From an uncultured Acidimicrobiales bacterium (GTDB lineage: Bacteria; Actinomycetota; Acidimicrobiia; Acidimicrobiales; SZUA-35): a stretch of DNA of 64,000 nucleotides. Of the stretch, positions 1 to 64,000 are shown piece after piece; position 1 is the first letter of the stretch; every line of letters starts with the position of its first letter. The stretch is taken from assembly GCA_937922785.1 (NCBI GenBank), contig CALAJQ010000003.1, positions 1-64,000 of the forward strand. The letters run 5' to 3'. The notes beneath the pieces were generated by a model. It saw only the letters and a program-made list of their open reading frames with translations. It did not search any database and was not told the origin of the DNA. A program made the translations under genes and the position numbers.

Positions 1-2
1 TC

Positions 3-326
3 ATCTCAAAGGTCCGGCGTGCCGTCGTCGACGCAAAAAGCACAGTGATCGACCTAGGACAGGCCCGGAACTACACAGGTTCAGCCCGCCTAGCCGTCCA
101 ACTCTCATCTACCGAGTGTGCCTGGCCTTCATGTCACACCCCGGTTAGCCGGTGTGAGACAGACCACATGCAAGAACACTCGAGGAAAGGCAGAACCAAC
201 CCCGGGAACGGGGCGCCACTCTGTGGGAAACACAACCGGTGGAAACAAAAAGGCTTCACCGTCCACAAAGACCCCCAAGGCCAATGGCACACCCACCGGC
301 CCAACGGCACCGAAATCGACCCCTAG
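3..326 (+). CDS. DUF222/HNH endonuclease family protein, 5' end outside window
   Basis: The frame is open from base 3, so only the last 107 codons of a longer gene are present. They contain an HNH (McrA-like) module: a CAWPSC cysteine pair, an ETDHM segment with the general-base histidine, and a second metal pair in LCGKH, followed by a basic K-rich end. The preceding residues (KVRRAVVDAK, TGSARLAVQL) match the usual junction between a DUF222 domain and its HNH domain, as in the mycobacterial REP13E12 proteins. Such proteins are multi-copy in actinobacteria and their substrate is unknown. Nothing here shows that this copy is mobile. The family assignment is firm; the function is not. Confidence 0.85.
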   Translation: MSKVRRAVVDAKSTVIDLGQARNYTGSARLAVQLSSTECAWPSCHTPVSRCETDHMQEHSRKGRTNPGNGAPLCGKHNRWKQKGFTVHKDPQGQWHTHRPNGTEIDP

Positions 327-337
327 CCTCGCGCGGC

Positions 338-1591
338 TCAGCCCGCCGTGTCGCGGGCTGGGCCCGGGGAGGCGACTATCCAAAAGGTGAGCGCGGCTAC
401 TGCCATCAGGGCTGCATTCACCCCTATGGCGAACGGGATCGACGCAGCGTCTGCGAGTAAGCCACTTAAGACCGGTGACAGAACCACGCCGAGGTCGCCG
501 AAGGTTCGGTACAAACCCATGGCTGCGCCGCGTTGGTCAGCCTCGACTAAGTCGGCGACATAGGCCGCTGGCGCCGGACCCGTGATGCTGGAGCCGACGG
601 CCGCGATTGTCAGACCCACAATCAACACAGTTAACGAGTCCGCCAAAGCAACTACACCAATACCGATAGCGATAAGCAACGATGTTGGAACGATCAAGAT
701 CTTGCGACCAATTCGGTCAGCGGCCCAACCCGCCGGCCAGATCAGAACCATTCCGATTATGCCAAGGGCGGTGAAAAGCACGCCAAGCTCCGCCACTTCA
801 ACACCAAACACCTGATTGAGCTGCAGAGGGACAAGGGTCTGTCGGGCACCGGCTCGAATCGAAAACACAGATGCAGTTACGAATCCGACGGCCAGAAAAT
901 CTACCGAGCGCAGGAGCGCCCATCGTGAGGGCCCTGAATTGCCCGGCGATAGATCCGGAGTGGTTGCCCCGGTAAGAGTCTCGGGTAGCCGGATGAATCC
1001 GTAGACAGCTGTAAGCAGTGCAGCAGCTGCAACCACGTAGAACGGAAACGACAATCCGTACGCGTCGGCCAACAGTCCGCCGATTGCTGGCCCGAACCCA
1101 ACGCCGACTAGCAGAGCACCTTGGTTAGTGGCGATGAACCGGCCCCGCTCGTCGGGGCCGGCAATGTCGAGCAGGTAAATCTGGGCGCCGGTCATGTAGA
1201 GACCCGAACCAAGGCCTGCCACGAAACGGGCAGCCAACAACACCCAGATTCCGTTGGCCAAGCCCGAGGCAGCCATGCCAACAGCGGTGACCAGTGGCCC
1301 GCCAACTAGCAGCATCCGGCGACCTCGCCGATCGGCCAAGAGTCCGGCAGGAACGTTGGTAACCAAGCGGGCAAGCCCGAACGCCGTGACGGTCGCACCG
1401 ATCATTGCTGTGGAGACGCCAAAACTGTCGGCGTAGATCGGGAGCACGGGACTGATGACGCCTTGACCGGCCATGACAAACACCGTCGAGATGCAGATCG
1501 CAATCAGCTGTTCGTAATGGGAGAAGAACTGTGGCTTTGAGGACTGGGTCAAGAGATCGATCTCAACGGTTTGGAGTGTCATCGGTGGCAT
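338..1591 (-). CDS. MFS transporter, DHA1-type drug exporter
   Basis: A 417-residue polytopic membrane protein with the twelve hydrophobic segments of the major facilitator superfamily. Conserved MFS features are visible: an LLADRRGRR-type loop after TM2, repeated in the second half as AADRIGRK, and a PNERGRF-like segment (GPDERGRF) after TM4. This resembles proton-coupled drug:H+ antiporters. The start overlaps the preceding MFS gene by 29 bases; a second ATG at 1582 is an equally good start, and neither has a clear ribosome binding site, so translational coupling is likely. It is the last gene of a TetR-MFS-MFS operon, which suggests efflux of a toxic compound sensed by the regulator. The substrate cannot be read from sequence. 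Confidence 0.85.
   Translation of the reverse strand: MPPMTLQTVEIDLLTQSSKPQFFSHYEQLIAICISTVFVMAGQGVISPVLPIYADSFGVSTAMIGATVTAFGLARLVTNVPAGLLADRRGRRMLLVGGPLVTAVGMAASGLANGIWVLLAARFVAGLGSGLYMTGAQIYLLDIAGPDERGRFIATNQGALLVGVGFGPAIGGLLADAYGLSFPFYVVAAAALLTAVYGFIRLPETLTGATTPDLSPGNSGPSRWALLRSVDFLAVGFVTASVFSIRAGARQTLVPLQLNQVFGVEVAELGVLFTALGIIGMVLIWPAGWAADRIGRKILIVPTSLLIAIGIGVVALADSLTVLIVGLTIAAVGSSITGPAPAAYVADLVEADQRGAAMGLYRTFGDLGVVLSPVLSGLLADAASIPFAIGVNAALMAVAALTFWIVASPGPARDTAG
339..360. terminator. GC-rich hairpin between convergent genes
   Basis: Arms CAGCCCGC (339-346) and GCGGGCTG (353-360) form an 8-bp stem with a 6-base loop. The hairpin lies just after the HNH stop codon and within the last codons of the opposing MFS gene, so it could terminate both. 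There is no T-run on either side, so classic intrinsic termination is uncertain. Confidence 0.45.
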
Positions 1592-2915
1592 CGAGACGGC
1601 CGAGAACTGTTGGGTGCATTGACAGACCCGCAGCTACGGCCAGCAAGATTGACCCGAAAACCACCACCGTCACTTGGGGTCCCCAAACATCGGCCAACGC
1701 TCCCTGTAGGAGCGAACCCAATGGGAATGCCAATGTGAAGCCCATGACTCTCACCGACATCACTCGGCCCCGCATGTGGTCGGCCACGATCATCTGGACT
1801 GCGGTATTTGTGGTGGAGATGACCAAAAGAAAGGCGCCGCCTAGAACTAACAGCGCAAGCAGACCGAGCGGCCAATTGGGTGCCATTCCGAAACTCATCA
1901 CTGCAACTGCATAAAGCGGCAGGCTGATTCTTACCAGTTGAGACCGAGGAATCTTGTCGGCCCAGACCGACAGGGCCGGAGCCACAATGATTGCGCCGAG
2001 GCCTACACCGGCTGCTAGAGCTCCAAGTACTCGTGGACCAGAATCGTAAACGTCTCGGGCGAACACAACAGTGAATTGGGTTACTGGGTTACCGAAGAAC
2101 GCCACCAACATGGCACACAATATTCCAACGCTGATACCTGTGCGACGTTTGATGTAGCTGACTGCATCCTGAAAGCCGTCCTTGACACCGGTTGCCACTT
2201 TCTCAGTTCGCTCCACGGCAACAGGTCTGATCAGCCAGATTGCTGAAATCACTGCGAGGTAAGAAAACCCGTTCAGCAGGAAGGCAACGTCGGCGCCCGA
2301 CACGGCCAGAATCAGACCAGCCAATGCTGGCCCAACGGCACGGGCGGCGTTGAACTGCGTTGAGTTCAACGTGATGGCCGAGGCAAGATCATCCTTGGGA
2401 ACTAACGCTGGCACAAATGCTTGCCAGCTTGGAATCATCAGGCCGCTAAAAACTCCCGTGGCGGCCACAATCGCAAGTATTAGTGCAGGCTCTCGGTAGT
2501 CCAGAACCCAAACGCCCCAAAGAACAAATGCCGCCAGCGCTTGAGCAGATTGGGTTGCGATGAGAATCCTGCGGCGATCCATTCGGTCTGCTAACGAGCC
2601 ACCAAGTGGGCCCAACAAGAACGAGGGAATGAACTGGGCAAAGCCAGCCAGCCCGACCCAGAAGGCCTGACCAGTTAGCTCGAACAGAACAAAAGGAACC
2701 GCCAGGTTTTGCAACCAGCTGCCGGTGTTAGAAACCATTGCCCCAAAGAAGAAAATTCGAAAGTCTCGGTGGCGAAAAGCGCGCATTCCGTGACGAAATC
2801 CACCAGGCACTGAAGTTGCTGGTCCGGTGCCGCCCGGGCCTCCTGTGTTGGAAAAAGGTCGGAAACGACCTGGCAGTCCGCGGCCATGTTTAGGGTCAAC
2901 GGTTGGACGGGCCAT
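1563..2915 (-). CDS. MFS transporter, EntS/MFS_3-type exporter
   Basis: A 450-residue transporter with an approximately 45-residue Gly/Pro-rich cytoplasmic N-terminus before TM1. The segment FRHRDFRIFFFGAMVS and the SLADRMDRRR loop are typical of the MFS_3 (EntS-like) branch, which exports siderophores, macrolides and other lipophilic molecules. Its ATG shares one base with the stop codon of the upstream TetR gene (TGATG), so the two are translationally coupled. The next gene is a second MFS transporter of a different branch. Two unrelated exporters under one regulator is less common than one; they may handle different members of one compound class. That last point is inference. Confidence 0.87.
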   Translation of the reverse strand: MARPTVDPKHGRGLPGRFRPFSNTGGPGGTGPATSVPGGFRHGMRAFRHRDFRIFFFGAMVSNTGSWLQNLAVPFVLFELTGQAFWVGLAGFAQFIPSFLLGPLGGSLADRMDRRRILIATQSAQALAAFVLWGVWVLDYREPALILAIVAATGVFSGLMIPSWQAFVPALVPKDDLASAITLNSTQFNAARAVGPALAGLILAVSGADVAFLLNGFSYLAVISAIWLIRPVAVERTEKVATGVKDGFQDAVSYIKRRTGISVGILCAMLVAFFGNPVTQFTVVFARDVYDSGPRVLGALAAGVGLGAIIVAPALSVWADKIPRSQLVRISLPLYAVAVMSFGMAPNWPLGLLALLVLGGAFLLVISTTNTAVQMIVADHMRGRVMSVRVMGFTLAFPLGSLLQGALADVWGPQVTVVVFGSILLAVAAGLSMHPTVLGRLDATDDTPNR

Positions 2916-3511
2916 CAGGAGTCGCGATCCAGCGATGGCAATACCAAGGCAAGAAGTCGATTCATGAAGTCAGTGTCAACTGGTTCTCGAGTGAGCAACC
3001 GGCGGTAGGTAATGGGGCCGATGATGCAATCGACCAACAGCCCAGTATCCGCATTTTGATCAAGCTCACCGCGATCTTTGGCACGCTCAAGAATGGTGTG
3101 AAGGGGCAGCCGCCGGATCTTCACAAACTCATCAAGGGCTGATCGCACCGACGCATCTAGATTCGCGGTCTCGATTAGATGGGGAAGAATGTCATTGGCC
3201 GGACCGGGCTTGAACCGCTGAACCAGCTCGCCAAGATACAGGTCTAGATCCTTCTGAAGTGAGCCCGTATCGACATGATCAAAAGGCCTGATCGAGGCGC
3301 TTAGGGCATGAATGACCAGGGCTTCTTTGCTTGGCCAACGCCTATAGATAGTCGTTTTGGACACTCCAGCCCTCGCAGCCAGCACGTCCATCGACATTCG
3401 GTGTATTCCCACCTCCGAAACCAGGTCCAGCGTGGCAGACAGGATCTTGTCATCGGCCTCGGCTGAACGGGGCCGGCCCCGCTGTGTGGTTCTCGAATTA
3501 GAATACTGCAC
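2915..3511 (-). CDS. TetR/AcrR family transcriptional regulator
   Basis: The 198-residue protein has an N-terminal helix-turn-helix (about residues 15-62, with RAGVSKTTIYRRWPSKEALV) and a C-terminal ligand domain of the TetR_C_11-like type ending in a typical ITYRRLLTREPVD helix. It heads an operon with two MFS exporters and probably represses them until an export substrate binds. The GTG start at 3511 lies 8 bases after a TACGAT -10 box (complement of 3520-3525), so the transcript is probably leaderless. A palindrome covering the start (3503-3521) is the likely autoregulatory operator. Confidence 0.88.
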   Translation of the reverse strand: MQYSNSRTTQRGRPRSAEADDKILSATLDLVSEVGIHRMSMDVLAARAGVSKTTIYRRWPSKEALVIHALSASIRPFDHVDTGSLQKDLDLYLGELVQRFKPGPANDILPHLIETANLDASVRSALDEFVKIRRLPLHTILERAKDRGELDQNADTGLLVDCIIGPITYRRLLTREPVDTDFMNRLLALVLPSLDRDS

Positions 3512-3525
3512 TGTTCAGTATCGTA
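3503..3525 (-). promoter_or_regulatory. Promoter and operator of the TetR-MFS operon
   Basis: Half-sites ATACTG (3503-3508) and CAGTAT (3516-3521) form a 6-7-6 inverted repeat that overlaps both the TACGAT -10 box (3525-3520, minus strand) and the GTG start at 3511. The position would block transcription initiation. Binding by the adjacent TetR protein is inferred from location and symmetry. Confidence 0.55.
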
Positions 3526-3589
3526 AAGGACTTGTGCGTCTTCGAGCGCGACTCAAGATGTGACTTCGGTCTACCCTCAGACCACAGAC

Positions 3590-4525
3590 ATGACAGAACA
3601 CGCAATCGACCAGGCAATAGGGCACGCAGCTACACAGTGGAAGAACGAGGGCTGGGTAGTAGTCGATGGCCTGGTTCCGGCCGATGCGACTGCAGCAGCT
3701 CTGACCGAGATCAAGCCGCCCGACTTCGAGCATGAACCGGCAGGAACGCTGCGCCGGCCCGACATCGACGCTAGGGCGAAGTTCCGCTACGAACAGTTCG
3801 ACGGCACCACTCTGTTTCCATATCCCGACGCACCTAATCTCAACCGGCTGTTCGTTCACCCGAACATCTTGGCGTTTGCCGAAGCTGCACTGGAGACCAG
3901 TGATCTTCGGATTTATCAGTCTCGGGTTTGGTCCAAATACGGGGATCACGCAAATTACGAACAGTCTCACCACATCGACGCAAACCACTCGCTTTTGCCT
4001 GTTCGCCAAGGCGCTGGATGGGGCCACATCGAGTTCTTTCTGTACCTACACGACACCGACGACTCCAATGGCGCCCCCAGGGTCTCCCCTCGCTCGGCAT
4101 CAGGTGCAAACGGCCTAGGCATCGGCGAAGGGCTTGGTGGCGCGGGCACTGGCGCAATTGTGCGCAGAGACGAAGCGCCTCAGTTTTATGACGGCGAAGT
4201 CTCAGCAACTGGCAAGGCAGGTTCGCTGTTTGCCTACCGCTCCGATGTCTGGCACCGTGGCGTCGCAATCCCGCCTGGCAAGGAGCGGCACATTCTGACC
4301 TTTGGTTACCGGGCAGGCAAAGCTCCATGGATCAACTTCGACTCCCACGCTCCCCTAGTGACCCGCCCCGATTTTGTGAGCTTCGTAGAACAATGCACTC
4401 CTCGCGAGTTGGCGTTGTTCAACTTCCCGTTGCCAGGTCATGAGTTTTGGACCCAAGAGGTGTTGGACGCCACGGCACGGATCTACCCCGGCCTCGATCT
4501 GGATCCTTGGCGAACGCTTCTCTAG
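3590..4525 (+). CDS. Phytanoyl-CoA dioxygenase (PhyH) family protein
   Basis: A 311-residue Fe(II)/2-oxoglutarate dioxygenase. The double-stranded beta-helix iron ligands are visible: an HxD motif in SHHIDANHS and a distal histidine in WHRGVAIPPGKERH, where a downstream Arg would bind 2-oxoglutarate. PhyH enzymes hydroxylate acyl-CoAs or small metabolites; the substrate here is unknown. I used ATG 3590; a GTG at 3560 in the same frame is an alternative start, and neither has a clear ribosome binding site. The gene is divergent from the TetR operon and only 11 bases before an SDR gene, so the two enzymes may act on one substrate. Confidence 0.82.
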   Translation: MTEHAIDQAIGHAATQWKNEGWVVVDGLVPADATAAALTEIKPPDFEHEPAGTLRRPDIDARAKFRYEQFDGTTLFPYPDAPNLNRLFVHPNILAFAEAALETSDLRIYQSRVWSKYGDHANYEQSHHIDANHSLLPVRQGAGWGHIEFFLYLHDTDDSNGAPRVSPRSASGANGLGIGEGLGGAGTGAIVRRDEAPQFYDGEVSATGKAGSLFAYRSDVWHRGVAIPPGKERHILTFGYRAGKAPWINFDSHAPLVTRPDFVSFVEQCTPRELALFNFPLPGHEFWTQEVLDATARIYPGLDLDPWRTLL

Positions 4526-4536
4526 CGTTGTTGGTT

Positions 4537-5319
4537 ATGGATCTTGGACTGACAGGAAAGACTGCGCTAGTCACGGGCGGCTATCGAGGCACTGGAGCTG
4601 GTATCGCTCAAGTTCTTGCCGCCGAAGGAGCACACGTAGTTGTTCACGGCTTTGAGTCCGGCCAAGCAAAAGGTGTTGTCGACCTCATCTCTGCTGCGGG
4701 CGGTTCGGCTTCGGCAGTAGCGGCCGACCTCTCTACCGATGATGGCGCAGCTGATCTTGCCGGAGTCACAAAGGACATCGACATTCTGATTAACAACTAC
4801 GGCACGCCTGGCGGATCGGACTGGGACTCGATGGACAAATGGGCCCAGGAATGGAACGCAAACGTGCTCACCGGTGTTCGAGTTACCCAACGCTGCGTAC
4901 CTGGAATGAAAGACAGAGGTTGGGGACGCGTGGTCTTCCTTGGCACTGCCGGAACCCGCATGCCGGGCGAGCGCAACCCCGGATACTACGGCGCAAAAGC
5001 GGGCGGCCATGCCATTGTGAGAACACTGGCTATGACCCTCCGAGGCACTGGCGTGACGGCCAATCTCGTCAGCCCCGGAATGATTGCCACCGATGAAGTG
5101 CGGGCCGCATTCACTCGCCGAGCCAAGCGCGATGGCGTCACCGGCGGCTGGCCCGAAGTTGAAGCCTGGGCCATGAATAACGCAATGAGGAACCTCACCG
5201 GGCGCATCCCGGACCCAGCCGACATTGGTCGGCTGGTGGCATTCGTCGCCAGCGAACATTCCTGGCACATCAACGGAGCCGACCTCGCAATCGACGGCGG
5301 AGCAGTAGACGCCCGCTAA
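4537..5319 (+). CDS. SDR family oxidoreductase
   Basis: A 260-residue classical short-chain dehydrogenase/reductase. The NAD(P)-binding motif is TGGYRGTG (T-G-x3-G-x-G), with NN-Y-G at the cofactor pocket and the catalytic YGAK (YxxxK). The usual serine position before the tyrosine reads GTAGTRMPG, so a Thr may replace the catalytic Ser. The frame extends upstream to 4447, but the ATG at 4537 places the conserved LTGKTALVTGG segment at the N-terminus. It lies 11 bases after the PhyH gene and probably shares its transcript. Confidence 0.87.
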   Translation: MDLGLTGKTALVTGGYRGTGAGIAQVLAAEGAHVVVHGFESGQAKGVVDLISAAGGSASAVAADLSTDDGAADLAGVTKDIDILINNYGTPGGSDWDSMDKWAQEWNANVLTGVRVTQRCVPGMKDRGWGRVVFLGTAGTRMPGERNPGYYGAKAGGHAIVRTLAMTLRGTGVTANLVSPGMIATDEVRAAFTRRAKRDGVTGGWPEVEAWAMNNAMRNLTGRIPDPADIGRLVAFVASEHSWHINGADLAIDGGAVDAR

Positions 5320-5372
5320 CGCGGTCTTGATCCTGCGGTTACAGACCCTCGGACCGATGTTCGATGGTTGCA

Positions 5373-5392
5373 GCCGTCAACTACATGACGGC
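5373..5392. terminator. Hairpin between convergent SDR and sulfatase genes
   Basis: GCCGTCA (5373-5379) and TGACGGC (5386-5392) form a 7-bp stem with a 6-base loop in the 88-base gap between two convergent genes. No T-run follows. It is a candidate bidirectional terminator, and I see nothing else in this gap. Confidence 0.4.
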
Positions 5393-5407
5393 CGCAGACG
5401 ATTCGCA

Positions 5408-6814
5408 CTAGCCCTTATCCGCAAGGTCGTACTCGGCCATGAAGTAACGATGGTTGGGGTCAAACACGGTTAGCGGTTTCGCGTTCTCAACCCGGCCTAC
5501 CGGTCTGATGTCGTTGCCGACTCGGCCAAGGCGAGCGTCACCCAATGATTCTCGGGCCACTTCAGCTAGAGCCGAAAGCCGCTCGACAATATCTGGATAG
5601 TGCTTAGCCAAGTCCGTGGTCTCGCCGATGTCAGCGTCGAGATCATAAAGCTGGGGCTCAGACATCTTCTCATTGCGACTTGTGAAGTGAAGCTTCCATT
5701 TCCCGCTTCGAACCGCATTGAGATCGTTCATGAAGTAGTAGAAGAACGCCTCATGCGGAGACTCGTCCGTCTCACCAAACCACAGAGCCTTGATGTCTTT
5801 GCCATCGATCGTCCGGTCCTGAGGAAGGTCAGCGCCACAGACTGCGGCCAGAGTCGGATAGAGATCCATTGCGCTGACCACTGCATCGCATTCGGTGCCA
5901 GCGGTAATCTTGCCTGGCCAACGCACAATTCCCGGCACCCTCAACCCGCCGTCCCAAGTGTCACCTTTGGCGCCTCGCAGCGGATCGTTGCTGGCGCCTA
6001 GTGGTTCGGAATTGCCCCAGGGCGCAGGGTTGTCACCAAGTGATCCGTTGTCGCTGGTGAAGATGACAATCGTGTCATCGTCAAGGCCCAAGCTCGTAAG
6101 CTCGCTGAGAATCACTTTTGCCGCCCAATCAATCGACTCAACAGCGGCGCCGTAAGCCCCGTTCTCTGACTGCTCGGCAAATTGGGGCTGCACATAAAGC
6201 GGTAGGTGCACATACATGTGAGCGAGATAGAGAAAGAACGGCTGGTCACCAGACTCACGCATGAACTCCAATGCCCGGGCCACATAACGCTCGGTTAGAG
6301 ACGACTGGTCAGGCTGTTGCTCAACCACTTCACCGTCAACGATCAGCGGAAGCGGAGGCATCTCTGGCATGAACGAAGGCGGGTCGACTTGGCGGCCCAT
6401 GTCATTGCTATAGGGAAGACCCAAGTAGTGATCGAAGCCATGGTTGGTTGGCAGGAACTCGGGCTGGTCGCCGCAGTGCCACTTTCCGATCATCTGCGTT
6501 GCGTAACCAGCGTCGGACAGCATCTTGCCAAGGCTGATTTCTGTTGGTGACAAACCGGTGTCGAAACCAGGGAACAGCACCGGCAAGCCGCTAAAGGAGC
6601 CGAAGCCGATTCGAGGCGGATAGCAACCGGTTAACAACGCTCCACGCGCCGGAGTACAGACGGCCGAAGCGGTGTAGAAGGAGGTAAAGCGGAGGCCGTC
6701 GGCGGCAAGCTGATCGAGGGTTGGGGTCTTGTTCTTGGTCGATCCGTAGCATCCAAGGTCGCCGTAGCCAAGGTCATCGCAGTTCATCAAGATCACGTTT
6801 GGTCGCTTTGCCAC
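5408..6814 (-). CDS. Sulfatase (arylsulfatase family)
   Basis: A 468-residue type I sulfatase. The signature CTPAR with Cys53 (C-x-P-x-R) is the site converted to formylglycine, and NCDDLGYGDLG near the N-terminus supplies metal-binding aspartates; FTSDNGSLG later supplies the second metal site. The enzyme hydrolyses sulfate esters. No clear signal peptide is visible, so it may act in the cytoplasm. The chosen GTG is 7 bases after a TAGGTT -10 box (complement of 6822-6827), which fits a leaderless start; the frame stays open to 6901, but that would precede the promoter. It is divergent from a beta-lactamase-like gene. No sulfatase-maturing enzyme gene is in the window. Confidence 0.9.
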   Translation of the reverse strand: MAKRPNVILMNCDDLGYGDLGCYGSTKNKTPTLDQLAADGLRFTSFYTASAVCTPARGALLTGCYPPRIGFGSFSGLPVLFPGFDTGLSPTEISLGKMLSDAGYATQMIGKWHCGDQPEFLPTNHGFDHYLGLPYSNDMGRQVDPPSFMPEMPPLPLIVDGEVVEQQPDQSSLTERYVARALEFMRESGDQPFFLYLAHMYVHLPLYVQPQFAEQSENGAYGAAVESIDWAAKVILSELTSLGLDDDTIVIFTSDNGSLGDNPAPWGNSEPLGASNDPLRGAKGDTWDGGLRVPGIVRWPGKITAGTECDAVVSAMDLYPTLAAVCGADLPQDRTIDGKDIKALWFGETDESPHEAFFYYFMNDLNAVRSGKWKLHFTSRNEKMSEPQLYDLDADIGETTDLAKHYPDIVERLSALAEVARESLGDARLGRVGNDIRPVGRVENAKPLTVFDPNHRYFMAEYDLADKG

Positions 6815-6821
6815 GGGGACG

Positions 6822-6850
6822 AACCTATTGCAGTATGTGTTCACAACACA
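6822..6850. promoter_or_regulatory. Divergent promoter region with inverted repeat
   Basis: Between the sulfatase and the esterase gene lies TGTGTT (6836-6841), CAC, AACACA (6845-6850), a 6-3-6 inverted repeat placed upstream of both genes. The sulfatase -10 box TAGGTT is the complement of 6822-6827. The repeat is a candidate operator; no adjacent regulator gene identifies its binder. Confidence 0.4.
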
Positions 6851-6861
6851 AAGGGGACCAC

Positions 6862-7995
6862 ATGCAGCTCGAAGGCAAATCGAACGACCGGTTCGAGTCA
6901 CTCACGAAAATTCTCGAACGCCAAATAGAGGCCGACTATGACTTAGGTGCCTCACTGGCCATTGCCGTTGACGGCGAAATCGTGCTTGACGTTTGGGGCG
7001 GGTTCGCTGACGAAGAGCGAACCAAACCGTGGGAGGCCGACACCGTAACCAACGTTTGGTCAACCACCAAGACAATGACCGCCATGTGTTCGCTGCTCCT
7101 GATGGAGCGGGGAACTCTAGACCCCGATGCCACCGTCGCTAGCTACTGGCCAGAGTTTGCCCAGAATGGCAAAGAAAACGTTCTGGTTCGCCACCTGATG
7201 GCCCACACCTCTGGCGTGTCAGCCTGGGCGCAACCAATCACCCCCGACGATGTCCTCGACGATGACGGCGCAACGGCCCGACTGGCGACCCAGGCCCCTT
7301 GGTGGGAGCCCGGAACCGCGTCGGGCTACCACGCACTCAACCAAGGTCACCTGGTCGGCGAAGTCATTCGTCGAATCGACGGACGTGGCCTCAAGGAATT
7401 CTTCGCCGAAGAAATTGCCGGCCCACTCGATGCCGACTTCACCATTGGCTCACCTCCGGAAAACCACCACCGAATTAGCAACGTCACTCCCCCGCCGCCG
7501 TTGCCGATCCCGCCAGACATTGATGTCGAAAGCGTCATGTTCAAAACTTTCACCGGTCCGGCACCCGAAGCTCAGATAGCCCACACCGAAGCTTGGCGGG
7601 CCGCCACCATCGGTGCCGCCAACGGCCATGGCAACGCAAGGTCTGTTGCCAAGATTCAGGCTGTTGTCTCCAACGGTGGATCGGCTCACGGCGTTCAGCT
7701 GTTGTCTCAGCCAACGATTGACCGGATCTTCGAGACCCAGTACGACGGAATCGATCAAGTTCTAGGAACCCACAACCGGTTCGGCCTTCACTACGCGCTC
7801 GCAGCGCCCGAGAACCCTGTCGGCCTTGTTTCAGGCAAGAAGTGTTACTGGGGCGGTTGGGGAGGATCGGTTGTGATCAACGATCTAGACAACAAGATCA
7901 CCATGGCCTACATGATGAACCGAATGCAGGCTGGCCTCGTTGGAAACGAAACCAGCGTGGCGTTGGTCGCCGCCCTTAACGCCATCACCGACTAG
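6862..7995 (+). CDS. Serine hydrolase, beta-lactamase class C-like (EstB type)
   Basis: A 377-residue member of the beta-lactamase/PBP-like esterase family. The nucleophile motif SxxK is STTK (67-70, Ser67), with a Tyr-containing motif GYHALN further on and a glycine-rich WGGWGGSVV segment near the C-terminus in place of the KTG triad. No signal peptide is present, which favours a cytoplasmic esterase or carboxylesterase rather than a penicillinase. ATG 6862 is preceded by an AGGGGA ribosome binding site. The pairing with a divergent sulfatase hints at shared regulation. Confidence 0.87.
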   Translation: MQLEGKSNDRFESLTKILERQIEADYDLGASLAIAVDGEIVLDVWGGFADEERTKPWEADTVTNVWSTTKTMTAMCSLLLMERGTLDPDATVASYWPEFAQNGKENVLVRHLMAHTSGVSAWAQPITPDDVLDDDGATARLATQAPWWEPGTASGYHALNQGHLVGEVIRRIDGRGLKEFFAEEIAGPLDADFTIGSPPENHHRISNVTPPPPLPIPPDIDVESVMFKTFTGPAPEAQIAHTEAWRAATIGAANGHGNARSVAKIQAVVSNGGSAHGVQLLSQPTIDRIFETQYDGIDQVLGTHNRFGLHYALAAPENPVGLVSGKKCYWGGWGGSVVINDLDNKITMAYMMNRMQAGLVGNETSVALVAALNAITD

Positions 7996-8058
7996 GAAGA
8001 CTGGATTCCACAAGACGTCGAATGCCCAATCTGCACAAGGCCTAATCGTTAAACAGCT

Positions 8059-9264
8059 TTAGCTGGTCTTGTTCTGGCGCCGCTGCTCGCGGCGGGCAAT
8101 CGCCATTAGATGAACCTCGTCGGGGCCATCAGCAATACGCAACGATCGCAATTGGGCGAACATTCGAGCCAGTGGGAAGTCGTCTGAGACTCCGGCTGCG
8201 CCAAACACTTGGATGGCCCGGTCAACAACGGTTGTTGCTGTCCGCATGACCTGCACTTTGATTATCGACATCTCGGGTGCTGCGGCTTTGTCACCTGCGG
8301 TGTCCATTACCGAAGCCGTTCGCAAGGTGAGCAGCCGAGCGGCATCAATATCGATTCGAGCTTCGGCTATCCAGTCTTGAACGTTTGCTCTTGAAGCAAC
8401 AGTCTGACCGAAAGTCGAACGTTCTTCAGCGCGCTGGCACATCATGGCGAGCGCCTGTTCTGCGAGACCGATGGTTCGCATGCAGTGCTGCACTCTGGCT
8501 GGCCCTAAGCGAGCTTGGCCGATGCCGAACCCTCCCCCAACTTCGCCTAGCAGCGCGCTGGCTGGGACTCGCACGTTGTTGAACTCAAGCTCGCAATGAC
8601 CGTGGTGGTCTAGGTAGCCAAACTTAGACAGGTTGCGAACGATCGTGAAGCCCGGCGTGTCTAGCGGCACGATGAACTGGCTTTGCCTGTGATGCCGAGG
8701 TCCGTCGGGGTCAGTGGCAGCCACGGCAATCACGAAGGTGCAGTTCGGGTGGAGCACACCGCTGATCCACCACTTGCGGCCATTCAATATCCAGTCGTCG
8801 CCGTCACGTACCGCCGACATTGAAATATTCGACGCGTCAGAGGACGGCACATGAGGCTCGGTCATAGCAAACGCCGAGCGGATATTGCCGGCGAGTTGGG
8901 GTTCTAGCCATAGTTCTCGCTGTTCCTCCGAAGCATAGATCGTCAGCGCGTCGCCGTTAACGCTGCTAGGCGCATCGCAATTGGTGACCTCCTGGGCCAG
9001 CGAACAAGTGCCAAGCGCCTCAGCGAGCGGCGCGTAATCGACCATCGATAACCCCGGCCCGTATCTGGTGTCACGGACACAGAGGTTCCACAGCCCAGCT
9101 GACTGTGCCTCAGCTTTTAGCGTCTCAATAGTTGCAGGTTGTTTGTCAGGCGCGGCCGCTCGCTCGGCCTCAACCGATGCTTGCGCCGGACGGACGCGAT
9201 CGTCGATGAAGGCCTGGAGGATCTCTAGTCGGGCAAGCGCCTCATCACTGTGTTGAAAGTCCAT
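8059..9264 (-). CDS. Acyl-CoA dehydrogenase family protein
   Basis: A 401-residue flavoenzyme with the acyl-CoA dehydrogenase fold. Visible signatures are AMTEPHVPSSDASN (FAD and substrate loop, matching the usual A-M-T-E-P segment), NGRKWWISG, and C-terminal VFGAAGVSDDFPLARMFAQLRSLR, cut here by normal family spacing. This branch is often called the ACAD10/11-like or FadE-type group. It would oxidise an acyl-CoA to the enoyl-CoA and pass electrons to EtfAB; an etfBA pair lies at 56.4-58.1 kb. The next gene on this strand, DUF1330, ends 31 bases before its start. Confidence 0.92.
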   Translation of the reverse strand: MDFQHSDEALARLEILQAFIDDRVRPAQASVEAERAAAPDKQPATIETLKAEAQSAGLWNLCVRDTRYGPGLSMVDYAPLAEALGTCSLAQEVTNCDAPSSVNGDALTIYASEEQRELWLEPQLAGNIRSAFAMTEPHVPSSDASNISMSAVRDGDDWILNGRKWWISGVLHPNCTFVIAVAATDPDGPRHHRQSQFIVPLDTPGFTIVRNLSKFGYLDHHGHCELEFNNVRVPASALLGEVGGGFGIGQARLGPARVQHCMRTIGLAEQALAMMCQRAEERSTFGQTVASRANVQDWIAEARIDIDAARLLTLRTASVMDTAGDKAAAPEMSIIKVQVMRTATTVVDRAIQVFGAAGVSDDFPLARMFAQLRSLRIADGPDEVHLMAIARREQRRQNKTS

Positions 9265-9295
9265 TGCAAAAAGCCCGGCGCCGATCTAGCTCTCG

Positions 9296-9595
9296 CTAAC
9301 CGATGCCATTGGCTATGTAGGACGTGATGTTGTCGGTTGACTCAAGACGGATTGCCTTAGCTTCGGCATAGTCAGGGTCGTCCAACCAGGCTTTGGCCGC
9401 ATCGGCGTCAGGGAACTTGATACCAACTGCTGCATTGCTTGCGGCGCCTCTCACGGGCTCGGGCTTGCCGCCAAAGACCAACACTCCATCGTGCTTTTTG
9501 AGCGTGGCCTGGATTTCTCGAAGGCTTCCCGGGTTGTATTCCGCATAGCGCTCGGGATCGGTGACATCGTAAGTGATTACCCAGTAAATAGACAT
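9296..9595 (-). CDS. DUF1330 family protein
   Basis: A 99-residue protein with a ferredoxin-like dimeric alpha/beta-barrel fold typical of DUF1330: an N-terminal YWVITYDVTDPERYAEY strand-helix and a VGIKFPDADAAKAWLDDPDY segment. The family is small, cytoplasmic and of unknown function, often beside fatty-acid or aromatic catabolism genes, as here next to an acyl-CoA dehydrogenase. The frame runs further upstream, but the conserved domain begins at the ATG at 9595, which is preceded by a purine-rich GGGAG stretch. Confidence 0.85.
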   Translation of the reverse strand: MSIYWVITYDVTDPERYAEYNPGSLREIQATLKKHDGVLVFGGKPEPVRGAASNAAVGIKFPDADAAKAWLDDPDYAEAKAIRLESTDNITSYIANGIG

Positions 9596-9671
9596 CACCA
9601 ACACTCCCACAGCCCCACCATTGAAGCCAAAACTTGAGGGATCGAAATGGACAGGTTTAACTGAACTCGTT

Positions 9672-10574
9672 ATGACACTTGACCCACAGATCGCGCCCCT
9701 AATCGAAGCGTCCAACGCTGCAGCCGAGCACCTGCCTTCCATTTGGGATCAAACCGTGCAGGAACGGCGTGAGGCATACCAGGCACTGGCCGACTTCGCC
9801 GGAGCTGGGCCAAGTCTTCATCGGGTTGAGGACACCGAGATCGCAGGAGTGCCGTGCCGCATTTACGCCAACGAGAATCCAAACGGCATCTTGATGTTTG
9901 TTCACGGCGGCGGCTACGTCATCGGCGACCTTGACACTCACGATCAGCCGTGTCGCCAGCTTGCCCTAGAGTCCAACGCGACCGTTGTGGCCGTCCACTA
10001 TCGGCTAGCCCCCGAGCACCCATTCCCTGCTGGAATCGAAGACGCGTGGGCCGTCATGCAGGCCCTAGACGCCAGTCGAGACAGTTATGGCCCGAACTCC
10101 AAGTTGGCAGTGACTGGGGACTCAGCCGGAGGGAACTTCTCAGCTGTGTTGGCGCTGATGGCCAGAGACGCTGGACTTGACCTGGCCGCTCAACTTCTGG
10201 TGTATCCCGCTGTGGATGTAAACGACGATTCACCTTCGATGACCGAGAACGGCGTCGGCTACTTACTCAGCACCGAAACCATGCGCTGGTTCAACCACAA
10301 CTACAAGCCTGAACCTCTTGACTGGAGGGCTTCGCCGCTGCTGGCTGCGTCTCACGAAGGCGTCGCTCCCGCTCTTGTGATCACTGCCCAGTATGACCCT
10401 CTACGAGATCAAGGGGCAGCGTACGCCAACAAGCTCACAGACGCCGGAGTGGAAGTTACTTACACCAACTATGAGGGTATGACCCACGCTTTCTTCCAAC
10501 TCGGACCTATCTGTGACGCTGGAGCGAAGGCAGTGACTCAGGTTGCAATGGCTGCAAAATCAGCATTGGCCTAG
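9672..10574 (+). CDS. Alpha/beta hydrolase, hormone-sensitive lipase family esterase
   Basis: A 300-residue esterase of the HSL (family IV) type. The oxyanion-hole motif HGGG is at residues 78-81 and the nucleophile motif GDSAGG places Ser151; the acid and base are expected in QYDPLRDQG and MTHAFFQ near the C-terminus. It hydrolyses short- to medium-chain esters in the cytoplasm. ATG 9672 was chosen because the conserved family starts there. It is divergent from DUF1330 and followed after 47 bases by an SDR gene. Confidence 0.92.
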   Translation: MTLDPQIAPLIEASNAAAEHLPSIWDQTVQERREAYQALADFAGAGPSLHRVEDTEIAGVPCRIYANENPNGILMFVHGGGYVIGDLDTHDQPCRQLALESNATVVAVHYRLAPEHPFPAGIEDAWAVMQALDASRDSYGPNSKLAVTGDSAGGNFSAVLALMARDAGLDLAAQLLVYPAVDVNDDSPSMTENGVGYLLSTETMRWFNHNYKPEPLDWRASPLLAASHEGVAPALVITAQYDPLRDQGAAYANKLTDAGVEVTYTNYEGMTHAFFQLGPICDAGAKAVTQVAMAAKSALA

Positions 10575-10621
10575 CATCAGTCAGCGCGGCGACACTCGAC
10601 GCACTGGCTGGAGGCCCACAA

Positions 10622-11395
10622 ATGGATAAGCGAACGATCTTAGTAACCGGAGCAGGTTCAGGTTTCGGCAAGTTGACCGCAGTCGAACTTGCATCACGGG
10701 GCCACGCCGTAATCGCAGCAACCGAGTCGTCCGATCAAGCCGACGCCCTACAGACAGAGCACCCGGAACTAACCACAATGAAGCTTGATGTCACTTCCGA
10801 GGCCGATGTGGCCAAGGCTGGTGACCTGGAAGTTGACGTACTAATCAACAACGCTGGAATGGGTGTGATGGGCCCGATGGCAACCGTGCCGATGGAGAAA
10901 GTTCGGGCTGTGTTCGATGTGAACGTGTTCGGCATGGTTGCGATGTCGCAATCTGTAATCCCCGGCATGATGAGCCGGGGCAGTGGCCGAATCATCAACG
11001 TGTCGTCGGTCGCAGGCATGCTTGCTTCACCCCTCACATCTCCTTATTCAATGACCAAGCACGCCGTCGAGGCTTTCACCAAGAGTCTCCGCGGCGAACT
11101 TGCCCCGCATGGAATTGACGTGACCAAGGTGAACCCTGGCCCCTACAACACCGGATTCAACGATCGCATGGTGGATGGCATCACCGAGTACATCTCTGCC
11201 GGAGACACATCAGCGAACGAGACCAATGCTCTCGTGCGCGAAGTCGTTTTGACCGATCAACTCGACCCAGCTGATGTATCCAACACGCTGGCCAACCTGG
11301 CGGAAGCGTCCGAGACTCCGCCTGAAACGCTGTTGCCCGAAGGCATCGGCGAAATGCTTCAGGCAGTCATGGAAGCTGAAGGCATGGGGAACTAG
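10622..11395 (+). CDS. SDR family oxidoreductase
   Basis: A 257-residue classical SDR. It has TGAGSGFG (cofactor), DVLINNAGMG (NNAG), INVSSVAG (catalytic Ser) and YSMTK (catalytic Tyr/Lys), plus a NPGPYNTGF substrate-loop segment. All catalytic residues are in place, unlike the SDR at 4537. The ATG at 10622 is separated by 47 bases from the esterase gene on the same strand, so co-transcription is likely. Substrate unknown. Confidence 0.9.
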   Translation: MDKRTILVTGAGSGFGKLTAVELASRGHAVIAATESSDQADALQTEHPELTTMKLDVTSEADVAKAGDLEVDVLINNAGMGVMGPMATVPMEKVRAVFDVNVFGMVAMSQSVIPGMMSRGSGRIINVSSVAGMLASPLTSPYSMTKHAVEAFTKSLRGELAPHGIDVTKVNPGPYNTGFNDRMVDGITEYISAGDTSANETNALVREVVLTDQLDPADVSNTLANLAEASETPPETLLPEGIGEMLQAVMEAEGMGN

Positions 11396-11407
11396 CCGGG
11401 CTGCAAC

Positions 11408-12040
11408 TTAGGAAGGCGCTTCGGCATAGAAGGGGTTCTCGCCGGCAGTGTGATCGGTTGCGTCAATCACTTCGGTGATTTCTGGCAGAGCGTTCATCAA
11501 CATGGTTCGGATTCCGTCACGCAAGGTCATGGCCGAAGCAGCACAGCCTTGGCAACCGCCACCCATTGTCACTACCACCTTGGTGTCATCTTCAATGCCA
11601 ACCAAAGTTGCGTAACCGCCGTGAGACCCGAGGGCAGGATTGATGGCCTGGTCTAAAACTTGACGAACCTTGTCGGGCAGTTCGCCTGTCAGGTCAAGGT
11701 CCATGCCGTCAAGGGGGTCAGGAGTGTTCGGGTTACGAATAACCAGGCCTCCTGGGGTTGCGCCGGTTGCGATATCGAGCTTTGCACCGCGCATGTTCGT
11801 GATTGAGTCAGCGGGAATGATCATGGTCAATTCGCCGTGAGTTCCCTGGGTATAAACAGCATCGCCTTCTTCAGCTTCAGCGATTGGAACAAGCTCAAGC
11901 GCGTACTGATACTCAGTCATATTCGAGCCAGTGATTCCGATCTTCAAAGCAGTTGCGGCGGGATCATCCTCAGATGCCCGAACTTCCAGCACCGTTGAAA
12001 GGGCTGTCTCGGTTACCTCAAGAACTGCTTCATCACTCAT
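11408..12040 (-). CDS. nfuA: NfuA/NifU-like Fe-S cluster carrier
   Basis: A 210-residue protein with an N-terminal degenerate A-type (IscA-like) domain and a C-terminal NifU domain. The cluster-binding motif is GGGCQGCAAS (CxxC). It carries and delivers 4Fe-4S clusters in the cytoplasm. The frame extends to 12067, but ATG 12040 lies 6 bases after a TATCCT -10 box (complement of 12047-12052) and begins the conserved sequence MSDEAVLEVT, so I chose it as a leaderless start. It is divergent from an ABC-2 transporter operon and convergent with an SDR gene. Several Fe-S proteins in the window (WhiB, PD-(D/E)XK nuclease, RNA methyltransferase) are possible clients. Confidence 0.9.
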   Translation of the reverse strand: MSDEAVLEVTETALSTVLEVRASEDDPAATALKIGITGSNMTEYQYALELVPIAEAEEGDAVYTQGTHGELTMIIPADSITNMRGAKLDIATGATPGGLVIRNPNTPDPLDGMDLDLTGELPDKVRQVLDQAINPALGSHGGYATLVGIEDDTKVVVTMGGGCQGCAASAMTLRDGIRTMLMNALPEITEVIDATDHTAGENPFYAEAPS

Positions 12041-12088
12041 ATAACCAGGATAGGAGGCAAATCGCATTAAGAGCTAGCCTGGGCTGTC
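12041..12088. promoter_or_regulatory. Compact divergent leaderless promoters (nfuA / ABC transporter)
   Basis: The 48-base gap holds TATCCT (complement of 12047-12052), 6 bases before the nfuA ATG, and TAGCCT (12075-12080), 8 bases before the ABC ATPase ATG. Both fit the TANNNT -10 pattern of leaderless actinobacterial genes. No separate operator is apparent. Confidence 0.5.
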
Positions 12089-12991
12089 ATGCCGAACGAC
12101 GGGCTAAAAATCTCAAATATCTCCAAACGATTTGGAACCATCCAAGCGGTTTCAGAGATCAGTCTCAGGGTCCCAAACGGCTCGGTAGTCGGGTTCCTGG
12201 GGCCCAACGGAGCCGGCAAAACCACCACTATGAGGGCGATCATGGGAATGGTGGAGCTGGACTCGGGCGAGATCAGTTGGAACGGACAACCGGTAGAAGG
12301 CTCGGTCAGCACCCGCATTGGTTATATGCCACAGGAACGTGGTCTTTATGCCCGCATGAAAGTGCGGGAACAGGTCATCTACTTCGGCCGCCTCGCTGGG
12401 ATGAGCAAGTCAGAAGCGGCCTCGAGCGCCGATCACTGGCTAGAGCGGCTGGGGGTCAGCGAACGGGCTGACACCTTGTTGCAAGATCTGTCCGGCGGCA
12501 ATCAGCAGCGGGTGCAGCTAGCAGTTTCGCTAGTTCACAACCCCGAACTTCTGATCCTTGACGAACCGTTTGCCGGTCTCGACCCGGTTGCCGCCTACAC
12601 AATGAGTGCCATCATCTCCGAACGAGCCGCCGCCGGCGCAAGTGTGCTGTTCTCCTCCCACCAGCTGGACTTGGTTGAAGAGCTTTCGAAAGAAGTTGTC
12701 ATCATTGCCAACGGCAAGCTGCTTACTTCGGGTGCAATCGACGATCTACGTCAAGCTTCGCCGCGCCGGAAACTAAGCGTTCGCTGGACCGAGCCCGTTG
12801 ACTCCTGGACACCGCTAGATGGCACCCTTACGATCTCTGAACCTCAACGAGCCGTAGCTGAGCTCAGTGCCTCTGATGATGTTGGAGCCAACATCGCACA
12901 CGCAATTGCGGCGGGATCTGTGATCGAGGTATCGGTCGAGCCGCCATCGCTTGACGAGCTCTTTGTGGAGTTGATCGGAGCCGCACAATGA
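12089..12991 (+). CDS. ABC transporter ATP-binding protein, NatA-like
   Basis: A 300-residue ABC ATPase. It shows Walker A GPNGAGKTT, the signature LSGGNQQRVQL, Walker B LLILDEP and the H-loop SSHQLD. The C-terminal 80 residues form a DUF4162-type domain common in exporters with ABC-2 permeases. It energises the permease encoded next, whose ATG overlaps this stop by 4 bases (ATGA). NatAB-type systems export Na+, antibiotics or peptides; the substrate is unknown. Confidence 0.93.
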   Translation: MPNDGLKISNISKRFGTIQAVSEISLRVPNGSVVGFLGPNGAGKTTTMRAIMGMVELDSGEISWNGQPVEGSVSTRIGYMPQERGLYARMKVREQVIYFGRLAGMSKSEAASSADHWLERLGVSERADTLLQDLSGGNQQRVQLAVSLVHNPELLILDEPFAGLDPVAAYTMSAIISERAAAGASVLFSSHQLDLVEELSKEVVIIANGKLLTSGAIDDLRQASPRRKLSVRWTEPVDSWTPLDGTLTISEPQRAVAELSASDDVGANIAHAIAAGSVIEVSVEPPSLDELFVELIGAAQ

Positions 12992-14151
12992 TCTGGACCA
13001 TTGCAATACGAGAGCTACAGACCCGTGGCAAAAGCAAAGGCTTCATCGTTATCACCGCCATACTGTTCGCCGCAGTAATAGGTGGAGCTTTGGCCATCTC
13101 GTTCCTCGGCGGCGGCGATGACCCGGTGGAATACACAATTGGAGTTACTGGCGACGGAGTCGACTACACCGCTGCTCTTGAGACCGGAACCGATCTGTTG
13201 AAACCGACGGTGCAGGTGGTCACCGGCGACGGCGAAGCCCTGGTCAATGACGGAGAAATCGACGTCTTGTTTGATGGCTCCACCCTGACCTGGGAGGGCT
13301 TTCCGAATCAATCGCTAGATTCCTACGTCCGCTCAATAGCGCAGCAAGTTCAGCTCGGCCAAAGGGCCACAGATTTAGATGTCGGCCCATCGGAGTTATC
13401 CAACCTGTTGACGCCGATCGAGATTGGCGAAGTCCGACTTGACGGCAGCGACACCGACTTCGCAGTGCGCTTGGCCACAGCGGCCGCATCGGGATTTGCA
13501 ACCTTCATGCTGCTTCAGACTTGGGGGGCGTTCATCATGATGGGCGTAATTGAAGAGAAGTCATCCAAGGTCATTGAGATTCTTCTTTCACACGTGCAAC
13601 CGTCAACACTTCTGAGCGGCAAAGTCCTGGGTTTGGGCGTTCTGGCGCTAGTACAAATGATTGTTGTAGTGATCGGCATGGTTGTTGGGCTGTCCCTAGT
13701 TGAAGACATCCAAATTCCCACATCGGTGTGGGGCACTGTGCCTCTAGTTCTGGTTACCTTTCTCCTCGGTTTCGGCTTTTACGCAACGGCATTCGCAGCT
13801 GTCGGTTCGATGGTCTCCCGTCAAGAAGATGCAACTACCGCCCAGCTGCCCGCAATGCTGCCACTCCTGGCCGGCTATGCAATCGCTGCTGCCAGCTTCG
13901 GGAATCCCGACAACCCAGCCGCAGTCATCGGCATGTTCATCCCTTTCACCTCGCCGGTTCTACTGCCGTTCCGTAACGCTATGACCGACGTTCCCACCTG
14001 GCAGGTCGCAATTTCGCTAGCGATCCTCGCTGCTTCAATCGTGCTGATGGTAAAACTGGGCGGGCGAATCTATCGTTACTCGCTGCTTCGGTCCGGCACG
14101 CGGGTCAGTTTCAGTGAGGCGTGGAAGAATCGCAATCAGGTCGGTTTCTAA
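12988..14151 (+). CDS. ABC-2 type transporter permease, NatB-like
   Basis: A 387-residue permease. TM1 (about residues 20-42) is followed by an extracytoplasmic domain of about 130 residues, then five to six further membrane segments, matching the NatB/ABC2_membrane_3 architecture. The cytoplasmic MGVIEEKSSKVIEILLSH segment is a family signature that contacts the ATPase. It is coupled to the upstream ATPase gene by a 4-base overlap. Its 3' end overlaps the convergent RNA methyltransferase gene by 41 bases. Confidence 0.9.
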   Translation: MIWTIAIRELQTRGKSKGFIVITAILFAAVIGGALAISFLGGGDDPVEYTIGVTGDGVDYTAALETGTDLLKPTVQVVTGDGEALVNDGEIDVLFDGSTLTWEGFPNQSLDSYVRSIAQQVQLGQRATDLDVGPSELSNLLTPIEIGEVRLDGSDTDFAVRLATAAASGFATFMLLQTWGAFIMMGVIEEKSSKVIEILLSHVQPSTLLSGKVLGLGVLALVQMIVVVIGMVVGLSLVEDIQIPTSVWGTVPLVLVTFLLGFGFYATAFAAVGSMVSRQEDATTAQLPAMLPLLAGYAIAAASFGNPDNPAAVIGMFIPFTSPVLLPFRNAMTDVPTWQVAISLAILAASIVLMVKLGGRIYRYSLLRSGTRVSFSEAWKNRNQVGF

Positions 14152-15193
14152 ACACGGCCAGCGCCTCAACATGGACTGTGCCAGGAAACATGTCGAACAC
14201 CCGTACCGACTCAAGCTCCAGGCCGTCTGAACTGAGAGCCGCAACGTCGCGTGCGAACGAAGAGGTCTTACATCCAACAAGAAAAAGGGTGTCACCAACC
14301 AAGTTGGCCACTTGTCTATGACTTTCCATTAGGCCAGCCCGTGGCGGGTCTGCAATGACCAGATCAGCCGGTTCCAACTCTGACAGCAGAGTCCGGGCAT
14401 CACCCTCGATACACCGGATAGCCCCGTTCCTTGCAGGGATTGTCCTCCCGAGCTGAGCGACGGCGGCTCCAACGTTTTCGACTGCGGTTCCCGTGAGCCC
14501 GCGCTCGGCTAGCGGGATAGAGAAATTGCCAGCCCCGCAATAGAGATCAAGAAACGTCTGCGCTCGGGAAAGCTCGGCAACGTCAAGCACTACCTGCACA
14601 AGCTGGCGGTTGACAGCTGAGTTCACTTGAACAAACGAGGTAATCGGCACTGCAATCTCGACGCCGGAGGCGGGCTGATAACTCAGCGCGGGTGAAGTAT
14701 CAGAGCCGCGGCTACCAACGACCCAATCGTCGCCGAGTTCTTGTTGGAGAGACTCCTCATCGACCGGGATCGACGTGACCAGCCCGAGTCTGTTGTCGTC
14801 ACCTACTCGCACTTCAATGTGGGCCACATCAGCTAGCAGGCTGGGCCTTGACGCCGATACTGCCAGTACGTGCACAATGGCGGCCCAAAGAATTGGGCTT
14901 ACAACTAGGCAGCCATCGTGCTTGGCCTTGTTAAAGAACTCGACCCGGCCATCAACCACTTTCATGCGGAGTCTGTTTCGGTATCCGAAACGCTGCGTTT
15001 CGGGCATCGCCAGCACTTCGGCTGAGACCCCGACTTCGGAAAGACTGGTCGAGACCGAGTCGAGTTTTGTCTTTAGTTCGCTAGATCGGTCCAGCGGAAG
15101 CAGCGGGCATCCGCCGCACTGCTCCTGAACCGGACAAGCTTGGTTAAACGACGCGTCCAGCAAAGTTGAGCATCTGGGTTTGCTCGTCTGCAC
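14111..15193 (-). CDS. TrmA/RumA-family RNA 5-methyluridine methyltransferase
   Basis: A 360-residue class I SAM-dependent RNA methyltransferase. The N-terminal CPVQEQCGGC and an upstream Cys resemble the 4Fe-4S site of RumA; FLDLYCGAGNFSIPLA is the SAM-binding motif I; VIADPPRAG is motif IV and the catalytic cysteine is in VGCKTSSFARD. It would methylate a specific uridine in tRNA or 23S rRNA. No TRAM domain is visible at the N-terminus, so it is shorter than RumA. The ATG at 15193 overlaps the upstream gene by 50 bases; a TTG at 15163 is a possible later start. The 3' end overlaps the convergent permease gene. Confidence 0.88.
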   Translation of the reverse strand: MQTSKPRCSTLLDASFNQACPVQEQCGGCPLLPLDRSSELKTKLDSVSTSLSEVGVSAEVLAMPETQRFGYRNRLRMKVVDGRVEFFNKAKHDGCLVVSPILWAAIVHVLAVSASRPSLLADVAHIEVRVGDDNRLGLVTSIPVDEESLQQELGDDWVVGSRGSDTSPALSYQPASGVEIAVPITSFVQVNSAVNRQLVQVVLDVAELSRAQTFLDLYCGAGNFSIPLAERGLTGTAVENVGAAVAQLGRTIPARNGAIRCIEGDARTLLSELEPADLVIADPPRAGLMESHRQVANLVGDTLFLVGCKTSSFARDVAALSSDGLELESVRVFDMFPGTVHVEALAVFRNRPDCDSSTPH

Positions 15194-15674
15194 CTTCGGC
15201 CGAAGGAACTGCGGCGCCGAAGAAACCTTCTGAGCGCATCATCTCTTCAGGGAAGCGCTGGAGTCCGGCAAATGATGCTGAAACCGACGCGGCTGGAAGG
15301 CTCTCGTCGCCACCGGTTGCGCGAGCAACGTCCCATGTGTGTACGAGAAGGTCAGAGATTCCAATTCCTAGAACCATGCCTTTTGGCACCTCACCCATTC
15401 CAGGCATGGTGGTCATGCCTTCAAGCGCTTCAGCAGTAAGCGCTCCGCCGATGGCTTGTTGGATCTCAGGCCAAGCGGCGCCTTCAGGAATCTCAACGCC
15501 GAGCATCGGTGCGATGAAACCCGACTGGGTTCCAACTGCGTGGTCCACTACTTCCTGGGCGCACCATCCTTCACATGGTGACGATGCCTGCATCTGTTCT
15601 GCGCTTGCCGCTTCCAACCGCTGGCTGAATGCCTGGGCTGTTTCGTTCCAGAGATCTACGTGTTGTTGACTCAT
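15144..15674 (-). CDS. TIGR03086 family (mycothiol-type DinB-like) metal-binding protein
   Basis: A 176-residue protein of the mycothiol maleylpyruvate isomerase N-terminal/DinB_2 superfamily. SSPCEGWCAQEVVDHAVG matches the family's S-P-C-x-G-W...H motif and GISDLLVHTWDVARATG supplies the other conserved histidine; the three metal ligands are expected there. Members act with mycothiol in actinobacteria, mostly with unknown substrates. An AAGG ribosome binding site precedes the ATG. It is followed by an overlapping RNA methyltransferase gene and is divergent from alr. Confidence 0.88.
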   Translation of the reverse strand: MSQQHVDLWNETAQAFSQRLEAASAEQMQASSPCEGWCAQEVVDHAVGTQSGFIAPMLGVEIPEGAAWPEIQQAIGGALTAEALEGMTTMPGMGEVPKGMVLGIGISDLLVHTWDVARATGGDESLPAASVSASFAGLQRFPEEMMRSEGFFGAAVPSAEGADEQTQMLNFAGRVV

Positions 15675-15791
15675 TTGAGACTCACCTTCTTATTGTTCGG
15701 CTTCCTGTCTAGCAGGGAAAACCCAATCACATCCATCGGAACCGACCTTCACATATTCCCATTGCTGCCGCCGAGGTAACCCGCCACTACG

Positions 15792-16934
15792 GTGAGGCCA
15801 GTGGAGACATCAGTGGAGACAGCAGTGGAAACGCGGCATCCGGAACAACTGACAGCGGCCAGGCTGACGATCGGGCTTGGCGCCCTTAAGCGCAACTATT
15901 TACGAGTCAGCCAGCAGGCCCCTGGTTGTGTCGTTGGAGCGGCGGTTAAGGCAAATGGTTACGGGCTTGGAGCGGTTGCTGTTTCTAACGCTTTGTTTGA
16001 AGCCGGTTGCAGAGACTTCTTTGTTGCCTATGTAGCTGAAGGGGTAGAGGTTCGTAATGTCCTGCCCGATGCGAACATCTATGTGTTCAACGGCGCGATG
16101 CCCGGAACACTCGATGAGTTGGTGAGCCATCAACTGGTTCCTTTGGTGCTCAGTCTCGAACAGCTTTCACTTTGGCAAGCTCAAGCTAAACGCCTTGACC
16201 AGCCACTTGAAGTGGGACTGCATTTTGATACCGGTATGGGCCGCACCGGGATTCCGATGCTGGAGGCCGAAACCCTCTTTGAAAACCCACCTTTGTTGGA
16301 CGGATTGGACCTGACCCACGTGATGAGCCACTTAGCCACAGCTGATGAGCCAGACAGCGACCTGCCCCGTCAACAACTTTTGCGCTTCCAAGAGATTCAG
16401 GCTCGCTTCCCTGGCGTGACCGCATCGCTTTCAAACTCGGCTGGGGTTTTTCGCGGTTCTGAATTCCACTTCGATATGGTCCGGCCCGGCATTGCTCTCT
16501 ATGGCGGCACGCCTATTGAAGGCGGATCTAATCCGATGGAACAAACAGTCACCCTTGAAGCACCAATCATTCAGTTCAAAGATGTGGCCGCCGGGGAGAA
16601 GGTCGGGTACGGCGCAACCTATGAGGTCACCAAGCCCGAGCGGCACGCAACGCTGACGGTTGGCTACGCCGACGGTTATCTGCGATCAACCAGCAACTCG
16701 GGTCAGGTTTCAATTGGAGACCACCTCTGCTCGATCGTCGGACGCGTCTCCATGGACCTCACAATTATCGACGTCACCAACGTGCCTGCCGAACTGCTTT
16801 ACCTCGGCGCCCCAGCCGAGATGATCGGCAACAACCGCCCTATGGACCAGGTAGCAAAAGATGCAGGCACTATCGCCAACGAGCTTCTGACCGAACTAGG
16901 CGCCCGCTACGACGTGATCTACACCAACGATTAA
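15792..16934 (+). CDS. alr: Alanine racemase
   Basis: A 380-residue PLP enzyme that interconverts L- and D-alanine for peptidoglycan synthesis. AVKANGYGLG contains the PLP lysine, MVRPGIALYGG the fold-I barrel end, and KVGYGATYEV the tyrosine acid/base of the second monomer; the C-terminal beta domain has TVGYADGYLR. The first 40 bases contain a 12-bp direct repeat (15801-15836) that encodes VETSVETAVET with three in-frame GTG codons, so the true start could be 15792, 15801, 15813 or 15825. The stop codon abuts the stop of the convergent gene with no spacer. Confidence 0.94.
   Translation: MRPVETSVETAVETRHPEQLTAARLTIGLGALKRNYLRVSQQAPGCVVGAAVKANGYGLGAVAVSNALFEAGCRDFFVAYVAEGVEVRNVLPDANIYVFNGAMPGTLDELVSHQLVPLVLSLEQLSLWQAQAKRLDQPLEVGLHFDTGMGRTGIPMLEAETLFENPPLLDGLDLTHVMSHLATADEPDSDLPRQQLLRFQEIQARFPGVTASLSNSAGVFRGSEFHFDMVRPGIALYGGTPIEGGSNPMEQTVTLEAPIIQFKDVAAGEKVGYGATYEVTKPERHATLTVGYADGYLRSTSNSGQVSIGDHLCSIVGRVSMDLTIIDVTNVPAELLYLGAPAEMIGNNRPMDQVAKDAGTIANELLTELGARYDVIYTND
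15801..15836 (+). repeat. 12-bp direct repeat at the alr start
   Basis: Three copies of a 12-base unit, two nearly identical (GTGGAGACATCA, GTGGAGACAGCA) and a third diverged (GTGGAAACGCGG), encode VETS-VETA-VETR. Each begins with a possible GTG start codon. Confidence 0.7.
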
Positions 16935-18080
16935 CTACACGCGCACTTGGATGCGTAGCGATCCCGGTAAGTCAGTTTCAGTGACCACCATTAGATAGCC
17001 GCCACCGCTGCCGGAAAAACATGAACCGGCGTGGTCTGAGTAGGCGGAGCGCACCTGCATCAGCTCGTCGGACACTGTTGCGGGCAACAGCTGACGCCAC
17101 GCTTCAACTGTTTGATTAAGCCCGGCGCCGAACAATTCAATGTCGTGTCCAGCTATGCCTTGCCATGCCAACTCCCCTGCCGCTGCCAACCTTGCCGCTC
17201 CCGCAGCCGACAAGTTCTGTTCCAACAACGGGTCATAACCATCGGGTCTTGGGCCGATCGGTACCAACCTCAAGACCGAGCTGAGCCACTCGGCGGTCTC
17301 ACGGCTGCGAATGCCTTCAATCGACTCGGGCCAATAGCCACCTGCGAAGTTGAGCTTGTTGACGCCGGGCAGCATCAGACCTAGCGCATCTTGGGACCCC
17401 GACACGTAGTCCGAACCAGGTTGGTTCTCATAGGCGAACAACATCCGCGCCGCCTGCTCGGGATCTTGTGCTGGCAACTGGTCACCCCAAAGTTCAAGCG
17501 CAGTCCGGCGGGTGCTAGTGGCCAAGCCCGCCCGCTCTAGGAAATCTTCCCGCGGATCGATCTGGACCACGACAACCGGCCCGGCCGACAAGCTAGAAAC
17601 CCAGGGCTGGTCTAGCCACCCACCGGCCAAGCAGAGTCGGTACGGCATTTGTTCGGCCGCCAGCTCGGCCTTAAGACCGCTACTGCTTCTGGCCGCAAAG
17701 CCTTCGGCCGGAACCCGCTTAAGCACGACGTATTCCACGCCGTGCTTTTCACATAGCTCTTGTTTGCCTTCGGTGTGACCATCTTCGTTAACTACAAATC
17801 GTGCGGGCGCTAGCGACACGAGATCGGGCTCGAAATCCAGCATCCCAGTGCCACTCGAAACCCGGGCGTCGGCGACGCATTCGAGGCTGTTCAACATATA
17901 AACCCGTTCGCCTTCGGAGAACTTTGGTCGGTGACCCTTCAAGTCAAAAACGTTTTGGTCGCTACCAGCTCGGACGTGCAGTTGTCCGTAGCTTGCGGCT
18001 TCGTTGAGGAAGGCAACGTGGCCCGGGTGGAGTAAGTCGAAACAACCCGACACCAGAACCTTTTCAGTTTCCATTTCCAT
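16935..18080 (-). CDS. Nucleotidyltransferase-GHMP kinase fusion protein
   Basis: A 381-residue two-domain protein. Residues 6-140 are a cytidylyltransferase-like (TagD/HldE2 type) domain with HPGH at 18-21, KFSEGERVYML, and RSSSGLKAE in the place of the usual STS-x-I motif. Residues 146-381 resemble the heptose-7-P/fucose kinase branch of GHMP kinases: YRLCLAGGW (149-155), GLATST (185-190) in the ATP loop, VSGSQDALGLMLPG with NKLNF, and CFSGSGGGYL (354-363). The likely role is to phosphorylate a sugar and activate it with a nucleotide, as HldE and Fkp do, but the domain order and pairing differ from both. It lies 12 bases after a membrane protein gene under a TetR-operator region. Sugar unknown. 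Confidence 0.75.
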   Translation of the reverse strand: MEMETEKVLVSGCFDLLHPGHVAFLNEAASYGQLHVRAGSDQNVFDLKGHRPKFSEGERVYMLNSLECVADARVSSGTGMLDFEPDLVSLAPARFVVNEDGHTEGKQELCEKHGVEYVVLKRVPAEGFAARSSSGLKAELAAEQMPYRLCLAGGWLDQPWVSSLSAGPVVVVQIDPREDFLERAGLATSTRRTALELWGDQLPAQDPEQAARMLFAYENQPGSDYVSGSQDALGLMLPGVNKLNFAGGYWPESIEGIRSRETAEWLSSVLRLVPIGPRPDGYDPLLEQNLSAAGAARLAAAGELAWQGIAGHDIELFGAGLNQTVEAWRQLLPATVSDELMQVRSAYSDHAGSCFSGSGGGYLMVVTETDLPGSLRIQVRV

Positions 18081-18092
18081 TGATCAGTGATG

Positions 18093-18542
18093 TTACTGGG
18101 CAGCTTGGCCAAACGCTTTGCCCCCGTCAGAGCCCGATTGCGGCATCTGAAACTCTTGATCTCGCAGTACACCAAGACCGATCCAGGCCCACCAGGCAGC
18201 GGCCATGATCTCTGGCATCACCGCCCAAACGGCCCAACGGTCAGCTTCAGAACCGAAGACCAGCGGCTCACTGAAGTAACCCCAGCCGGGTACGAGGTGG
18301 GTCAAAGACACTCCGACCGCAAGCGCTCCGCCAACTGCAACAACCGCAAAAGGCGCAACCGGATGATCAGTTAGAACCAGCGTTACCGCAACGGCAATCA
18401 GCATCGCTGCCACGGTTCCGGCCCAAATCACTCCATCAGAGGTCAGATCGGTTCCCCTGCGTATGTGATCGGCACTGTGCAGCGTCCAGGTCAGCATGAA
18501 CAAAACTCCGGAACCTTTCAGCGTCATGAGTTTCCCGAGCAC
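18093..18542 (-). CDS. Small integral membrane protein, function unknown
   Basis: A 149-residue protein with four predicted membrane helices (near the N-terminus, two in the middle around VIWAGTVAAMLIAVAVTLVL and PFAVVAVGGALAVGVSL, and one around MPEIMAAAWWAWIGLGVL) and a polar Gln/Gly-rich tail. I do not recognise a family. The GTG at 18542 was chosen because AGGAGG (complement of 18549-18554) sits 6 bases upstream. It is the first gene of an operon with the nucleotidyltransferase-GHMP fusion and faces a TetR gene across two operator-like sites. Confidence 0.7.
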   Translation of the reverse strand: MLGKLMTLKGSGVLFMLTWTLHSADHIRRGTDLTSDGVIWAGTVAAMLIAVAVTLVLTDHPVAPFAVVAVGGALAVGVSLTHLVPGWGYFSEPLVFGSEADRWAVWAVMPEIMAAAWWAWIGLGVLRDQEFQMPQSGSDGGKAFGQAAQ

Positions 18543-18561
18543 AAGTTTCCTCCTAATAGCC

Positions 18562-18591
18562 ACCAGATCTAATAGTGACCAGATCTAATAG
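18562..18591. repeat. 14-bp direct repeat pair in divergent promoter region
   Basis: ACCAGATCTAATAG occurs at 18562-18575 and 18578-18591 with a period of 16 bases. The copies lie between the membrane protein ribosome binding site and the TetR operators, so they may be part of the promoter or a third regulator site. Confidence 0.55.
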
Positions 18592-18601
18592 CGACCAATA
18601 C

Positions 18602-18650
18602 TAGAACGAGCGCTCTAGTATTTCTGCACTATAGTAGAATGATCGTTCTA
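18602..18650. promoter_or_regulatory. Two TetR-type operators and a -10 box
   Basis: TAGAACGAGCGCTCTA (18602-18617) and TAGAATGATCGTTCTA (18635-18650) share the near-palindromic pattern TAGAAYGAKCGYTCTA and are centred 33 bp apart, about three helical turns, on one face of the DNA. The first is embedded in a longer inverted repeat with arms AATACTAGA and TCTAGTATT (18597-18622). A TATAGT -10 box at 18630-18635 touches the second site. Binding by the adjacent TetR protein is inferred. Confidence 0.65.
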
Positions 18651-18685
18651 ATGTCGGACCGTTCCAGCTGATAGGCGCAACAGAC

Positions 18686-19255
18686 ATGGCCACAACACGC
18701 GAAGACATCGTCGCTGCCACCACAGAGCTGTTTCGATCTCAGGGATTTAACGGAACATCGCTAAAGCAGATCTCCACCGAATCAGGCGCGCCTACAGGGT
18801 CGATTTATCACTTCTTCCCAAACGGAAAAGATGAACTCGGAGCAGCGGTAATAACCGAGTCGGGAGCGGCCTATCAATCCTTGCTCGAGCTAATTGCCGA
18901 TGACGCAACCGATGTGGTCGAAGCGATCGGCGCGCTGTTTGATGGCGCCGCCGCTGCACTCGAAGAATCGGACTTCATCGACATTTGCCCAATCGGAACC
19001 GTGGCTCGCGAAGTGGCGAGCACTCATGAGAGTTTGCGCCAAGCCACTTCTGAAGTCTTTGGGCGATGGAATGGCGCCCTCTCAATTCGACTAGCGGCGG
19101 CCGGAATAGATGGATTCAAGGCGGATGAGTTGGCAACCACAATTGTGTCCGCAATCGAAGGCGGATTCATCTTGTGTAGAGCGAATCGAAAGACCGAACC
19201 TTTGAGGGTTACGGGCCGGCACATGCAGTTGCTGGTTCGAGCCGCTCTTCTTTGA
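18686..19255 (+). CDS. TetR family regulator, YxaF/LmrA-like
   Basis: A 189-residue regulator. The helix-turn-helix ends in SGAPTGSIYHFFPNGKDEL, which is characteristic of the YxaF/LmrA branch (TetR_C_33-like C-terminus), and the CPIGTVAREVA segment matches its ligand domain. It is divergent from a membrane protein and a sugar-activating fusion enzyme, and two matching 16-bp operators lie between them, so it probably represses both directions until a ligand binds. The ligand may relate to the fusion enzyme's substrate (inference). Confidence 0.9.
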   Translation: MATTREDIVAATTELFRSQGFNGTSLKQISTESGAPTGSIYHFFPNGKDELGAAVITESGAAYQSLLELIADDATDVVEAIGALFDGAAAALEESDFIDICPIGTVAREVASTHESLRQATSEVFGRWNGALSIRLAAAGIDGFKADELATTIVSAIEGGFILCRANRKTEPLRVTGRHMQLLVRAALL

Positions 19256-19261
19256 CGGCTT

Positions 19262-20986
19262 TTAGCCTTCACGCTCTTCAGAAAGTTCCAACCAGGTTTC
19301 TTCCGCTGCGCCAAGCTCGGCCTCAACCTCGGCCAGTTCGGCCCCAACTGACATCAGTAGTTCGTGATCTGAGCCAGCCTCTGCCAATTGGGAGTTCAGT
19401 TTCACTTTTCTACGGTCTAGCCGTGCGATGTCTTTTTCGGCCTCTCGAATCAGATGGCCGAGTGTCGACGATGATCTACCGGTCTTCGGTTTGGCCTTTT
19501 TCTGCTTCGGAACAGATGCTTGCTTGGAGCTGCCGCCGACCTTAGATGCTCCGGGCTGAACCGCCGAGGTCGACTGCTCAGCATCGGGGCCGATACGAAG
19601 CGTGCGATTGGCAACGCGGTTCACAAAGGCTCGATCGTGGCTAACCAGAACAACAGCTCCGGGCCAATCCTCAAGAAAGTCCTCTAAAGCGCGCAGTGTT
19701 TCAAGGTCAAGATCGTTGGTGGGCTCGTCCAACAACAACACATTAGGTTTTGATGCAAGAACCTTTAAAAGCTGAAGCCGACGCCTTTCGCCGCCTGACA
19801 GCAATCCAACCGGCGCCCACTGGGAATCTTTGTCGAACCAAAATGCCTCCAGTAACCGGGCGTCACTCCAATCGGGCTGACGGTCAGGGCCGGCCACAAC
19901 CTCGCGGGCTCGCAGCTTCGGGTCAAGCTCCTCGGCGTTTTGCTGGTAGTAGCCAAGCTTGACGGTTGTTCCCCAAACAATCTCACCCGACTCGGGCTGA
20001 AGCTTCTTGGCCATGGCGTTTAGCAACGTGGTCTTGCCCGAACCGTTGGCGCCAGTTATGGCAAGGCGCTCCCTCGGGTCAAGTAGGTAGGTGACAGGAC
20101 CAAACAGATAGTCACCAGCCGGTGAATTCATGGAGACGTCGTTGATCTCGATGATCACGTCACCTAGGCGAGGAGTTTCAAACTCCAAGTGCAACTCGGC
20201 GGGGCGAGCTTGCCGTTCAGATTTTTGGTTGACCAATGCGGTAGCAGTGGCAATTCGAGCCTTCGGTTTTGAAGTTCGAGCGGGCGCTCCCCTACGTAGC
20301 CAGGCCAATTCTCTCTTGGCCAGGTTCGCCCTGATCGATTCAGCGGTCTCGGCCGCTGCTTGGCGATCATCAACTGCGTCCAAGTAAGAGGCATAGCCAC
20401 CCTCGTGGACATAAGCCTTGCCTCGATCAAGTTCAAGCATGCGGGTCGTAACTCGATCAAGAAGATGACGGTCATGAGAAACCAGAATCAGCCCGCCTCG
20501 ATAAGCCATCAGCTGTTGTTCCAGCCATTCAATTCCGTCGACGTCGAGGTGGTTAGTCGGCTCGTCAAGAATCAGTAGATCGCTAGGTTCAACCAAGGCT
20601 TTGGCCAGAGACACCCGTTTGGTCTCCCCGCCCGAAAGGTTCGCGGTGTCACGATCAAAGTGGCCACCCATGCCAAGCCGAGTAAGTACCGACTCCGCCT
20701 CCCAAACCTCAGTGCCAGGCACTTGAGTTACAGCTTCTCGAACTGTGCCTTTGGGAAGAGGCGCGTCTTGGTCAAGCATCGAAACCCGAACACCTGAGCC
20801 AGGAACCACTTGGCCACTTTCGGGCGTGATCATGCCGCCTAAGACTCGAAGCAGGGTCGACTTTCCCGTGCCGTTAATCCCCACAATGCCAAGTCGGTCA
20901 CCGGTTGAAACCGTCACAGAAACATCAACAAACAGCGGCCGATCAGGCCTGGTCATGGTGACGTCGACCGCATCAATAAGAATCAC
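19262..20986 (-). CDS. ABC-F family ATPase (Uup-like)
   Basis: A 574-residue protein with two ABC domains and no membrane segments. Domain 1 has GINGTGKST, LSGGETKRVSLAKAL and DEPTNHLD; domain 2 has GANGSGKTT, LSGGERRRLQLL and DEPTNDLD. The C-terminal 90 residues form a basic linker and coiled coil (about 510-570), as in Uup. ABC-F proteins act on the ribosome, resolving stalls or protecting it from antibiotics. The GTG start faces the 64-bp repeat array. Confidence 0.93.
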   Translation of the reverse strand: MILIDAVDVTMTRPDRPLFVDVSVTVSTGDRLGIVGINGTGKSTLLRVLGGMITPESGQVVPGSGVRVSMLDQDAPLPKGTVREAVTQVPGTEVWEAESVLTRLGMGGHFDRDTANLSGGETKRVSLAKALVEPSDLLILDEPTNHLDVDGIEWLEQQLMAYRGGLILVSHDRHLLDRVTTRMLELDRGKAYVHEGGYASYLDAVDDRQAAAETAESIRANLAKRELAWLRRGAPARTSKPKARIATATALVNQKSERQARPAELHLEFETPRLGDVIIEINDVSMNSPAGDYLFGPVTYLLDPRERLAITGANGSGKTTLLNAMAKKLQPESGEIVWGTTVKLGYYQQNAEELDPKLRAREVVAGPDRQPDWSDARLLEAFWFDKDSQWAPVGLLSGGERRRLQLLKVLASKPNVLLLDEPTNDLDLETLRALEDFLEDWPGAVVLVSHDRAFVNRVANRTLRIGPDAEQSTSAVQPGASKVGGSSKQASVPKQKKAKPKTGRSSSTLGHLIREAEKDIARLDRRKVKLNSQLAEAGSDHELLMSVGAELAEVEAELGAAEETWLELSEEREG

Positions 20987-21025
20987 TGCACCATCTTGGG
21001 GGCTAGGTCCCTAGTTCCCACTTTT

Positions 21026-21242
21026 TTGCCGTTCCCCGGCCACGGAGGCCGCCCGCGTCACGCTGGCTGTGCTGGGACCGCACTGTCTTGCCGTTCCCCG
21101 GCCACGGAGGCCGCCCGCGTCACGCTGGTCGTCAGCGGTCGTTGCGCTGTCTTGCCGTTCCCCGGCCACGGAGGCCGCCTGCGTCACGCTGGTCGTCAGC
21201 GGTCGTTGCGCTGTCTTGCCGTTCCCCGGTCATGGCGGCTCG
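21026..21242. repeat. 64-bp tandem repeat array
   Basis: Three full units start at 21026 (62 bp), 21088 (64 bp) and 21152 (64 bp), followed by a decayed partial unit at 21216-21242. Units two and three differ by one base; unit one diverges in its last 20 bases. Each begins with a 27-base core (for example 21088-21114) containing CGGCC-ACGGA-GGCCG, a small hairpin. The same core occurs at 48113-48140. The array fills most of the 292-base gap between two divergent genes. The open frames across it are a by-product of the repeat and not genes. Confidence 0.92.
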
Positions 21243-21278
21243 CTACAGGTTAGGCCCAGGACTACCGTTGATTAATCT

Positions 21279-22016
21279 ATGAGCCTCCCGCCACTTACTG
21301 TTAAACCTCCATCTTCGGGTGTTCGCATGTTGTCGAAGGTTTTTGGTGGCGTGCGCACAACTGCTGATCAGATCGAGCCTTACACCCAATGGTGGAACGC
21401 CCAGAACGAGCGCGCCCTTATTGACGCTGGCGAAACCGGAGGACCAACAGTTGCCGTCATCGGCGACTCAATGGCGGTTGGCATAGGCGCTTCTTCTCCC
21501 GAAAAGGGCTACCTCGGCCTGGTCCGGGACCAGCTGGTAGCTAACGATGGCCGGCCGTGGCAGATGATCAATCTCGGTCAATGGGGTGACAAGCTCACCG
21601 ACGGCATAGAGCGTCAGATTCCCGCTCTCGACACGATTCCCAAACCAGATTTGCTAATTGTGTGCCTTGGCTCCAATGACATGGTCTGGGGCGCATCGCC
21701 CCGCAAACTGCGAAAAGGCTTGGATGCCATCATGGAAGCGATCCCAGCTCCAGCCCAGGTGTCCACCCTGATCGGTGCTTCCCCCCGGGCAATCATTGCC
21801 AACAGGGCGCTGGTCCGGCTTGCTGATCAGTACGGCCACGAGGTCGTCGATCCGTGGTTCAAATGGAAGGGAAAACAAGCCAGTGACCGCTTCCACCCAA
21901 ACGACGAGGGTTATGTGTTGATGGCAAAGGCCTTCTGTGCCACTGCTGGAGTCGAATATCGTGAGCTGGATCAACAGCAGATGGCCCAACCACAAGCGGC
22001 GTTGACTACCGGCTAA
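21279..22016 (+). CDS. SGNH/GDSL hydrolase family protein
   Basis: A 245-residue hydrolase. Block I is VIGDSMAVGIG (nucleophile Ser), block III is LGSNDMVWG and block V is RFHPNDEGY (Asp and His of the triad), so the catalytic set is complete. Such enzymes are esterases, lipases or acyltransferases. No signal peptide is evident. The ATG at 21279 follows the repeat array, and the DUF3097 gene starts 9 bases after its stop. Confidence 0.9.
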   Translation: MSLPPLTVKPPSSGVRMLSKVFGGVRTTADQIEPYTQWWNAQNERALIDAGETGGPTVAVIGDSMAVGIGASSPEKGYLGLVRDQLVANDGRPWQMINLGQWGDKLTDGIERQIPALDTIPKPDLLIVCLGSNDMVWGASPRKLRKGLDAIMEAIPAPAQVSTLIGASPRAIIANRALVRLADQYGHEVVDPWFKWKGKQASDRFHPNDEGYVLMAKAFCATAGVEYRELDQQQMAQPQAALTTG

Positions 22017-22025
22017 GTTTTTCCG

Positions 22026-22841
22026 GTGAGCAACACCGGACTAGCCCCTGAACCCTTTGACATAAATCAGCGCGGACCCAAAAAACCGGTCTATGAGAAG
22101 ATTCCGGCTGTCAAGGGAACAATGGTTCGCCACCGCACAACGGGAACCGTGGGCAAGATAATTGGCTACAACCCCCAGCGGGTAACCATCAGAGACACCA
22201 ACGGCCGTGAACAGGTCTTTCCTCCAAGTCCGGGGGCATTTTCGGTGGGTGGGAAAACAGTCACCCTAGTTACTCCCCCAAAAGGCCCGGCAAAGTCGGC
22301 GGGCGTTACAGCATCGGGGTCAGTTGCTAACCCGAAAGCAAAAGCACGAGTTGCCAGGGCCAGCCGCATCTTGGTGGAGGGAATTCACGACGCCGCCTTG
22401 GTAGAGAAGGTTTGGGGTGACGATCTTCGTATCGAAGGTGTCGTGGTGGAGCCTCTTCATGGCGCCGATGACCTTGCGGGTGTCGTGGCCGAATTCAAGC
22501 CTGGCAAGGATCGCCGTTTGGGGATCTTGCTGGACCACCTCATCACCGGCACTAAAGAAACGTACATCGCCAAGACCGTTAACGATCCGAACGTGCTGAT
22601 CACCGGCCACCCATACGTCGACGTTTGGCAAGCCGTTAGGCCCCAAGCCATTGGTATCGATGTTTGGCCTGTCATTCCCAAAGGGACCGACTGGAAGACC
22701 GGAGTCTGCAAGGAATTCGGTTTCACCGGCAAGCCCGGAGAGCTGTGGCCGATGATCCTTGGCCGGGTCGAAAGCTATCGAGACCTAGAGCCAGCGATGG
22801 TCGGAGCTGTTGAGCAGCTGATCGACTTCATCACAGCCTGA
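22026..22841 (+). CDS. DUF3097 family protein
   Basis: A 271-residue protein of an actinobacterial family. The central segment RILVEGIHDAALVEKVWGD followed by LGILLDHLITGTKE resembles a Toprim-like fold (acidic E then D-x-D-like positions), suggesting a nucleic-acid enzyme, though function is unproven. The N-terminal 90 residues have a small beta-rich domain (TGTVGKIIGYNPQRVTIRD). The GTG start is 6 bases after a TAAGTT -10 box (22014-22019), which itself covers the stop codon of the SGNH gene, so it probably has its own leaderless promoter. Confidence 0.88.
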   Translation: MSNTGLAPEPFDINQRGPKKPVYEKIPAVKGTMVRHRTTGTVGKIIGYNPQRVTIRDTNGREQVFPPSPGAFSVGGKTVTLVTPPKGPAKSAGVTASGSVANPKAKARVARASRILVEGIHDAALVEKVWGDDLRIEGVVVEPLHGADDLAGVVAEFKPGKDRRLGILLDHLITGTKETYIAKTVNDPNVLITGHPYVDVWQAVRPQAIGIDVWPVIPKGTDWKTGVCKEFGFTGKPGELWPMILGRVESYRDLEPAMVGAVEQLIDFITA

Positions 22842-22850
22842 CTGGGCTAG

Positions 22851-24461
22851 TTAGCCTCGGCGGGCAGGGCGGGCGTGTTCCATTGTCCGGGCGAAGGCTC
22901 GGTTGATTTCTTGTGAGCTCAGACCAGGTGCATCGGAGCTGGAGTCACGCGGCGAGAACCACGAAGACGGATCAATCATGTCTGCAGAAACTGGCTTGTT
23001 AAACAGATAGCCCTGCATGATGTGAACACCGAAGTCCAGCAGCTCTCGAACCTGTGAGTCGTTTTCGACACCCTCGGCGACGACCTTCAGATCAAGCGCC
23101 TTGGCCATCGCAACAACGGCTTCGATAATCGCTGCGTTCACGCCGCCCATGTCATCAACGAAGATCTTGTCGATCTTGATCGTTGAGACCATGTCGAATT
23201 GCTTGACGTAGCTCAGTGAAGACTGACCGGTGCCAAAGTCATCAATTGCCAGAGACACGCCAAGGTCACGAATCTGACGCAGCGAACTAAGCCCTGCGAG
23301 GTGCTCAACGATCACGTCTTCGGTGATCTCCAGAGTCAGCTGCTCGGGGGGAAGCCCGGACCAGTCAAGGATGTCAGCAACGAGGTAAGGAAAGTTCCCG
23401 TCCAGAAGCTGCTGCTCGGCAATGTTCACGCTCATCCGAACGCCACGAGCGTCGGTGGTGAGATGGTTCCACACAGCTGCCTGAGCACAGGCCTCCCGCA
23501 GAACGATCTCGCCGATACGGGCCATCATGCCTGTTTCCTCGGCAACGCTAAGGAATTGGCCAGGGCCAATTAGCCCGCGAGTGGGGTGGTTCCAGCGAAC
23601 AAGAGCCTCAAAGCCATAAAGGCGCTTGCTTCGAACATCGATTAGCGGCTGGTAATAAACAATCAACTGCTCCTCGTCGAGTGCCTTGACGAGGTCGCGC
23701 TCGATATCAAGACGGTCGATGACCTGGAGACGCTGAACTTCGTCAAAGACAGCGAAGCCTGATCGGCTGCGCTTGGCCTTGTACATGGCAGCGTCGGCGT
23801 CTCGAACCAAGTTCTCTGACCGACGAGGATCGTCGGGCCGAGCGATCGCAACACCGATCGATGTTGAGACGACCATGGCCCCGCCATAAAGACTGACCGG
23901 CTTTTCGAATGCTTTGAGAATCTGTTTGGCGACTGCCAGTACCGACTTCTCGTTAATGAGGTCTCGACACACAACTACAAACTCATCGCCGCCGAAGCGA
24001 GCAACAACATCGCTGCCACGGACTGTTCCGAGAAGTCGCTCAGCAACGATTCGCAGCAGCTCGTCGCCAGCTTCGTGGCCCATTGAGTCATTGATTACTT
24101 TGAATCGGTCAAGGTCGAGGAACAAGACACCAAGCACAGTGTCGTCCTCCTTTGACCGCTTCAAGCTGCTCTCAAGTTCGGAAAAGAGAGCGTTGCGGTT
24201 CAGCAGACCGGTAAGTGCGTCGTGGTGGGCCTGGTGCTCGGCTAGTTCGAGGTATTCCTGAGTATGACGCGCTGTGTAGTTCTGATAGAGCGCACCAATT
24301 GCGGCGGCGATCGCTCCGATGACGCCCGATGCGCCTACAAGGACAAGGTTCTCTTGAGTGAGGTCGCGAAGCACAAAGAGCGCGACAACCCAAATGATGG
24401 CTCCGGCGATTCCGGACCCCAGTACGTGACCAGGTGAGAGCAATAATCGATTCTCCGACAC
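22851..24461 (-). CDS. GGDEF-EAL cyclic-di-GMP enzyme, membrane bound
   Basis: A 536-residue protein with two N-terminal membrane helices (about 15-32 and 40-60), a GGDEF domain and an EAL domain. The diguanylate cyclase motif RFGGDEF is intact, and the phosphodiesterase has YGFEALVRW, DDFGTGQSS and AEGVEN, so both halves may be active. It makes or breaks down the second messenger c-di-GMP at the membrane; no sensory domain other than the membrane segments is present. The gene is divergent from the HEPN protein gene and ends 9 bases from the convergent DUF3097 gene. Confidence 0.94.
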   Translation of the reverse strand: MSENRLLLSPGHVLGSGIAGAIIWVVALFVLRDLTQENLVLVGASGVIGAIAAAIGALYQNYTARHTQEYLELAEHQAHHDALTGLLNRNALFSELESSLKRSKEDDTVLGVLFLDLDRFKVINDSMGHEAGDELLRIVAERLLGTVRGSDVVARFGGDEFVVVCRDLINEKSVLAVAKQILKAFEKPVSLYGGAMVVSTSIGVAIARPDDPRRSENLVRDADAAMYKAKRSRSGFAVFDEVQRLQVIDRLDIERDLVKALDEEQLIVYYQPLIDVRSKRLYGFEALVRWNHPTRGLIGPGQFLSVAEETGMMARIGEIVLREACAQAAVWNHLTTDARGVRMSVNIAEQQLLDGNFPYLVADILDWSGLPPEQLTLEITEDVIVEHLAGLSSLRQIRDLGVSLAIDDFGTGQSSLSYVKQFDMVSTIKIDKIFVDDMGGVNAAIIEAVVAMAKALDLKVVAEGVENDSQVRELLDFGVHIMQGYLFNKPVSADMIDPSSWFSPRDSSSDAPGLSSQEINRAFARTMEHARPARRG

Positions 24462-24597
24462 ATATCTATCTACGGCACCGAGGACACGAACTTAAGGCTT
24501 TGAAAGAGGTTTGGCGCCTCAATCCAGAAAGAGCCAGATTGTTCTCTAGGTGGGCCTGGAGGTGCCGATAGGGAAATTAAGGAGAGACTCAGTATCA

Positions 24598-25362
24598 ATG
24601 ACAAACCCCCGAACCCCTGATCTAGCGACCAGTCGCCACAGCCAGATTGCAGAGGCTTTTGAGCTCTTTGCTGCTGGCATGGGGCCATTCGTCGACGAGA
24701 AAATGGCTGAGTATTTCGAGGGTGAAGTTGAATGGACTGAGGCTGCTTCGAACAGGATGGGCCGCCCCGCTGAACACGGAGCCGCTGACCCGCTGTTCCA
24801 GCTGCTGGTTCTGCGCCGATTCTGGGGGCCAGTTTTTGCAGACTTCTTCGGATCAGACCTACGAAAGCTAATCGGTCAAATAATTGAGGCTCGAAATCTG
24901 TGGGCTCACTTTAACCTCCCGGCGGACACTGCCTATTTGGACCGAATCATGCTCTCAATCGAGCGACTGCTCGCACCGGTGGATCCACTTAACGTCAGTC
25001 GAATGCGAAACATTCGCAGCCGGATGAAGAATCCGACCACCGACGATCTTGAGATAACCCCACGACAAAGTGTTGACGTCGAGAAGTTGATGTCACAACT
25101 TGGCGAAACTGAGGGCGCTTTCCAACAGCTGCAAACCGAAGTTGATGATCTAAACGACCAGCTCAACCGATCTCGCAAGGCGGCGGCCGGCAAACAACTT
25201 CGCTTGACGATGATGGAGCACGAGTTGATGGAAATCAGCACTCGATCAACTGTTTTGCAGCTTCACCTCGATGAAGAACGGGCCAGCCGGTACCGAATGG
25301 AACTGCTCATGGTCGGCTTCATAGTGGGAGTCCTGCTCCTGATTATTGTGATGAACGCCTAG
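24598..25362 (+). CDS. Swt1-like HEPN domain protein with coiled coil and membrane anchor
   Basis: A 254-residue protein. Residues 15-135 form a Swt1-type HEPN domain with EARNLWAHF (Arg99-Asn100...His104), the R-x4-6-H motif used by HEPN ribonucleases. Residues 155-225 are predicted coiled coil (SQLGETEGAFQQLQTEVDD and on). The last 21 residues are one membrane helix, giving a tail-anchored topology with HEPN in the cytoplasm. AAGGAG lies 13 bases before the ATG. No nucleotidyltransferase or toxin partner is adjacent. It could be a membrane-tethered RNase or a non-catalytic RNA-binding scaffold. Confidence 0.78.
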   Translation: MTNPRTPDLATSRHSQIAEAFELFAAGMGPFVDEKMAEYFEGEVEWTEAASNRMGRPAEHGAADPLFQLLVLRRFWGPVFADFFGSDLRKLIGQIIEARNLWAHFNLPADTAYLDRIMLSIERLLAPVDPLNVSRMRNIRSRMKNPTTDDLEITPRQSVDVEKLMSQLGETEGAFQQLQTEVDDLNDQLNRSRKAAAGKQLRLTMMEHELMEISTRSTVLQLHLDEERASRYRMELLMVGFIVGVLLLIIVMNA

Positions 25363-25378
25363 GACCTAGTCTGGAGCT

Positions 25379-26140
25379 GTGGAAATCAGCCTCAAAGACA
25401 AAGTCGCAATTATCACCGGTGGATCTCGGGGCATCGGCCTAGAGATCGCAAAGACCTTCGCCAACTCAGGTGCGAAGGTTCTAATTGTTTCCCGCAAGGC
25501 GGAGGCGCTCGAAGCCGCCGCAGCCGAAGTCGGCAATGGTTGCGAATGGATGGCCGGAAACGCTGGCGACCCAGAGACTGCCCAAGCAGCTGTTGACAAA
25601 GCCATCGAACTTTTTGGCAGCGCCGACATTCTGATCAACAACGCTGCAACAAATCCCTACGCTGGCCCAACTATCGATGTGGACCTGCCGCGTTGGGACA
25701 AAACAATCGCAGTCAACCTGACTGCGCCGTTGGTTTGGACTCAGGCAGCCTGGAACACTTGGATGAAGGAAAACGGTGGAGTTGTTGTAAACATCTCTTC
25801 GGTTGGCGGGCTGATGACAAACGAAATCATCGGCGTCTATGACATGACCAAGTCGGCCCTGATACATCTAACGCAGCAACTTGGCGCCGAGCTCGGACCT
25901 AACGTCCGGGTCAACGCCATTTGTCCTGGGCTTGTAAAGACCGATTTCGCTAAGCGACTTTGGGAAGGCGACGGCGAGGCTCGTGTCTCTGCTGGCTATC
26001 CGTTGAAGCGTCTGGGCGAGACGTCAGACATCGCTAACGCTGCCATCTATCTGGCCTCTGACGCATCGTCGTGGATTACTGGCCAACACATTGTCCTTGA
26101 CGGCGGAGGCCTTGTGGCGTTTCGCAGGAGCTTTGAGTAA
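25379..26140 (+). CDS. SDR family oxidoreductase
   Basis: A 253-residue classical SDR with TGGSRGIGLE, DILINNAAT, VNISSVGG (Ser) and YDMTKSAL (Tyr/Lys). The C-terminus SWITGQHIVLDGGG is typical of FabG-like and glucose dehydrogenase-like enzymes. The GTG start lies 6 bases after TAGTCT (25367-25372), so it may have a leaderless promoter of its own although it follows the HEPN gene by 16 bases. The M50 protease gene begins directly after its stop. Confidence 0.92.
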   Translation: MEISLKDKVAIITGGSRGIGLEIAKTFANSGAKVLIVSRKAEALEAAAAEVGNGCEWMAGNAGDPETAQAAVDKAIELFGSADILINNAATNPYAGPTIDVDLPRWDKTIAVNLTAPLVWTQAAWNTWMKENGGVVVNISSVGGLMTNEIIGVYDMTKSALIHLTQQLGAELGPNVRVNAICPGLVKTDFAKRLWEGDGEARVSAGYPLKRLGETSDIANAAIYLASDASSWITGQHIVLDGGGLVAFRRSFE

Positions 26141-27316
26141 TTGGGTCCTTCACTGACTTTCAAGCTCGGCAAGACGCCAATCTCGCTGAATTGGACTCTG
26201 CTCGGCCTGGTAGCAATTACAGCGCTGTTGGCGGCGGGACCTCTCGCGCTTTGGTATCCCGACATTTCAAGCACCGGGCGCATTCTTGGTGCGACCGCTG
26301 GAGTCATTGCGTTCTTTGCGTCGATCTTTGTTCACGAAGCGGCCCACGCTTGGATGGGTCGGCGCCACAAAGTCGAAGTATCGGGAATAACGCTTTGGCT
26401 TTTTGGTGGGCTAACCGAATTCACCTCCCGCGTTCCTGATGCCAAAGCCGAATTCCAGATAGCAGTGGTGGGTCCGGCGTCAAACGGAATCATCGGAGTC
26501 GGGTTGGCAGGTCTCGCAGTCGTTTTGGATCGGCTCGATTCGAAACCAATGGAAGGGTTTCCCGCCGGGATTATTGCTGGCCTTGCCCTGATGAATCTCA
26601 TGGTCGCTGCCTTCAACTTGATTCCAGCGCCGCCGCTAGATGGCGGACGCCTATTGGCAGCTGGTTTGTGGAAAAGGGCCGGCGATGCTGACGTTGCCAA
26701 GCTTCAGGCCGGACGGGCAGGCCTCGTGATGTGGAGCGGCCTCGTTGCCGTCGGCATCTTCATGATCAGCCAGGAGCTCAGCGCCTTCAACGGATGGTGG
26801 GCACTGGCGCTGGGTGTGTTCTTCGCCTTGGTTGCACGGGGCGAGATCATGAACGCTGCGCTAAGTCGGCGCCTCCGAGCCACCAACACTCAGGGTCTCA
26901 TGAGCCAGTATCCAACGCCAGTAAACGACCGCCTAACCGTTACTGACCTTTTGAATTGGAGTGGGGTTCATGGCGCTGACACCGCATACCCGGTAACTCG
27001 CTGGGGTACTGAACCTGTTGGTTACGTGGTACCTGCGGTTGGCGGGGGCCTAGAGCCAGCGGCCCAATCTTGGACGACGGTGTCAGACATGATGGTCCGG
27101 GCCGAGGATGCGCCAAGGGCGTGGGCTGATGAGTCACTGGATTCGCTACTCGCCCGCCTCGAACCACAAACTCAGCTAGTCGTGATTCACGATGTGGAGA
27201 CCGGTCTAGAAGTTGGCACTCTGTCGACCGCTCAGATTCGACCCCTGCTTAAGGCACCCGATTTCTGGGGTCGCGAGAGAACGTCGCTCCGCCGAAATCA
27301 AATGGCGCCGCACTAG
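26141..27316 (+). CDS. Site-2 protease family (M50) membrane metalloprotease
   Basis: A 391-residue polytopic protein. The zinc site is HEAAH (65-69) in one helix, with the third ligand in NLIPAPPLDGGRLL, so the intramembrane protease core is complete. The C-terminal 130 residues, after the last helix, resemble a degenerate CBS-pair module (LTVTDLL...VVIHDVETGLEVG). It may cleave a membrane-anchored anti-sigma factor or other substrate. The TTG start immediately follows the SDR stop codon, indicating coupling. Confidence 0.87.
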   Translation: MGPSLTFKLGKTPISLNWTLLGLVAITALLAAGPLALWYPDISSTGRILGATAGVIAFFASIFVHEAAHAWMGRRHKVEVSGITLWLFGGLTEFTSRVPDAKAEFQIAVVGPASNGIIGVGLAGLAVVLDRLDSKPMEGFPAGIIAGLALMNLMVAAFNLIPAPPLDGGRLLAAGLWKRAGDADVAKLQAGRAGLVMWSGLVAVGIFMISQELSAFNGWWALALGVFFALVARGEIMNAALSRRLRATNTQGLMSQYPTPVNDRLTVTDLLNWSGVHGADTAYPVTRWGTEPVGYVVPAVGGGLEPAAQSWTTVSDMMVRAEDAPRAWADESLDSLLARLEPQTQLVVIHDVETGLEVGTLSTAQIRPLLKAPDFWGRERTSLRRNQMAPH

Positions 27317-27326
27317 TGTCACAAAC

Positions 27327-28403
27327 GTGACCGAAGGCAACCAAGTTCCTACATGGGTGCGCCGCGGAATTTTCCTTTGGTGGGGCGTCGGTGTTGCTCT
27401 GTGGGCAACTTATTCGGTGGCAAGTCAGCTAAGCAGCCTGCTAACCCAAGTAGTGCTTGCGCTCTTTATCTCTTTCGCCCTCGAGCCAGTGGTAGAGAAT
27501 CTTGTCAGCCGCGGCATTCGTCGCGGCGTCTCAACTGCGATCTCTTTACTTGGTGTGCTTGTATTGGTGGTCACGTTTCTAGCGCTGATGGGCACCCTGA
27601 TCGCAAGTCAGCTCACTGAGCTGGCACAAGACTTGCCCGACTATCTTCGTGACGGCCGTGACTGGCTGGAAGACCGTTTCGGACTCTCGCTAGCCACCGA
27701 AGAACTGCTCGACAGACTACAAAACGGAGGGGCAGCCGAGCAGATGGCATCGCGCCTAGGAGATGTCGTAACCATTGGGACCACTGCTGCCGGGGCACTC
27801 TTTCAGACTCTGACGGTCCTGCTATTAACTTTCTACCTGACGTCAGATGGCCCCCGCCTGCGACGGACAGTCTGCTCATTCATGCCCGCCGAGCGCCAAC
27901 ACCGAGTACTTGAGATCTGGGAACTCGCCATTAGCAAAACCGGCGCCTACATCTCCTCACGCATACTGCTTGCGCTGATATCGGGCGCATTCCACTGGGC
28001 GGTCTTTGCAGCCCTTGGTTTGCCCTCAGCTTTGGCACTCGGGCTATGGGTTGGCGTTATTTCTCAGTTCATTCCTGCCATCGGAACTTATATCGCCGGC
28101 ACGCTACCGGTTCTTGTTGCGCTGGGATCAGTACCAAGTAAGGCAATCGTGGTGATCATTGCGGTGGTCCTCTATCAGCAGATCGAGAACTACGTGCTGC
28201 AGCCTCGCATCACCGCCCAAACGCTTGATCTTCATCCTGGGGTCTCAATTGCGGCGGTTCTAGCCGGAACCGGTTTGTTTGGTGCGGCCGGAGCCTTTCT
28301 TGCTTTGCCTGTTGTGGCCACCGCGTCCGGCTTCATATCAGCCTATTTCGAGCGTCACGACGTAGTCGAAGGCAAGTTGACTGGTCGAAATTCGATTCAA
28401 TAA
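27327..28403 (+). CDS. AI-2E family transporter (YhhT/PerM-like)
   Basis: A 358-residue membrane protein with the eight helices and large central loop of the AI-2 exporter/PerM family. Signature segments are ALFISFALEPVVENL near the N-terminus and VVLYQQIENYVLQPRI in the C-terminal half. Members export small molecules or Na+; AI-2 export is shown for only a few. The GTG at 27327 is 10 bases after the M50 gene stop; longer starts would overlap it heavily. Confidence 0.88.
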   Translation: MTEGNQVPTWVRRGIFLWWGVGVALWATYSVASQLSSLLTQVVLALFISFALEPVVENLVSRGIRRGVSTAISLLGVLVLVVTFLALMGTLIASQLTELAQDLPDYLRDGRDWLEDRFGLSLATEELLDRLQNGGAAEQMASRLGDVVTIGTTAAGALFQTLTVLLLTFYLTSDGPRLRRTVCSFMPAERQHRVLEIWELAISKTGAYISSRILLALISGAFHWAVFAALGLPSALALGLWVGVISQFIPAIGTYIAGTLPVLVALGSVPSKAIVVIIAVVLYQQIENYVLQPRITAQTLDLHPGVSIAAVLAGTGLFGAAGAFLALPVVATASGFISAYFERHDVVEGKLTGRNSIQ

Positions 28404-28481
28404 GAACACGTTGAGTGCCGATATAACGTTGTTAGCGCTTCATTTTGGAACATTTTTGAAAAAGATTGGGTTAGAGCATTT
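28404..28481 (+). promoter_or_regulatory. AT-rich gap upstream of mycoredoxin gene
   Basis: This 78-base gap is more AT-rich than its surroundings and contains TATAAC near 28423 as a possible -10 box. I see no clear terminator for the upstream transporter gene. Confidence 0.3.
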
Positions 28482-28736
28482 ATGAGTCAAGTAAAAGTCG
28501 ATTATTACTGGCGTCCTGGTTGCCCCTTCTGCATGATGCTCGAACGAAAGCTCAGCAAGGCCAATATTTCGCTGACTAAGCACAATATTTGGGATGATCC
28601 CGAAGCGGCTAAGTTCGTTCGTTCGGTTGCCGATGGAAATGAGACGGTCCCGACCGTTGTCGTCGGCGATGAATTCTGGGTGAATCCATCGGCGTCTGTA
28701 GTTGTGAACGCAGTTACAACGGGCGACTTGAGCTAG
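28482..28736 (+). CDS. Mycoredoxin-like glutaredoxin
   Basis: An 84-residue glutaredoxin-fold protein. The redox motif is GCPFC (Cys14, Cys17), with TVPTVVVG forming the cis-Pro loop. Mycoredoxins reduce mycothiol mixed disulfides in actinobacteria, which fits the TIGR03086 mycothiol protein at 15.1 kb. It is cytoplasmic and stands between a transporter gene and a small DNA-binding-like gene, probably as its own transcript. Confidence 0.88.
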   Translation: MSQVKVDYYWRPGCPFCMMLERKLSKANISLTKHNIWDDPEAAKFVRSVADGNETVPTVVVGDEFWVNPSASVVVNAVTTGDLS

Positions 28737-28751
28737 ACTTTGAGACGCAAG

Positions 28752-28767
28752 GTAGCCACTTGGCTAC
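28752..28767. terminator. Hairpin after mycoredoxin gene
   Basis: GTAGCCA (28752-28758) and TGGCTAC (28761-28767) form a short, tight hairpin 16 bases after the stop codon. There is no U-run, so termination is a weak inference. Confidence 0.35.
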
Positions 28768-28812
28768 ATCAAACCGGTTACCAACCACAAACAGAAAGGC
28801 ATCAGTTACCAG

Positions 28813-29049
28813 ATGTCTGCAGATAATGGCCGCAAGGCTCTCCATGCATATGTAAGTGACGACGCTCATGACCAGTGGCACGGCTTCGCAGCCGAGCAGG
28901 GTGTAAGCGTAAGCGCAGTACTTGAAGCACTAGCACCCGAGCTTGACCTCGGCGCTGGCGCGGCATCAGCTGTGGTGTCAGATCGATTGGAAGACGTTGT
29001 TAAATCAGCGCGGAAGATCGACGCACAACGCCGCAGGCGCCGTCGTTAA
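28813..29049 (+). CDS. Small basic protein, ribbon-helix-helix-like
   Basis: A 78-residue protein with a strand (ALHAYVSDDAHDQWHGF) followed by two helices (VSVSAVLEALAPEL), resembling a ribbon-helix-helix DNA-binding fold, and an Arg-rich C-terminal tail (QRRRRRR). AGAAAGG precedes the ATG as a ribosome binding site. I recognise the pattern from actinobacteria but not a named family. It lies upstream of parC and could bind DNA or RNA; there is no direct evidence of its target. Confidence 0.65.
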   Translation: MSADNGRKALHAYVSDDAHDQWHGFAAEQGVSVSAVLEALAPELDLGAGAASAVVSDRLEDVVKSARKIDAQRRRRRR

Positions 29050-29139
29050 TCCATAAATACAACGAACAGCTCCGCCATGGCAGTTTAAGGGCAGGCGGGG
29101 TGTTCAGTAGGTCTGAAAAGTTAGGCTAGGTTCGCTTTG

Positions 29140-31599
29140 GTGGCGTCAAAGCGCGGGTCTAACAAGAAAACGAAGGGGCAAGGAGAGCTGCTTCCAGGGA
29201 GCTTTGCACGGGAGGTCATAGACGTTCCGGTTAGCGAAGAACTTGGAGAATCTTTCCTTGCCTATTCACTTTCAGTAATCACTTCACGAGCAATCCCAGA
29301 TGTGCGAGACGGCCTTAAGCCAGTGCAACGAAGGATTCTCTACTCGATGCGAGAGATGCGTCTGTACCCAGATCGCCCCCATCGAAAATGTGCCCACGTC
29401 GTGGGTGACGTTATGGCTAAGTTCCACCCACACGGTGACTCAGCGATCTATGACACTTTGGTCCGACTCGGCCAAGACTTTGCCCGACCGGTCACCCTCG
29501 TTGACCCCCAGGGCAACTTCGGTTCCCTAGATGATCCGCCAGCCGCCTACCGCTATACCGAGTGCCGACTTACCTCTGCGGCCATGGACTTGCTAGGCGA
29601 AATCGGTGAAGACACTGTCGACTTTGAACCAACCTATGACGGCGAGACGCTTGAGCCTGTTTGTCTGCCTGGCATATTGCCGAACCTGTTAGTAAACGGA
29701 ACATCCGGAATTGCGGTGGGCATGGCTACAAACATGCCCACCCACAACTTGTTGGAAGTTGCGGCCGCTATCCGGATCGTCATGACCCAGCGCCGCCCGA
29801 AGCCAACAATCAAAGAGCTGATGAAAGCGGTCAAGGGCCCCGATTTCGCAACTGGTGCAACAGTTATTGACGACGGATTGGAAGAGGCCTACACAACTGG
29901 CCGAGGCACGTTCCGCACCCGGGCCAAGGCTGAGGTGGTTGACATCACCCGGGCCCGTAAAGGCCTTGAGATAACTGAACTCCCCTACCTAGTTGGCGTT
30001 GAGCGTGTCATGTCCAAGATCAACGATCTTCTCAAGGCCGAGAAGATCAGCGGAATTGCGAACGTGCTGAACCTAAGTGATCGCCACAGCGGCCTACGGC
30101 TAGTGATCGAGTGCAAGACGGGGGTCAACCCTGAAGCGCTTCTTGAAAAGCTGTATCGGCTAACACCTTTGGAAGAGAGCTTTGGCATAAACAACGTGGT
30201 CCTGGTGGAGGGTGTTCCAACCACCTTGGGTCTTTATGACCTATGCCTTCACTACGTGACTCATCGCCTTGACGTCATCGTGCGGCGCTCCGAATACCGG
30301 CTTCGCAAAGCTGAAGAACGGCTTCACCTTGTTGAGGGTCTGATCATTGCGATCGACAACATCGACCTCGTGGTCAAGATCATCCGCACATCAAAGAACA
30401 CTGACGAGGCCCGCAAGCGTTTACAAAAAGATCTAGAACTCAGCTGGGACCAGGCCGAGTACATCCTTGAGCTCAAGCTGCGTCGTCTCACTGCGCTTGC
30501 TTATGACGAGCTGGTTGATGAGATGGCTGACCTTAAGACCAAGATTGCCGAGCTTAAGAAGATTCTTGGGTCAGAGGCCCGACGTCGAACCATCGTTCTC
30601 AAAGAACTCGACGAAGTTGCAGAAAAGTACGGCACCGAGCGGCGCACAAAGATTGTCAAAGCCGACACCATTATCGACCTCGACGAGCTCGAAGAAGCGA
30701 TAATCGCCGACGTCCCCGACGAACCGTGTGTTGTTTCACTGGCCGCATCTGGCCTGATCGGGCGAGAGCCGCTGGGTGTCACCAAGAGCTACACCCAAAG
30801 CCGACACGACGTGATAGCCAACGTGGTTGTCACCAGTACCCAAGCCAAAATCTATGCCATCACAAGCACGGGCCGACTTCTCACGAAGCTGGTGTTTGAC
30901 GTCCCAGAGGTGGGTGGTCGAAGCCGTGGACGCGACATCTCAGAAGTGTTTAACGCAGACAGGGGCGAGACTGTCCTTGGCATTTTCTCTGGCGGCGCAT
31001 CGTCGGAGGACCATCCACTAGTGCTGGTGACTGCAGGCGGTGTCGTAAAGAGACTGGATCGCCAGGCACTGGCCGATGTCAGCAACGGCCGGTCCGTAAT
31101 CAAACTTGGTGACAGAGATCGCTTGGCGGCTGTGTTTACTTGCGACCCGGCATCAGACATCGTGATTCTGGCTTCGGACGCCCAAGCCTTGCGCACCAAG
31201 GCCGACGGCATATCGATTCAGGGCCCTGGCGCTAAGGGAGTCGCCGGGATGAGCCTTAAAGGCAATGCCAAGGTCGTTACCGCCGGGGAAGCGGTCAGCG
31301 ACGCCGTCGTTATTACCGTCACCGACACCGGTTCGACAAAGTCGACTTTGGCCGACGAGTTGCCAGCCAAAGGGCGTGGTGGTTCTGGCATTCGCATTAC
31401 CAAATTCAAAGATGACCGCCGCATTGATTATGCGTGGATCGGGATGCCCGAACGAATCGTTGCCATCGTCGGCCAAGCTAGCGCCCCGACCAAACCCGAC
31501 AATTCACCGCAATCTGTGGGAATGAAACCCACTCGCCGTGACGGCTTAGGTAAGGTCACACCTCATCGGATTTTGGCAATAGGGACTTTGCGTTGGTAG
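29140..31599 (+). CDS. parC: DNA topoisomerase IV subunit A
   Basis: An 819-residue type IIA topoisomerase A subunit. The catalytic tyrosine is Tyr139 in AAYRYTECRL; KFHPHGDSAIYD and NMPTHNL are further hallmarks, and the C-terminal half is a beta-pinwheel. The GyrA box (QRRGGKG) is absent; a weak relative, KGRGGSG, occurs late in the pinwheel. This, and the close match to Streptomyces ParC in the breakage domain, favours topoisomerase IV over gyrase. It decatenates chromosomes together with ParE, encoded next. The GTG start is 7 bases after TAGGTT (29127-29132); a TTG immediately before is the only earlier candidate. Confidence 0.9.
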   Translation: MASKRGSNKKTKGQGELLPGSFAREVIDVPVSEELGESFLAYSLSVITSRAIPDVRDGLKPVQRRILYSMREMRLYPDRPHRKCAHVVGDVMAKFHPHGDSAIYDTLVRLGQDFARPVTLVDPQGNFGSLDDPPAAYRYTECRLTSAAMDLLGEIGEDTVDFEPTYDGETLEPVCLPGILPNLLVNGTSGIAVGMATNMPTHNLLEVAAAIRIVMTQRRPKPTIKELMKAVKGPDFATGATVIDDGLEEAYTTGRGTFRTRAKAEVVDITRARKGLEITELPYLVGVERVMSKINDLLKAEKISGIANVLNLSDRHSGLRLVIECKTGVNPEALLEKLYRLTPLEESFGINNVVLVEGVPTTLGLYDLCLHYVTHRLDVIVRRSEYRLRKAEERLHLVEGLIIAIDNIDLVVKIIRTSKNTDEARKRLQKDLELSWDQAEYILELKLRRLTALAYDELVDEMADLKTKIAELKKILGSEARRRTIVLKELDEVAEKYGTERRTKIVKADTIIDLDELEEAIIADVPDEPCVVSLAASGLIGREPLGVTKSYTQSRHDVIANVVVTSTQAKIYAITSTGRLLTKLVFDVPEVGGRSRGRDISEVFNADRGETVLGIFSGGASSEDHPLVLVTAGGVVKRLDRQALADVSNGRSVIKLGDRDRLAAVFTCDPASDIVILASDAQALRTKADGISIQGPGAKGVAGMSLKGNAKVVTAGEAVSDAVVITVTDTGSTKSTLADELPAKGRGGSGIRITKFKDDRRIDYAWIGMPERIVAIVGQASAPTKPDNSPQSVGMKPTRRDGLGKVTPHRILAIGTLRW

Positions 31600-33716
31600 T
31601 TAAAAAGGCGGCGAAGAAGGCCCCAGCTAAGAAAAAGGCGACAGCCAAGAAAACGCCGGCAAAGAAAACGCCAGCCAAGAAAAAGCCGGCTGGCAAAAAG
31701 CGGGGCTCCGGATATGACGCATCGCAGATCCAAATCCTCGAGGGCCTCGATGCCGTTCGTAAACGCCCTGGAATGTACATCGGGGGCACCGGTGAAGAAG
31801 GCCTTCATCACTTGGTCTGGGAAATCATCGATAACTCAGTCGATGAAGCTGCTGCTGGCTTTGCGGGCCACATTGAAGTCAACATCCATCGCGACGGCTC
31901 TATCGAAGTAAGCGACGACGGCCGCGGTATCCCAATCGACAAAAAGCCAGACGGCCGTACCGCACTCGAGGTGGTGTTTACAGAGTTGCACGCTGGCGGA
32001 AAATTCGGCTCCGGTGCCTACTCAGCATCGGGTGGCCTACACGGCGTAGGTGCATCGGTGGTCAACGCACTGGCAAAGAAGCTGGTGGCCGAGGTTGATC
32101 GGGACGGGGCCACGCACCGTCTTGTTTTTGTTGACCGCCTGCCGGGCAACTACAACGCTGCCGGCAAATTCAAGCCAACATCAAAATTGGCCAAGGTCAA
32201 GAAGATTCCCGCCTCCAGGACCGGCACCAGAATTCGCTACTGGCCCGACCTTGACATCTTTGACCCCGAGGCAAAGATTGACCGGGAGAAAGTTCGTGAA
32301 CACGTAGCCCGTGTCTGCTTCTTGGTTCCAGGTCTGCACATAAAGCTGCACGACAAGAGGGCCGGCGGCGGTAAGCCCGAAGAATTCGTCGCTGCAGGCG
32401 GTCTCGCCGACTATGTCGACTTCCTATCTTCAGCCCCAGCAGTCACAGATATCATCAGCCTTCACACCGACGCCACCTTTGAAGAGAAGGTACCGGTTGA
32501 CGGGAAGATGAAAACGGTCACCCGAAACTGCACCGTCGATATCGCCGCTCGCTGGGTGCAAAGCTTCGAACCCAAAATAGTCAGCTTCGTAAACACGATT
32601 CCCACTTCAGAAGGCGGCACCCACGTTGCCGGTTTTGAACGGGCGTTGCTGCGTACGGTTAACGACCGCCTCCTCAACGACGCTCGAAAGCTGAAGAAGT
32701 TGGCGAAGTCCAATGACGATCGAGCCACTAGCAACGACGTCCAAGAAGGCCTAGTAGCTGCGGTCAAAGTGACCTTCCCCGAACCACAATTCAAAGGCCA
32801 GACAAAGCAGGAACTGGGCACGCCTCAAGTGCAGTCACTTGTCTATGACACAGTTAAGGCCGGCCTTTCGGACTGGATGGATGGGGGCGGAAAGAAGGGG
32901 CAGATCAATGGGCTTCGAGAGAAGTTGACCTCGGCCGTCATCAACCGCGTTTCAGCCAAGCAGCAGCTTGACCTGAAACGCAAGGCGGCAAACCTCTCCT
33001 CAACCGGCATGCCGGACAAGTTGGCGGACTGTCGGGTTCATGGTCCGGATTCTGAGATTCTCATTGTGGAAGGAAATTCTGCGGCTGGCCCCGCAAAGAA
33101 CGGCCGCGATGCGGAGTTCACTGCGGTACTTCCGCTTAGAGGCAAGGTTGTTAACGCTGGCAAAGCCAGCCTGAAACAGGTCATCGATAACGCAGAAGCC
33201 CAGGCCCTGATCACCGCAATCGGCGGAGGTTCCGGCGCAGACTTCGACGTTGACGCTTGCCGCTATGGCCGAATCATCATCCTGTGTGACGCCGACGTCG
33301 ACGGCAGCCACATTCGCTGTCTACTTTTGACCCTCATCTATCATCACATGAGACCGTTACTCGAACACGGGATGGTCTATGCGGCGCAGCCCCCTCTGTT
33401 CGCATGCAAACACAAAGGCACTCAGTACTACGCGTATTCCCCCGAGGAACGCGAGCAGCTTCACGAGGAGCACAAGATGGGTGACAAGTACTGGCAACGC
33501 TTTAAGGGTCTGGGCGAAATGAACGTGGACGAGCTGGCCGACACCACGCTTAACCACGAGACTCGTCTACTAAAACGAATGAGCATGCAAGACGGAGCTG
33601 AAGCGTCAGAAGCTGCACATCTGTTTGGGGTCTTGATGGGTTCGGATGTGTCAACCCGCAAGGACTACATCGTCGAGAAGGCCGGGCTGATCGACCCCGA
33701 GCTTCTAGACGTCTAA
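31593..33716 (+). CDS. parE: DNA topoisomerase IV subunit B with lysine-rich N-terminal tail
   Basis: A 707-residue ATPase subunit. Residues 1-37 are a histone-H1-like tail of Lys, Ala and Pro (AKK-x-PAKK repeats), absent from typical ParE. The GHKL ATPase follows: EIIDNSVDE, DDGRGIP, GGLHGVGASVVNAL. The TOPRIM domain has DADVDGSH (about 565) for metal binding. In the usual EGDSAGG motif the sequence reads EGNSAAGP, keeping the catalytic Glu. The TTG start overlaps the parC stop by 7 bases; no other start would keep the conserved N-terminus. The tail may add non-specific DNA binding. Confidence 0.92.
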   Translation: MVVKKAAKKAPAKKKATAKKTPAKKTPAKKKPAGKKRGSGYDASQIQILEGLDAVRKRPGMYIGGTGEEGLHHLVWEIIDNSVDEAAAGFAGHIEVNIHRDGSIEVSDDGRGIPIDKKPDGRTALEVVFTELHAGGKFGSGAYSASGGLHGVGASVVNALAKKLVAEVDRDGATHRLVFVDRLPGNYNAAGKFKPTSKLAKVKKIPASRTGTRIRYWPDLDIFDPEAKIDREKVREHVARVCFLVPGLHIKLHDKRAGGGKPEEFVAAGGLADYVDFLSSAPAVTDIISLHTDATFEEKVPVDGKMKTVTRNCTVDIAARWVQSFEPKIVSFVNTIPTSEGGTHVAGFERALLRTVNDRLLNDARKLKKLAKSNDDRATSNDVQEGLVAAVKVTFPEPQFKGQTKQELGTPQVQSLVYDTVKAGLSDWMDGGGKKGQINGLREKLTSAVINRVSAKQQLDLKRKAANLSSTGMPDKLADCRVHGPDSEILIVEGNSAAGPAKNGRDAEFTAVLPLRGKVVNAGKASLKQVIDNAEAQALITAIGGGSGADFDVDACRYGRIIILCDADVDGSHIRCLLLTLIYHHMRPLLEHGMVYAAQPPLFACKHKGTQYYAYSPEEREQLHEEHKMGDKYWQRFKGLGEMNVDELADTTLNHETRLLKRMSMQDGAEASEAAHLFGVLMGSDVSTRKDYIVEKAGLIDPELLDV

Positions 33717-33726
33717 ACTGACGCCT

Positions 33727-33918
33727 ATGTCCTGGCTTTCGAAATTGGCGTTCTGGCGAGATGACGAGCCTGAGATCACCGAACCCAGCCAACCCGGCAT
33801 CGAGCACATGGACGGCTACGAAGTTAATGGCTGCTTTGTACCGAACGAAGAGGAGCCCGACTCTCAGGCGCTGTCTGATGCAGTGCTGGAAGACAGCCCA
33901 GATCCCTTTCTGTCATAG
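33727..33918 (+). CDS. Small acidic protein downstream of parE
   Basis: A 63-residue acidic protein beginning MSWLSKLAFWRDDEPE, with no recognised domain. It starts 10 bases after the parE stop and probably shares the transcript. Its last four codons and stop codon lie inside a 48-bp perfect palindrome. It may be a real conserved small gene or a chance frame; the amphipathic start and position favour real. Confidence 0.5.
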   Translation: MSWLSKLAFWRDDEPEITEPSQPGIEHMDGYEVNGCFVPNEEEPDSQALSDAVLEDSPDPFLS

Positions 33919-33955
33919 GTTTATCGGGCTATAGCCCGATAAACCTATGACAGAA
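33908..33955. terminator. 48-bp perfect palindrome, probable bidirectional terminator
   Basis: The sequence from 33908 to 33955 is its own reverse complement: two 24-base arms with no spacer, centred between 33931 and 33932 in GGCTATAGCC. It overlaps the end of the small gene and lies between convergent genes. As RNA it would fold into a stem of over 20 bp on either strand. The arms are far longer than in normal terminators, and a cruciform or protein-binding role is possible. Confidence 0.7.
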
Positions 33956-33976
33956 GCGTCATTTTGGGGTTTACCC

Positions 33977-35290
33977 TTACTCTTCGCGGCCGGCGATTAG
34001 CCTTCGGGCTCGGGCGTTAATTCGTACTCCTAGATCCTGGAACGGCAGGTTCTTGTTGGGCCGGTCTTTCGCTTGCATCTGGCGAAGCATCTCAGAGTCT
34101 TCGCCGACGATCATCTCGGCCAGCAACTTACCGCTGATAGTTCCTCGGGCGATGCCGACTCCGTTGTGCACGACGGTGCCGTAAACGTTCGGCCGAAGTT
34201 CGCCAAAGACCGGAGCACCGTTGCGGCTGAGACTTAAGGCTCCTCCCCAGCTGTGCTCAAAGGGCACATCTGCCAGTTCTGGCCAGCGGCCAACAAATGA
34301 CTTGCGGTGGGTCTTGGCCGCCCAAGCCTTGCGCTTGACGAAGTCAGACTTTTTGGAGAACGAGAAGATGTTCCGAACCAGGATCCGGTCGTTTGGGCTG
34401 GTGACCCGGCGTACCGACGTGCCCGCTGGGTGGGCTGCGATAATGCCGTAGCTCGGTGCGCCGCCAATCCGCTCGGATTCAGCGGCCGTTAGTTCGCGAG
34501 TCATCGATCCCCATGTGATCAGTGGGATCAGATGCTTCTGGAGGAATCCGAAACCTTCGGTGAACCCATTGGTAGCTAGGACCATGACTGGAGCAGTTAC
34601 CGAGCCGGAATCGGTGCGTACTATGTGGGGTGGCCCGTAGTCAACGGCTCGAACCATCGACTTCTCATAGACCACAACGTTAGTTGGCATTGTCTGAGCC
34701 AAGCCTCGAACCATTGCCGCGGGCTGCACGAGATAGCTGTGGGGCGCATGCAACGCCTTGGTGTAATACCTCGATCCAAAAATTGCTTGGCACTCGGCGC
34801 CATCAAGAAGCGTGTAGTCCTCCTCGATTGCGTCCAGGCTTTCGGCGAACTTGCCTAACATCCGTTCGCCACGAGTGGTCGCCGCAGCGTGATACTTGCC
34901 TTCTTTGACCCACTGACAATCGATCCGCTCGCGCATAATTGTGTTGCCGAGCCAGTCCAACCCGGCGCGGTTCATTTGAACCGCCTCGATTGCCTGGCGC
35001 TTGGCATCGGCGAAGCTTTTGGCCCTCAGGTTGTGGGCGTGGTCAATAGCGAATCCCGATGATCGACCCGCAGCGTTGTTTCCGATCCTGTCGCCCTCGA
35101 TCAACACAATCGACGCCGACGGTTCCAATTCGGCAAGGCGCCTAGTTGCCGCCAGGCCGGAGTATCCCGCGCCGATTATCAAGTAGTCACAGTTAATGTC
35201 GCCCCGAAGCACGTTGGCTTCAGGCGGCGGGCCAAGAACCTCATGCCATCCATTGGACTGGTCATAGACCGGTAGGAGACTTACCTTCAA
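33977..35290 (-). CDS. FAD-dependent amine oxidoreductase (DAO family, PuuB/OrdL-like)
   Basis: A 437-residue flavoenzyme of the D-amino acid oxidase superfamily. YLIIGAGYSGLAATRRLAE is the FAD-binding GxGxxG motif and the C-terminal NGVGIARGTISGKLLAEM segment closes it. The Tyr/Trp-rich N-terminus before the Rossmann motif matches the PuuB/OrdL branch, which oxidises secondary amines or amino acids. It is the last gene of an operon with a DapA-like lyase and an aldehyde dehydrogenase, so it may act on an amine to give an imine or aldehyde for those enzymes. Substrate unknown. Confidence 0.87.
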   Translation of the reverse strand: MKVSLLPVYDQSNGWHEVLGPPPEANVLRGDINCDYLIIGAGYSGLAATRRLAELEPSASIVLIEGDRIGNNAAGRSSGFAIDHAHNLRAKSFADAKRQAIEAVQMNRAGLDWLGNTIMRERIDCQWVKEGKYHAAATTRGERMLGKFAESLDAIEEDYTLLDGAECQAIFGSRYYTKALHAPHSYLVQPAAMVRGLAQTMPTNVVVYEKSMVRAVDYGPPHIVRTDSGSVTAPVMVLATNGFTEGFGFLQKHLIPLITWGSMTRELTAAESERIGGAPSYGIIAAHPAGTSVRRVTSPNDRILVRNIFSFSKKSDFVKRKAWAAKTHRKSFVGRWPELADVPFEHSWGGALSLSRNGAPVFGELRPNVYGTVVHNGVGIARGTISGKLLAEMIVGEDSEMLRQMQAKDRPNKNLPFQDLGVRINARARRLIAGREE

Positions 35291-35302
35291 GCTAGGTCCC
35301 GA

Positions 35303-36805
35303 CTATGCAAGGTCAATCCAAATGGTTTTGAGTTCTGTGTACTGGTCATGAGCGTGAAGACTCTTGTCTCGCCCACCGAACCCAGACAGTCCAAACCCAC
35401 CAAACGGAGTACCTACGTCGCCCTCGCCGTAGGTGTTGACGGTGATGGTGCCGGCGTTGATTGCTCGCGCTGCAAGATGGGCCGTTCGAAGATCTGACGT
35501 GAACACCGACGCCGCAAGCCCATAGGCAGTGTCGTTGGCAATAGCAATAGCTTCTTCGGGTTGATCGAATTCGATCACACTCAGAACGGGTCCGAACACT
35601 TCTTCAATGGCCAAACGCATTCCCGGTCTGACGTTGTCGAACACAGTCGGTTCCACGAACGAGCCGCCGGTCTCACTGAGCACCTGGTTGCCACCAAGTA
35701 CACAGTTCGCACCCTCTTCATTGGCCGACGCAATGTTTGACATCACCTTGTCTAGATGCGCCGGTTCGATCATCGCCCCAATGCGAGTGGCCGGATCCAG
35801 CGGGTCGCCAACGATCCAGTCTCTACTTTTTTCTACAAGCAGCCCAAGCAGGTCTTCCTTAAGAGAGCGATGAACAATCAGCCTGGAGTTAGAGGAACAG
35901 TTCTGCCCGCCGTTCCAGTAGATGGCATTGGCCGCATGATCGGCAATCGAGTCAAGATCGTCGGCGTCTTGCATCACAACAAAGGGGTTCTTGCCGCCAC
36001 ACTCAAGCAGGACTCGTTTCAGGTTGGAGTCGGCCGAGTAGTGAAGGAAGCGTCGGCCGGTTTCGGTCGATCCTGTGAAGGCCACCGCATCAACACCGGG
36101 GTGACGTCCTAATGGTTCCCCAACCTCTGGACCGAATCCCGGCACCACGTTGAACACGCCATCGGGGATGCCCGCTTCGATTGCCAGTTCGGCAAGACGA
36201 ATTGTTGTCATCGAGGTCTGCTCGGCCGGCTTCACAACACACGTGTTGCCAGTTGCCAAGATCGGACCAAGCTTCCAAGCCGCCATCAACAACGGGAAGT
36301 TCCACGGCAGGACACAGCCAACTACGCCCACTGGCTCGCGAACCACCATGGACACAATGCCTTGGCCGCTGGGAGTTAGCTGGTCATTAACCTTGTCGGC
36401 GGCTTCGGCGTGCCAGCGGATCACCTCTATTGATTCGACCAAGTCGATCTCGGCGGTGTCGGTGATGGGCTTGCCGCCTTCAAGAGTCTCGATGGCGGCC
36501 AGCTCGGTTGCGTGAGCTTCTACCAAGGTTGCGAACCGCAGTATCAGGCGTTTGCGGTCGCCAGGGCTCATCCGCCCCCAAGGGCCATCCAACGCGGCTC
36601 GAGCGGCGGCCACCGCACGGTCGACGTCTTGGGACCCGCACTTGGCTATCTGCGCAAGCGCTTCGCCCGTAGCCGGGTTGATGGTCTGGAACGTCTCACC
36701 GTTTGCTGACGCTACTGATCGACCACCAATAACGGCTTCGGTGGACAGCTGTAGTGAACCTGCGAGCTGGGCGGCTCGTGACGGGCCTGTTGCTGATGGG
36801 CTCAT
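35303..36805 (-). CDS. Aldehyde dehydrogenase family protein
   Basis: A 500-residue NAD(P)-dependent aldehyde dehydrogenase. Signatures: PWNFPLLMAAWKLGP (cofactor), FTGSTETGRR, LECGGKNP (catalytic Glu, with Cys replacing the usual Leu), GQNCSSNSR (catalytic Cys) and EEVFGPVLSV. It resembles PuuC and other semialdehyde dehydrogenases. It overlaps the DapA-like gene upstream by 4 bases and precedes the FAD oxidoreductase gene by 12. In this setting it may oxidise a semialdehyde, such as 2-oxoglutarate semialdehyde, produced by the neighbouring lyase (inference). Confidence 0.93.
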   Translation of the reverse strand: MSPSATGPSRAAQLAGSLQLSTEAVIGGRSVASANGETFQTINPATGEALAQIAKCGSQDVDRAVAAARAALDGPWGRMSPGDRKRLILRFATLVEAHATELAAIETLEGGKPITDTAEIDLVESIEVIRWHAEAADKVNDQLTPSGQGIVSMVVREPVGVVGCVLPWNFPLLMAAWKLGPILATGNTCVVKPAEQTSMTTIRLAELAIEAGIPDGVFNVVPGFGPEVGEPLGRHPGVDAVAFTGSTETGRRFLHYSADSNLKRVLLECGGKNPFVVMQDADDLDSIADHAANAIYWNGGQNCSSNSRLIVHRSLKEDLLGLLVEKSRDWIVGDPLDPATRIGAMIEPAHLDKVMSNIASANEEGANCVLGGNQVLSETGGSFVEPTVFDNVRPGMRLAIEEVFGPVLSVIEFDQPEEAIAIANDTAYGLAASVFTSDLRTAHLAARAINAGTITVNTYGEGDVGTPFGGFGLSGFGGRDKSLHAHDQYTELKTIWIDLA

Positions 36806-37827
36806 GATGTTTCTCCGGTGTCGTACTTAGATTCTGATCTTCTCACTAGCCAATCCTGTTCATCGCCCCATTCACGCCACTTCAGGCGAGACCGATCGAT
36901 TCCGTTGATAGGCAACGTCGATAGCGCCGCTTCAATGGCAAGGCGTCCGGTGCCAGTCACTGGCATTTGTGGTCGACGTAGCGGGCCCATCTTGCGGCCG
37001 ATCATTTCGGCTGCGGTCTTCACACCGGGCAGAAACCCAACATCGATTTCGTTCTCCCACATGAATGCGTTCACGGGCCACATCAGTTTCCAAAGCTCTA
37101 GCGCCTCGGCGATCTCGCCGGCCTCGATATGGGCAACTAGCTGGACGCACTCGTGCGGCATTATGTTGGCACAACCCCAAATCATTCCGACAGCGCCGGC
37201 CATCAACGCGTAGGGCGCAAGCGGGTCAACCCCGCACAGGACGCTAGCGTTTGTGCCTTCTGAGATTGCGGCCAATGTCTGGATGCGGCTGAGGTCGCCC
37301 TGGCTGTCCTTCATGTAGCGGACATTGTCTATTGCCAATAGCTTCCGATACATCGCAGGAGTGATTTCTACGCCGCTGGCAGCCGGGGTGTTATAGAGAA
37401 CGATGTCACTGGCAACCGCCTGGGCCACCCGCTCATAGTGATACAGGATTCCTCGCTCCGACGGGCTCTCAAGCCAGGGCGGCAGAACCATCAACGAGTC
37501 GGCGCCCAGGTCGGCCGCGTGCTTGGAAGACTCGATGGTGTCGCTGACACTCATCTCCGATGTCTGAACCATCACCGGCACTCGGCCATCGATATGAGGC
37601 AGACACATTTCAACTACTCGCCGCTTCTCTTCGGGCCGCAAATAGGCGTACTCACCGGTACCGGAAAGCACCAATAATCCATGTACTCCGGCGTCAAGCA
37701 ACCAATCGAGGTGATCCAGTAGTGCGACTTCGTCAATAGCTTCGCCCGCATCTTTCATGGGCATCGCTACGGCCACAATCACACCATGAAACGACTTGCG
37801 TTTGTCTTCTCCAAGAGAATTCTTCAC
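36802..37827 (-). CDS. DapA/NanA-family lyase (dihydrodipicolinate synthase-like)
   Basis: A 341-residue class I aldolase-type lyase. YNTPAASG carries the conserved Tyr and RYMKDSQGD the Schiff-base lysine. The GTGEY segment replaces the GTTGE phosphate loop seen in DapA. The frame reaches an ATG at 37842, but the promoter (TTGACA at 37864-37859, GACAAT at 37840-37835, both complement) puts the transcript start at the GTG at 37827. Family members include the deaminating lyase of hydroxyproline breakdown and keto-deoxy-sugar-acid dehydratases. Its C-terminus is about 40 residues longer than DapA. First gene of the ALDH-FAD operon, divergent from LysR. Confidence 0.87.
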   Translation of the reverse strand: MKNSLGEDKRKSFHGVIVAVAMPMKDAGEAIDEVALLDHLDWLLDAGVHGLLVLSGTGEYAYLRPEEKRRVVEMCLPHIDGRVPVMVQTSEMSVSDTIESSKHAADLGADSLMVLPPWLESPSERGILYHYERVAQAVASDIVLYNTPAASGVEITPAMYRKLLAIDNVRYMKDSQGDLSRIQTLAAISEGTNASVLCGVDPLAPYALMAGAVGMIWGCANIMPHECVQLVAHIEAGEIAEALELWKLMWPVNAFMWENEIDVGFLPGVKTAAEMIGRKMGPLRRPQMPVTGTGRLAIEAALSTLPINGIDRSRLKWREWGDEQDWLVRRSESKYDTGETS

Positions 37828-37884
37828 ACAAGTGATTGTCATGCCTTTATTGCATGCTTGTCAATATCTGTCATACTGCGATTT
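37828..37884. promoter_or_regulatory. Overlapping divergent promoters of the betaine-type locus
   Basis: On the minus strand, TTGACA (37864-37859), 18 bp, GACAAT (37840-37835) and a 7-base gap lead to the lyase GTG. On the plus strand, TTGCAT (37850-37855), 16 bp and CATACT (37872-37877) lead 7 bases later to the LysR ATG. TGTCA occurs at 37837, 37859 and 37869, overlapping -35 or -10 boxes of both promoters; these spacings of 22 and 10 suit LysR half-sites. Confidence 0.6.
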
Positions 37885-38742
37885 ATGAAGCTTGACGTCG
37901 AATCCTTGCGGGCCCTTCGAGCCGTCGTCCAAACGGGCACCTTCACAGAGGCTGGGGTTCAGCTGGGCATGACCCAAAGCGCGATCAGTTGGAAGATCAA
38001 GCGCCTTGAGGAACGGGTCGGAATGGATCTGGTCAAGCGAGGCTCCGAAATCGAGGCGACTCCTGATGGGCGCGATCTTCTGCAATATGGAAATCGCATG
38101 CTGGAAGCACACGACGAGGCTGTTGCCCACCTAAGCCGCTCCGACCTCGAAGGCGTCATCCGCCTCGGGACAAACGAAGATCTTCGGGGCGGAGCGTTGG
38201 CTGACGTGCTGGCCCGATTCGGCCGCATGTACTCCCAAGTGAGGCTCCAAGTACGAGTAGAGCTAAGTGGAATCGTTCGCGAGTGGCTAGATGACGGCGC
38301 CGTCGACATCGCCGTCGTCCAGATCGAGGCCAGTGACGTCCGGCCCGACGACGTCGTGCTCTGGACCGAGCAGCTGGCCTGGGTCCACAGCGACGAACAC
38401 ATCTTTCCTATCGCCGACCCCGTGCCGGTTGTCAGCTTCGGACCCGGGCTTGTGTATCTAGAAACCGCCGAAGAGTCCCTTAAGAGATCCGGTGCAACTT
38501 GGCGCACCGTGCTGGAGTGCCCGATGCTCTCAGGCGTCCAGGCCGCTGTAGAAGCCGGGCTTGGAATTGCGGCGCTCAATCCCCGGAACATCACCGAACG
38601 GATGGTGACTTGGGAACACAACAGCAAAACCCCGCTACCCGAACTATCAGAAGTAATTCGTACGGGCCCGGGTGGCGACGCCGAGGCCCAAACCGCCCTG
38701 CTTGAAGCACTGACTACGGCGCTTGTAGAGCAGCGCACCTAG
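37885..38742 (+). CDS. LysR family transcriptional regulator
   Basis: A 285-residue regulator. The winged helix-turn-helix covers residues 1-62 (FTEAGVQLGMTQSAISWKIKRLE) and the remainder is a LysR substrate-binding domain, slightly short. The start at ATG 37885 is supported by the family N-terminus (MKLDVESLRALRAVV) and by CATACT 7 bases upstream. It is divergent from the lyase-ALDH-FAD operon and 9 bases upstream of the MttB-like gene, so it probably controls both in response to the substrate of the pathway. Confidence 0.92.
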   Translation: MKLDVESLRALRAVVQTGTFTEAGVQLGMTQSAISWKIKRLEERVGMDLVKRGSEIEATPDGRDLLQYGNRMLEAHDEAVAHLSRSDLEGVIRLGTNEDLRGGALADVLARFGRMYSQVRLQVRVELSGIVREWLDDGAVDIAVVQIEASDVRPDDVVLWTEQLAWVHSDEHIFPIADPVPVVSFGPGLVYLETAEESLKRSGATWRTVLECPMLSGVQAAVEAGLGIAALNPRNITERMVTWEHNSKTPLPELSEVIRTGPGGDAEAQTALLEALTTALVEQRT

Positions 38743-38751
38743 GAGTATCCG

Positions 38752-40299
38752 ATGAGCACCACAGCAGACCACTCTCCAGCTCCACGCCGAAGGGGGCGCA
38801 GCGCTCGCCGGACGGCTCGCACCGAGAAAGTTGTGCATCGCCTGCCACCATTGGAACGTGGCATCCCGTATATGGACTTGGTGCCCCACGAACAATTACT
38901 GCGAATCCATGATGCTTCGATGACCATGCTGGAAGAGGTCGGCATCGAGTTCAGAGATGACGAAGCAATCTCGATGTGGGCCAGCACCGGCGCCAGCATC
39001 GATGGATACCGCGTCCGAATTGACCGCGAGCTTCTTATGTCATTGATCTCGACTGCGCCGCCTGAGTATGTGATGAAGTCACGAACGCCTGGGATGGATG
39101 TCGCCCTCGGAGGCAGCCGCACCGTGTTCACACCTTCTTACGGCGCTCCGTTTGTATTGGACATGGACAACAAACGACGACACGCCACTCTGGAAGACTT
39201 CAACAACTTCGCAAAGATCGCCCACATGGAACCGTCGATGCACATGGCCGGTGGCGTGTTGTGCGAACCCATGGACATTCCAGTCCCCCATCGACATCTA
39301 GAGATGACCTATAGCCTCTTGCGCCACAGCGACAAACCTCTGATGGGGTCAGTTACTTCGAAAGAGCGAGCCGAGCAGTCCCTGCACATGATGGGCATCG
39401 TTCATGGTCATGACGTGGTAGCTAACACCACCGTCAGCACTTCGCTAGCCAATTGCAATTCACCTCTGGTCTGGGACCAGACGATGCTTGATGCAGTGAA
39501 GATCTACGCCAGGGCAAACCAAGCAATGCTCTTCAGTCCATTTGTGCTTGGTGGGGCGAGCACGCCAGCCTCCACGGTGGGCGCAGTGGCTCAGCTAAGT
39601 GCAGAAGCCTTGGCTGGAGTCGCGTTCATGCAGCTAGTTCGCCCAGGATCGCCGTCGGTTTATGGGCAGTGGACGGCCACGGTGGCAATGAACTCTGGAG
39701 CACCTCTCGCTGGGACACCTGAGATAGACCACATCAACATGCTGGTCGGGCAGTTGGCCCGCTTTTATGAGTTGCCGTGGCGTTGCAGCGGCGGGTGCTC
39801 GTCGTCAAAGCTGGTTGATGCCCAAGCTGGATATGAGGCCGCTCGGAACATGTATGGCGTGTTGATGGCGGGCGCAAACTTTGTGCTGTCTACTACGGGC
39901 TACCTCGAATCAGCACTATGCCAAAGCTATGCAAAGACAATGCTCGACGGGGAGCAGATGCGAATGATGTACCGGCTCGGATCTGGCGTGAACATGGACG
40001 AGCTTGACCCTGCGATGGCTGCGGTGCGTGAGATAGAACCTGGCGACCACTACCTAGGTACTCAACACACTTTGGCAAACTTCGAAAGCGCCTTCTTTAT
40101 GCCTGAGCTGATGGACGGCGATAGCTACGAGCAATGGAACGCCCTCGGTGCGGTAGACGCAAACACCCGCGGTTTAAACATGGCAGCCAAAGCACTGGGC
40201 AACTACGAAGAGCCCAAACTAGACGATGGGGTTCTGGCCGAGCTGACCGAATACAAGGATCGGATGCGCTCAGAAACTTCCGAGAGCTTGGCTTACTGA
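38752..40299 (+). CDS. Trimethylamine methyltransferase (MttB) family protein, non-pyrrolysine
   Basis: A 515-residue TIM-barrel member of the MttB superfamily. Recognisable segments include FTPSYGAPFVLD, NCNSPLVWD, and GCSSSKLVDAQAGYEAARN, the last a family hallmark. There is no in-frame UAG, so this is a non-pyrrolysine homologue like the glycine betaine and proline betaine demethylases MtgB and MtpB, which use a corrinoid protein. No corrinoid protein or methyl acceptor gene is nearby. AGGAG precedes the ATG. The first 25 residues are basic and disordered. Its substrate is probably a quaternary amine (inference from family and neighbours). Confidence 0.87.
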   Translation: MSTTADHSPAPRRRGRSARRTARTEKVVHRLPPLERGIPYMDLVPHEQLLRIHDASMTMLEEVGIEFRDDEAISMWASTGASIDGYRVRIDRELLMSLISTAPPEYVMKSRTPGMDVALGGSRTVFTPSYGAPFVLDMDNKRRHATLEDFNNFAKIAHMEPSMHMAGGVLCEPMDIPVPHRHLEMTYSLLRHSDKPLMGSVTSKERAEQSLHMMGIVHGHDVVANTTVSTSLANCNSPLVWDQTMLDAVKIYARANQAMLFSPFVLGGASTPASTVGAVAQLSAEALAGVAFMQLVRPGSPSVYGQWTATVAMNSGAPLAGTPEIDHINMLVGQLARFYELPWRCSGGCSSSKLVDAQAGYEAARNMYGVLMAGANFVLSTTGYLESALCQSYAKTMLDGEQMRMMYRLGSGVNMDELDPAMAAVREIEPGDHYLGTQHTLANFESAFFMPELMDGDSYEQWNALGAVDANTRGLNMAAKALGNYEEPKLDDGVLAELTEYKDRMRSETSESLAY

Positions 40300-41327
40300 C
40301 CAAACCCAACAGGTTGTGGATCCAAGCCAATTGCTGGATCAAGAGGTCCGTCGCGATCTTTGTAGACCACCGATGTGCCGGCGGCGATAACCGCAATTCC
40401 AATCCCGTTGATGAGCGAACTGAGCACCTGGACTAGCGCAAACTGGGCGTAGTTGTCACCGAATAGGTCAACGAAGTTGAATCTCGTCGAGTTGGGGTCG
40501 ATCTCGGCTACGCCGGCAGAAAATGGTCCGGTTATCACCGATCCCGCAACGCTGATTCCTATCAGAATTAGAAACAGCAGCAGCGCCCGACCAAGCATCG
40601 GCATCGCATAGTTCTTGCTTAACGCCAAGGTTGTCTTGATAGTCGGAGTGCCTGCAGGCGAACAAGTAGCCGATGGCATGAACAGAAACAGTCTTGCGAT
40701 TGCCACAAAGAGCATGAAGAAAAGACCGATGAACCCGAGGATGCCCAGGAACGGGACAACGGCGGTCAGAACACTAATAGCAATCACCAGCGCCATAGCC
40801 GCCAGAACCAAAAGAAAGTAATTGCCCAAAAGCTTCGGCGCCTTGGCCAGGCCTTCGGTTAACGATTTTGACCAGGGTTCGGGCCGCTCCAGAACGGCAG
40901 CCATCGTTTGGCGCTGCATCGCTCCATACAGTGCCATCGAGAAAACTAAAGAAGCTACTAGAACTGCGCCGCCGAACATCCACTCCAATGCGGACGGGCC
41001 GTTGAAGTCAAAGTCGGCGTTGTTTGTGTCAAGGTCAAAGCTAATTTGGCGAAAGATCCGCCAAACAGCAAACGAGACAAGCAGTCCGACCGGCAGCGAA
41101 AGAGCGACCACCAGCGTGAACAGGTGGCCAGCCCGTTCCTTTACCACCCGAAACGTAAAGCTCAGCCAGTCGCCAACGTCGCGCAAGTTGTTACCCGGCG
41201 CCTCGTGAACAGCGGCTGCGGTTCGGTCCTGAGTCCAAGTTGACCCATCCCACCAGCGGAGGCCGGGGTGGCCCTCTGGGTCTTGATACCAGCCAGGAGG
41301 CGGGAGGTTGGGAGGTGGGTTTGTCAT
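40293..41327 (-). CDS. DUF2510 domain membrane protein
   Basis: A 344-residue protein. Residues 8-35 are a DUF2510 domain (PPPGWYQDPEGHPGLRWWDG), a short actinobacterial N-terminal module, followed by about six membrane helices in a glycerophosphoryl-diester-phosphodiesterase-membrane-domain-like arrangement. Function unknown. The ATG is 6 bases after TATGCT (complement of 41334-41339), consistent with a leaderless start. The 3' end overlaps the convergent MttB gene by 7 bases. Confidence 0.82.
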   Translation of the reverse strand: MTNPPPNLPPPGWYQDPEGHPGLRWWDGSTWTQDRTAAAVHEAPGNNLRDVGDWLSFTFRVVKERAGHLFTLVVALSLPVGLLVSFAVWRIFRQISFDLDTNNADFDFNGPSALEWMFGGAVLVASLVFSMALYGAMQRQTMAAVLERPEPWSKSLTEGLAKAPKLLGNYFLLVLAAMALVIAISVLTAVVPFLGILGFIGLFFMLFVAIARLFLFMPSATCSPAGTPTIKTTLALSKNYAMPMLGRALLLFLILIGISVAGSVITGPFSAGVAEIDPNSTRFNFVDLFGDNYAQFALVQVLSSLINGIGIAVIAAGTSVVYKDRDGPLDPAIGLDPQPVGFGQ

Positions 41328-41406
41328 GGGAACAGCATAGTCGGGCTGACTGAATCAGATTTACAGATAGGGAGGTGTGTTTGGATGCAATAAATCCCCA
41401 GAACCT

Positions 41407-41438
41407 GCCTGGCGCTGAGTCGACTTGCTAGTCCAGGC
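41407..41438. other. Inverted repeat in the DUF2510-whiB gap
   Basis: GCCTGG (41407-41412) and CCAGGC (41433-41438) form a 6-bp stem with a 20-base loop in the 273-base gap between divergent genes. It could be an operator or a chance match. Apart from this and the whiB promoter I see nothing in the gap. Confidence 0.25.
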
Positions 41439-41537
41439 GAACCATTTTGGGCCATATCTAGCGGTTCATCTTCTCGATTTACCCAACGGAATAGAGGGAC
41501 ATCTCTTTTTGTGATAGTCAACATCGAGTTAAACTTC

Positions 41538-41591
41538 TTGACCAGTCGCTCAAATTTGCGTTAAATCTAATGGATAGTTAGCAATGGAGAA
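41538..41591 (+). promoter_or_regulatory. Promoter and ribosome binding site of whiB-like gene
   Basis: TTGACC (41538-41543), a 17-bp spacer and TTAAAT (41561-41566) make a good SigA-type promoter. GGAGAAG (41585-41591) lies 9 bases before the GTG at 41601. Unlike most genes here, this one has a leader and a Shine-Dalgarno site. Confidence 0.6.
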
Positions 41592-41600
41592 GACCCCGCC

Positions 41601-41966
41601 GTGGACATCGACTTTGAAACTCATCTCGAAACTGACGACGCTTGGAAAGATGCCGGATTATGCAACGGCATGACCCAGGTCTTCTTCGGGCCAGCATCAG
41701 AACGACCCGAACGGCGGCGTGAACGTGAGCTGTTGGCACGCTCCATCTGCGGCGCCTGCCCAGTGATGATGGAATGCCTCTCGGCCGGACGCCAGAACTA
41801 CGAACACGGCATCTGGGGTGGCGAAAACGACGAGGAACGAGCACTCGCTGGCCACACTCCTAGGTCGCCCAGCCGGCGTTCGGTTATTGCCGCACAAAAG
41901 ATCGCAAGCAAGAACAGACGCGCCGAAGAAGATCGCGACGAGCTGCTAGCCACAATGGCCAGCTAA
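41601..41966 (+). CDS. WhiB family Fe-S transcriptional regulator
   Basis: A 121-residue Wbl protein. Four cysteines (21, 50, 53 and 59; pattern C...CxxCx5C) bind a 4Fe-4S cluster and GIWGG (70-74) is the turn that contacts sigma factor. The basic C-terminus (RSPSRRSVIAAQK) would bind DNA. Wbl proteins act with SigA and respond to redox or NO. It precedes the ferrochelatase gene by 32 bases, so the two may be co-transcribed, which would fit Fe homeostasis. The paralogue at 59.9 kb is different in sequence. Confidence 0.94.
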   Translation: MDIDFETHLETDDAWKDAGLCNGMTQVFFGPASERPERRRERELLARSICGACPVMMECLSAGRQNYEHGIWGGENDEERALAGHTPRSPSRRSVIAAQKIASKNRRAEEDRDELLATMAS

Positions 41967-41998
41967 CAACCGCTGTTGAAGGCTGCTACAAACAACTC

Positions 41999-43000
41999 GT
42001 GACTATCGACGCACTAATGGTGCTCTCCTTTGGTGGCCCAAACGGGCCCGAAGACGTTATGCCGTTTCTTCGAAACGTGACCAAGGGTCGAAACGTGCCA
42101 GACGAAAGACTGGCAGTCGTGGCCGAGCAATATGCGATGTTTGGGGGTCGCTCACCCATCAATGACCAGAACCTCGCACTGATCGAAGCAGTCGCTGCGA
42201 AGTTCGCTGAATCGGACATCGATCTGCCCGTGTACTTCGGCAATCGCAACTGGGAACCATACGTTGGCGACACCGTGGCCCGGATGAAAGCCGACGGGAT
42301 CAAGCATTGCTTAGTCTTTGCCACCTCGGCATTCGGGTCCTACTCGGGGTGCCGCCAGTACCGCGAGAACATAAGCGCTGCAACCGACCCCATTGACGGC
42401 GCGCCAATTTTGCAGAAACTGCGACTGTTCTACAATCACCCGCTGTTCATCACTGCTGTGACCGAGCGAGTCGCCGAGGTCTATGAGCCGGGGCAACGCC
42501 TTGTCTTTACCGCCCACTCGATTCCGAACTCAATGGCTGCAGCATGTGACTATGAGTCACAACTTGCCGAAGCGGCCGGGCTAGTGGCGACCGAACTTGG
42601 CCACCAGGGGGCGTGGGACTTGGTTTATCAAAGCCGCAGTGGACCACCACATATTCCATGGCTAGAACCCGACATCTGCGATCACCTCGCAGAAATTGCC
42701 GCTTCCAGCGACAGTGAATCTCAGACGGTTTGCGTGGTCCCACTTGGATTTGTTAGCGACCATACCGAAGTCCTGTTCGACCTCGACCATCAGGCCCGTG
42801 AAGCCGCAGATTCGGTCGGCATCAAAATGGTGCGGGCTAAGACGGTAGGCACCCACCTAAAATTTGTTGAAATGATCGTGGCCCTTGTGAGCGAACAGAC
42901 CGATGCCACTCCCCGGTTGTTCATTGGCAACGCAGGCGCCTGGCCCGACATGTGCCCTGACGGCCACTGCATTCCAGAGCGCGCTAGTCGCCCCGTCTAG
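41999..43000 (+). CDS. hemH: Ferrochelatase (actinobacterial, coproporphyrin type)
   Basis: A 333-residue ferrochelatase that inserts iron into coproporphyrin III (the actinobacterial route) or protoporphyrin IX. The metal-binding His173 is in FTAHSIP and Glu257 in SDHTEVLFD. Cys319 and Cys324 (DMCPDGHC) at the C-terminus resemble part of the 2Fe-2S site of mycobacterial ferrochelatase; C-terminal ligand count is lower than the usual three there, so cluster binding is uncertain. The GTG at 41999 starts the conserved IDALMVLSFGGP. The 3' end overlaps a convergent gene by 4 bases. Confidence 0.93.
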   Translation: MTIDALMVLSFGGPNGPEDVMPFLRNVTKGRNVPDERLAVVAEQYAMFGGRSPINDQNLALIEAVAAKFAESDIDLPVYFGNRNWEPYVGDTVARMKADGIKHCLVFATSAFGSYSGCRQYRENISAATDPIDGAPILQKLRLFYNHPLFITAVTERVAEVYEPGQRLVFTAHSIPNSMAAACDYESQLAEAAGLVATELGHQGAWDLVYQSRSGPPHIPWLEPDICDHLAEIAASSDSESQTVCVVPLGFVSDHTEVLFDLDHQAREAADSVGIKMVRAKTVGTHLKFVEMIVALVSEQTDATPRLFIGNAGAWPDMCPDGHCIPERASRPV

Positions 43001-44394
43001 GTCTCGTCCAAGCGCTTCTTCTCTAACTCCCATTGCGCGATAATTTTGCCCATCTCAGTTGAGGGCTCGCCCTCGACGAAGGGCCACAATTCTCTGGCGA
43101 TGCGATGGAAGTTCGCCGTTGCGTCAAGCTGAGCGAAGATCCCCATTAGGCCCAAGGTGATCCTTTGCAAAACAACAAACGACGGCGGAACGTTCAGGGC
43201 CTTCTTAAGATCCCCGAAACGGCCACCCGCCTCGAAAATGTGAGCGACGCCACCTTCGGCATATTCGGTATCAATGGTGATCACGGCATCTTCTAAGACG
43301 TAGTTGTAGTAGTACTTGAAGTACTCATAGATCTCTTCGTTGGTGAAGTCGTTGTCCTTTGGAAGCATCTTGATTGACTCAAGCCGTTCACGGAACATGT
43401 CCATGTCGTTGTTGATCACCATCGCCAGGATCAGATCCTGGAAGAGCACGTTTTCTTCGGTCGTAAATCGTTTGACCAGACCAAAGTCTAAGAAGGCGAC
43501 CTGGCCACCGGGATTGAAGATGTAGTTGCCGGGGTGAGGGTCGCCATTAAAGGCGTGAAGTCCATATATTGCCCCGAAGCTAAACCGGAAGAGGGTCTCG
43601 GCTACCAGGTTCTTCTCTTCCGATGACCACTCTAGAACTTCAGTGAACTTCGATCCCGACACAAGTTCGGTGGTGAGAATTCGTTCGGTGCAGTAGCGGT
43701 CGATCACTTTTGGAATGTGGATGAACGGGTGGTCCTGGTAGCTCTTTGCGTAGTACCGCTGGTTCTCAGCCTCAAGCTTGTAGTCAAGCTCTTCAAACAG
43801 ACGGGCCTTAAGCTCTTCCACAATTGGGCCCGAGTCGAGACCAGGGAACATCGAACCCATGGCTCCAAACAGCCAGCCTGCGTTTCCAAGGTCAGACTTC
43901 ACCGCTTCGGCCACGCCCGGGTACTGAACCTTCACAGCCACGGCCTCGCCTTCACGAGTCATCGCTCGATGCACCTGTCCAATCGACGCGGAAGCAATTG
44001 GCACCGGGTCCCACTCGGCAAAAAGCTCCTCGGGCTCGAACCCGAGCTCGTCCATAATTTGCTGAGCCGCCAACTCGGGCGCCATCGGAGGTGCGTCATG
44101 CTGCAACGAAGCCAACGTGGCACGAACGTGGTCGGGTAGCCCAGTATCGATGTAGCTAGCCATTTGGCCCAGCTTCATCATTGCCCCCTTCATGTTGCCA
44201 AGTTCGGCGGTTACGTCCTCGGCGGTCTTCAGTTGAAACTCAGTGTCGAGGGATTCCTTGCGTTCGGACGAGGCGAATGTGCGGCGCGCTTTATGCACCG
44301 CATATCGGCCACCGCCGCGCAGTCCGAGTCTCGCCAGTCGGAGGTTTCGGCCGGCAAGGCGGGTTGTATTCACGGGCTTAGATAGCTTGCTCAC
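42997..44394 (-). CDS. ABC1/UbiB-family protein kinase-like ATPase
   Basis: A 465-residue member of the AarF/ABC1/COQ8 family. MMKLGQMAS holds the KxGQ motif, SASIGQVHRA the Ala-rich nucleotide loop, GDPHPGNYIF the catalytic loop and FLDFG the metal-binding DFG. Such ATPases support lipid or quinone metabolism at membranes. The GTG start is 8 bases after TAAGCT (complement of 44403-44408), so it is probably leaderless. Confidence 0.91.
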   Translation of the reverse strand: MSKLSKPVNTTRLAGRNLRLARLGLRGGGRYAVHKARRTFASSERKESLDTEFQLKTAEDVTAELGNMKGAMMKLGQMASYIDTGLPDHVRATLASLQHDAPPMAPELAAQQIMDELGFEPEELFAEWDPVPIASASIGQVHRAMTREGEAVAVKVQYPGVAEAVKSDLGNAGWLFGAMGSMFPGLDSGPIVEELKARLFEELDYKLEAENQRYYAKSYQDHPFIHIPKVIDRYCTERILTTELVSGSKFTEVLEWSSEEKNLVAETLFRFSFGAIYGLHAFNGDPHPGNYIFNPGGQVAFLDFGLVKRFTTEENVLFQDLILAMVINNDMDMFRERLESIKMLPKDNDFTNEEIYEYFKYYYNYVLEDAVITIDTEYAEGGVAHIFEAGGRFGDLKKALNVPPSFVVLQRITLGLMGIFAQLDATANFHRIARELWPFVEGEPSTEMGKIIAQWELEKKRLDET

Positions 44395-44429
44395 TGACAG
44401 CTAGCTTAAGTGCCTCTAACCTCACGAGC
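44395..44429. promoter_or_regulatory. 35-base divergent leaderless promoter region
   Basis: TAAGCT (complement of 44403-44408) lies 8 bases before the UbiB-like GTG and TAACCT (44417-44422) 7 bases before the GNAT GTG. Both -10 boxes fit in 35 bases, so their -35 regions must lie in the opposing promoter or gene. Confidence 0.5.
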
Positions 44430-44990
44430 GTGATCTCACTTGCAACTTCTAGGTTGGCTCTAAGGCCATGGGAACCTGGCGATCGTGAGCCCTTCATCGC
44501 GATGTGTGCAGACCCGCTAGTTATGCAGTTCATTGGCGACGGCAAGCCGCTTTCAATCGACTACGCCAGTTCTCGGTTTGAGCAGATGCCGGCCGAATGG
44601 AACAAGGTCGGGTATGGAGTGCTTGCGATCGAAAGAAAAACGGACAGACAGTTTTTGGGTTTTGCCGGGCTGAGCACACCTGATGTCCTCCCCCAACTCC
44701 TCCCGGCAACAGAGATTGGCTGGCGAATCCGCTCGGAGTTCTGGGGTAATGGGTACGGAACTGAGGGCGCTCGCGCTGTTGCCGACTGGGCTTTCAATGA
44801 TTTGGGCCGCAAAAGCTTGCTGGCAATAATTCGCGAGGACAACAAACCATCGATTCGAATTGCGGAGAAGCTCAACATGACCTTGTCCCAGACGATCAAC
44901 GATCACCGGTATTTGCGCCTTCTTCAGGTGTATGAGCTAGCGGCCGACGCGTGGCAAGATAAGGCGTGGCAAGATTTGGGCGAGAACTAA
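44430..44990 (+). CDS. GNAT family N-acetyltransferase (RimJ/RimL type)
   Basis: A 186-residue acetyltransferase. TSRLALRPWEPGDRE, EIGWRIRSEFWGNGYGTEGARA (acetyl-CoA loop, quoted in part: WGNGYGTEGA) and NKPSIRIAEKLNM are typical of the RimJ/RimL branch. It acetylates an N-terminus or small molecule; the target is unknown. The GTG start is 7 bases after a TAACCT box. Its 3' end overlaps the next gene by 25 bases. Confidence 0.87.
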   Translation: MISLATSRLALRPWEPGDREPFIAMCADPLVMQFIGDGKPLSIDYASSRFEQMPAEWNKVGYGVLAIERKTDRQFLGFAGLSTPDVLPQLLPATEIGWRIRSEFWGNGYGTEGARAVADWAFNDLGRKSLLAIIREDNKPSIRIAEKLNMTLSQTINDHRYLRLLQVYELAADAWQDKAWQDLGEN

Positions 44991-45346
44991 GCGAAAGCGA
45001 GCTTGATTCCTATGACGTCATCGATCGATCGCTAGCCCGGACGGTCCGCATCGTAAACGTGCCGTTTGTGCCTGGTGGATATGCCGGAATCACCTTTGGG
45101 CGCTTTGTCTACCTGGCGAAACCAATTCCACCCGATGGGACCAGCACGCTACTTGCCCACGAACTGGTACACGTTGGCCAATATCAACAGACCGGAATTC
45201 CGCGCTACATCTACCGCTATTTGAAGTCGTTCTTTCCCGACCTAGTTCGGATGAAGAATTGGAACCAAGCCTATAGAGCGATCCCGTACGAAGTTGAGGC
45301 AAGGCAAGAGACTGGAAAGTGGCAAAGACGACGCGTCGGTCGCTAG
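44966..45346 (+). CDS. Minimal HExxH metalloprotease-like protein
   Basis: A 126-residue protein with LLAHELVHVGQYQQTG, a zinc-binding HExxH motif in the DUF4157 style, and a downstream Glu in YEVEARQE that could be the third ligand. There is no signal peptide or other domain, so it is one of the smallest gluzincin-like proteins. The GTG start overlaps the GNAT gene by 25 bases. It may be a peptidase or a non-catalytic zinc protein. Confidence 0.72.
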   Translation: MARFGRELSESELDSYDVIDRSLARTVRIVNVPFVPGGYAGITFGRFVYLAKPIPPDGTSTLLAHELVHVGQYQQTGIPRYIYRYLKSFFPDLVRMKNWNQAYRAIPYEVEARQETGKWQRRRVGR

Positions 45347-46869
45347 GTGGCGGCGCCAAACTTCTCGCGCAGCTCCCGTTTAAGGATCTTGTTTGAACCT
45401 GTCTTTGGGATGTGGTCCATGAACTCGATTCGGCGCGGCATCTTGTACCCAGCCAGGTGTTCGCGAGCAAACGCCTGAACGTCTTCAGCGGTCAGCTGGT
45501 CATCGCTGGGAACCACGATGGCTAGGACGCTTTCACCCCAGTCGTCAGACGGAAGCCCAATCACAGCTACTTCGTAAATACCGGGGTGATGCTCAAGGGC
45601 TCCCTCGATCTCGGCGGGATAGATGTTCATGCCGCCAGAGATGATCATGTCTTTCTTGCGGTCGCAGATGTACAGGTACCCCTCTTCATCCCGATAGGCG
45701 ATGTCACCAACGGTGTGCCAGTCGCCCTCGCGGGAGTCTTCCTCGTACTTGTCTTGTGCTTTGTAGTAAGTGTCAAACACCGAGCCGGAGCGAACATACA
45801 ACTCTCCGGGAGCCATCGGTTCGTCAACTACGTTGCCGTCGTCGTCAAACAGGCAGACCTCAACATAGGGCGCCGGTTTTCCACATGAGCCGGGCTTACG
45901 CATCTGGTCTTCAGGAGCCAGCACAGTGTTAACACCCATCTCGGTAGATCCGTAGATCTCCCATAGCGACTCGGGTGGGAAGTCCTTAACGTAATCCTGC
46001 TTCAGGGCGAAGGGCCACGGGGCGGCGTTGGCCACCATGATCTTCATCGAAGAGGTGTCGTATCTCGCCTTGATTTCCTCGTCAAGGTTTAGGACCATCC
46101 GGATCGGGGTTGGTGCTGAGAAAGTTGACGAGCACTTGTACTTGTCAATCAACCGGAGCCAGTCCTCGGCATCGAACTTGTGCTGCAAAACCACGGTGTT
46201 ACCTATCGCGTGAGCCATACCGGCAAAACCCCCGGGTCCGGAGTGATACAGCGGACCACAAGTCACATATATGTCGCCTGGCCCGTAGCCCAACAGCTGC
46301 ATTAGTCCAACTGTCAGCTTCGGGTCTCTTGTTGTTTTCCGCACCGCACCCTTTGGGTTGCCGGTAGTTCCCGATGTGTAGATCATGGTGCCTGCAACAC
46401 CTTCTTCGGGTTCCGCAACTGCCTCTTCAGAGCCCAAGAAGTCGTCGTGGCTAACTTGGCCTGGGCCCGGTTCCCCACCAAAAATTACAACCTTGTTGAC
46501 TGCGGGAATGCGATCAGCGATTCGCGCCAACAACTCTGCGTATCCAGCATCGGCAAACACCAGAGCAGAATCGGAATTGTTAATGACGTAGATCGATTCG
46601 TCATCAGAAAGCCGATAGTTCAGCGGCACCGAGACCATTCCGGCCTTACGCGCTGCGTGACTAAATGCCAAAACTTCCAGCGAGTTCTGACCGAGCCACA
46701 TCACCTTCGATCCGGGCTCCAGACCAACACCAGCAATCCCGTTCGCAATCTGGTTCGTGTAGAGATCCAACTCGGTGAAGGTCATCTGACGAACTTCGGA
46801 CCCTGGCCGATCGTCTATGACGGCGAGCCGATCAGGCGAGGTTTGGGCGTGCCCAGTGATGAGATCCAT
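45343..46869 (-). CDS. AMP-dependent acyl-CoA synthetase/ligase
   Basis: A 508-residue adenylate-forming enzyme. YTSGTTGNPKGA is the P-loop motif, YGSTEMGVNT the A5 motif, DWHTVGDIAYRDEEG the A7 motif and KTGSNKILKRELR contains the A10 catalytic Lys. It activates a carboxylic or fatty acid to its CoA ester in the cytoplasm and could feed the acyl-CoA dehydrogenase at 8 kb. Its C-terminus overlaps the convergent metalloprotease-like gene by 4 bases. Downstream gap 46870-46938 contains CTAGCC...GGCTAG repeats with a long loop and nothing firm. Confidence 0.93.
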   Translation of the reverse strand: MDLITGHAQTSPDRLAVIDDRPGSEVRQMTFTELDLYTNQIANGIAGVGLEPGSKVMWLGQNSLEVLAFSHAARKAGMVSVPLNYRLSDDESIYVINNSDSALVFADAGYAELLARIADRIPAVNKVVIFGGEPGPGQVSHDDFLGSEEAVAEPEEGVAGTMIYTSGTTGNPKGAVRKTTRDPKLTVGLMQLLGYGPGDIYVTCGPLYHSGPGGFAGMAHAIGNTVVLQHKFDAEDWLRLIDKYKCSSTFSAPTPIRMVLNLDEEIKARYDTSSMKIMVANAAPWPFALKQDYVKDFPPESLWEIYGSTEMGVNTVLAPEDQMRKPGSCGKPAPYVEVCLFDDDGNVVDEPMAPGELYVRSGSVFDTYYKAQDKYEEDSREGDWHTVGDIAYRDEEGYLYICDRKKDMIISGGMNIYPAEIEGALEHHPGIYEVAVIGLPSDDWGESVLAIVVPSDDQLTAEDVQAFAREHLAGYKMPRRIEFMDHIPKTGSNKILKRELREKFGAAT

Positions 46870-46938
46870 CCGCCGATTGTGATCTAGCCGCTACCGCCGA
46901 TCAAATTGGCTAGGCCGAGCAGCGTCTGAATCGCCTGG

Positions 46939-48174
46939 TTAATCGTGCTTGTATGGCAGCTCGACGCTTACTAATGCGCCACCATCTTCATTGTTAGCGG
47001 CTACACAAGTGCCTCCGTGTAGTTCAACGATTGTTCGCGCAATTGCCATGCCTAGCCCAACTGACCCTGACCGGTCACCGCGCCGGAACCGCTCAAAAAC
47101 ATGGTCGATGATTCCCGGATCAAACCCCGGGCCATCGTCGGCTATGTCGATCCGGGCCATCCGAGGGCCCAAGTGGGTTGTAAGCACCACCTTGTCAGCA
47201 CGGGCCGCGGCGTTTCGAGTGATGTTGTCAACAACTTGACGCAACAGGTTGTAGTCCGCCTCGACGACCACGGCCTCGCCCGGAATCGATTCGATGATCG
47301 TCCCGTCTACTCGCACCGATGCAGCAACTTCTTCAACCATGAGATCTAGCCTTAGCGGCGCCAATCGAGGTTTGGCCTGGCCTGCCTCAAGTCTGGCAAA
47401 TTCAAGCAGCTCCCCCACGCTTACTCCAGCGCGTTCGGTCGCGGTCAGAATTTCGCTAAGAGACTCGCGGTACTCGTCATCACTTCTGTTTCTGGACAAA
47501 GCGTGACCGGCCGAAGCTTGAATGATCGCAAGAGGAGTCCTTAACTCATGAGCTGCATCGGCGATGAAATCGCGATTGACCGCTCGGGCTCTTCGAACTG
47601 GCGCCGCCAACCGCCCCGCCGCCATCCATGCTGCCAACCCTGCCAGGGCGGTGATTGAGGCCAGCACCAACGACCACATCCAAGCTGCGTTTCTGATTGT
47701 GGCGTCCTGGTTGCCACGCCACACAACGGCGAGGAGGACTTCTTCCTCGGCCCACTTTTCGGCGTGAGCCAGCCACTGGCCATCGAAGTCATACTCTCGG
47801 GTATTGGTGCCAGTCTCCAAAGCCGGAGCGGCCAAAGTCATGATGGAGGGTTCGGTGTCCACCTCACCAAACGCGCTGAACCAGTCGCCGTCGGGGTTCA
47901 CCTGCCAGACGTTCTTCGGCGCAGGCTCATCGTTGTCACGCCAGTAACGAATCGCTCCTGCAATGGCTTCGTCTGCATCAGCTTGAGTGTCAGCTCGGGC
48001 ATCATCGATCGAGTCTCGATAAGCAAGCCAAACCAAAGGGCCGGCAAGCAACAACGTAAGCGCCATGGCACCCAGAGCCGGAAAGAGTCTTTGCCTTGTC
48101 GTGACGTCCTTGTTTGCCGTTCCCCGGCCACGGAGGCCGCGTGGCTTACGTCCGTCTTCGGTCAACGCATTCAT
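46939..48174 (-). CDS. Sensor histidine kinase with repeat-derived N-terminus
   Basis: A 411-residue two-TM kinase: TM1 about 31-51, an extracytoplasmic sensor of about 110 residues, TM2 about 164-185, HAMP-like linker, HisKA with AAHELRTPLA (His209) and HATPase_c with DNITRNAA, DDGPGFD and GSVGLGMAI. It senses an outside signal and phosphorylates the response regulator encoded upstream. Residues 1-22 are encoded by a 63-bp tandem duplication at 48113-48237 that shares its core with the array at 21.0 kb. The ATG at 48174 overlaps a 21-codon mini-frame by ATGA. Confidence 0.92.
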   Translation of the reverse strand: MNALTEDGRKPRGLRGRGTANKDVTTRQRLFPALGAMALTLLLAGPLVWLAYRDSIDDARADTQADADEAIAGAIRYWRDNDEPAPKNVWQVNPDGDWFSAFGEVDTEPSIMTLAAPALETGTNTREYDFDGQWLAHAEKWAEEEVLLAVVWRGNQDATIRNAAWMWSLVLASITALAGLAAWMAAGRLAAPVRRARAVNRDFIADAAHELRTPLAIIQASAGHALSRNRSDDEYRESLSEILTATERAGVSVGELLEFARLEAGQAKPRLAPLRLDLMVEEVAASVRVDGTIIESIPGEAVVVEADYNLLRQVVDNITRNAAARADKVVLTTHLGPRMARIDIADDGPGFDPGIIDHVFERFRRGDRSGSVGLGMAIARTIVELHGGTCVAANNEDGGALVSVELPYKHD

Positions 48175-48237
48175 GTTTGCCGTTCCCCGCCACGCAGGCC
48201 GCGTGGCTTACGTCCGTCTTCGGTCAACGCATTCATG
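48113..48237 (-). repeat. 63-bp tandem duplication across the regulator-kinase junction
   Basis: Copies are 48113-48175 (63 bp) and 48176-48237 (62 bp); the second lacks one base and has one substitution in the core. The first 28 bases of the first copy (48113-48140) match the core of the 21.0 kb array. Each copy carries an ATGAATGCG start region, so both supply a potential start codon. Confidence 0.88.
48171..48236 (-). CDS. 21-codon mini-frame between response regulator and kinase genes
   Basis: The second repeat copy has an ATG (48236-48234) overlapping the response regulator stop (ATGA). It encodes 21 residues and stops at a TGA (48173-48171) that overlaps the kinase ATG (again ATGA). 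The peptide repeats the first residues of the kinase (MNALTEDGRKPRGLRG) before shifting frame owing to the one-base deletion. It probably serves translational relay rather than making a functional peptide. Confidence 0.45.
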   Translation of the reverse strand: MNALTEDGRKPRGLRGGERQT

Positions 48238-48910
48238 CCGCCAAGCCCCCAATTCTGTAACCGACTCCTCTTACTGTCTCGATCGGGTCATCCATTCCTG
48301 GTCCTTGGAGTTTGCGGCGCAGGTTTGCGACGTGCACGTCTACTACGTTGGAAAGTCCGTCATAGTTTGCATCCCACACGTGATCGAGAAGATCTTCTCT
48401 CCTACAAACTTCCCCTGACCGGCGCATCAAGTAATCCAGAAGTGAAAACTCTCGCGGAGTCAGTGGCACCAGAATTGCGCCCCTGGTGACGGTATGAGCG
48501 GCCGGATCCAGGCGGATGTCATCCACCATAAGAATTGGGTTGGTCGAACTCGGCGGACGCCGCAACAACGCCCTCACCCTCGCTGCCAGCTCCGGGTAGG
48601 CGAATGGCTTTGTCAGATAGTCATCAGCGCCCGCGTCCAGCCCTGCAACTTTGTCCGACAGATCATCTCGGGCGGTCAGCATCAGAATTGGAGTCGTGTC
48701 ACCTTGGGAACGCCTAGTCCGACACAATCGCGCTCCATCTCCGTCTGGCAGACCAAGGTCAAGCACCATCAGATCATATTCGTGGATGCTCAGAGCCTCG
48801 TCAGCTCCGGCCACCGTTCCAACATGATCGACTGCGTGACCCTCTTCTCCGAGACCACGCACAATCACCCGCGCAAGGGAGGCATCATCTTCGATCAGCA
48901 GTAAGCGCAC
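48233..48910 (-). CDS. OmpR family response regulator
   Basis: A 225-residue regulator. The receiver domain has IEDD acidic residues, phosphorylation site Asp51 (MVLDLGLPDGDG) and Lys in YLTKPFAYPEL; the C-terminal winged helix (about 130-223) has VPLTPREFSLLDYL and VDVHVANLRRKL. It is the partner of the kinase encoded downstream and probably binds direct repeats in front of its own gene and the divergent DUF1800 gene. Confidence 0.93.
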   Translation of the reverse strand: MRLLLIEDDASLARVIVRGLGEEGHAVDHVGTVAGADEALSIHEYDLMVLDLGLPDGDGARLCRTRRSQGDTTPILMLTARDDLSDKVAGLDAGADDYLTKPFAYPELAARVRALLRRPPSSTNPILMVDDIRLDPAAHTVTRGAILVPLTPREFSLLDYLMRRSGEVCRREDLLDHVWDANYDGLSNVVDVHVANLRRKLQGPGMDDPIETVRGVGYRIGGLAA

Positions 48911-48922
48911 TCCCCTAGTGTC

Positions 48923-48989
48923 TCATGTCAAACATGAAGGCACCATGAAGATGTCCTTAACCATCGTTTAATGACACTTAATACATAGT
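48923..48989. promoter_or_regulatory. Response-regulator boxes and promoter between RR and DUF1800 genes
   Basis: Three TTAA cores at 48957, 48968 and 48978 recur at 11 and 10 bases, the spacing of OmpR/PhoP-type tandem half-sites. TCATG (48923-48927) and CATGA (48933-48937) form an inverted repeat closer to the regulator gene. CATAGT (48984-48989) lies 6 bases before the DUF1800 ATG as a -10 box. Direct binding by the adjacent regulator is inferred. Confidence 0.55.
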
Positions 48990-48995
48990 CACCAC

Positions 48996-50264
48996 ATGTT
49001 GCGGGAACGAAGCGAACCAGAATTCGTCAGCGCCGCTCATTTAGCTAAAAGAGTGAGTGTTAGCGGCTCTCACACGCTGATTGAGACCTTGGCACCGATG
49101 AAACCGGCCGAAATGGTCGAATACGTGCTTGAAGGTGAGATCGGACCGATGTCGCCCCCAGTCACCGGTGACGAGTGGGTAGACACCGACAACCTGATGC
49201 ATTGGTGGATCCGACGCATGGCCGGCCAAGATTCCGCTCTTAGTGAGCGAATGACTTGGTTCTGGCACGGCGTCCTGACCACCAATGCCGACAAATCCGA
49301 CAGCCCGAAGCAAATTCAAGCCCAGCTAAACCTACTTCGGACACACTCGCTGGGTAACTACAGGGAACTGCTTCAGGCGTTCATGATTGACGGCGCTCTG
49401 CTGAACTACCTAGATGGCAACGGTTCTGCCGCCTTTGCCCCGAACGAGAATCTTGCTCGAGAGACGATGGAACTGTTCACCATCGGGCGGGGCAACTACA
49501 CCGAAGATGATGTACGGGCCGCAGCCCGAGCCTTTGCCGGGTGGACGGTTGATTACGAAACCGGCGAAGTGAGTTTGAGTCGCCGCGACTCATTTCGTGC
49601 CCCTCTAATATTTCTAGGAGAGCAACGTAACTGGGACACCCCTTCAGTTGTTGACCACCTCTGTGACCAGCCCGCAACCGCTGTTCATGTGGCCAGCAGG
49701 CTTTGGCTTCACTTGGTCGGAGCACCTCTGGAAGAAAAAGCGGCGGCTGAACTAGGCGCCTGGTGGCAGGACCAAGACCTCGAAATCAAGCCACTGGTTC
49801 GGATGATTCTTCAAAGCGAGGGATTTTCGGCCAGCAAAATGGCGAGAGTAAGGACGGGAATCGAATGGTTCTGTGGCGTCAGGGCAATGGTTCTGGGCGC
49901 TGACACAATGGCTGAAGAAGAACGTCTTCCCGTAGACACGTGGCGGATCCAGCAGCTCGGACAGAATCCCTACGATCCCCCGAACGTCGCCGGCTGGCCT
50001 ACTGACGATCGGTGGATCGGAGCATCAGGAATGCTCGCGCGAGCTTCGCTGGTCCACGACATTGACTTCAACCAGTTCTTCAGTGCCGATATGACAACCG
50101 ATGACATCCTCGACAGATGCGCAATACATGAGGTGAGCGACGAGACCTACCAAGCGATTGAAGGAACCGGTCCCCGCAAAGACGGCGAACAGATCTCGCC
50201 CGAGGATCGCTTAGCCACCCGCTTCCGCCTCGCACTAACCAGCCCGGAGTTCAACCAATCATGA
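48996..50264 (+). CDS. DUF1800 family protein
   Basis: A 422-residue protein of the DUF1800 family. Conserved segments include ERMTWFWHGVLTTN, NENLARETMELFTIG, AARAFAGWTVD and PPNVAGWP. These proteins are usually encoded beside DUF1501 and are thought to be exported and to work as a pair, perhaps in surface or matrix organisation; their activity is unknown. No signal peptide is obvious. The gene is divergent from the two-component system and overlaps DUF1501 by 4 bases. Confidence 0.9.
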   Translation: MLRERSEPEFVSAAHLAKRVSVSGSHTLIETLAPMKPAEMVEYVLEGEIGPMSPPVTGDEWVDTDNLMHWWIRRMAGQDSALSERMTWFWHGVLTTNADKSDSPKQIQAQLNLLRTHSLGNYRELLQAFMIDGALLNYLDGNGSAAFAPNENLARETMELFTIGRGNYTEDDVRAAARAFAGWTVDYETGEVSLSRRDSFRAPLIFLGEQRNWDTPSVVDHLCDQPATAVHVASRLWLHLVGAPLEEKAAAELGAWWQDQDLEIKPLVRMILQSEGFSASKMARVRTGIEWFCGVRAMVLGADTMAEEERLPVDTWRIQQLGQNPYDPPNVAGWPTDDRWIGASGMLARASLVHDIDFNQFFSADMTTDDILDRCAIHEVSDETYQAIEGTGPRKDGEQISPEDRLATRFRLALTSPEFNQS

Positions 50265-51517
50265 GTCGCACGATCCTAAACACTTCAAAGTCACGACGGT
50301 TGTTTCTGCAACAGGCGGGAGCCGCCGGGCTGCTAACTGCTTGTAGCACCGGGGCCCGCCCTGCGGTGCTCAACTCTAGTTCTTCCAACGGGCCCTCTGA
50401 ATTGGAAGCATCATCAGACCTGGCTCCACGGGTCATGCCTGGCGCCGTGGACAACCGGATTCTGGTGGTGGTCCATCTTGATGGTGGAAACGATGGCCCT
50501 TCAATGATCGTCCCTGCCGACGACGCTGCCTATTACGACCAACGACCCAACTTGGCGGTCGATTCTGACGAGGTCATTCCTCTTGACGATCGGTTAGGTC
50601 TGGCGCCGGGTTTGGCACCGTTGGCGGGACGATCGTTGACAACAGTCGAAGGGGTCGGCCCGATAGGCGGCGACCTATCTCACTTTGCGATGACAAGACG
50701 CTGGGAACAAGGTGACGCCGACGGCAAGAATCATCTTCGGACTGGTTTTCTGGGCCGACTCGCTGACGCCCTTGATGATGGCTCGCCTCTTGTTGGCGTG
50801 GCTACTGGTGGAATCAGTCCGGCGATGTTGTCAACGCATGCATCCACGATGAGCATGACCAGCCCGGACCAGATGTGGTTCCTCCAAGATGACTGGGACG
50901 CGGTCGCGGCCTACCAACGACAGCTTCAGATGTTTGGCGAAGGTAAGGCCAGCGAATCCCTAAACCAGCTCTATCGACTGGCCCAAGAAACCCGAAATGT
51001 TGATGACTCCGAAGTTGACTGGGAGTCTCCGATGCTTTCTGACGGCGGAGAGCTTGGGCGCCAGCTGTTCATGGCGGCTGGATTTATCGAGGCCGATGTT
51101 GGCATACGAATCGTTCAAGCAACCCTTGGCGGATTCGACACTCACGACAATCATCAATGGCAACACGCTGACCTAATGACCAAATTGGGTGCAGCAGTCG
51201 GAGGATTTCTTGACCTTGCTGATGAGAAGGGATTTGCCGACCGAGTGCTAGTTGCAACCACCAGCGAATTCGGTCGACGAGTGGGCGAGAACGATGGCGG
51301 ACTCGACCACGGCAGCGCCTCAACCATGTTGGTTGCTGGACCAGTCGAGCATCAGAGGCTGGGAGAACCGACTTCGCTGACCGAACTCGACGCTGATGAC
51401 AACCTGCAAACAACCATGGGCTTTGACCGCTACCTGGCGTCGCTAGCCCAAGAATGGCTAGGGGTGGAGGCAGCGTCGGTACTCCCAGGAAACCCCGAGC
51501 CAATTGGTCTTGTCTAG
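50261..51517 (+). CDS. DUF1501 family protein, Tat-exported lipoprotein-like
   Basis: A 418-residue protein. The N-terminus SRRLFLQQAGAAG followed by LLTACS is a twin-arginine signal ending in a lipobox, so it is probably Tat-exported and lipid-anchored. The mature part is a sulfatase-like (alkaline phosphatase superfamily) fold: VVHLDGGNDG at the start, STHASTMSM in the middle and TTSEFGRRVGENDGGLDHG at the end carry the expected metal-type residues. It is translationally coupled to DUF1800. Confidence 0.9.
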   Translation: MSRTILNTSKSRRLFLQQAGAAGLLTACSTGARPAVLNSSSSNGPSELEASSDLAPRVMPGAVDNRILVVVHLDGGNDGPSMIVPADDAAYYDQRPNLAVDSDEVIPLDDRLGLAPGLAPLAGRSLTTVEGVGPIGGDLSHFAMTRRWEQGDADGKNHLRTGFLGRLADALDDGSPLVGVATGGISPAMLSTHASTMSMTSPDQMWFLQDDWDAVAAYQRQLQMFGEGKASESLNQLYRLAQETRNVDDSEVDWESPMLSDGGELGRQLFMAAGFIEADVGIRIVQATLGGFDTHDNHQWQHADLMTKLGAAVGGFLDLADEKGFADRVLVATTSEFGRRVGENDGGLDHGSASTMLVAGPVEHQRLGEPTSLTELDADDNLQTTMGFDRYLASLAQEWLGVEAASVLPGNPEPIGLV

Positions 51518-51560
51518 GAGCTGAGCGACTTGGATGGGCGGTGAGCACTATCCTGGCGGC

Positions 51561-52781
51561 GTGAGAAAATTACTCGACCATATTTTCGGACTGTCGGTCA
51601 TCGGCCTTCTGGTGCTGGCAACAGCTGCACCAGTGGCGGCCCAGTCCCTGGCTGAGATTGCAGCCGAACTTGATTCAACCGGACGGTTCATCGAGGGCAA
51701 CATCACGTCTGCTGCCGATGCTGGAATCACCGATGCCAATAACTCCGGCGTCGCCTTCATGCAACTAGTTGAGGCCGACAACTCATCTGCGGACGCCGAG
51801 AACCTACTTCGTGGGTTGCTGACGAACCTAAACGAGTTGAACTCGACCTATCAGAGCATTGTTCTATATGAGCCCAACAACAACGTCTGGGCCGTTTCAA
51901 ACTCTGGCGACCCAGAGGCCGCCATTTCTGCAGCCACCGGCGCATTTGCGGCGGGCGACATCGCTCTCGGGCTTGAGCAGTTCTCCAATGTCTTGAGCGG
52001 GGGAACAACTTCAGGACAAAGCCCAAGTACCAGTGTTGCCGTCGACCAAGGCACAACTAGTTCTGGTGGTGGTTTCCCGTGGCTTTTGCTGATCATCATC
52101 GGTGGCCTGGTGTGGCTAGGTTTTCGCTTCATGAATGGCCGCAAGGTCAAAGCCAAGTCAAAGCTTGAGATCGAGGCGGATCGCGCTGAGATCAAAGAGC
52201 AATTAAAGGACAATGCCGACCGGGTAATCAATCTTGGCGACTCAGTGATTGCCAACGGCGATCCCGAGCTAATCCGAACTTACGAAGAGGCCTCGGCCGC
52301 ATACCAAAACGTCTCCACCGAAGTTGATGGCGCACAAACTGCCGCACAGGTTGATGAGCTAGACGATCAGATCGACAAGGCCGAGTGGCAGTTCGAGGTA
52401 ATTGAGGCTCGCCTAGAAGGCCGGCGACCCCCAGCACAACCGACGGGCCCTTCGCTTCCACCTCCCCCGACTAGCCGCAGCACCCGAGCCTCAGATAAAC
52501 CAAAGTCTCGAACCGCCATGGAACAAGACGAGTCGGTATTCGCAGAACGTCAACGCCAACAACCTCGCCGCCCCCAAGCTCAACGGCGCCAGACTCAGCG
52601 CCGCCGTAGCAGCGGTGGTCTTGGAGGACTTGCCCGCTCGGGGCTGGGTCGAATGGCTATGGGTCTGATTTTCCAGATGATTCTGGGAGGCGGGCTGCGA
52701 CAAAGCCGCAGAACCTACGGCCGGACTACTCGCAGCGGGTCAAACCGGGGTGGCGGAATAAACGCTCCCAGAGGTTTTTAG
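51561..52781 (+). CDS. TPM-domain-like secreted/membrane protein with basic tail
   Basis: A 406-residue protein. A signal peptide (cleaved after VAAQS-like residues) is followed by an extracytoplasmic alpha/beta domain of about 130 residues resembling a TPM domain, a membrane helix (PWLLLIIIGGLVWLGFRF), a coiled-coil region (about 205-280) and an Arg/Gln-rich tail (RQQPRRPQAQRRQTQRRR). Some TPM proteins help membrane-protein repair or quality control. The GTG is 6 bases after TATCCT (51549-51554), so it has a leaderless promoter although it follows DUF1501. Confidence 0.65.
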   Translation: MRKLLDHIFGLSVIGLLVLATAAPVAAQSLAEIAAELDSTGRFIEGNITSAADAGITDANNSGVAFMQLVEADNSSADAENLLRGLLTNLNELNSTYQSIVLYEPNNNVWAVSNSGDPEAAISAATGAFAAGDIALGLEQFSNVLSGGTTSGQSPSTSVAVDQGTTSSGGGFPWLLLIIIGGLVWLGFRFMNGRKVKAKSKLEIEADRAEIKEQLKDNADRVINLGDSVIANGDPELIRTYEEASAAYQNVSTEVDGAQTAAQVDELDDQIDKAEWQFEVIEARLEGRRPPAQPTGPSLPPPPTSRSTRASDKPKSRTAMEQDESVFAERQRQQPRRPQAQRRQTQRRRSSGGLGGLARSGLGRMAMGLIFQMILGGGLRQSRRTYGRTTRSGSNRGGGINAPRGF

Positions 52782-52825
52782 ACGAAATACCAGGGACTGT
52801 CATAGGGGTTGGGCATTATCAATAC

Positions 52826-53650
52826 ATGGCGGATTTACCAAAGCACCTGAGCCCCTCCTCGGCATCGTCTTTCGACGGCTGCCCTCGCCGGTGGCGTTTC
52901 AAATATGTGGACCGCCTGCCGGAGCCTTCGGGCCAAGCTGCCCTCGTTGGTTCCTTTGCTCACGTCGTCCTTGAGCACCTTTGTCAGATGCCGCCACAGG
53001 ACCGCACAATGGACATGGCCAAGGCCCTGGCCCGGACGCTGTGGGACGAATTCACTACCGAAGAGGACTTTCAGTCCCTGGAATTGCCAGAGGAAGAGTC
53101 CAGGGCGTTCCGTTGGCAAGCATGGTTGGCCATTGCTGGTCTTTGGCCACTCGAAGACCCGGCAAGCGTCGACGTTGTTTCTACTGAGCAACGAATAGAA
53201 GTAAACCTGGGCGACGTACCGTTTCTCGGCATCATCGACAGGGTCGATCGCGTCAACGACCGCTTGGTAGTCAGCGATTACAAGAGCGGAACTCTTCCCG
53301 GATCAAGGTGGCGAGAAGACAAGATCTTGCAGGTCATGCTGTACGCGGCCGCACTTGAGGTCGACCTAAGCGAGCAGCCTGATCGGGCCAGACTGCTTTA
53401 CCTTGGCCAGCGAATAGTCGATATTGCAGTCACTGACCGCAAGGTAGCCGAAGCTACCGAGGCAATAAACGCCACCTGGGTAAACATCAGCAATGCATGT
53501 TCCCAGGACCAGTTCGATGCCAACCCTGGAGTCTTGTGTGGATGGTGCGCTTTCGCCACTGAATGCCCTGAAGGCCGGGCAGAAATTGCCCGCAGAGTTG
53601 CGGCGGGGAAGATGCCCAATCATGCTCCAGCGATAGCACTGGTCGCATAA
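52826..53650 (+). CDS. PD-(D/E)XK nuclease family protein (RecB/Cas4-like)
   Basis: A 274-residue nuclease. GIIDRVDRVNDRLVVSDYKSG supplies the active-site D...DxK residues (quoted in part: LVVSDYKSG), and DKILQVMLYAAAL the Q-x3-Y helix. Four cysteines, one near the N-terminus (FDGCPRRW) and three at the end (CGWCAFATEC), match the Fe-S site of AddB/Cas4-type enzymes. It probably cuts single-stranded DNA ends in repair. CATTAT lies 6 bases before its ATG. No cas genes or RecB helicase are nearby. Confidence 0.9.
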   Translation: MADLPKHLSPSSASSFDGCPRRWRFKYVDRLPEPSGQAALVGSFAHVVLEHLCQMPPQDRTMDMAKALARTLWDEFTTEEDFQSLELPEEESRAFRWQAWLAIAGLWPLEDPASVDVVSTEQRIEVNLGDVPFLGIIDRVDRVNDRLVVSDYKSGTLPGSRWREDKILQVMLYAAALEVDLSEQPDRARLLYLGQRIVDIAVTDRKVAEATEAINATWVNISNACSQDQFDANPGVLCGWCAFATECPEGRAEIARRVAAGKMPNHAPAIALVA

Positions 53651-53777
53651 AGGCCACGTCTAATCGCCGACCACTTCGCCACGTGATGCGGCGGATCAAA
53701 TACTAAGAGTGAGGTTTGGGCAATTTGCCATGCCCTAAGGTTGCGAACCTGGGCCGTTGGCTGCGAGGGTGTCCAGT

Positions 53778-55043
53778 GTGAGCCTCGCTATTGACCTAGG
53801 TCGACACCGAACTTACGGCGCAAGAACCTCCTTCTCTGAATCAGTCGAGGAAGAGACTGTTGACGCCGAGCTGCTGCGTCTTTCTGATTCAAACCCCGCC
53901 TTGCTGATTAGGGTCAACCGGCTCGGCATTCCGAAGCGGTTCACAGAGGCCCTGATCTATACCGCAGGATATGAGGATGAAATCGCGGAGGCGATCACCG
54001 CCGACGCCGCCCAAGCTCTCAAGCTTGCTCTAAACGATGCAGCGTCGACTGAAGAGATCAGCGGACGAATCGTCGCCTCTATCCCAGTGGCCCTTGGCCC
54101 GACCGGCCGAGCAATACTCCTTAAAGGGCTTGCCGATCAAGGCCTGGTAGTTCAGCCCGGCGACGTCGTCGAACGGCCAATCGCTGCCTTAGCTGAATGG
54201 CTGTCAGACCGACACAAGATCGGTGGCGACTCGCCAACCGAGCCAGTGGCAGTCATTGACAACGACGGTGGCGAGATTTCGGTACTTGTTGCCGACACAG
54301 CCAAAAAGCGCCTGCTCGCAATCGCACCTGTAAGCCAAGGACCCGCTGATGACACCTCACTGGTGATCGATCGACTCAAAGCAATACTGAGCCGGGGTGC
54401 CGGGATGCTCGAACCGGCTGGCACCCTGCGTCAAGACGAGTGGACTGCCGTTTCAGCTGCCTATGGCCATGTGGTCTTGTCCGGTAGCGGCGCCGAACAC
54501 CCCCAGTTTCAGAACCTAGTAACAGGCCTACTGCCAGCCACCCCAATCGCTGCCCGATCCACTGTTAAGGCAGGGCAAGCGGTAATTGCGGGCCTCACCG
54601 AGCTACGCCAAATCAATGATTGGACTTGCAGCTGGCCTACAGGTCACCTGATGGTCGACGGTAAATCGATTCGTCCTCCTGGGCCTCTGACAGCCAAACA
54701 TGAGGAGATCGAAGTCAAGAGCACCAGTCGTTCCCATGTATCGTTGGCTGACGCCAAAGGTGCACGATCTAACATCCAGGTCTCGTCGGTAACTGCCACA
54801 GGAGTGTGGATTCCTCAGGCCCTCGGTTCAGTCCCCAAGATGCGACTACTTGATGACGGACGGGTTCTCATGCTCGGTGCTCCCGGTGTCCGACCATTGT
54901 CGTTCAAGGTGAGCTGGCCAGTGCCAGGTTGTACAAAGCCAACCACGCTGGACCGCCCGATTCCTGTGTCGCCACTTGGACGAAGAGCTCTAGGGCTTGT
55001 CAGTCCCAGAGTCGATCGAGCACGTCAAGCCAAAGCTGAGTAG
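53778..55043 (+). CDS. Divergent Hsp70-like ATPase-fold protein
   Basis: A 421-residue protein with actin/Hsp70-fold landmarks: SLAIDLGRHRT (phosphate 1), PVALGPTGRAILLKG with ERPIAALAEW, VAVIDNDGGEISVLV (phosphate 2) and VVLSGSGAEHPQFQ (adenosine motif). The GTTNS and DLGGGT motifs are changed, including loss of the Thr that aids hydrolysis, so ATP hydrolysis may be lost or slow. A beta-rich C-terminal region of about 130 residues has no clear Hsp70 substrate domain. I chose GTG 53778 (GAGG 10 bases upstream); the frame opens at 53757. The 3' end overlaps a convergent M20 gene by 44 bases. Confidence 0.68.
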   Translation: MSLAIDLGRHRTYGARTSFSESVEEETVDAELLRLSDSNPALLIRVNRLGIPKRFTEALIYTAGYEDEIAEAITADAAQALKLALNDAASTEEISGRIVASIPVALGPTGRAILLKGLADQGLVVQPGDVVERPIAALAEWLSDRHKIGGDSPTEPVAVIDNDGGEISVLVADTAKKRLLAIAPVSQGPADDTSLVIDRLKAILSRGAGMLEPAGTLRQDEWTAVSAAYGHVVLSGSGAEHPQFQNLVTGLLPATPIAARSTVKAGQAVIAGLTELRQINDWTCSWPTGHLMVDGKSIRPPGPLTAKHEEIEVKSTSRSHVSLADAKGARSNIQVSSVTATGVWIPQALGSVPKMRLLDDGRVLMLGAPGVRPLSFKVSWPVPGCTKPTTLDRPIPVSPLGRRALGLVSPRVDRARQAKAE

Positions 55044-56346
55044 TCAAAGCCAGCGACTCGGTGTCAATGCGTTCATCGTGGCCGTGAAAGCGAGTAAAGA
55101 AGTCTTCAAGGCTGACCTTCGGACTAAGCAGGCCTGCGCCGTAGGCTATGACTCCCCTTTCTCGGAAGAAGCGTGCGTCGGTGCCGCCAGTCACCATCGA
55201 CGGCAACAAAGTGGTCTCCGGATAGGCAGCGTTAACTGCGCCTGATAACGCATCCCACAACGGTGTATAGGCCGGTGACTTTGTTGACGGGTCGTTAGCT
55301 ATTTCGTCATAAGTGACTCGGCTCGCAAGGTCGCCTAGCGCTGCGGCCATGTGAGCTTCCACTTCGGCGTTGGTCTCGCCGGGAAGCGTACGGATATCGA
55401 CTTCAAGGATGACTTTGTCTGGGATCACATTGGTTTTGACCCCGCCGTGAATGACGTTGGGACTAAAGGTTGTGTGGCTACAAGCGTGAAGATTCCGAGC
55501 CATTCGGGGCTCCATCTGCTGCAGTGTTTCGGTTATTCGTCCATGGTCCAACAGGCCCGCCTCAACGTCGGGGGCAAAGCCCATGGCCTTAACTCGAGCC
55601 GTAAAGTCAGCATCGATGTTGGCCTTGGGGTTGTAGGCGGTAATCCGGCGCACGACTTCTGAAGCGGTCACTAAAGCATTGTCTGTTCCAAATGGCATGG
55701 AACCGTGACCGGGCTCACCGGCGATAGTGAGTCGACGCTGACCTATCCCCTTCTCTGAAGTGGTGATCAGGACGGTTCTGCCGTTGGCAGACTCGATGGG
55801 GATTCCTCCATATTCGGTCAGCACGTACTCGCACTTCAGAACATCCCACTGTTGTTTAATGAGCACCTCAGCCCCATGAGCCCCGCCAGCCTCTTCATCG
55901 GCCACAGCAAAGTAAATGATGTCGCCCGGGTAACGCTTGCCGGACCGTATGACGTGCCTAAACGCCACCGCCATCGAGGAGGTGAGGTTAAGCATGTCAA
56001 CGGCACCGCGACCCCACACCTCACCATCAACCAACTCGCCGCCAAAGGGATCACGAGACCAGCCGTCGGGACTAACAGGGACAACATCGGTGTGACCCAT
56101 TAGGCAAACGGCGGGCGCGTCCGGGTCAGTGCCGGGGTAGCGGGCGATCAGAGAGGTGCGGCCTGGGCTCACCTCAAACAGTTCCATGTCGACCCCCGTG
56201 CCTTCAAGCTCGTCTCGAAGTACACGGGCGTTTCGATCTTCAAATCCGGACTCAGCAGTGCCGTCGTTAACACACTGGTTACGAATCAGGGCTTGCAAAA
56301 GCTCGACGGTTTCGCCAGTCAGCTTGGGATCGGTTGTGATGGCCAT
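55000..56346 (-). CDS. M20 family metallopeptidase (ArgE/DapE-like)
   Basis: A 448-residue di-zinc hydrolase. LMGHTDVVPVS, WGRGAVDMLN, ADEEAGG (general base Glu) and the C-terminal FHGHDERI give a complete M20 set; the lid domain is present between them. It cleaves amide bonds of dipeptides or N-acyl amino acids. The ATG is 6 bases after TAGTCT (complement of 56353-56358), consistent with a leaderless start. The gene upstream on the same strand is etfA, 9 bases away. Confidence 0.92.
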   Translation of the reverse strand: MAITTDPKLTGETVELLQALIRNQCVNDGTAESGFEDRNARVLRDELEGTGVDMELFEVSPGRTSLIARYPGTDPDAPAVCLMGHTDVVPVSPDGWSRDPFGGELVDGEVWGRGAVDMLNLTSSMAVAFRHVIRSGKRYPGDIIYFAVADEEAGGAHGAEVLIKQQWDVLKCEYVLTEYGGIPIESANGRTVLITTSEKGIGQRRLTIAGEPGHGSMPFGTDNALVTASEVVRRITAYNPKANIDADFTARVKAMGFAPDVEAGLLDHGRITETLQQMEPRMARNLHACSHTTFSPNVIHGGVKTNVIPDKVILEVDIRTLPGETNAEVEAHMAAALGDLASRVTYDEIANDPSTKSPAYTPLWDALSGAVNAAYPETTLLPSMVTGGTDARFFRERGVIAYGAGLLSPKVSLEDFFTRFHGHDERIDTESLALTTQLWLDVLDRLWD

Positions 56347-56355
56347 AGGCCGAGA

Positions 56356-57324
56356 CTAGCGGTTAGCTAGTGCCTCAAGCAGCTTGGGAACAACGCTGTG
56401 AACGTCGCCAACAATTCCAAGATCGGCAACGCCAAAGATCGGTGCCTCCGCGTCTTTGTTGATTGCGATGATGTTCTTGGAACCCTTCATACCAACCAAG
56501 TGCTGGGTGGCTCCGGAAATGCCTGCTGCGATGTAGACCGTGGGCTTTACAACCTTGCCGGTTTGGCCAACCTGGTATGAGTAAGGAACCCATCCGGCAT
56601 CCACGATTGCGCGTGACGCGCCAGCGGCACCTTTGAGGTTCTTAGCCAAAGTCTCGATCATGTCGAACTTCTCTGACTCGCCAAGGCCGCGGCCGCCTGA
56701 GACAACAACTTCAGCCTCATCCAGACGAGGTCCGTCTGACTCTGCAGCATGCACGTTTACAACGGTTGCGCCGCCAGAGTTGCCGAGATCGCCTACGTCG
56801 AGATCCTCGACGTCGGCCTCTGCACCGTCGCTTGGTTCTGGTGCGAAGCTCTTGGGGCGGACCAACAGGATGTAAGGACCTTCACCGGTGAACTTGGTCT
56901 TGATTTCGGTAGCTCCGCCGAAGATTGGCTCAGTTCCAACCACGCTGTCTCCATCAACCTCAACGTCAACAACGTTGGTGATCACGGTGCGGTCAAGCTT
57001 TACAGACAAGCGGGCGGCGATGTCGCGCCCGTCATAGCTGGTGCCAAACAAGATGGCGTCTGGACCGTCGCCGGCGTCTACTGCTTCAGCAATCGCGCTA
57101 GCAACAGGAACACCAACTAGAGAACCTTCGAGGTCTCCAGTTTGGTAGATGGTTTCTGCTCCGTAGCTTCCAAGGGCCTCGGCGAAATCGTCGCCGTTGT
57201 CTCCGGCCATCACACAACAAACTGTGTCGGCTAGATCCCGTGCCTTGGTGAGCAATTCAAGTGTTGTTGTTGATGGCTTGTCGCCATCAGCTTCGGCGTA
57301 TACCCAAATGGTGTCGAGTGTCAT
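56356..57324 (-). CDS. etfA: Electron transfer flavoprotein subunit alpha
   Basis: A 322-residue EtfA. The C-terminal FAD domain has [28 protein letters not shown] and [16 protein letters not shown], all characteristic. It accepts electrons from acyl-CoA dehydrogenases, such as the one at 8 kb, and passes them to the quinone pool through ETF:quinone oxidoreductase. It lies 9 bases after etfB in one operon. Confidence 0.96.
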
Positions 57325-57333
57325 GATTTGCTC

Positions 57334-58113
57334 CTAGATGACTTTCAGGTTCTCAAGGAAGGCCACGATCTTAAGGTGGGCCTCTCCGTCGTCTTCGAAT
57401 ACGTCGCCCGCTTCGCGAGTCGGTGCGTCAGTGACGTCTGTGATTTCTTGGTTTGCGCCAGCCCAACCGACCTGATCAGCACTCATGCCTAGATCAGCGA
57501 TTGACTTCTCTTCAAACGGCTTGGACTTAGCCGCCATGATGCCCTTGAAAGAGGGGTAACGAGGCTCAACCACACCGGCGGTAACACTTACCAGCGCCGG
57601 CATTGGGCATTCCACTTCGTCATAGCCAGCGTCAGTCTGGCGCTGCACCTTGACTGTCGATCCGTCAACTTCAATTGCCTTGGCAGCAGTTACTGATGGC
57701 ATATCGAGAACTGCGGCAATCTGCTCGGGAACAGTTCCGGTGTATCCATCGGAGCTTTCCGAGCCGGCGATCACAAGATCAGCCCCTTGCCCAGCGATAG
57801 CGGCGGCAAGAATCTTGGCCGTGGTCAAGGCATCTGAACCAACCAAAGCTGGATCGCTTACCAGAGTTGCTGATTCAGCACCCATTGCCAGTGCGGTCGA
57901 CAAGCCTGATCGCTCGCCGTTAGGGGCCATGGACACCAGCGTTACCTCTCCGCCGCCAGCAGCGTCGACAAGCTGGAGAGCCATTTCGACGCCGTAGCTG
58001 TCGGACTCGTCCAGGATGAGCTTTACATCACGCTTCAATGTGCGGGTCTCAGGATCGAGAGCACCTGGGTCAGCGGGATCGGGGATCTGCTTTACGCATA
58101 CGACTACCTTCAT
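57334..58113 (-). CDS. etfB: Electron transfer flavoprotein subunit beta
   Basis: A 259-residue EtfB. MKVVVCVKQIPDPADP and GADLVIAGSESSDGYTGTVPEQIAA are family signatures, as is the AMP-binding region. It forms the heterodimer with EtfA encoded next. The ATG is 7 bases after TAAAGT (complement of 58121-58126), a good leaderless promoter for the etfBA operon. Confidence 0.96.
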   Translation of the reverse strand: MKVVVCVKQIPDPADPGALDPETRTLKRDVKLILDESDSYGVEMALQLVDAAGGGEVTLVSMAPNGERSGLSTALAMGAESATLVSDPALVGSDALTTAKILAAAIAGQGADLVIAGSESSDGYTGTVPEQIAAVLDMPSVTAAKAIEVDGSTVKVQRQTDAGYDEVECPMPALVSVTAGVVEPRYPSFKGIMAAKSKPFEEKSIADLGMSADQVGWAGANQEITDVTDAPTREAGDVFEDDGEAHLKIVAFLENLKVI

Positions 58114-58193
58114 TCGGACGACTTTAGACCCTTTTGAGCGAATTGGGCGACTCCTGAGTACCCCAAAATCGAGCGATATTACCTGTGGGTATC

Positions 58194-59135
58194 ATGCCGG
58201 AGGTGAAACTCGCTCTGATTGTGAACCCGGTTGCCAGCTCGGTTTCGAGCCGAAGCCGCATTGTGATCCAAAAGGCGCTAGGTGCAGACCACGAACTTGT
58301 GGTCAGTGAGACCACTAGAAGCGGCCATGCAATACGGATGGCCCATCAGGCAGCGCGCGAAGGCGCTGATGTGATTGTGACCCTCGGGGGCGACGGCACA
58401 GTCAATGAAGCCGCAAACGGTCTGTTGACCCGAGAGCATGACCCCAACCACTGCGCCCTGGCCCCGCTTCCCGGCGGTTCCACCAACGTCTTTGCCCGAG
58501 CCATTGGTTATCCGAACGATCCTCTTGAGGCCACCGGAGTCCTGCTTGAAGCGCTCGCTGGCAACTCGATCCGCAATGCCCCCGTGGGAATGGCGAACGG
58601 GCGCGCATTTCTGTTTCACGTGGGTATCGGATTTGATGCGGCAGTGGTGACTCGGGTTGAGAAACGCTCGCCGCTGAAGCGCTGGATGGGCCATCCCTGG
58701 TTTGTTGCCTCAACCTTGGCTGCTCTTGCGTCCCCAGCAACTGCAAAGCTGAACTTCAACATGAAGACAGATAACGGACGCCAGCGAGACAACGCTCAGA
58801 TGGCAGTCGCTCTGAACGTGAACCCCTACACGTATTTGGGAAACCGGCCCCTTGATCTTGCGCCAGAGGCCAGTTTGGATAGTCCGCTGTCAATCGTTGC
58901 CCTTGAGTCAGTGCGTTTAGGTGGGATCGTGCCAGCGGCGGTACAAGCGCTGTCACGAAGTGACGGACTGCCAAACCGCGGAGACATGACTCACTGGCGA
59001 GACGTCATGGGCGCTACGGTGAGCGCCGAGCGCGCATTTCCCTATCAACTTGATGGCGAGCCGCAAAATCCGGTTACTGAGCTTCATCTGAAGCACTCCC
59101 CTGATGCTGTTCGGCTGGTTGTGCCTGTCAGCTAG
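58194..59135 (+). CDS. Diacylglycerol kinase-family lipid kinase
   Basis: A 313-residue DAGK_cat protein with LIVNPVASS, TLGGDGTVNEAANG (ATP site) and PGGSTNVFARA, plus the GIGFDAAVV segment of the C-terminal domain. It phosphorylates a lipid such as diacylglycerol at the membrane surface. ATG 58194 follows GATATT (58175-58180) as a probable promoter; GTG 58185 is a possible alternative start. The 3' end overlaps GDPD, another phospholipid enzyme, by 8 bases. Confidence 0.9.
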   Translation: MPEVKLALIVNPVASSVSSRSRIVIQKALGADHELVVSETTRSGHAIRMAHQAAREGADVIVTLGGDGTVNEAANGLLTREHDPNHCALAPLPGGSTNVFARAIGYPNDPLEATGVLLEALAGNSIRNAPVGMANGRAFLFHVGIGFDAAVVTRVEKRSPLKRWMGHPWFVASTLAALASPATAKLNFNMKTDNGRQRDNAQMAVALNVNPYTYLGNRPLDLAPEASLDSPLSIVALESVRLGGIVPAAVQALSRSDGLPNRGDMTHWRDVMGATVSAERAFPYQLDGEPQNPVTELHLKHSPDAVRLVVPVS

Positions 59136-59820
59136 CTGCCTCGAGGGCAGTTCGGGCCGCTGCTGGGTCGTTTGTTATGAGCGCGTCGACTCCAAATGAA
59201 GCTAACTGTCGTAGACGATCCGGATCATCGACAGTCCAGACGTTGACTTCTAGTCCTGCAGCTTGAGCTTTGGTCACAAACGCCTGATCGACCAGCGGGT
59301 CATGAGGATGAATCGCAGCCAGATTGTGACCGCTGGCCCGCTCGATAAGGCTGGCTGGAGACACTTGGCCATAACACAGCCAACCAAGCCGGATCGCCGG
59401 ATCAGTTTCTCTGATTCTCAAGACCCCAGCCATGTCGAAGGAAGAGACCAACACCCTCGCCTCGGCATCGAATGCCAATATCAGCCCGGCTACGGCGATT
59501 GAGATCCCGTGTGTGGCGTCATAGTCGGGATCATCTGGGCTGTTCTTGATTTCTATGTTGACCCACATGTCACCAGCAACCATCATGACGTCCGCCAAAG
59601 TTGGAATGCTGTCTGGAAGATCGTCCGCTTGGGTGTCGCCAATCTGTCTACCATCGGCGAGGTGAGCGTCATGGTGGACTACCAACACCTCGTCCTGGGT
59701 ACGCCGAACATCAAGCTCGATACCGTCGGCCCCGGCCTCGGCGGCCGCGGTAAAAGCCGCAAGAGTATTCTCCGGATGTGTCGCCGAAGCGCCACGATGT
59801 CCCACGATTCTTGGACTCAT
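59128..59820 (-). CDS. Glycerophosphodiester phosphodiesterase
   Basis: A 230-residue GDPD-family TIM barrel. GHRGASATHPENT supplies the His-Arg and Glu metal and phosphate ligands, IELDVRRTQDEVLVVHHD the second pair (quoted in part: DVRRTQDE and VVHHD). It hydrolyses glycerophosphodiesters to glycerol-3-phosphate and an alcohol. ATG 59820 was chosen because the conserved barrel begins there (MSPRIVGHRGAS). No signal peptide, so it acts in the cytoplasm. Confidence 0.92.
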   Translation of the reverse strand: MSPRIVGHRGASATHPENTLAAFTAAAEAGADGIELDVRRTQDEVLVVHHDAHLADGRQIGDTQADDLPDSIPTLADVMMVAGDMWVNIEIKNSPDDPDYDATHGISIAVAGLILAFDAEARVLVSSFDMAGVLRIRETDPAIRLGWLCYGQVSPASLIERASGHNLAAIHPHDPLVDQAFVTKAQAAGLEVNVWTVDDPDRLRQLASFGVDALITNDPAAARTALEAAS

Positions 59821-59833
59821 CGAATAAGTCTTG

Positions 59834-59851
59834 CATATTTTGCGCAATATG
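59834..59851. promoter_or_regulatory. Inverted repeat between GDPD and whiB-like genes
   Basis: CATATT (59834-59839), TTGCGC, AATATG (59846-59851) is a 6-6-6 inverted repeat in the 96-base gap between divergent genes, 13 bases upstream of the GDPD start. It is a candidate operator shared by both. Confidence 0.4.
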
Positions 59852-59916
59852 ACCCTTTACGCGGGTCAGGGGGCCGACTACCTTCGTTTCTACATACCTA
59901 GGGGTGGGGAGAATAA

Positions 59917-60282
59917 ATGGAAGATGCAATGCCACAAACTGACTCGGGTCAGCACATGCCGACCATGTTTGACCGAATCGCGCAAAAAGTTGCTGCCAAG
60001 CCTGGTGTGCAAATGGACATCAAATGGCGCTCAGTTGCTTCTTGTCTCGACACTGATCCCGAGTTGTTCTTCCCAGTTGGGGCCACCGGCCTCGCAGTCA
60101 CCCAAATTGAACAAGCTCGCGAAGTTTGCATGGGTTGCGCTTGTCAGGAGAAGTGTTTGGAGTTCGCACTTCGAACTAACCAAGACGCTGGTGTCTGGGG
60201 TGGCAGTTCTGAAGAGGAACGTCGCCATCTACGCCGCACCTACCTAGCCCGCCGTCGGCTGAACGCAAAACCCAAGGCCTAG
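59917..60282 (+). CDS. WhiB family Fe-S transcriptional regulator
   Basis: A 121-residue Wbl protein. Cysteines 43, 71, 74 and 80 fit C...CxxCx5C, with an extra Cys76 between; GVWGG (92-96) is the sigma-contact turn and the C-terminus is basic (RRHLRRTYLARRRL). It resembles the WhiB1/WhiB2 group more than the paralogue at 41.6 kb. GGGGAG precedes the ATG, so it has a leader with a ribosome binding site. It is convergent with the PdtaS-like gene and divergent from GDPD. Confidence 0.94.
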   Translation: MEDAMPQTDSGQHMPTMFDRIAQKVAAKPGVQMDIKWRSVASCLDTDPELFFPVGATGLAVTQIEQAREVCMGCACQEKCLEFALRTNQDAGVWGGSSEEERRHLRRTYLARRRLNAKPKA

Positions 60283-60323
60283 CTGGCAATCCATCCCTGC
60301 TCGGCCAGATCTCCTGGCCAGAT

Positions 60324-61775
60324 CTAGAAGCTCACTGACAGCACGGCTTCGGTGCCTGGTCCGTTTTGAGCTGGGTGAACGTCAACTGTTCCCCCAAGAT
60401 CACCTGTCATTAATGTCTTGATGATGGTCAATCCAAGGCCGTCTGAATCGCCGTCGCCAAAGCCCTCAGGTAGACCAACGCCGTGATCGCGCACCGAAAC
60501 CGACAACGTTCGGCCCATCACAAACATCTCCACCGCTACCAGTCCTCCGCCAGAACCCGGCGGGTAACCATGCTCCACAGCGTTCTGCAAGAGTTCGTTC
60601 AACATTACCGCCAACGATGATGCGGTGGCTGTGGGCAACACAGGACCGGTTCCTAACATCGAAAAAGTGACCGGCCTATCTGGGGTTACCAATGCCTCTT
60701 CAGCCAATCGAACGATTGGCCTCATGACCTCGCCAAAGTTGACCTCGTCCCCACCGGATTGGGCCAACATTTCATGCACCAGCGCAATCGAGCGCACACG
60801 CCGCACGGCTTCTTCCAATGCCTCACGAGACTCAGATGCCTGAACTCGGCGACTTTGAAGTCTTAACAACGAAGAGACCGTCTGGAGATTGTTTTTCACA
60901 CGATGATGGATCTCGCGAATTGTTGCATCCATCGAAACTAAGAGCCGCTCCCTGGACCGCAGGTCCGACACGTCACGCATCAAGACAAAGAGTCCAATGA
61001 CCCCGGTCTCATCAATGAGTGGCAGCACCCGCATATAAATGGTGACGGTTCCACGCTCGAGCTCGGTCTCAAACGGGACCTTCAATCGAAGTGCGGTGGT
61101 TATTGCGTCCCGACTAACACCCAGATCTTCAAGCAGACGCCCTTTTGCGTTGCCATGAAAGCCCACTCGGTGAAGGGCCGAAATGGCATTAGGTGAGCTG
61201 AAGGTAACAAAGCCGTTGCTGTCTACAACTAGGGCACCGTCGCCAACGCGAGGCAGGTTTTCCCCTCCCATCTGCTCATAGCGATAAGGGAAGGACCCCT
61301 CTGACACCATCTGAATCAGCGAGTCATAGACCTCGAGATAGTTGTATTCAAGGTCGCCTGTTTCACGGCCGTCATAGCGAGGGCTCTCGCTAGATATGAC
61401 GGCGATTGTTCGACCTTCATGGGAAACCGGTATTGCCTGAACCCGGACGCGGGTTTCTGGCGCTGCAAGAGAGATCTCATCTTCAGCGATCTCACCCCTT
61501 TTGATCGCTTGAGCTACAAGAGGCCTGTCGGCCACTGCCACGAACCGGCCAACTTGGTCATCCAGATAGAGCGTCTGGGACGTCGTTGGCCTTACTTGAG
61601 CTAGGACAACATAGCGGTCGGTATCTGGAGAGCCCGCGTGGCCTGATGCCACCGGAGCAAACAACAACAGATCCGAGAACGAAAGATCGGCCAGCAACGA
61701 CCACGTTGCAACCAGCTTTCGCAGGTGCTCGTGGTCAGACTCGGTAAGTGAGGTGTGCCTGCGTCCTAGGTCCAC
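60324..61775 (-). CDS. pdtaS: PdtaS-like sensor histidine kinase (HisKA_2)
   Basis: A 483-residue soluble kinase with an N-terminal GAF-like domain (about 1-150), a PAS domain (about 175-285) and a HisKA_2 domain with REIHHRVKNNLQTVSSLL (phospho-His), then HATPase_c with NELLQNAVEHG. The architecture is that of PdtaS, which in mycobacteria signals to the RNA-binding antiterminator PdtaR. No pdtaR gene is in the window. GTG 61775 is 6 bases after TAAGCT (complement of 61782-61787). Direct repeats GGCCAGATCT at 60303 and 60316 overlap its 3' end. Confidence 0.93.
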   Translation of the reverse strand: MDLGRRHTSLTESDHEHLRKLVATWSLLADLSFSDLLLFAPVASGHAGSPDTDRYVVLAQVRPTTSQTLYLDDQVGRFVAVADRPLVAQAIKRGEIAEDEISLAAPETRVRVQAIPVSHEGRTIAVISSESPRYDGRETGDLEYNYLEVYDSLIQMVSEGSFPYRYEQMGGENLPRVGDGALVVDSNGFVTFSSPNAISALHRVGFHGNAKGRLLEDLGVSRDAITTALRLKVPFETELERGTVTIYMRVLPLIDETGVIGLFVLMRDVSDLRSRERLLVSMDATIREIHHRVKNNLQTVSSLLRLQSRRVQASESREALEEAVRRVRSIALVHEMLAQSGGDEVNFGEVMRPIVRLAEEALVTPDRPVTFSMLGTGPVLPTATASSLAVMLNELLQNAVEHGYPPGSGGGLVAVEMFVMGRTLSVSVRDHGVGLPEGFGDGDSDGLGLTIIKTLMTGDLGGTVDVHPAQNGPGTEAVLSVSF

Positions 61776-61832
61776 ATGGTGAGCTTAGCTAAGGCGGTGC
61801 GATACTTACTGTGCCTTATGGCGACGCGCCTT

Positions 61833-62024
61833 CTAGTGAACTAGGTGAGCCATCGGAGCTTCGGTCTCAACAGCCCACTGTGCTGGGCATGAGTTGCAGT
61901 GGATTTCGCTGCTTCCCCGAACAAGGTCGATGAAGTCCACAATCCCGCGCTGGCCACAGTCGGGGCAGGGGTGCTTGAAGGTGGGTTCGCTATTGGTTTC
62001 TTTGACACGCCTCTTAAGTTCCAT
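61833..62024 (-). CDS. Small zinc-ribbon protein
   Basis: A 63-residue protein with CPDCGQRG and CNSCPAQW, two Cys pairs about 25 residues apart that form a zinc ribbon. Such short ribbons are found in actinobacteria with no assigned function. I started it at the ATG 62024; an upstream ATG at 62039 is possible. It lies 57 bases upstream of the PdtaS-like gene on the same strand, so the two may be co-transcribed. Confidence 0.7.
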   Translation of the reverse strand: MELKRRVKETNSEPTFKHPCPDCGQRGIVDFIDLVRGSSEIHCNSCPAQWAVETEAPMAHLVH

Positions 62025-62080
62025 AGCCAAATTGTGCACCGGTCGCCGAGCACCTGAATCTACGAACTGACCTAGAACAC

Positions 62081-62389
62081 TTAGGCCTTTAGGCTCAGAG
62101 CAAGAGCTTTACCTTTTTCGGTTATCCGGAACACGCGGCGGGCCGGACCTTGGTGCCCACTTGGTCTGGTCTCTAGATCACTTTCGACAAGCTCACGCTC
62201 TTCGAGACGCGCTAGACAGCGGTAGAGCGTAGACACCGCCATCGATTTTGCTGGCGGTTCTGCTTGGGTGAACTCTTTACTAAGCCCGTACCCGTGCACG
62301 GTCTCATGGCCTTCCTGCGCCAGTTCATGTACACGACGAAGAATTCGTTCCTCGTTGTGAACCAGTGCAGTCCCTCTACGGCGTTTCAA
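62081..62389 (-). CDS. PadR family transcriptional regulator
   Basis: A 102-residue winged-helix protein. The recognition region is MAVSTLYRCLARLEERELVES and the wing ends in ARRVFRITEKGKAL (each within family pattern), without the long C-terminal dimer helix, so it is of the short PadR type. The TTG start is preceded by GGAGA 5 bases upstream. It probably binds the palindrome and direct repeats in its promoter region (62477-62527). Confidence 0.85.
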   Translation of the reverse strand: MKRRRGTALVHNEERILRRVHELAQEGHETVHGYGLSKEFTQAEPPAKSMAVSTLYRCLARLEERELVESDLETRPSGHQGPARRVFRITEKGKALALSLKA

Positions 62390-62476
62390 TTTATTCTCCG
62401 TCTCCGCAAATGCGTCGATGGATCTGGTCGCCCTCAGACCAACTATTGAAAAACTAGCTCAAATAGCAACTAGCGA

Positions 62477-62527
62477 TGTGAATTCACACTATTCAAAACT
62501 TACTGTGTATGAACTTACTGTGTATGA
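62477..62527. promoter_or_regulatory. Palindrome and 15-bp direct repeat upstream of padR-like gene
   Basis: TGTGAATTCACA (62477-62488) is a perfect 12-bp palindrome, and ACTTACTGTGTATGA occurs twice in tandem at 62498-62512 and 62513-62527. They lie in the AT-rich 179-base gap (62390-62568) upstream of the PadR-like gene. They are candidate operators. I see no gene in this gap. Confidence 0.5.
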
Positions 62528-62568
62528 GAGATTAGCCATATATGACCGGCTGTGCAGGTCGAAGCGAC

Positions 62569-62802
62569 TTAAGCGCCGAAACCGATCTTTCGTCCGGTCT
62601 CTTCGCTGCCGAGTTCTACAAAGGAAATCTGAGAAGCCGGAACGCCGATCTCCTTGTTGCGCTTGTCAGTAACCCAAAGAGTTCCCGAGCCACTTTCCAT
62701 CGCTGCATCGATCCGACCACGCAGCTCAGCCCGATCTGTTCCATCGGGAAGCTCGATCTCAAGGACCGAAGCCGAACGGGCAATTCCAATACGCAAATCC
62801 AT
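62569..62802 (-). CDS. DUF3107 family protein
   Basis: A 77-residue member of an actinobacterial family. MDLRIGIARSASVLEIELPD and VPASQISFVELGSEETGRKIGFG (both in part) match it closely. Function unknown; it is often near WhiB or Fe-S genes. ATG 62802 is 7 bases after TAGCGT (complement of 62810-62815); the preceding GTG codon is probably not used. It lies 16 bases from the Mrp gene and on the same strand. Confidence 0.9.
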   Translation of the reverse strand: MDLRIGIARSASVLEIELPDGTDRAELRGRIDAAMESGSGTLWVTDKRNKEIGVPASQISFVELGSEETGRKIGFGA

Positions 62803-62821
62803 CACTAAGACGCTAGCCGAC

Positions 62822-63964
62822 TCAGACGATCTTTAGTTCGCTTCTGTAACGACGCTTTGGGGCCATCTCCACATCGATCTTTCTGGCAAGTTCTCCGAAT
62901 GCCCCACCGATCTCTGATTCAGGGGCGACAGCAACGATCGGGTGGCCGTCGTCACCACCTTCGCGAAGCTGGGGCACAAGCGGAAGCTTTGCCAGGAGCG
63001 GAACGTCTAGTTCGGTGGCTAGTGCCTCTCCCCCACCAGATCCGAATAGTTCATAACGCTTGTTGTCATCACCGGTAAACCAGCTCATGTTTTCGATCAC
63101 GCCCGCTACTGCAATGTTGACCTTGTGGGCCATGTAGGCGGCTCGCTGAGCAACCTTTTGAGCAGCAGGTTGAGGCGTGGTCACAACTAACAGCTCGCTG
63201 CGCGGCAAAAACTGACTGATACTTAGCGAAATATCGCCTGTGCCGGGTGGGAGGTCCACAAGAAGGTAGTCAGGATCGTCCCAGAAAACATCGGTGAGGA
63301 ACTGCTCCAAAGCCTTGTGAAGCATGGGGCCCCGCCAAATCACTGGCTGTTTCTCTTCGACGAAGAAGCCCATTGAGATGCAGCGCACTCCGTAGTTCTC
63401 AGGAGGAATGATCATTTCGTCGATGACCGTCGGGTTGTGATCTACACCGAGCATGCGAGGAATCGAGAAGCCCCAGACGTCGGCGTCAACAACAGCTACG
63501 GACTTGCCTCGAGCGGCTAGGGCAACACCAAGGTTGGTCGTGACCGAACTTTTACCCACACCGCCCTTGCCTGAGGCAACAAGAAGGACGCGAGTCTTTG
63601 AGTCTGGATCGGCGAATGGGATCGCCCGACCTTCGGCGTGACCATGCGCCTGTTGTGATCCGGCAGTCGCACCAGGATCTCCGTGCAATTGTTGGCGCAG
63701 CGCGGCCCGCTGCTCGTCAGTCATGACGCCAAAATCGATGTCTACGGTCTCGACGCCAGCCAACGCCTTAACAGCGTCAGTTACGCGGTTGGTGATTTCG
63801 GCACGGAGCGGACAGCCCGCGATGGTGAGGTCGATGCCGACCCCTACCTGCGGTAATGAGATGTTGACTTCTCGAACCATGCCAAGATCCACGATGCTTC
63901 GATGCAGCTCTGGGTCTTCAACTGGTCGCAGTGCCTCGATAACGGCTTCATAAGTAATGGTCAC
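62822..63964 (-). CDS. Mrp/NBP35-family Fe-S carrier ATPase with MIP18 domain
   Basis: A 380-residue protein. Residues 1-85 are a DUF59/MIP18 domain (RPVEDPELHRSIVDLGMV) and the rest a P-loop ATPase with GKGGVGKSS (deviant Walker A), VVDADVWGFS and LVDLPPGTGD. Mrp proteins carry Fe-S clusters to apoproteins. The CxxC cluster motif usual near the C-terminus is not visible, so cluster binding is uncertain. GTG 63964 lies 8 bases after TAGTGT (complement of 63973-63978); an in-frame GTG at 63985 is possible, close to the window's end. Confidence 0.92.
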   Translation of the reverse strand: MTITYEAVIEALRPVEDPELHRSIVDLGMVREVNISLPQVGVGIDLTIAGCPLRAEITNRVTDAVKALAGVETVDIDFGVMTDEQRAALRQQLHGDPGATAGSQQAHGHAEGRAIPFADPDSKTRVLLVASGKGGVGKSSVTTNLGVALAARGKSVAVVDADVWGFSIPRMLGVDHNPTVIDEMIIPPENYGVRCISMGFFVEEKQPVIWRGPMLHKALEQFLTDVFWDDPDYLLVDLPPGTGDISLSISQFLPRSELLVVTTPQPAAQKVAQRAAYMAHKVNIAVAGVIENMSWFTGDDNKRYELFGSGGGEALATELDVPLLAKLPLVPQLREGGDDGHPIVAVAPESEIGGAFGELARKIDVEMAPKRRYRSELKIV

Positions 63965-64000
63965 GGCTTCGTACACTATCGGCACCGCAGTTATTGCGCC

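Follow-up and report, generated by a model that had tools for sequence, protein, structure and literature searches.

The tandem repeats found in the 64,000-nucleotide stretch of DNA analysed here (the window) represent, with a probability of roughly three in four, copies of a non-autonomous, hairpin-forming miniature repeat of the REP/REPIN/BOX type. Such an element would be copied to new sites as a single-stranded hairpin on which a trans-acting enzyme works by recognition, and after insertion it might provoke the slipped-strand duplication of itself together with the adjoining DNA. By its behaviour the repeat is similar to REPs, REPINs and BOX elements, yet we do not count it as a member of any of these families, because the tested tags and the association with a transposase fail.

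Two tandem arrays with a shared core

Tandem Repeats Finder delineates one array at 21026-21229 (period 64, 3.2 copies, 92% matches) and another at 48111-48237 (period 62, 2.0 copies, 96% matches). The exact 26-mer TTGCCGTTCCCCGGCCACGGAGGCCG begins at 21026, 21088, 21152 and 48114 and has no exact match in 100 dinucleotide shuffles of the window. A previous sequence-only reading had described units of 62-64 bp in the 21 kb array; four were recovered there (Table 1), with their cores spaced by 62, 64 and 64 bp, as was the string CGTCnnCGGTC that it had noticed in the spacers of both arrays (CGTCAGCGGTC and CGTCTTCGGTC). Its proposal that the two sites share a core holds with the qualification that the second core at 48 kb, starting at about 48176, has lost one base and carries a C in place of a G. 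Similarly, the location in coding DNA that it had claimed applies within the window only to the 48 kb copies, which lie inside a histidine kinase gene, at its 5' end and directly behind its response regulator gene, while the 21 kb array is intergenic: on either side of it a divergent gene starts, one for an ABC ATPase (start 20986, minus strand) and one for a GDSL hydrolase (start 21279, plus strand). The window also contains tandem repeats of 15/18 bp at 31613-31690, probably coding sequence rich in lysine and alanine, and a perfect loopless 48-bp palindrome at 33908-33955 (TTCTGTCATAGGTTTATCGGGCTA plus its complement), apparently where an ORF ends.

Table 1. Coordinates of the two arrays and of the genes and ORF at the 48 kb site
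Feature	Position	Strand	Remarks
Array 1, unit 1	21026..21087	+	Core 21026-21051, then spacer
Array 1, unit 2	21088..21151	+	Core 21088-21113, then spacer containing CGTCAGCGGTC
Array 1, unit 3	21152..21215	+	Core 21152-21177, then spacer
Array 1, unit 4 (last, partial)	21216..21242	+	Degenerate core TTGCCGTTCCCCGGTCATGGCGGCTCG
Array 2, 54-bp element	48109..48162	+	Left end, core 48114-48139, right module; orthologues without it
Host start region of the kinase, ATGAATGCGTTG	48163..48174	-	MNAL; inside the duplicated unit
Minicistron, MNALTEDGRKPRGLRGGERQT plus stop	48171..48236	-	From the 62-bp duplication; ATGA overlap with regulator stop and kinase start
Histidine kinase gene (HisKA, HATPase_c)	46939..48174	-	Bears the insertion
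Response regulator gene	48233..48910	-	Upstream operon partner

Insertion in the histidine kinase gene

The orthologues of the kinase from seven relatives (other genera, 55-64% identity) start with MNSL-SD, MNAL-RD or later and do not possess the 18 extra residues (TEDGRKPRGLRGRGTANK) that the source kinase carries in frame after codon 4, between MNAL and D. These residues are encoded by the 54 bp made up of the core and the right module, and this comparison shows that the insertion of the core element is younger than the kinase gene itself. The orthologous kinases likewise lie close behind a response regulator, with an ATGA overlap in several cases. In the source genome a 62-bp duplication of the insert and the host start region has produced a 21-codon ORF, which is joined by an ATGA overlap on both sides. 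We infer the mobility of the element from this single empty site together with the way its copies are scattered.

Copies in the source genome and beyond

The sequence-only reading had suggested searching the whole genome for the core. This search, with up to 3 mismatches, recovered 55 copies of the 26-base core at about 36 loci, as against 0 for the reversed control, thereby extending the core beyond the two window sites. Taken with about 3 kb of flanking sequence, the 36 loci comprise 59 units, and at 13 loci the units are in tandem with spacings of 26-95 bp, most commonly 59-66 or 45. Most of the loci are intergenic; one core (L067) lies in a 2-oxoacid dehydrogenase acyltransferase, within the linker that joins the lipoyl and E3-binding domains. 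On contig 12 the segment 51951-54742 between inverted arrays contains one methyltransferase-like ORF and others which, by inspection, are not transposase-like.

The sequence-only reading's alternative of a common motif of unrelated bacteria did not hold: the exact 23-mer occurs in 2 of 84,980 species genomes (a set from which the source genome itself may be left out), namely one Acidimicrobiales MAG and Desertimonas flava, which is also of the Acidimicrobiales. D. flava has 92 altered copies, almost every one reading GCGTTCCCCGGCCACGCAGGCCG, in the MAG there are 10 copies of several forms, and one to three copies each were found in four genomes belonging to another family. Among 36 other genomes of the source genome's family, searched with two mismatches, the core is absent except for one variant in genome G030; viral contigs yielded 0 copies, plasmids and phages no match, and a literature search for the core strings found none. 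An order-wide search with 3 mismatches returned mostly chance matches, the controls being often equal, and nonetheless revealed relatives in genomes G601 and G450, where the core, with a GGGCC/GGCCC stem, lies within a longer repeat of about 330 bp in G601. This G601 repeat is dispersed and non-coding, holds the core variant inside it (L257, L261, L265, L273, L277, L280) and has no match in Rfam.

Anatomy of the element and candidates for a mobilising enzyme

The full element spans about 54-60 bp and consists of a conserved left module and a variable right module, the aligned units reading CTTT-GCCGTTCCCCGGCCACGGAGGCCG followed by the variable half. The left module, CTTTGCCGTTCCCCGGCCACGGAGGCCG, contains the hairpin CGGCC-ACGGA-GGCCG, whose loop is able to pair with an upstream CCGT. 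The right module ends in about GGTCGGGACGC and corresponds in part to a decayed, inverted copy of the left module: at some loci the second half reads as an inverted, decayed core, complete in L093 and also seen in L096, the unit of which folds as one long hairpin (z -4.8). This inverted-repeat architecture exceeds the 95% null level in only 7 of 49 source-genome units, and in D. flava it does not rise over background. At two loci (L065, L085) the second half occurs in tandem. The bases ahead of the stem are TTCCC, or TTCC in G601, and in no case GTAG or CGTC.

A classical REP or REPIN moved by the source genome's own RAYT (Y1 HUH) transposase is an unlikely reading, for which the hairpin repeats in high copy number, the inverted doublet of L093 and the presence of two Y1 genes in the genome speak. 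Against it, none of the five Y1 loci of the three host genomes (two in the source genome, three in D. flava and the MAG) has the core beside the transposase gene, and the readable Y1 flanks carry other inverted repeats instead; moreover, the GTAG tag is missing and direct tandem arrays predominate. In the source genome the inverted repeats are GGGTCAAGTCTC... at one Y1 gene and GGGGACAGGCCTGG... at the other. The former belongs to a repeat, CTAGCTACTTTTGAGACTTGACCC, that is dispersed in 44 copies; it makes up the inverted ends of a Y1 gene and is found beside the core at three loci, the loci noted for this repeat being L099 (C12:209135-210231), L103, L110 and L111. In D. flava the palindrome CCGAGATAGTGCCAGGCACTATCTCGG stands on both sides of a Y1 gene (L222, 1408-1435 and 2279-2306), and a similar one follows a core array in L174. 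The gene calls of D. flava were left out, being unreliable in short GC-rich stretches.

TnpB (PF07282) is absent or below cut-off in the three host genomes. Flanking direct repeats are significant at only about 4 of the 36 source loci, where they are ambiguous because tandem duplication explains them too, and no clean target-site duplication was found at the core loci of the source genome. The sequence-only reading's notion of a dispersed, REP/MITE-like family fits, while for its further suggestion of self-propagation no enzyme is attached to the core.

Covariation of the hairpin

The 5' NCGT and the ACGN' of the loop covary between genomes, as does the stem. Core position 1 and loop position 17 form C-G in the source genome, G-C in D. 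flava, and T-A both in the MAG and in a single copy of G601, the corresponding variants being GCGT/ACGC in D. flava, TCGT/ACGA in the MAG and, with the stem GGGCC/GGCCC, in that G601 copy, and CGGT/ACCG in G030. Over 45 distinct cores, the helices NCGT/ACGN' and CGGCC/GGCCG have 93.3% of their cells paired as against 86.3% in shuffled sets, a figure in which conserved pairs are over-represented because consensus patterns served to collect the rows; the double changes (26 versus 11 shuffled) do not stem from that. The covariation score is 0.212 versus 0.098 for shuffled sets, a value reached in 0 of 500 shuffles, and slid registers give at most 0.047. Within the MAG alone the permutation p is about 0.02, in what is a weak test. 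A second hairpin in D. flava, with 21 stem variants, shows Watson-Crick pairs in 127 of 147 cells as opposed to 89.6 in shuffles (maximum 109 in 20,000). At short inverted repeats, template-switch correction may likewise give rise to covariation without selection, and the complementarity of the arms could also be maintained by template-switch repair.

A more elaborate and rather improbable reading would make the core the recognition structure of a hitherto undescribed Acidimicrobiales mobilisation system, in which the single-stranded hairpin might be read through the pairing of the upstream tetranucleotide NCGT with the ACGN' of the loop, so that the pairs would be genome-specific, and insertion might trigger local duplication that includes host DNA and start codons.

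It is quite improbable that the repeat is instead a functional structured RNA (a terminator, a leader or a processing signal) which owes its amplification to that function and its place to selection at gene 3' ends. Besides the covarying hairpins, the very stable folding of some units such as L096 would agree with this, as would the position of several units directly after stop codons in sense, with 10 of about 35 source-genome loci beginning 0-16 bp past a stop codon of the same direction. However, the orientation has no overall preference (13 loci behind a gene in sense versus 21 facing a gene start), and some copies lie in coding DNA. In the window, the units show no gain in folding over shuffles (z between 0.64 and -1.16), and Rfam covariance models run on 14 loci gave only sub-threshold matches, none near the gathering score. 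Furthermore, G-U and A-C mispairs are about equal (16 versus 13 with both helices pooled), making single-stranded DNA or a cruciform as likely a form of the hairpin as RNA. Of the RNA structure suggested by the sequence-only reading there remain the covarying hairpins, whereas the wobble pairs have no strand preference and the window units are no more stable than their shuffles.

Growth of the arrays

Insertion came first and tandem duplication in place later, since the spacers are common within a locus and not between loci, and host flank may be found inside the unit. In the source genome the identity of the downstream sequence is 0.68 within and 0.48 between loci, and in D. flava that of the units is 0.83 within and 0.58 between loci; two D. 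flava arrays (L196, L202) contain a start codon inside their units. Slipped-strand mispairing aided by the hairpin would be the simplest cause of this growth. Degenerate or miniature CRISPR arrays have next to no probability: the period of about 62 bp and a base resemblance, through GTTCCCCG, to type I-E CRISPR repeats are all that points to them, and they are excluded by spacers that repeat within each array and correspond to the element or host flank, and by loci that are scattered and often single. Just as negligible is independent local slippage at two sites sharing a motif by chance, for while arrays do expand locally, this is refuted by the 55 genomic core copies, the lack of matches in shuffles and the empty site of the kinase orthologues.

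Comparison with known repeats and implications

The likeness to REPs and REPINs of the GTAG and CGTC superfamilies lies in short palindromes of high copy number that are mostly extragenic, with some intragenic, and paired or clustered (PMC3733652); at some loci the inverted, decayed second half of the unit also resembles a REPIN, but only the 7 of 49 units named above exceed the null level. CGTC REPs are likewise without a dedicated transposase, and most REP families have few or no head-to-tail dimers (PMC3733652). In contrast, the present core has neither a GTAG nor a CGTC foot, its 5-bp stem closes a loop that pairs with upstream bases, its arrays are mainly direct and no RAYT gene carries it. 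TIRYT elements (PMC3733652) are present in the same genome and stand beside the core at three loci, with inverted repeats that differ from it in sequence. The BOX elements of Streptococcus pneumoniae (PMC3049150) are comparable to some degree in being composite and modular, with hairpins and a module in variable tandem number, and in that their insertions alter genes and form ORFs; however, their sequence is unrelated, no boxA/boxC-like termini were found, and here it is usually the whole element that is repeated rather than an inner module.

A further parallel, by description, is offered by the MIRUs of Mycobacterium, tandem units of which lie between senX3 and regX3 (PMC4213456), with a small ORF overlapping its neighbours by ATGA that has been described in the same terms (PMC12548453). 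Both cases combine tandem units in a two-component operon with a small ORF and -4 nt overlaps. In the present family, however, the coupling is confined to the 48 kb locus, the element is on the other strand, the start of the ORF is copied host sequence and the unit length differs. The effects on genes, namely the coupled minicistron at 48 kb, the insertion in the acyltransferase linker and the placement after stop codons, look like tolerated by-products.

In conclusion, these observations add a previously undescribed family of structured repeats in a poorly studied class, and show how such an element can give rise to a new minicistron that lies between the genes of a two-component pair and is coupled to them in translation, in parallel to the mycobacterial MIRUs. 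The genome-specific, covarying loop pair also provides a handle for finding the mover of repeats that have no transposase of their own, such as the CGTC REPs.
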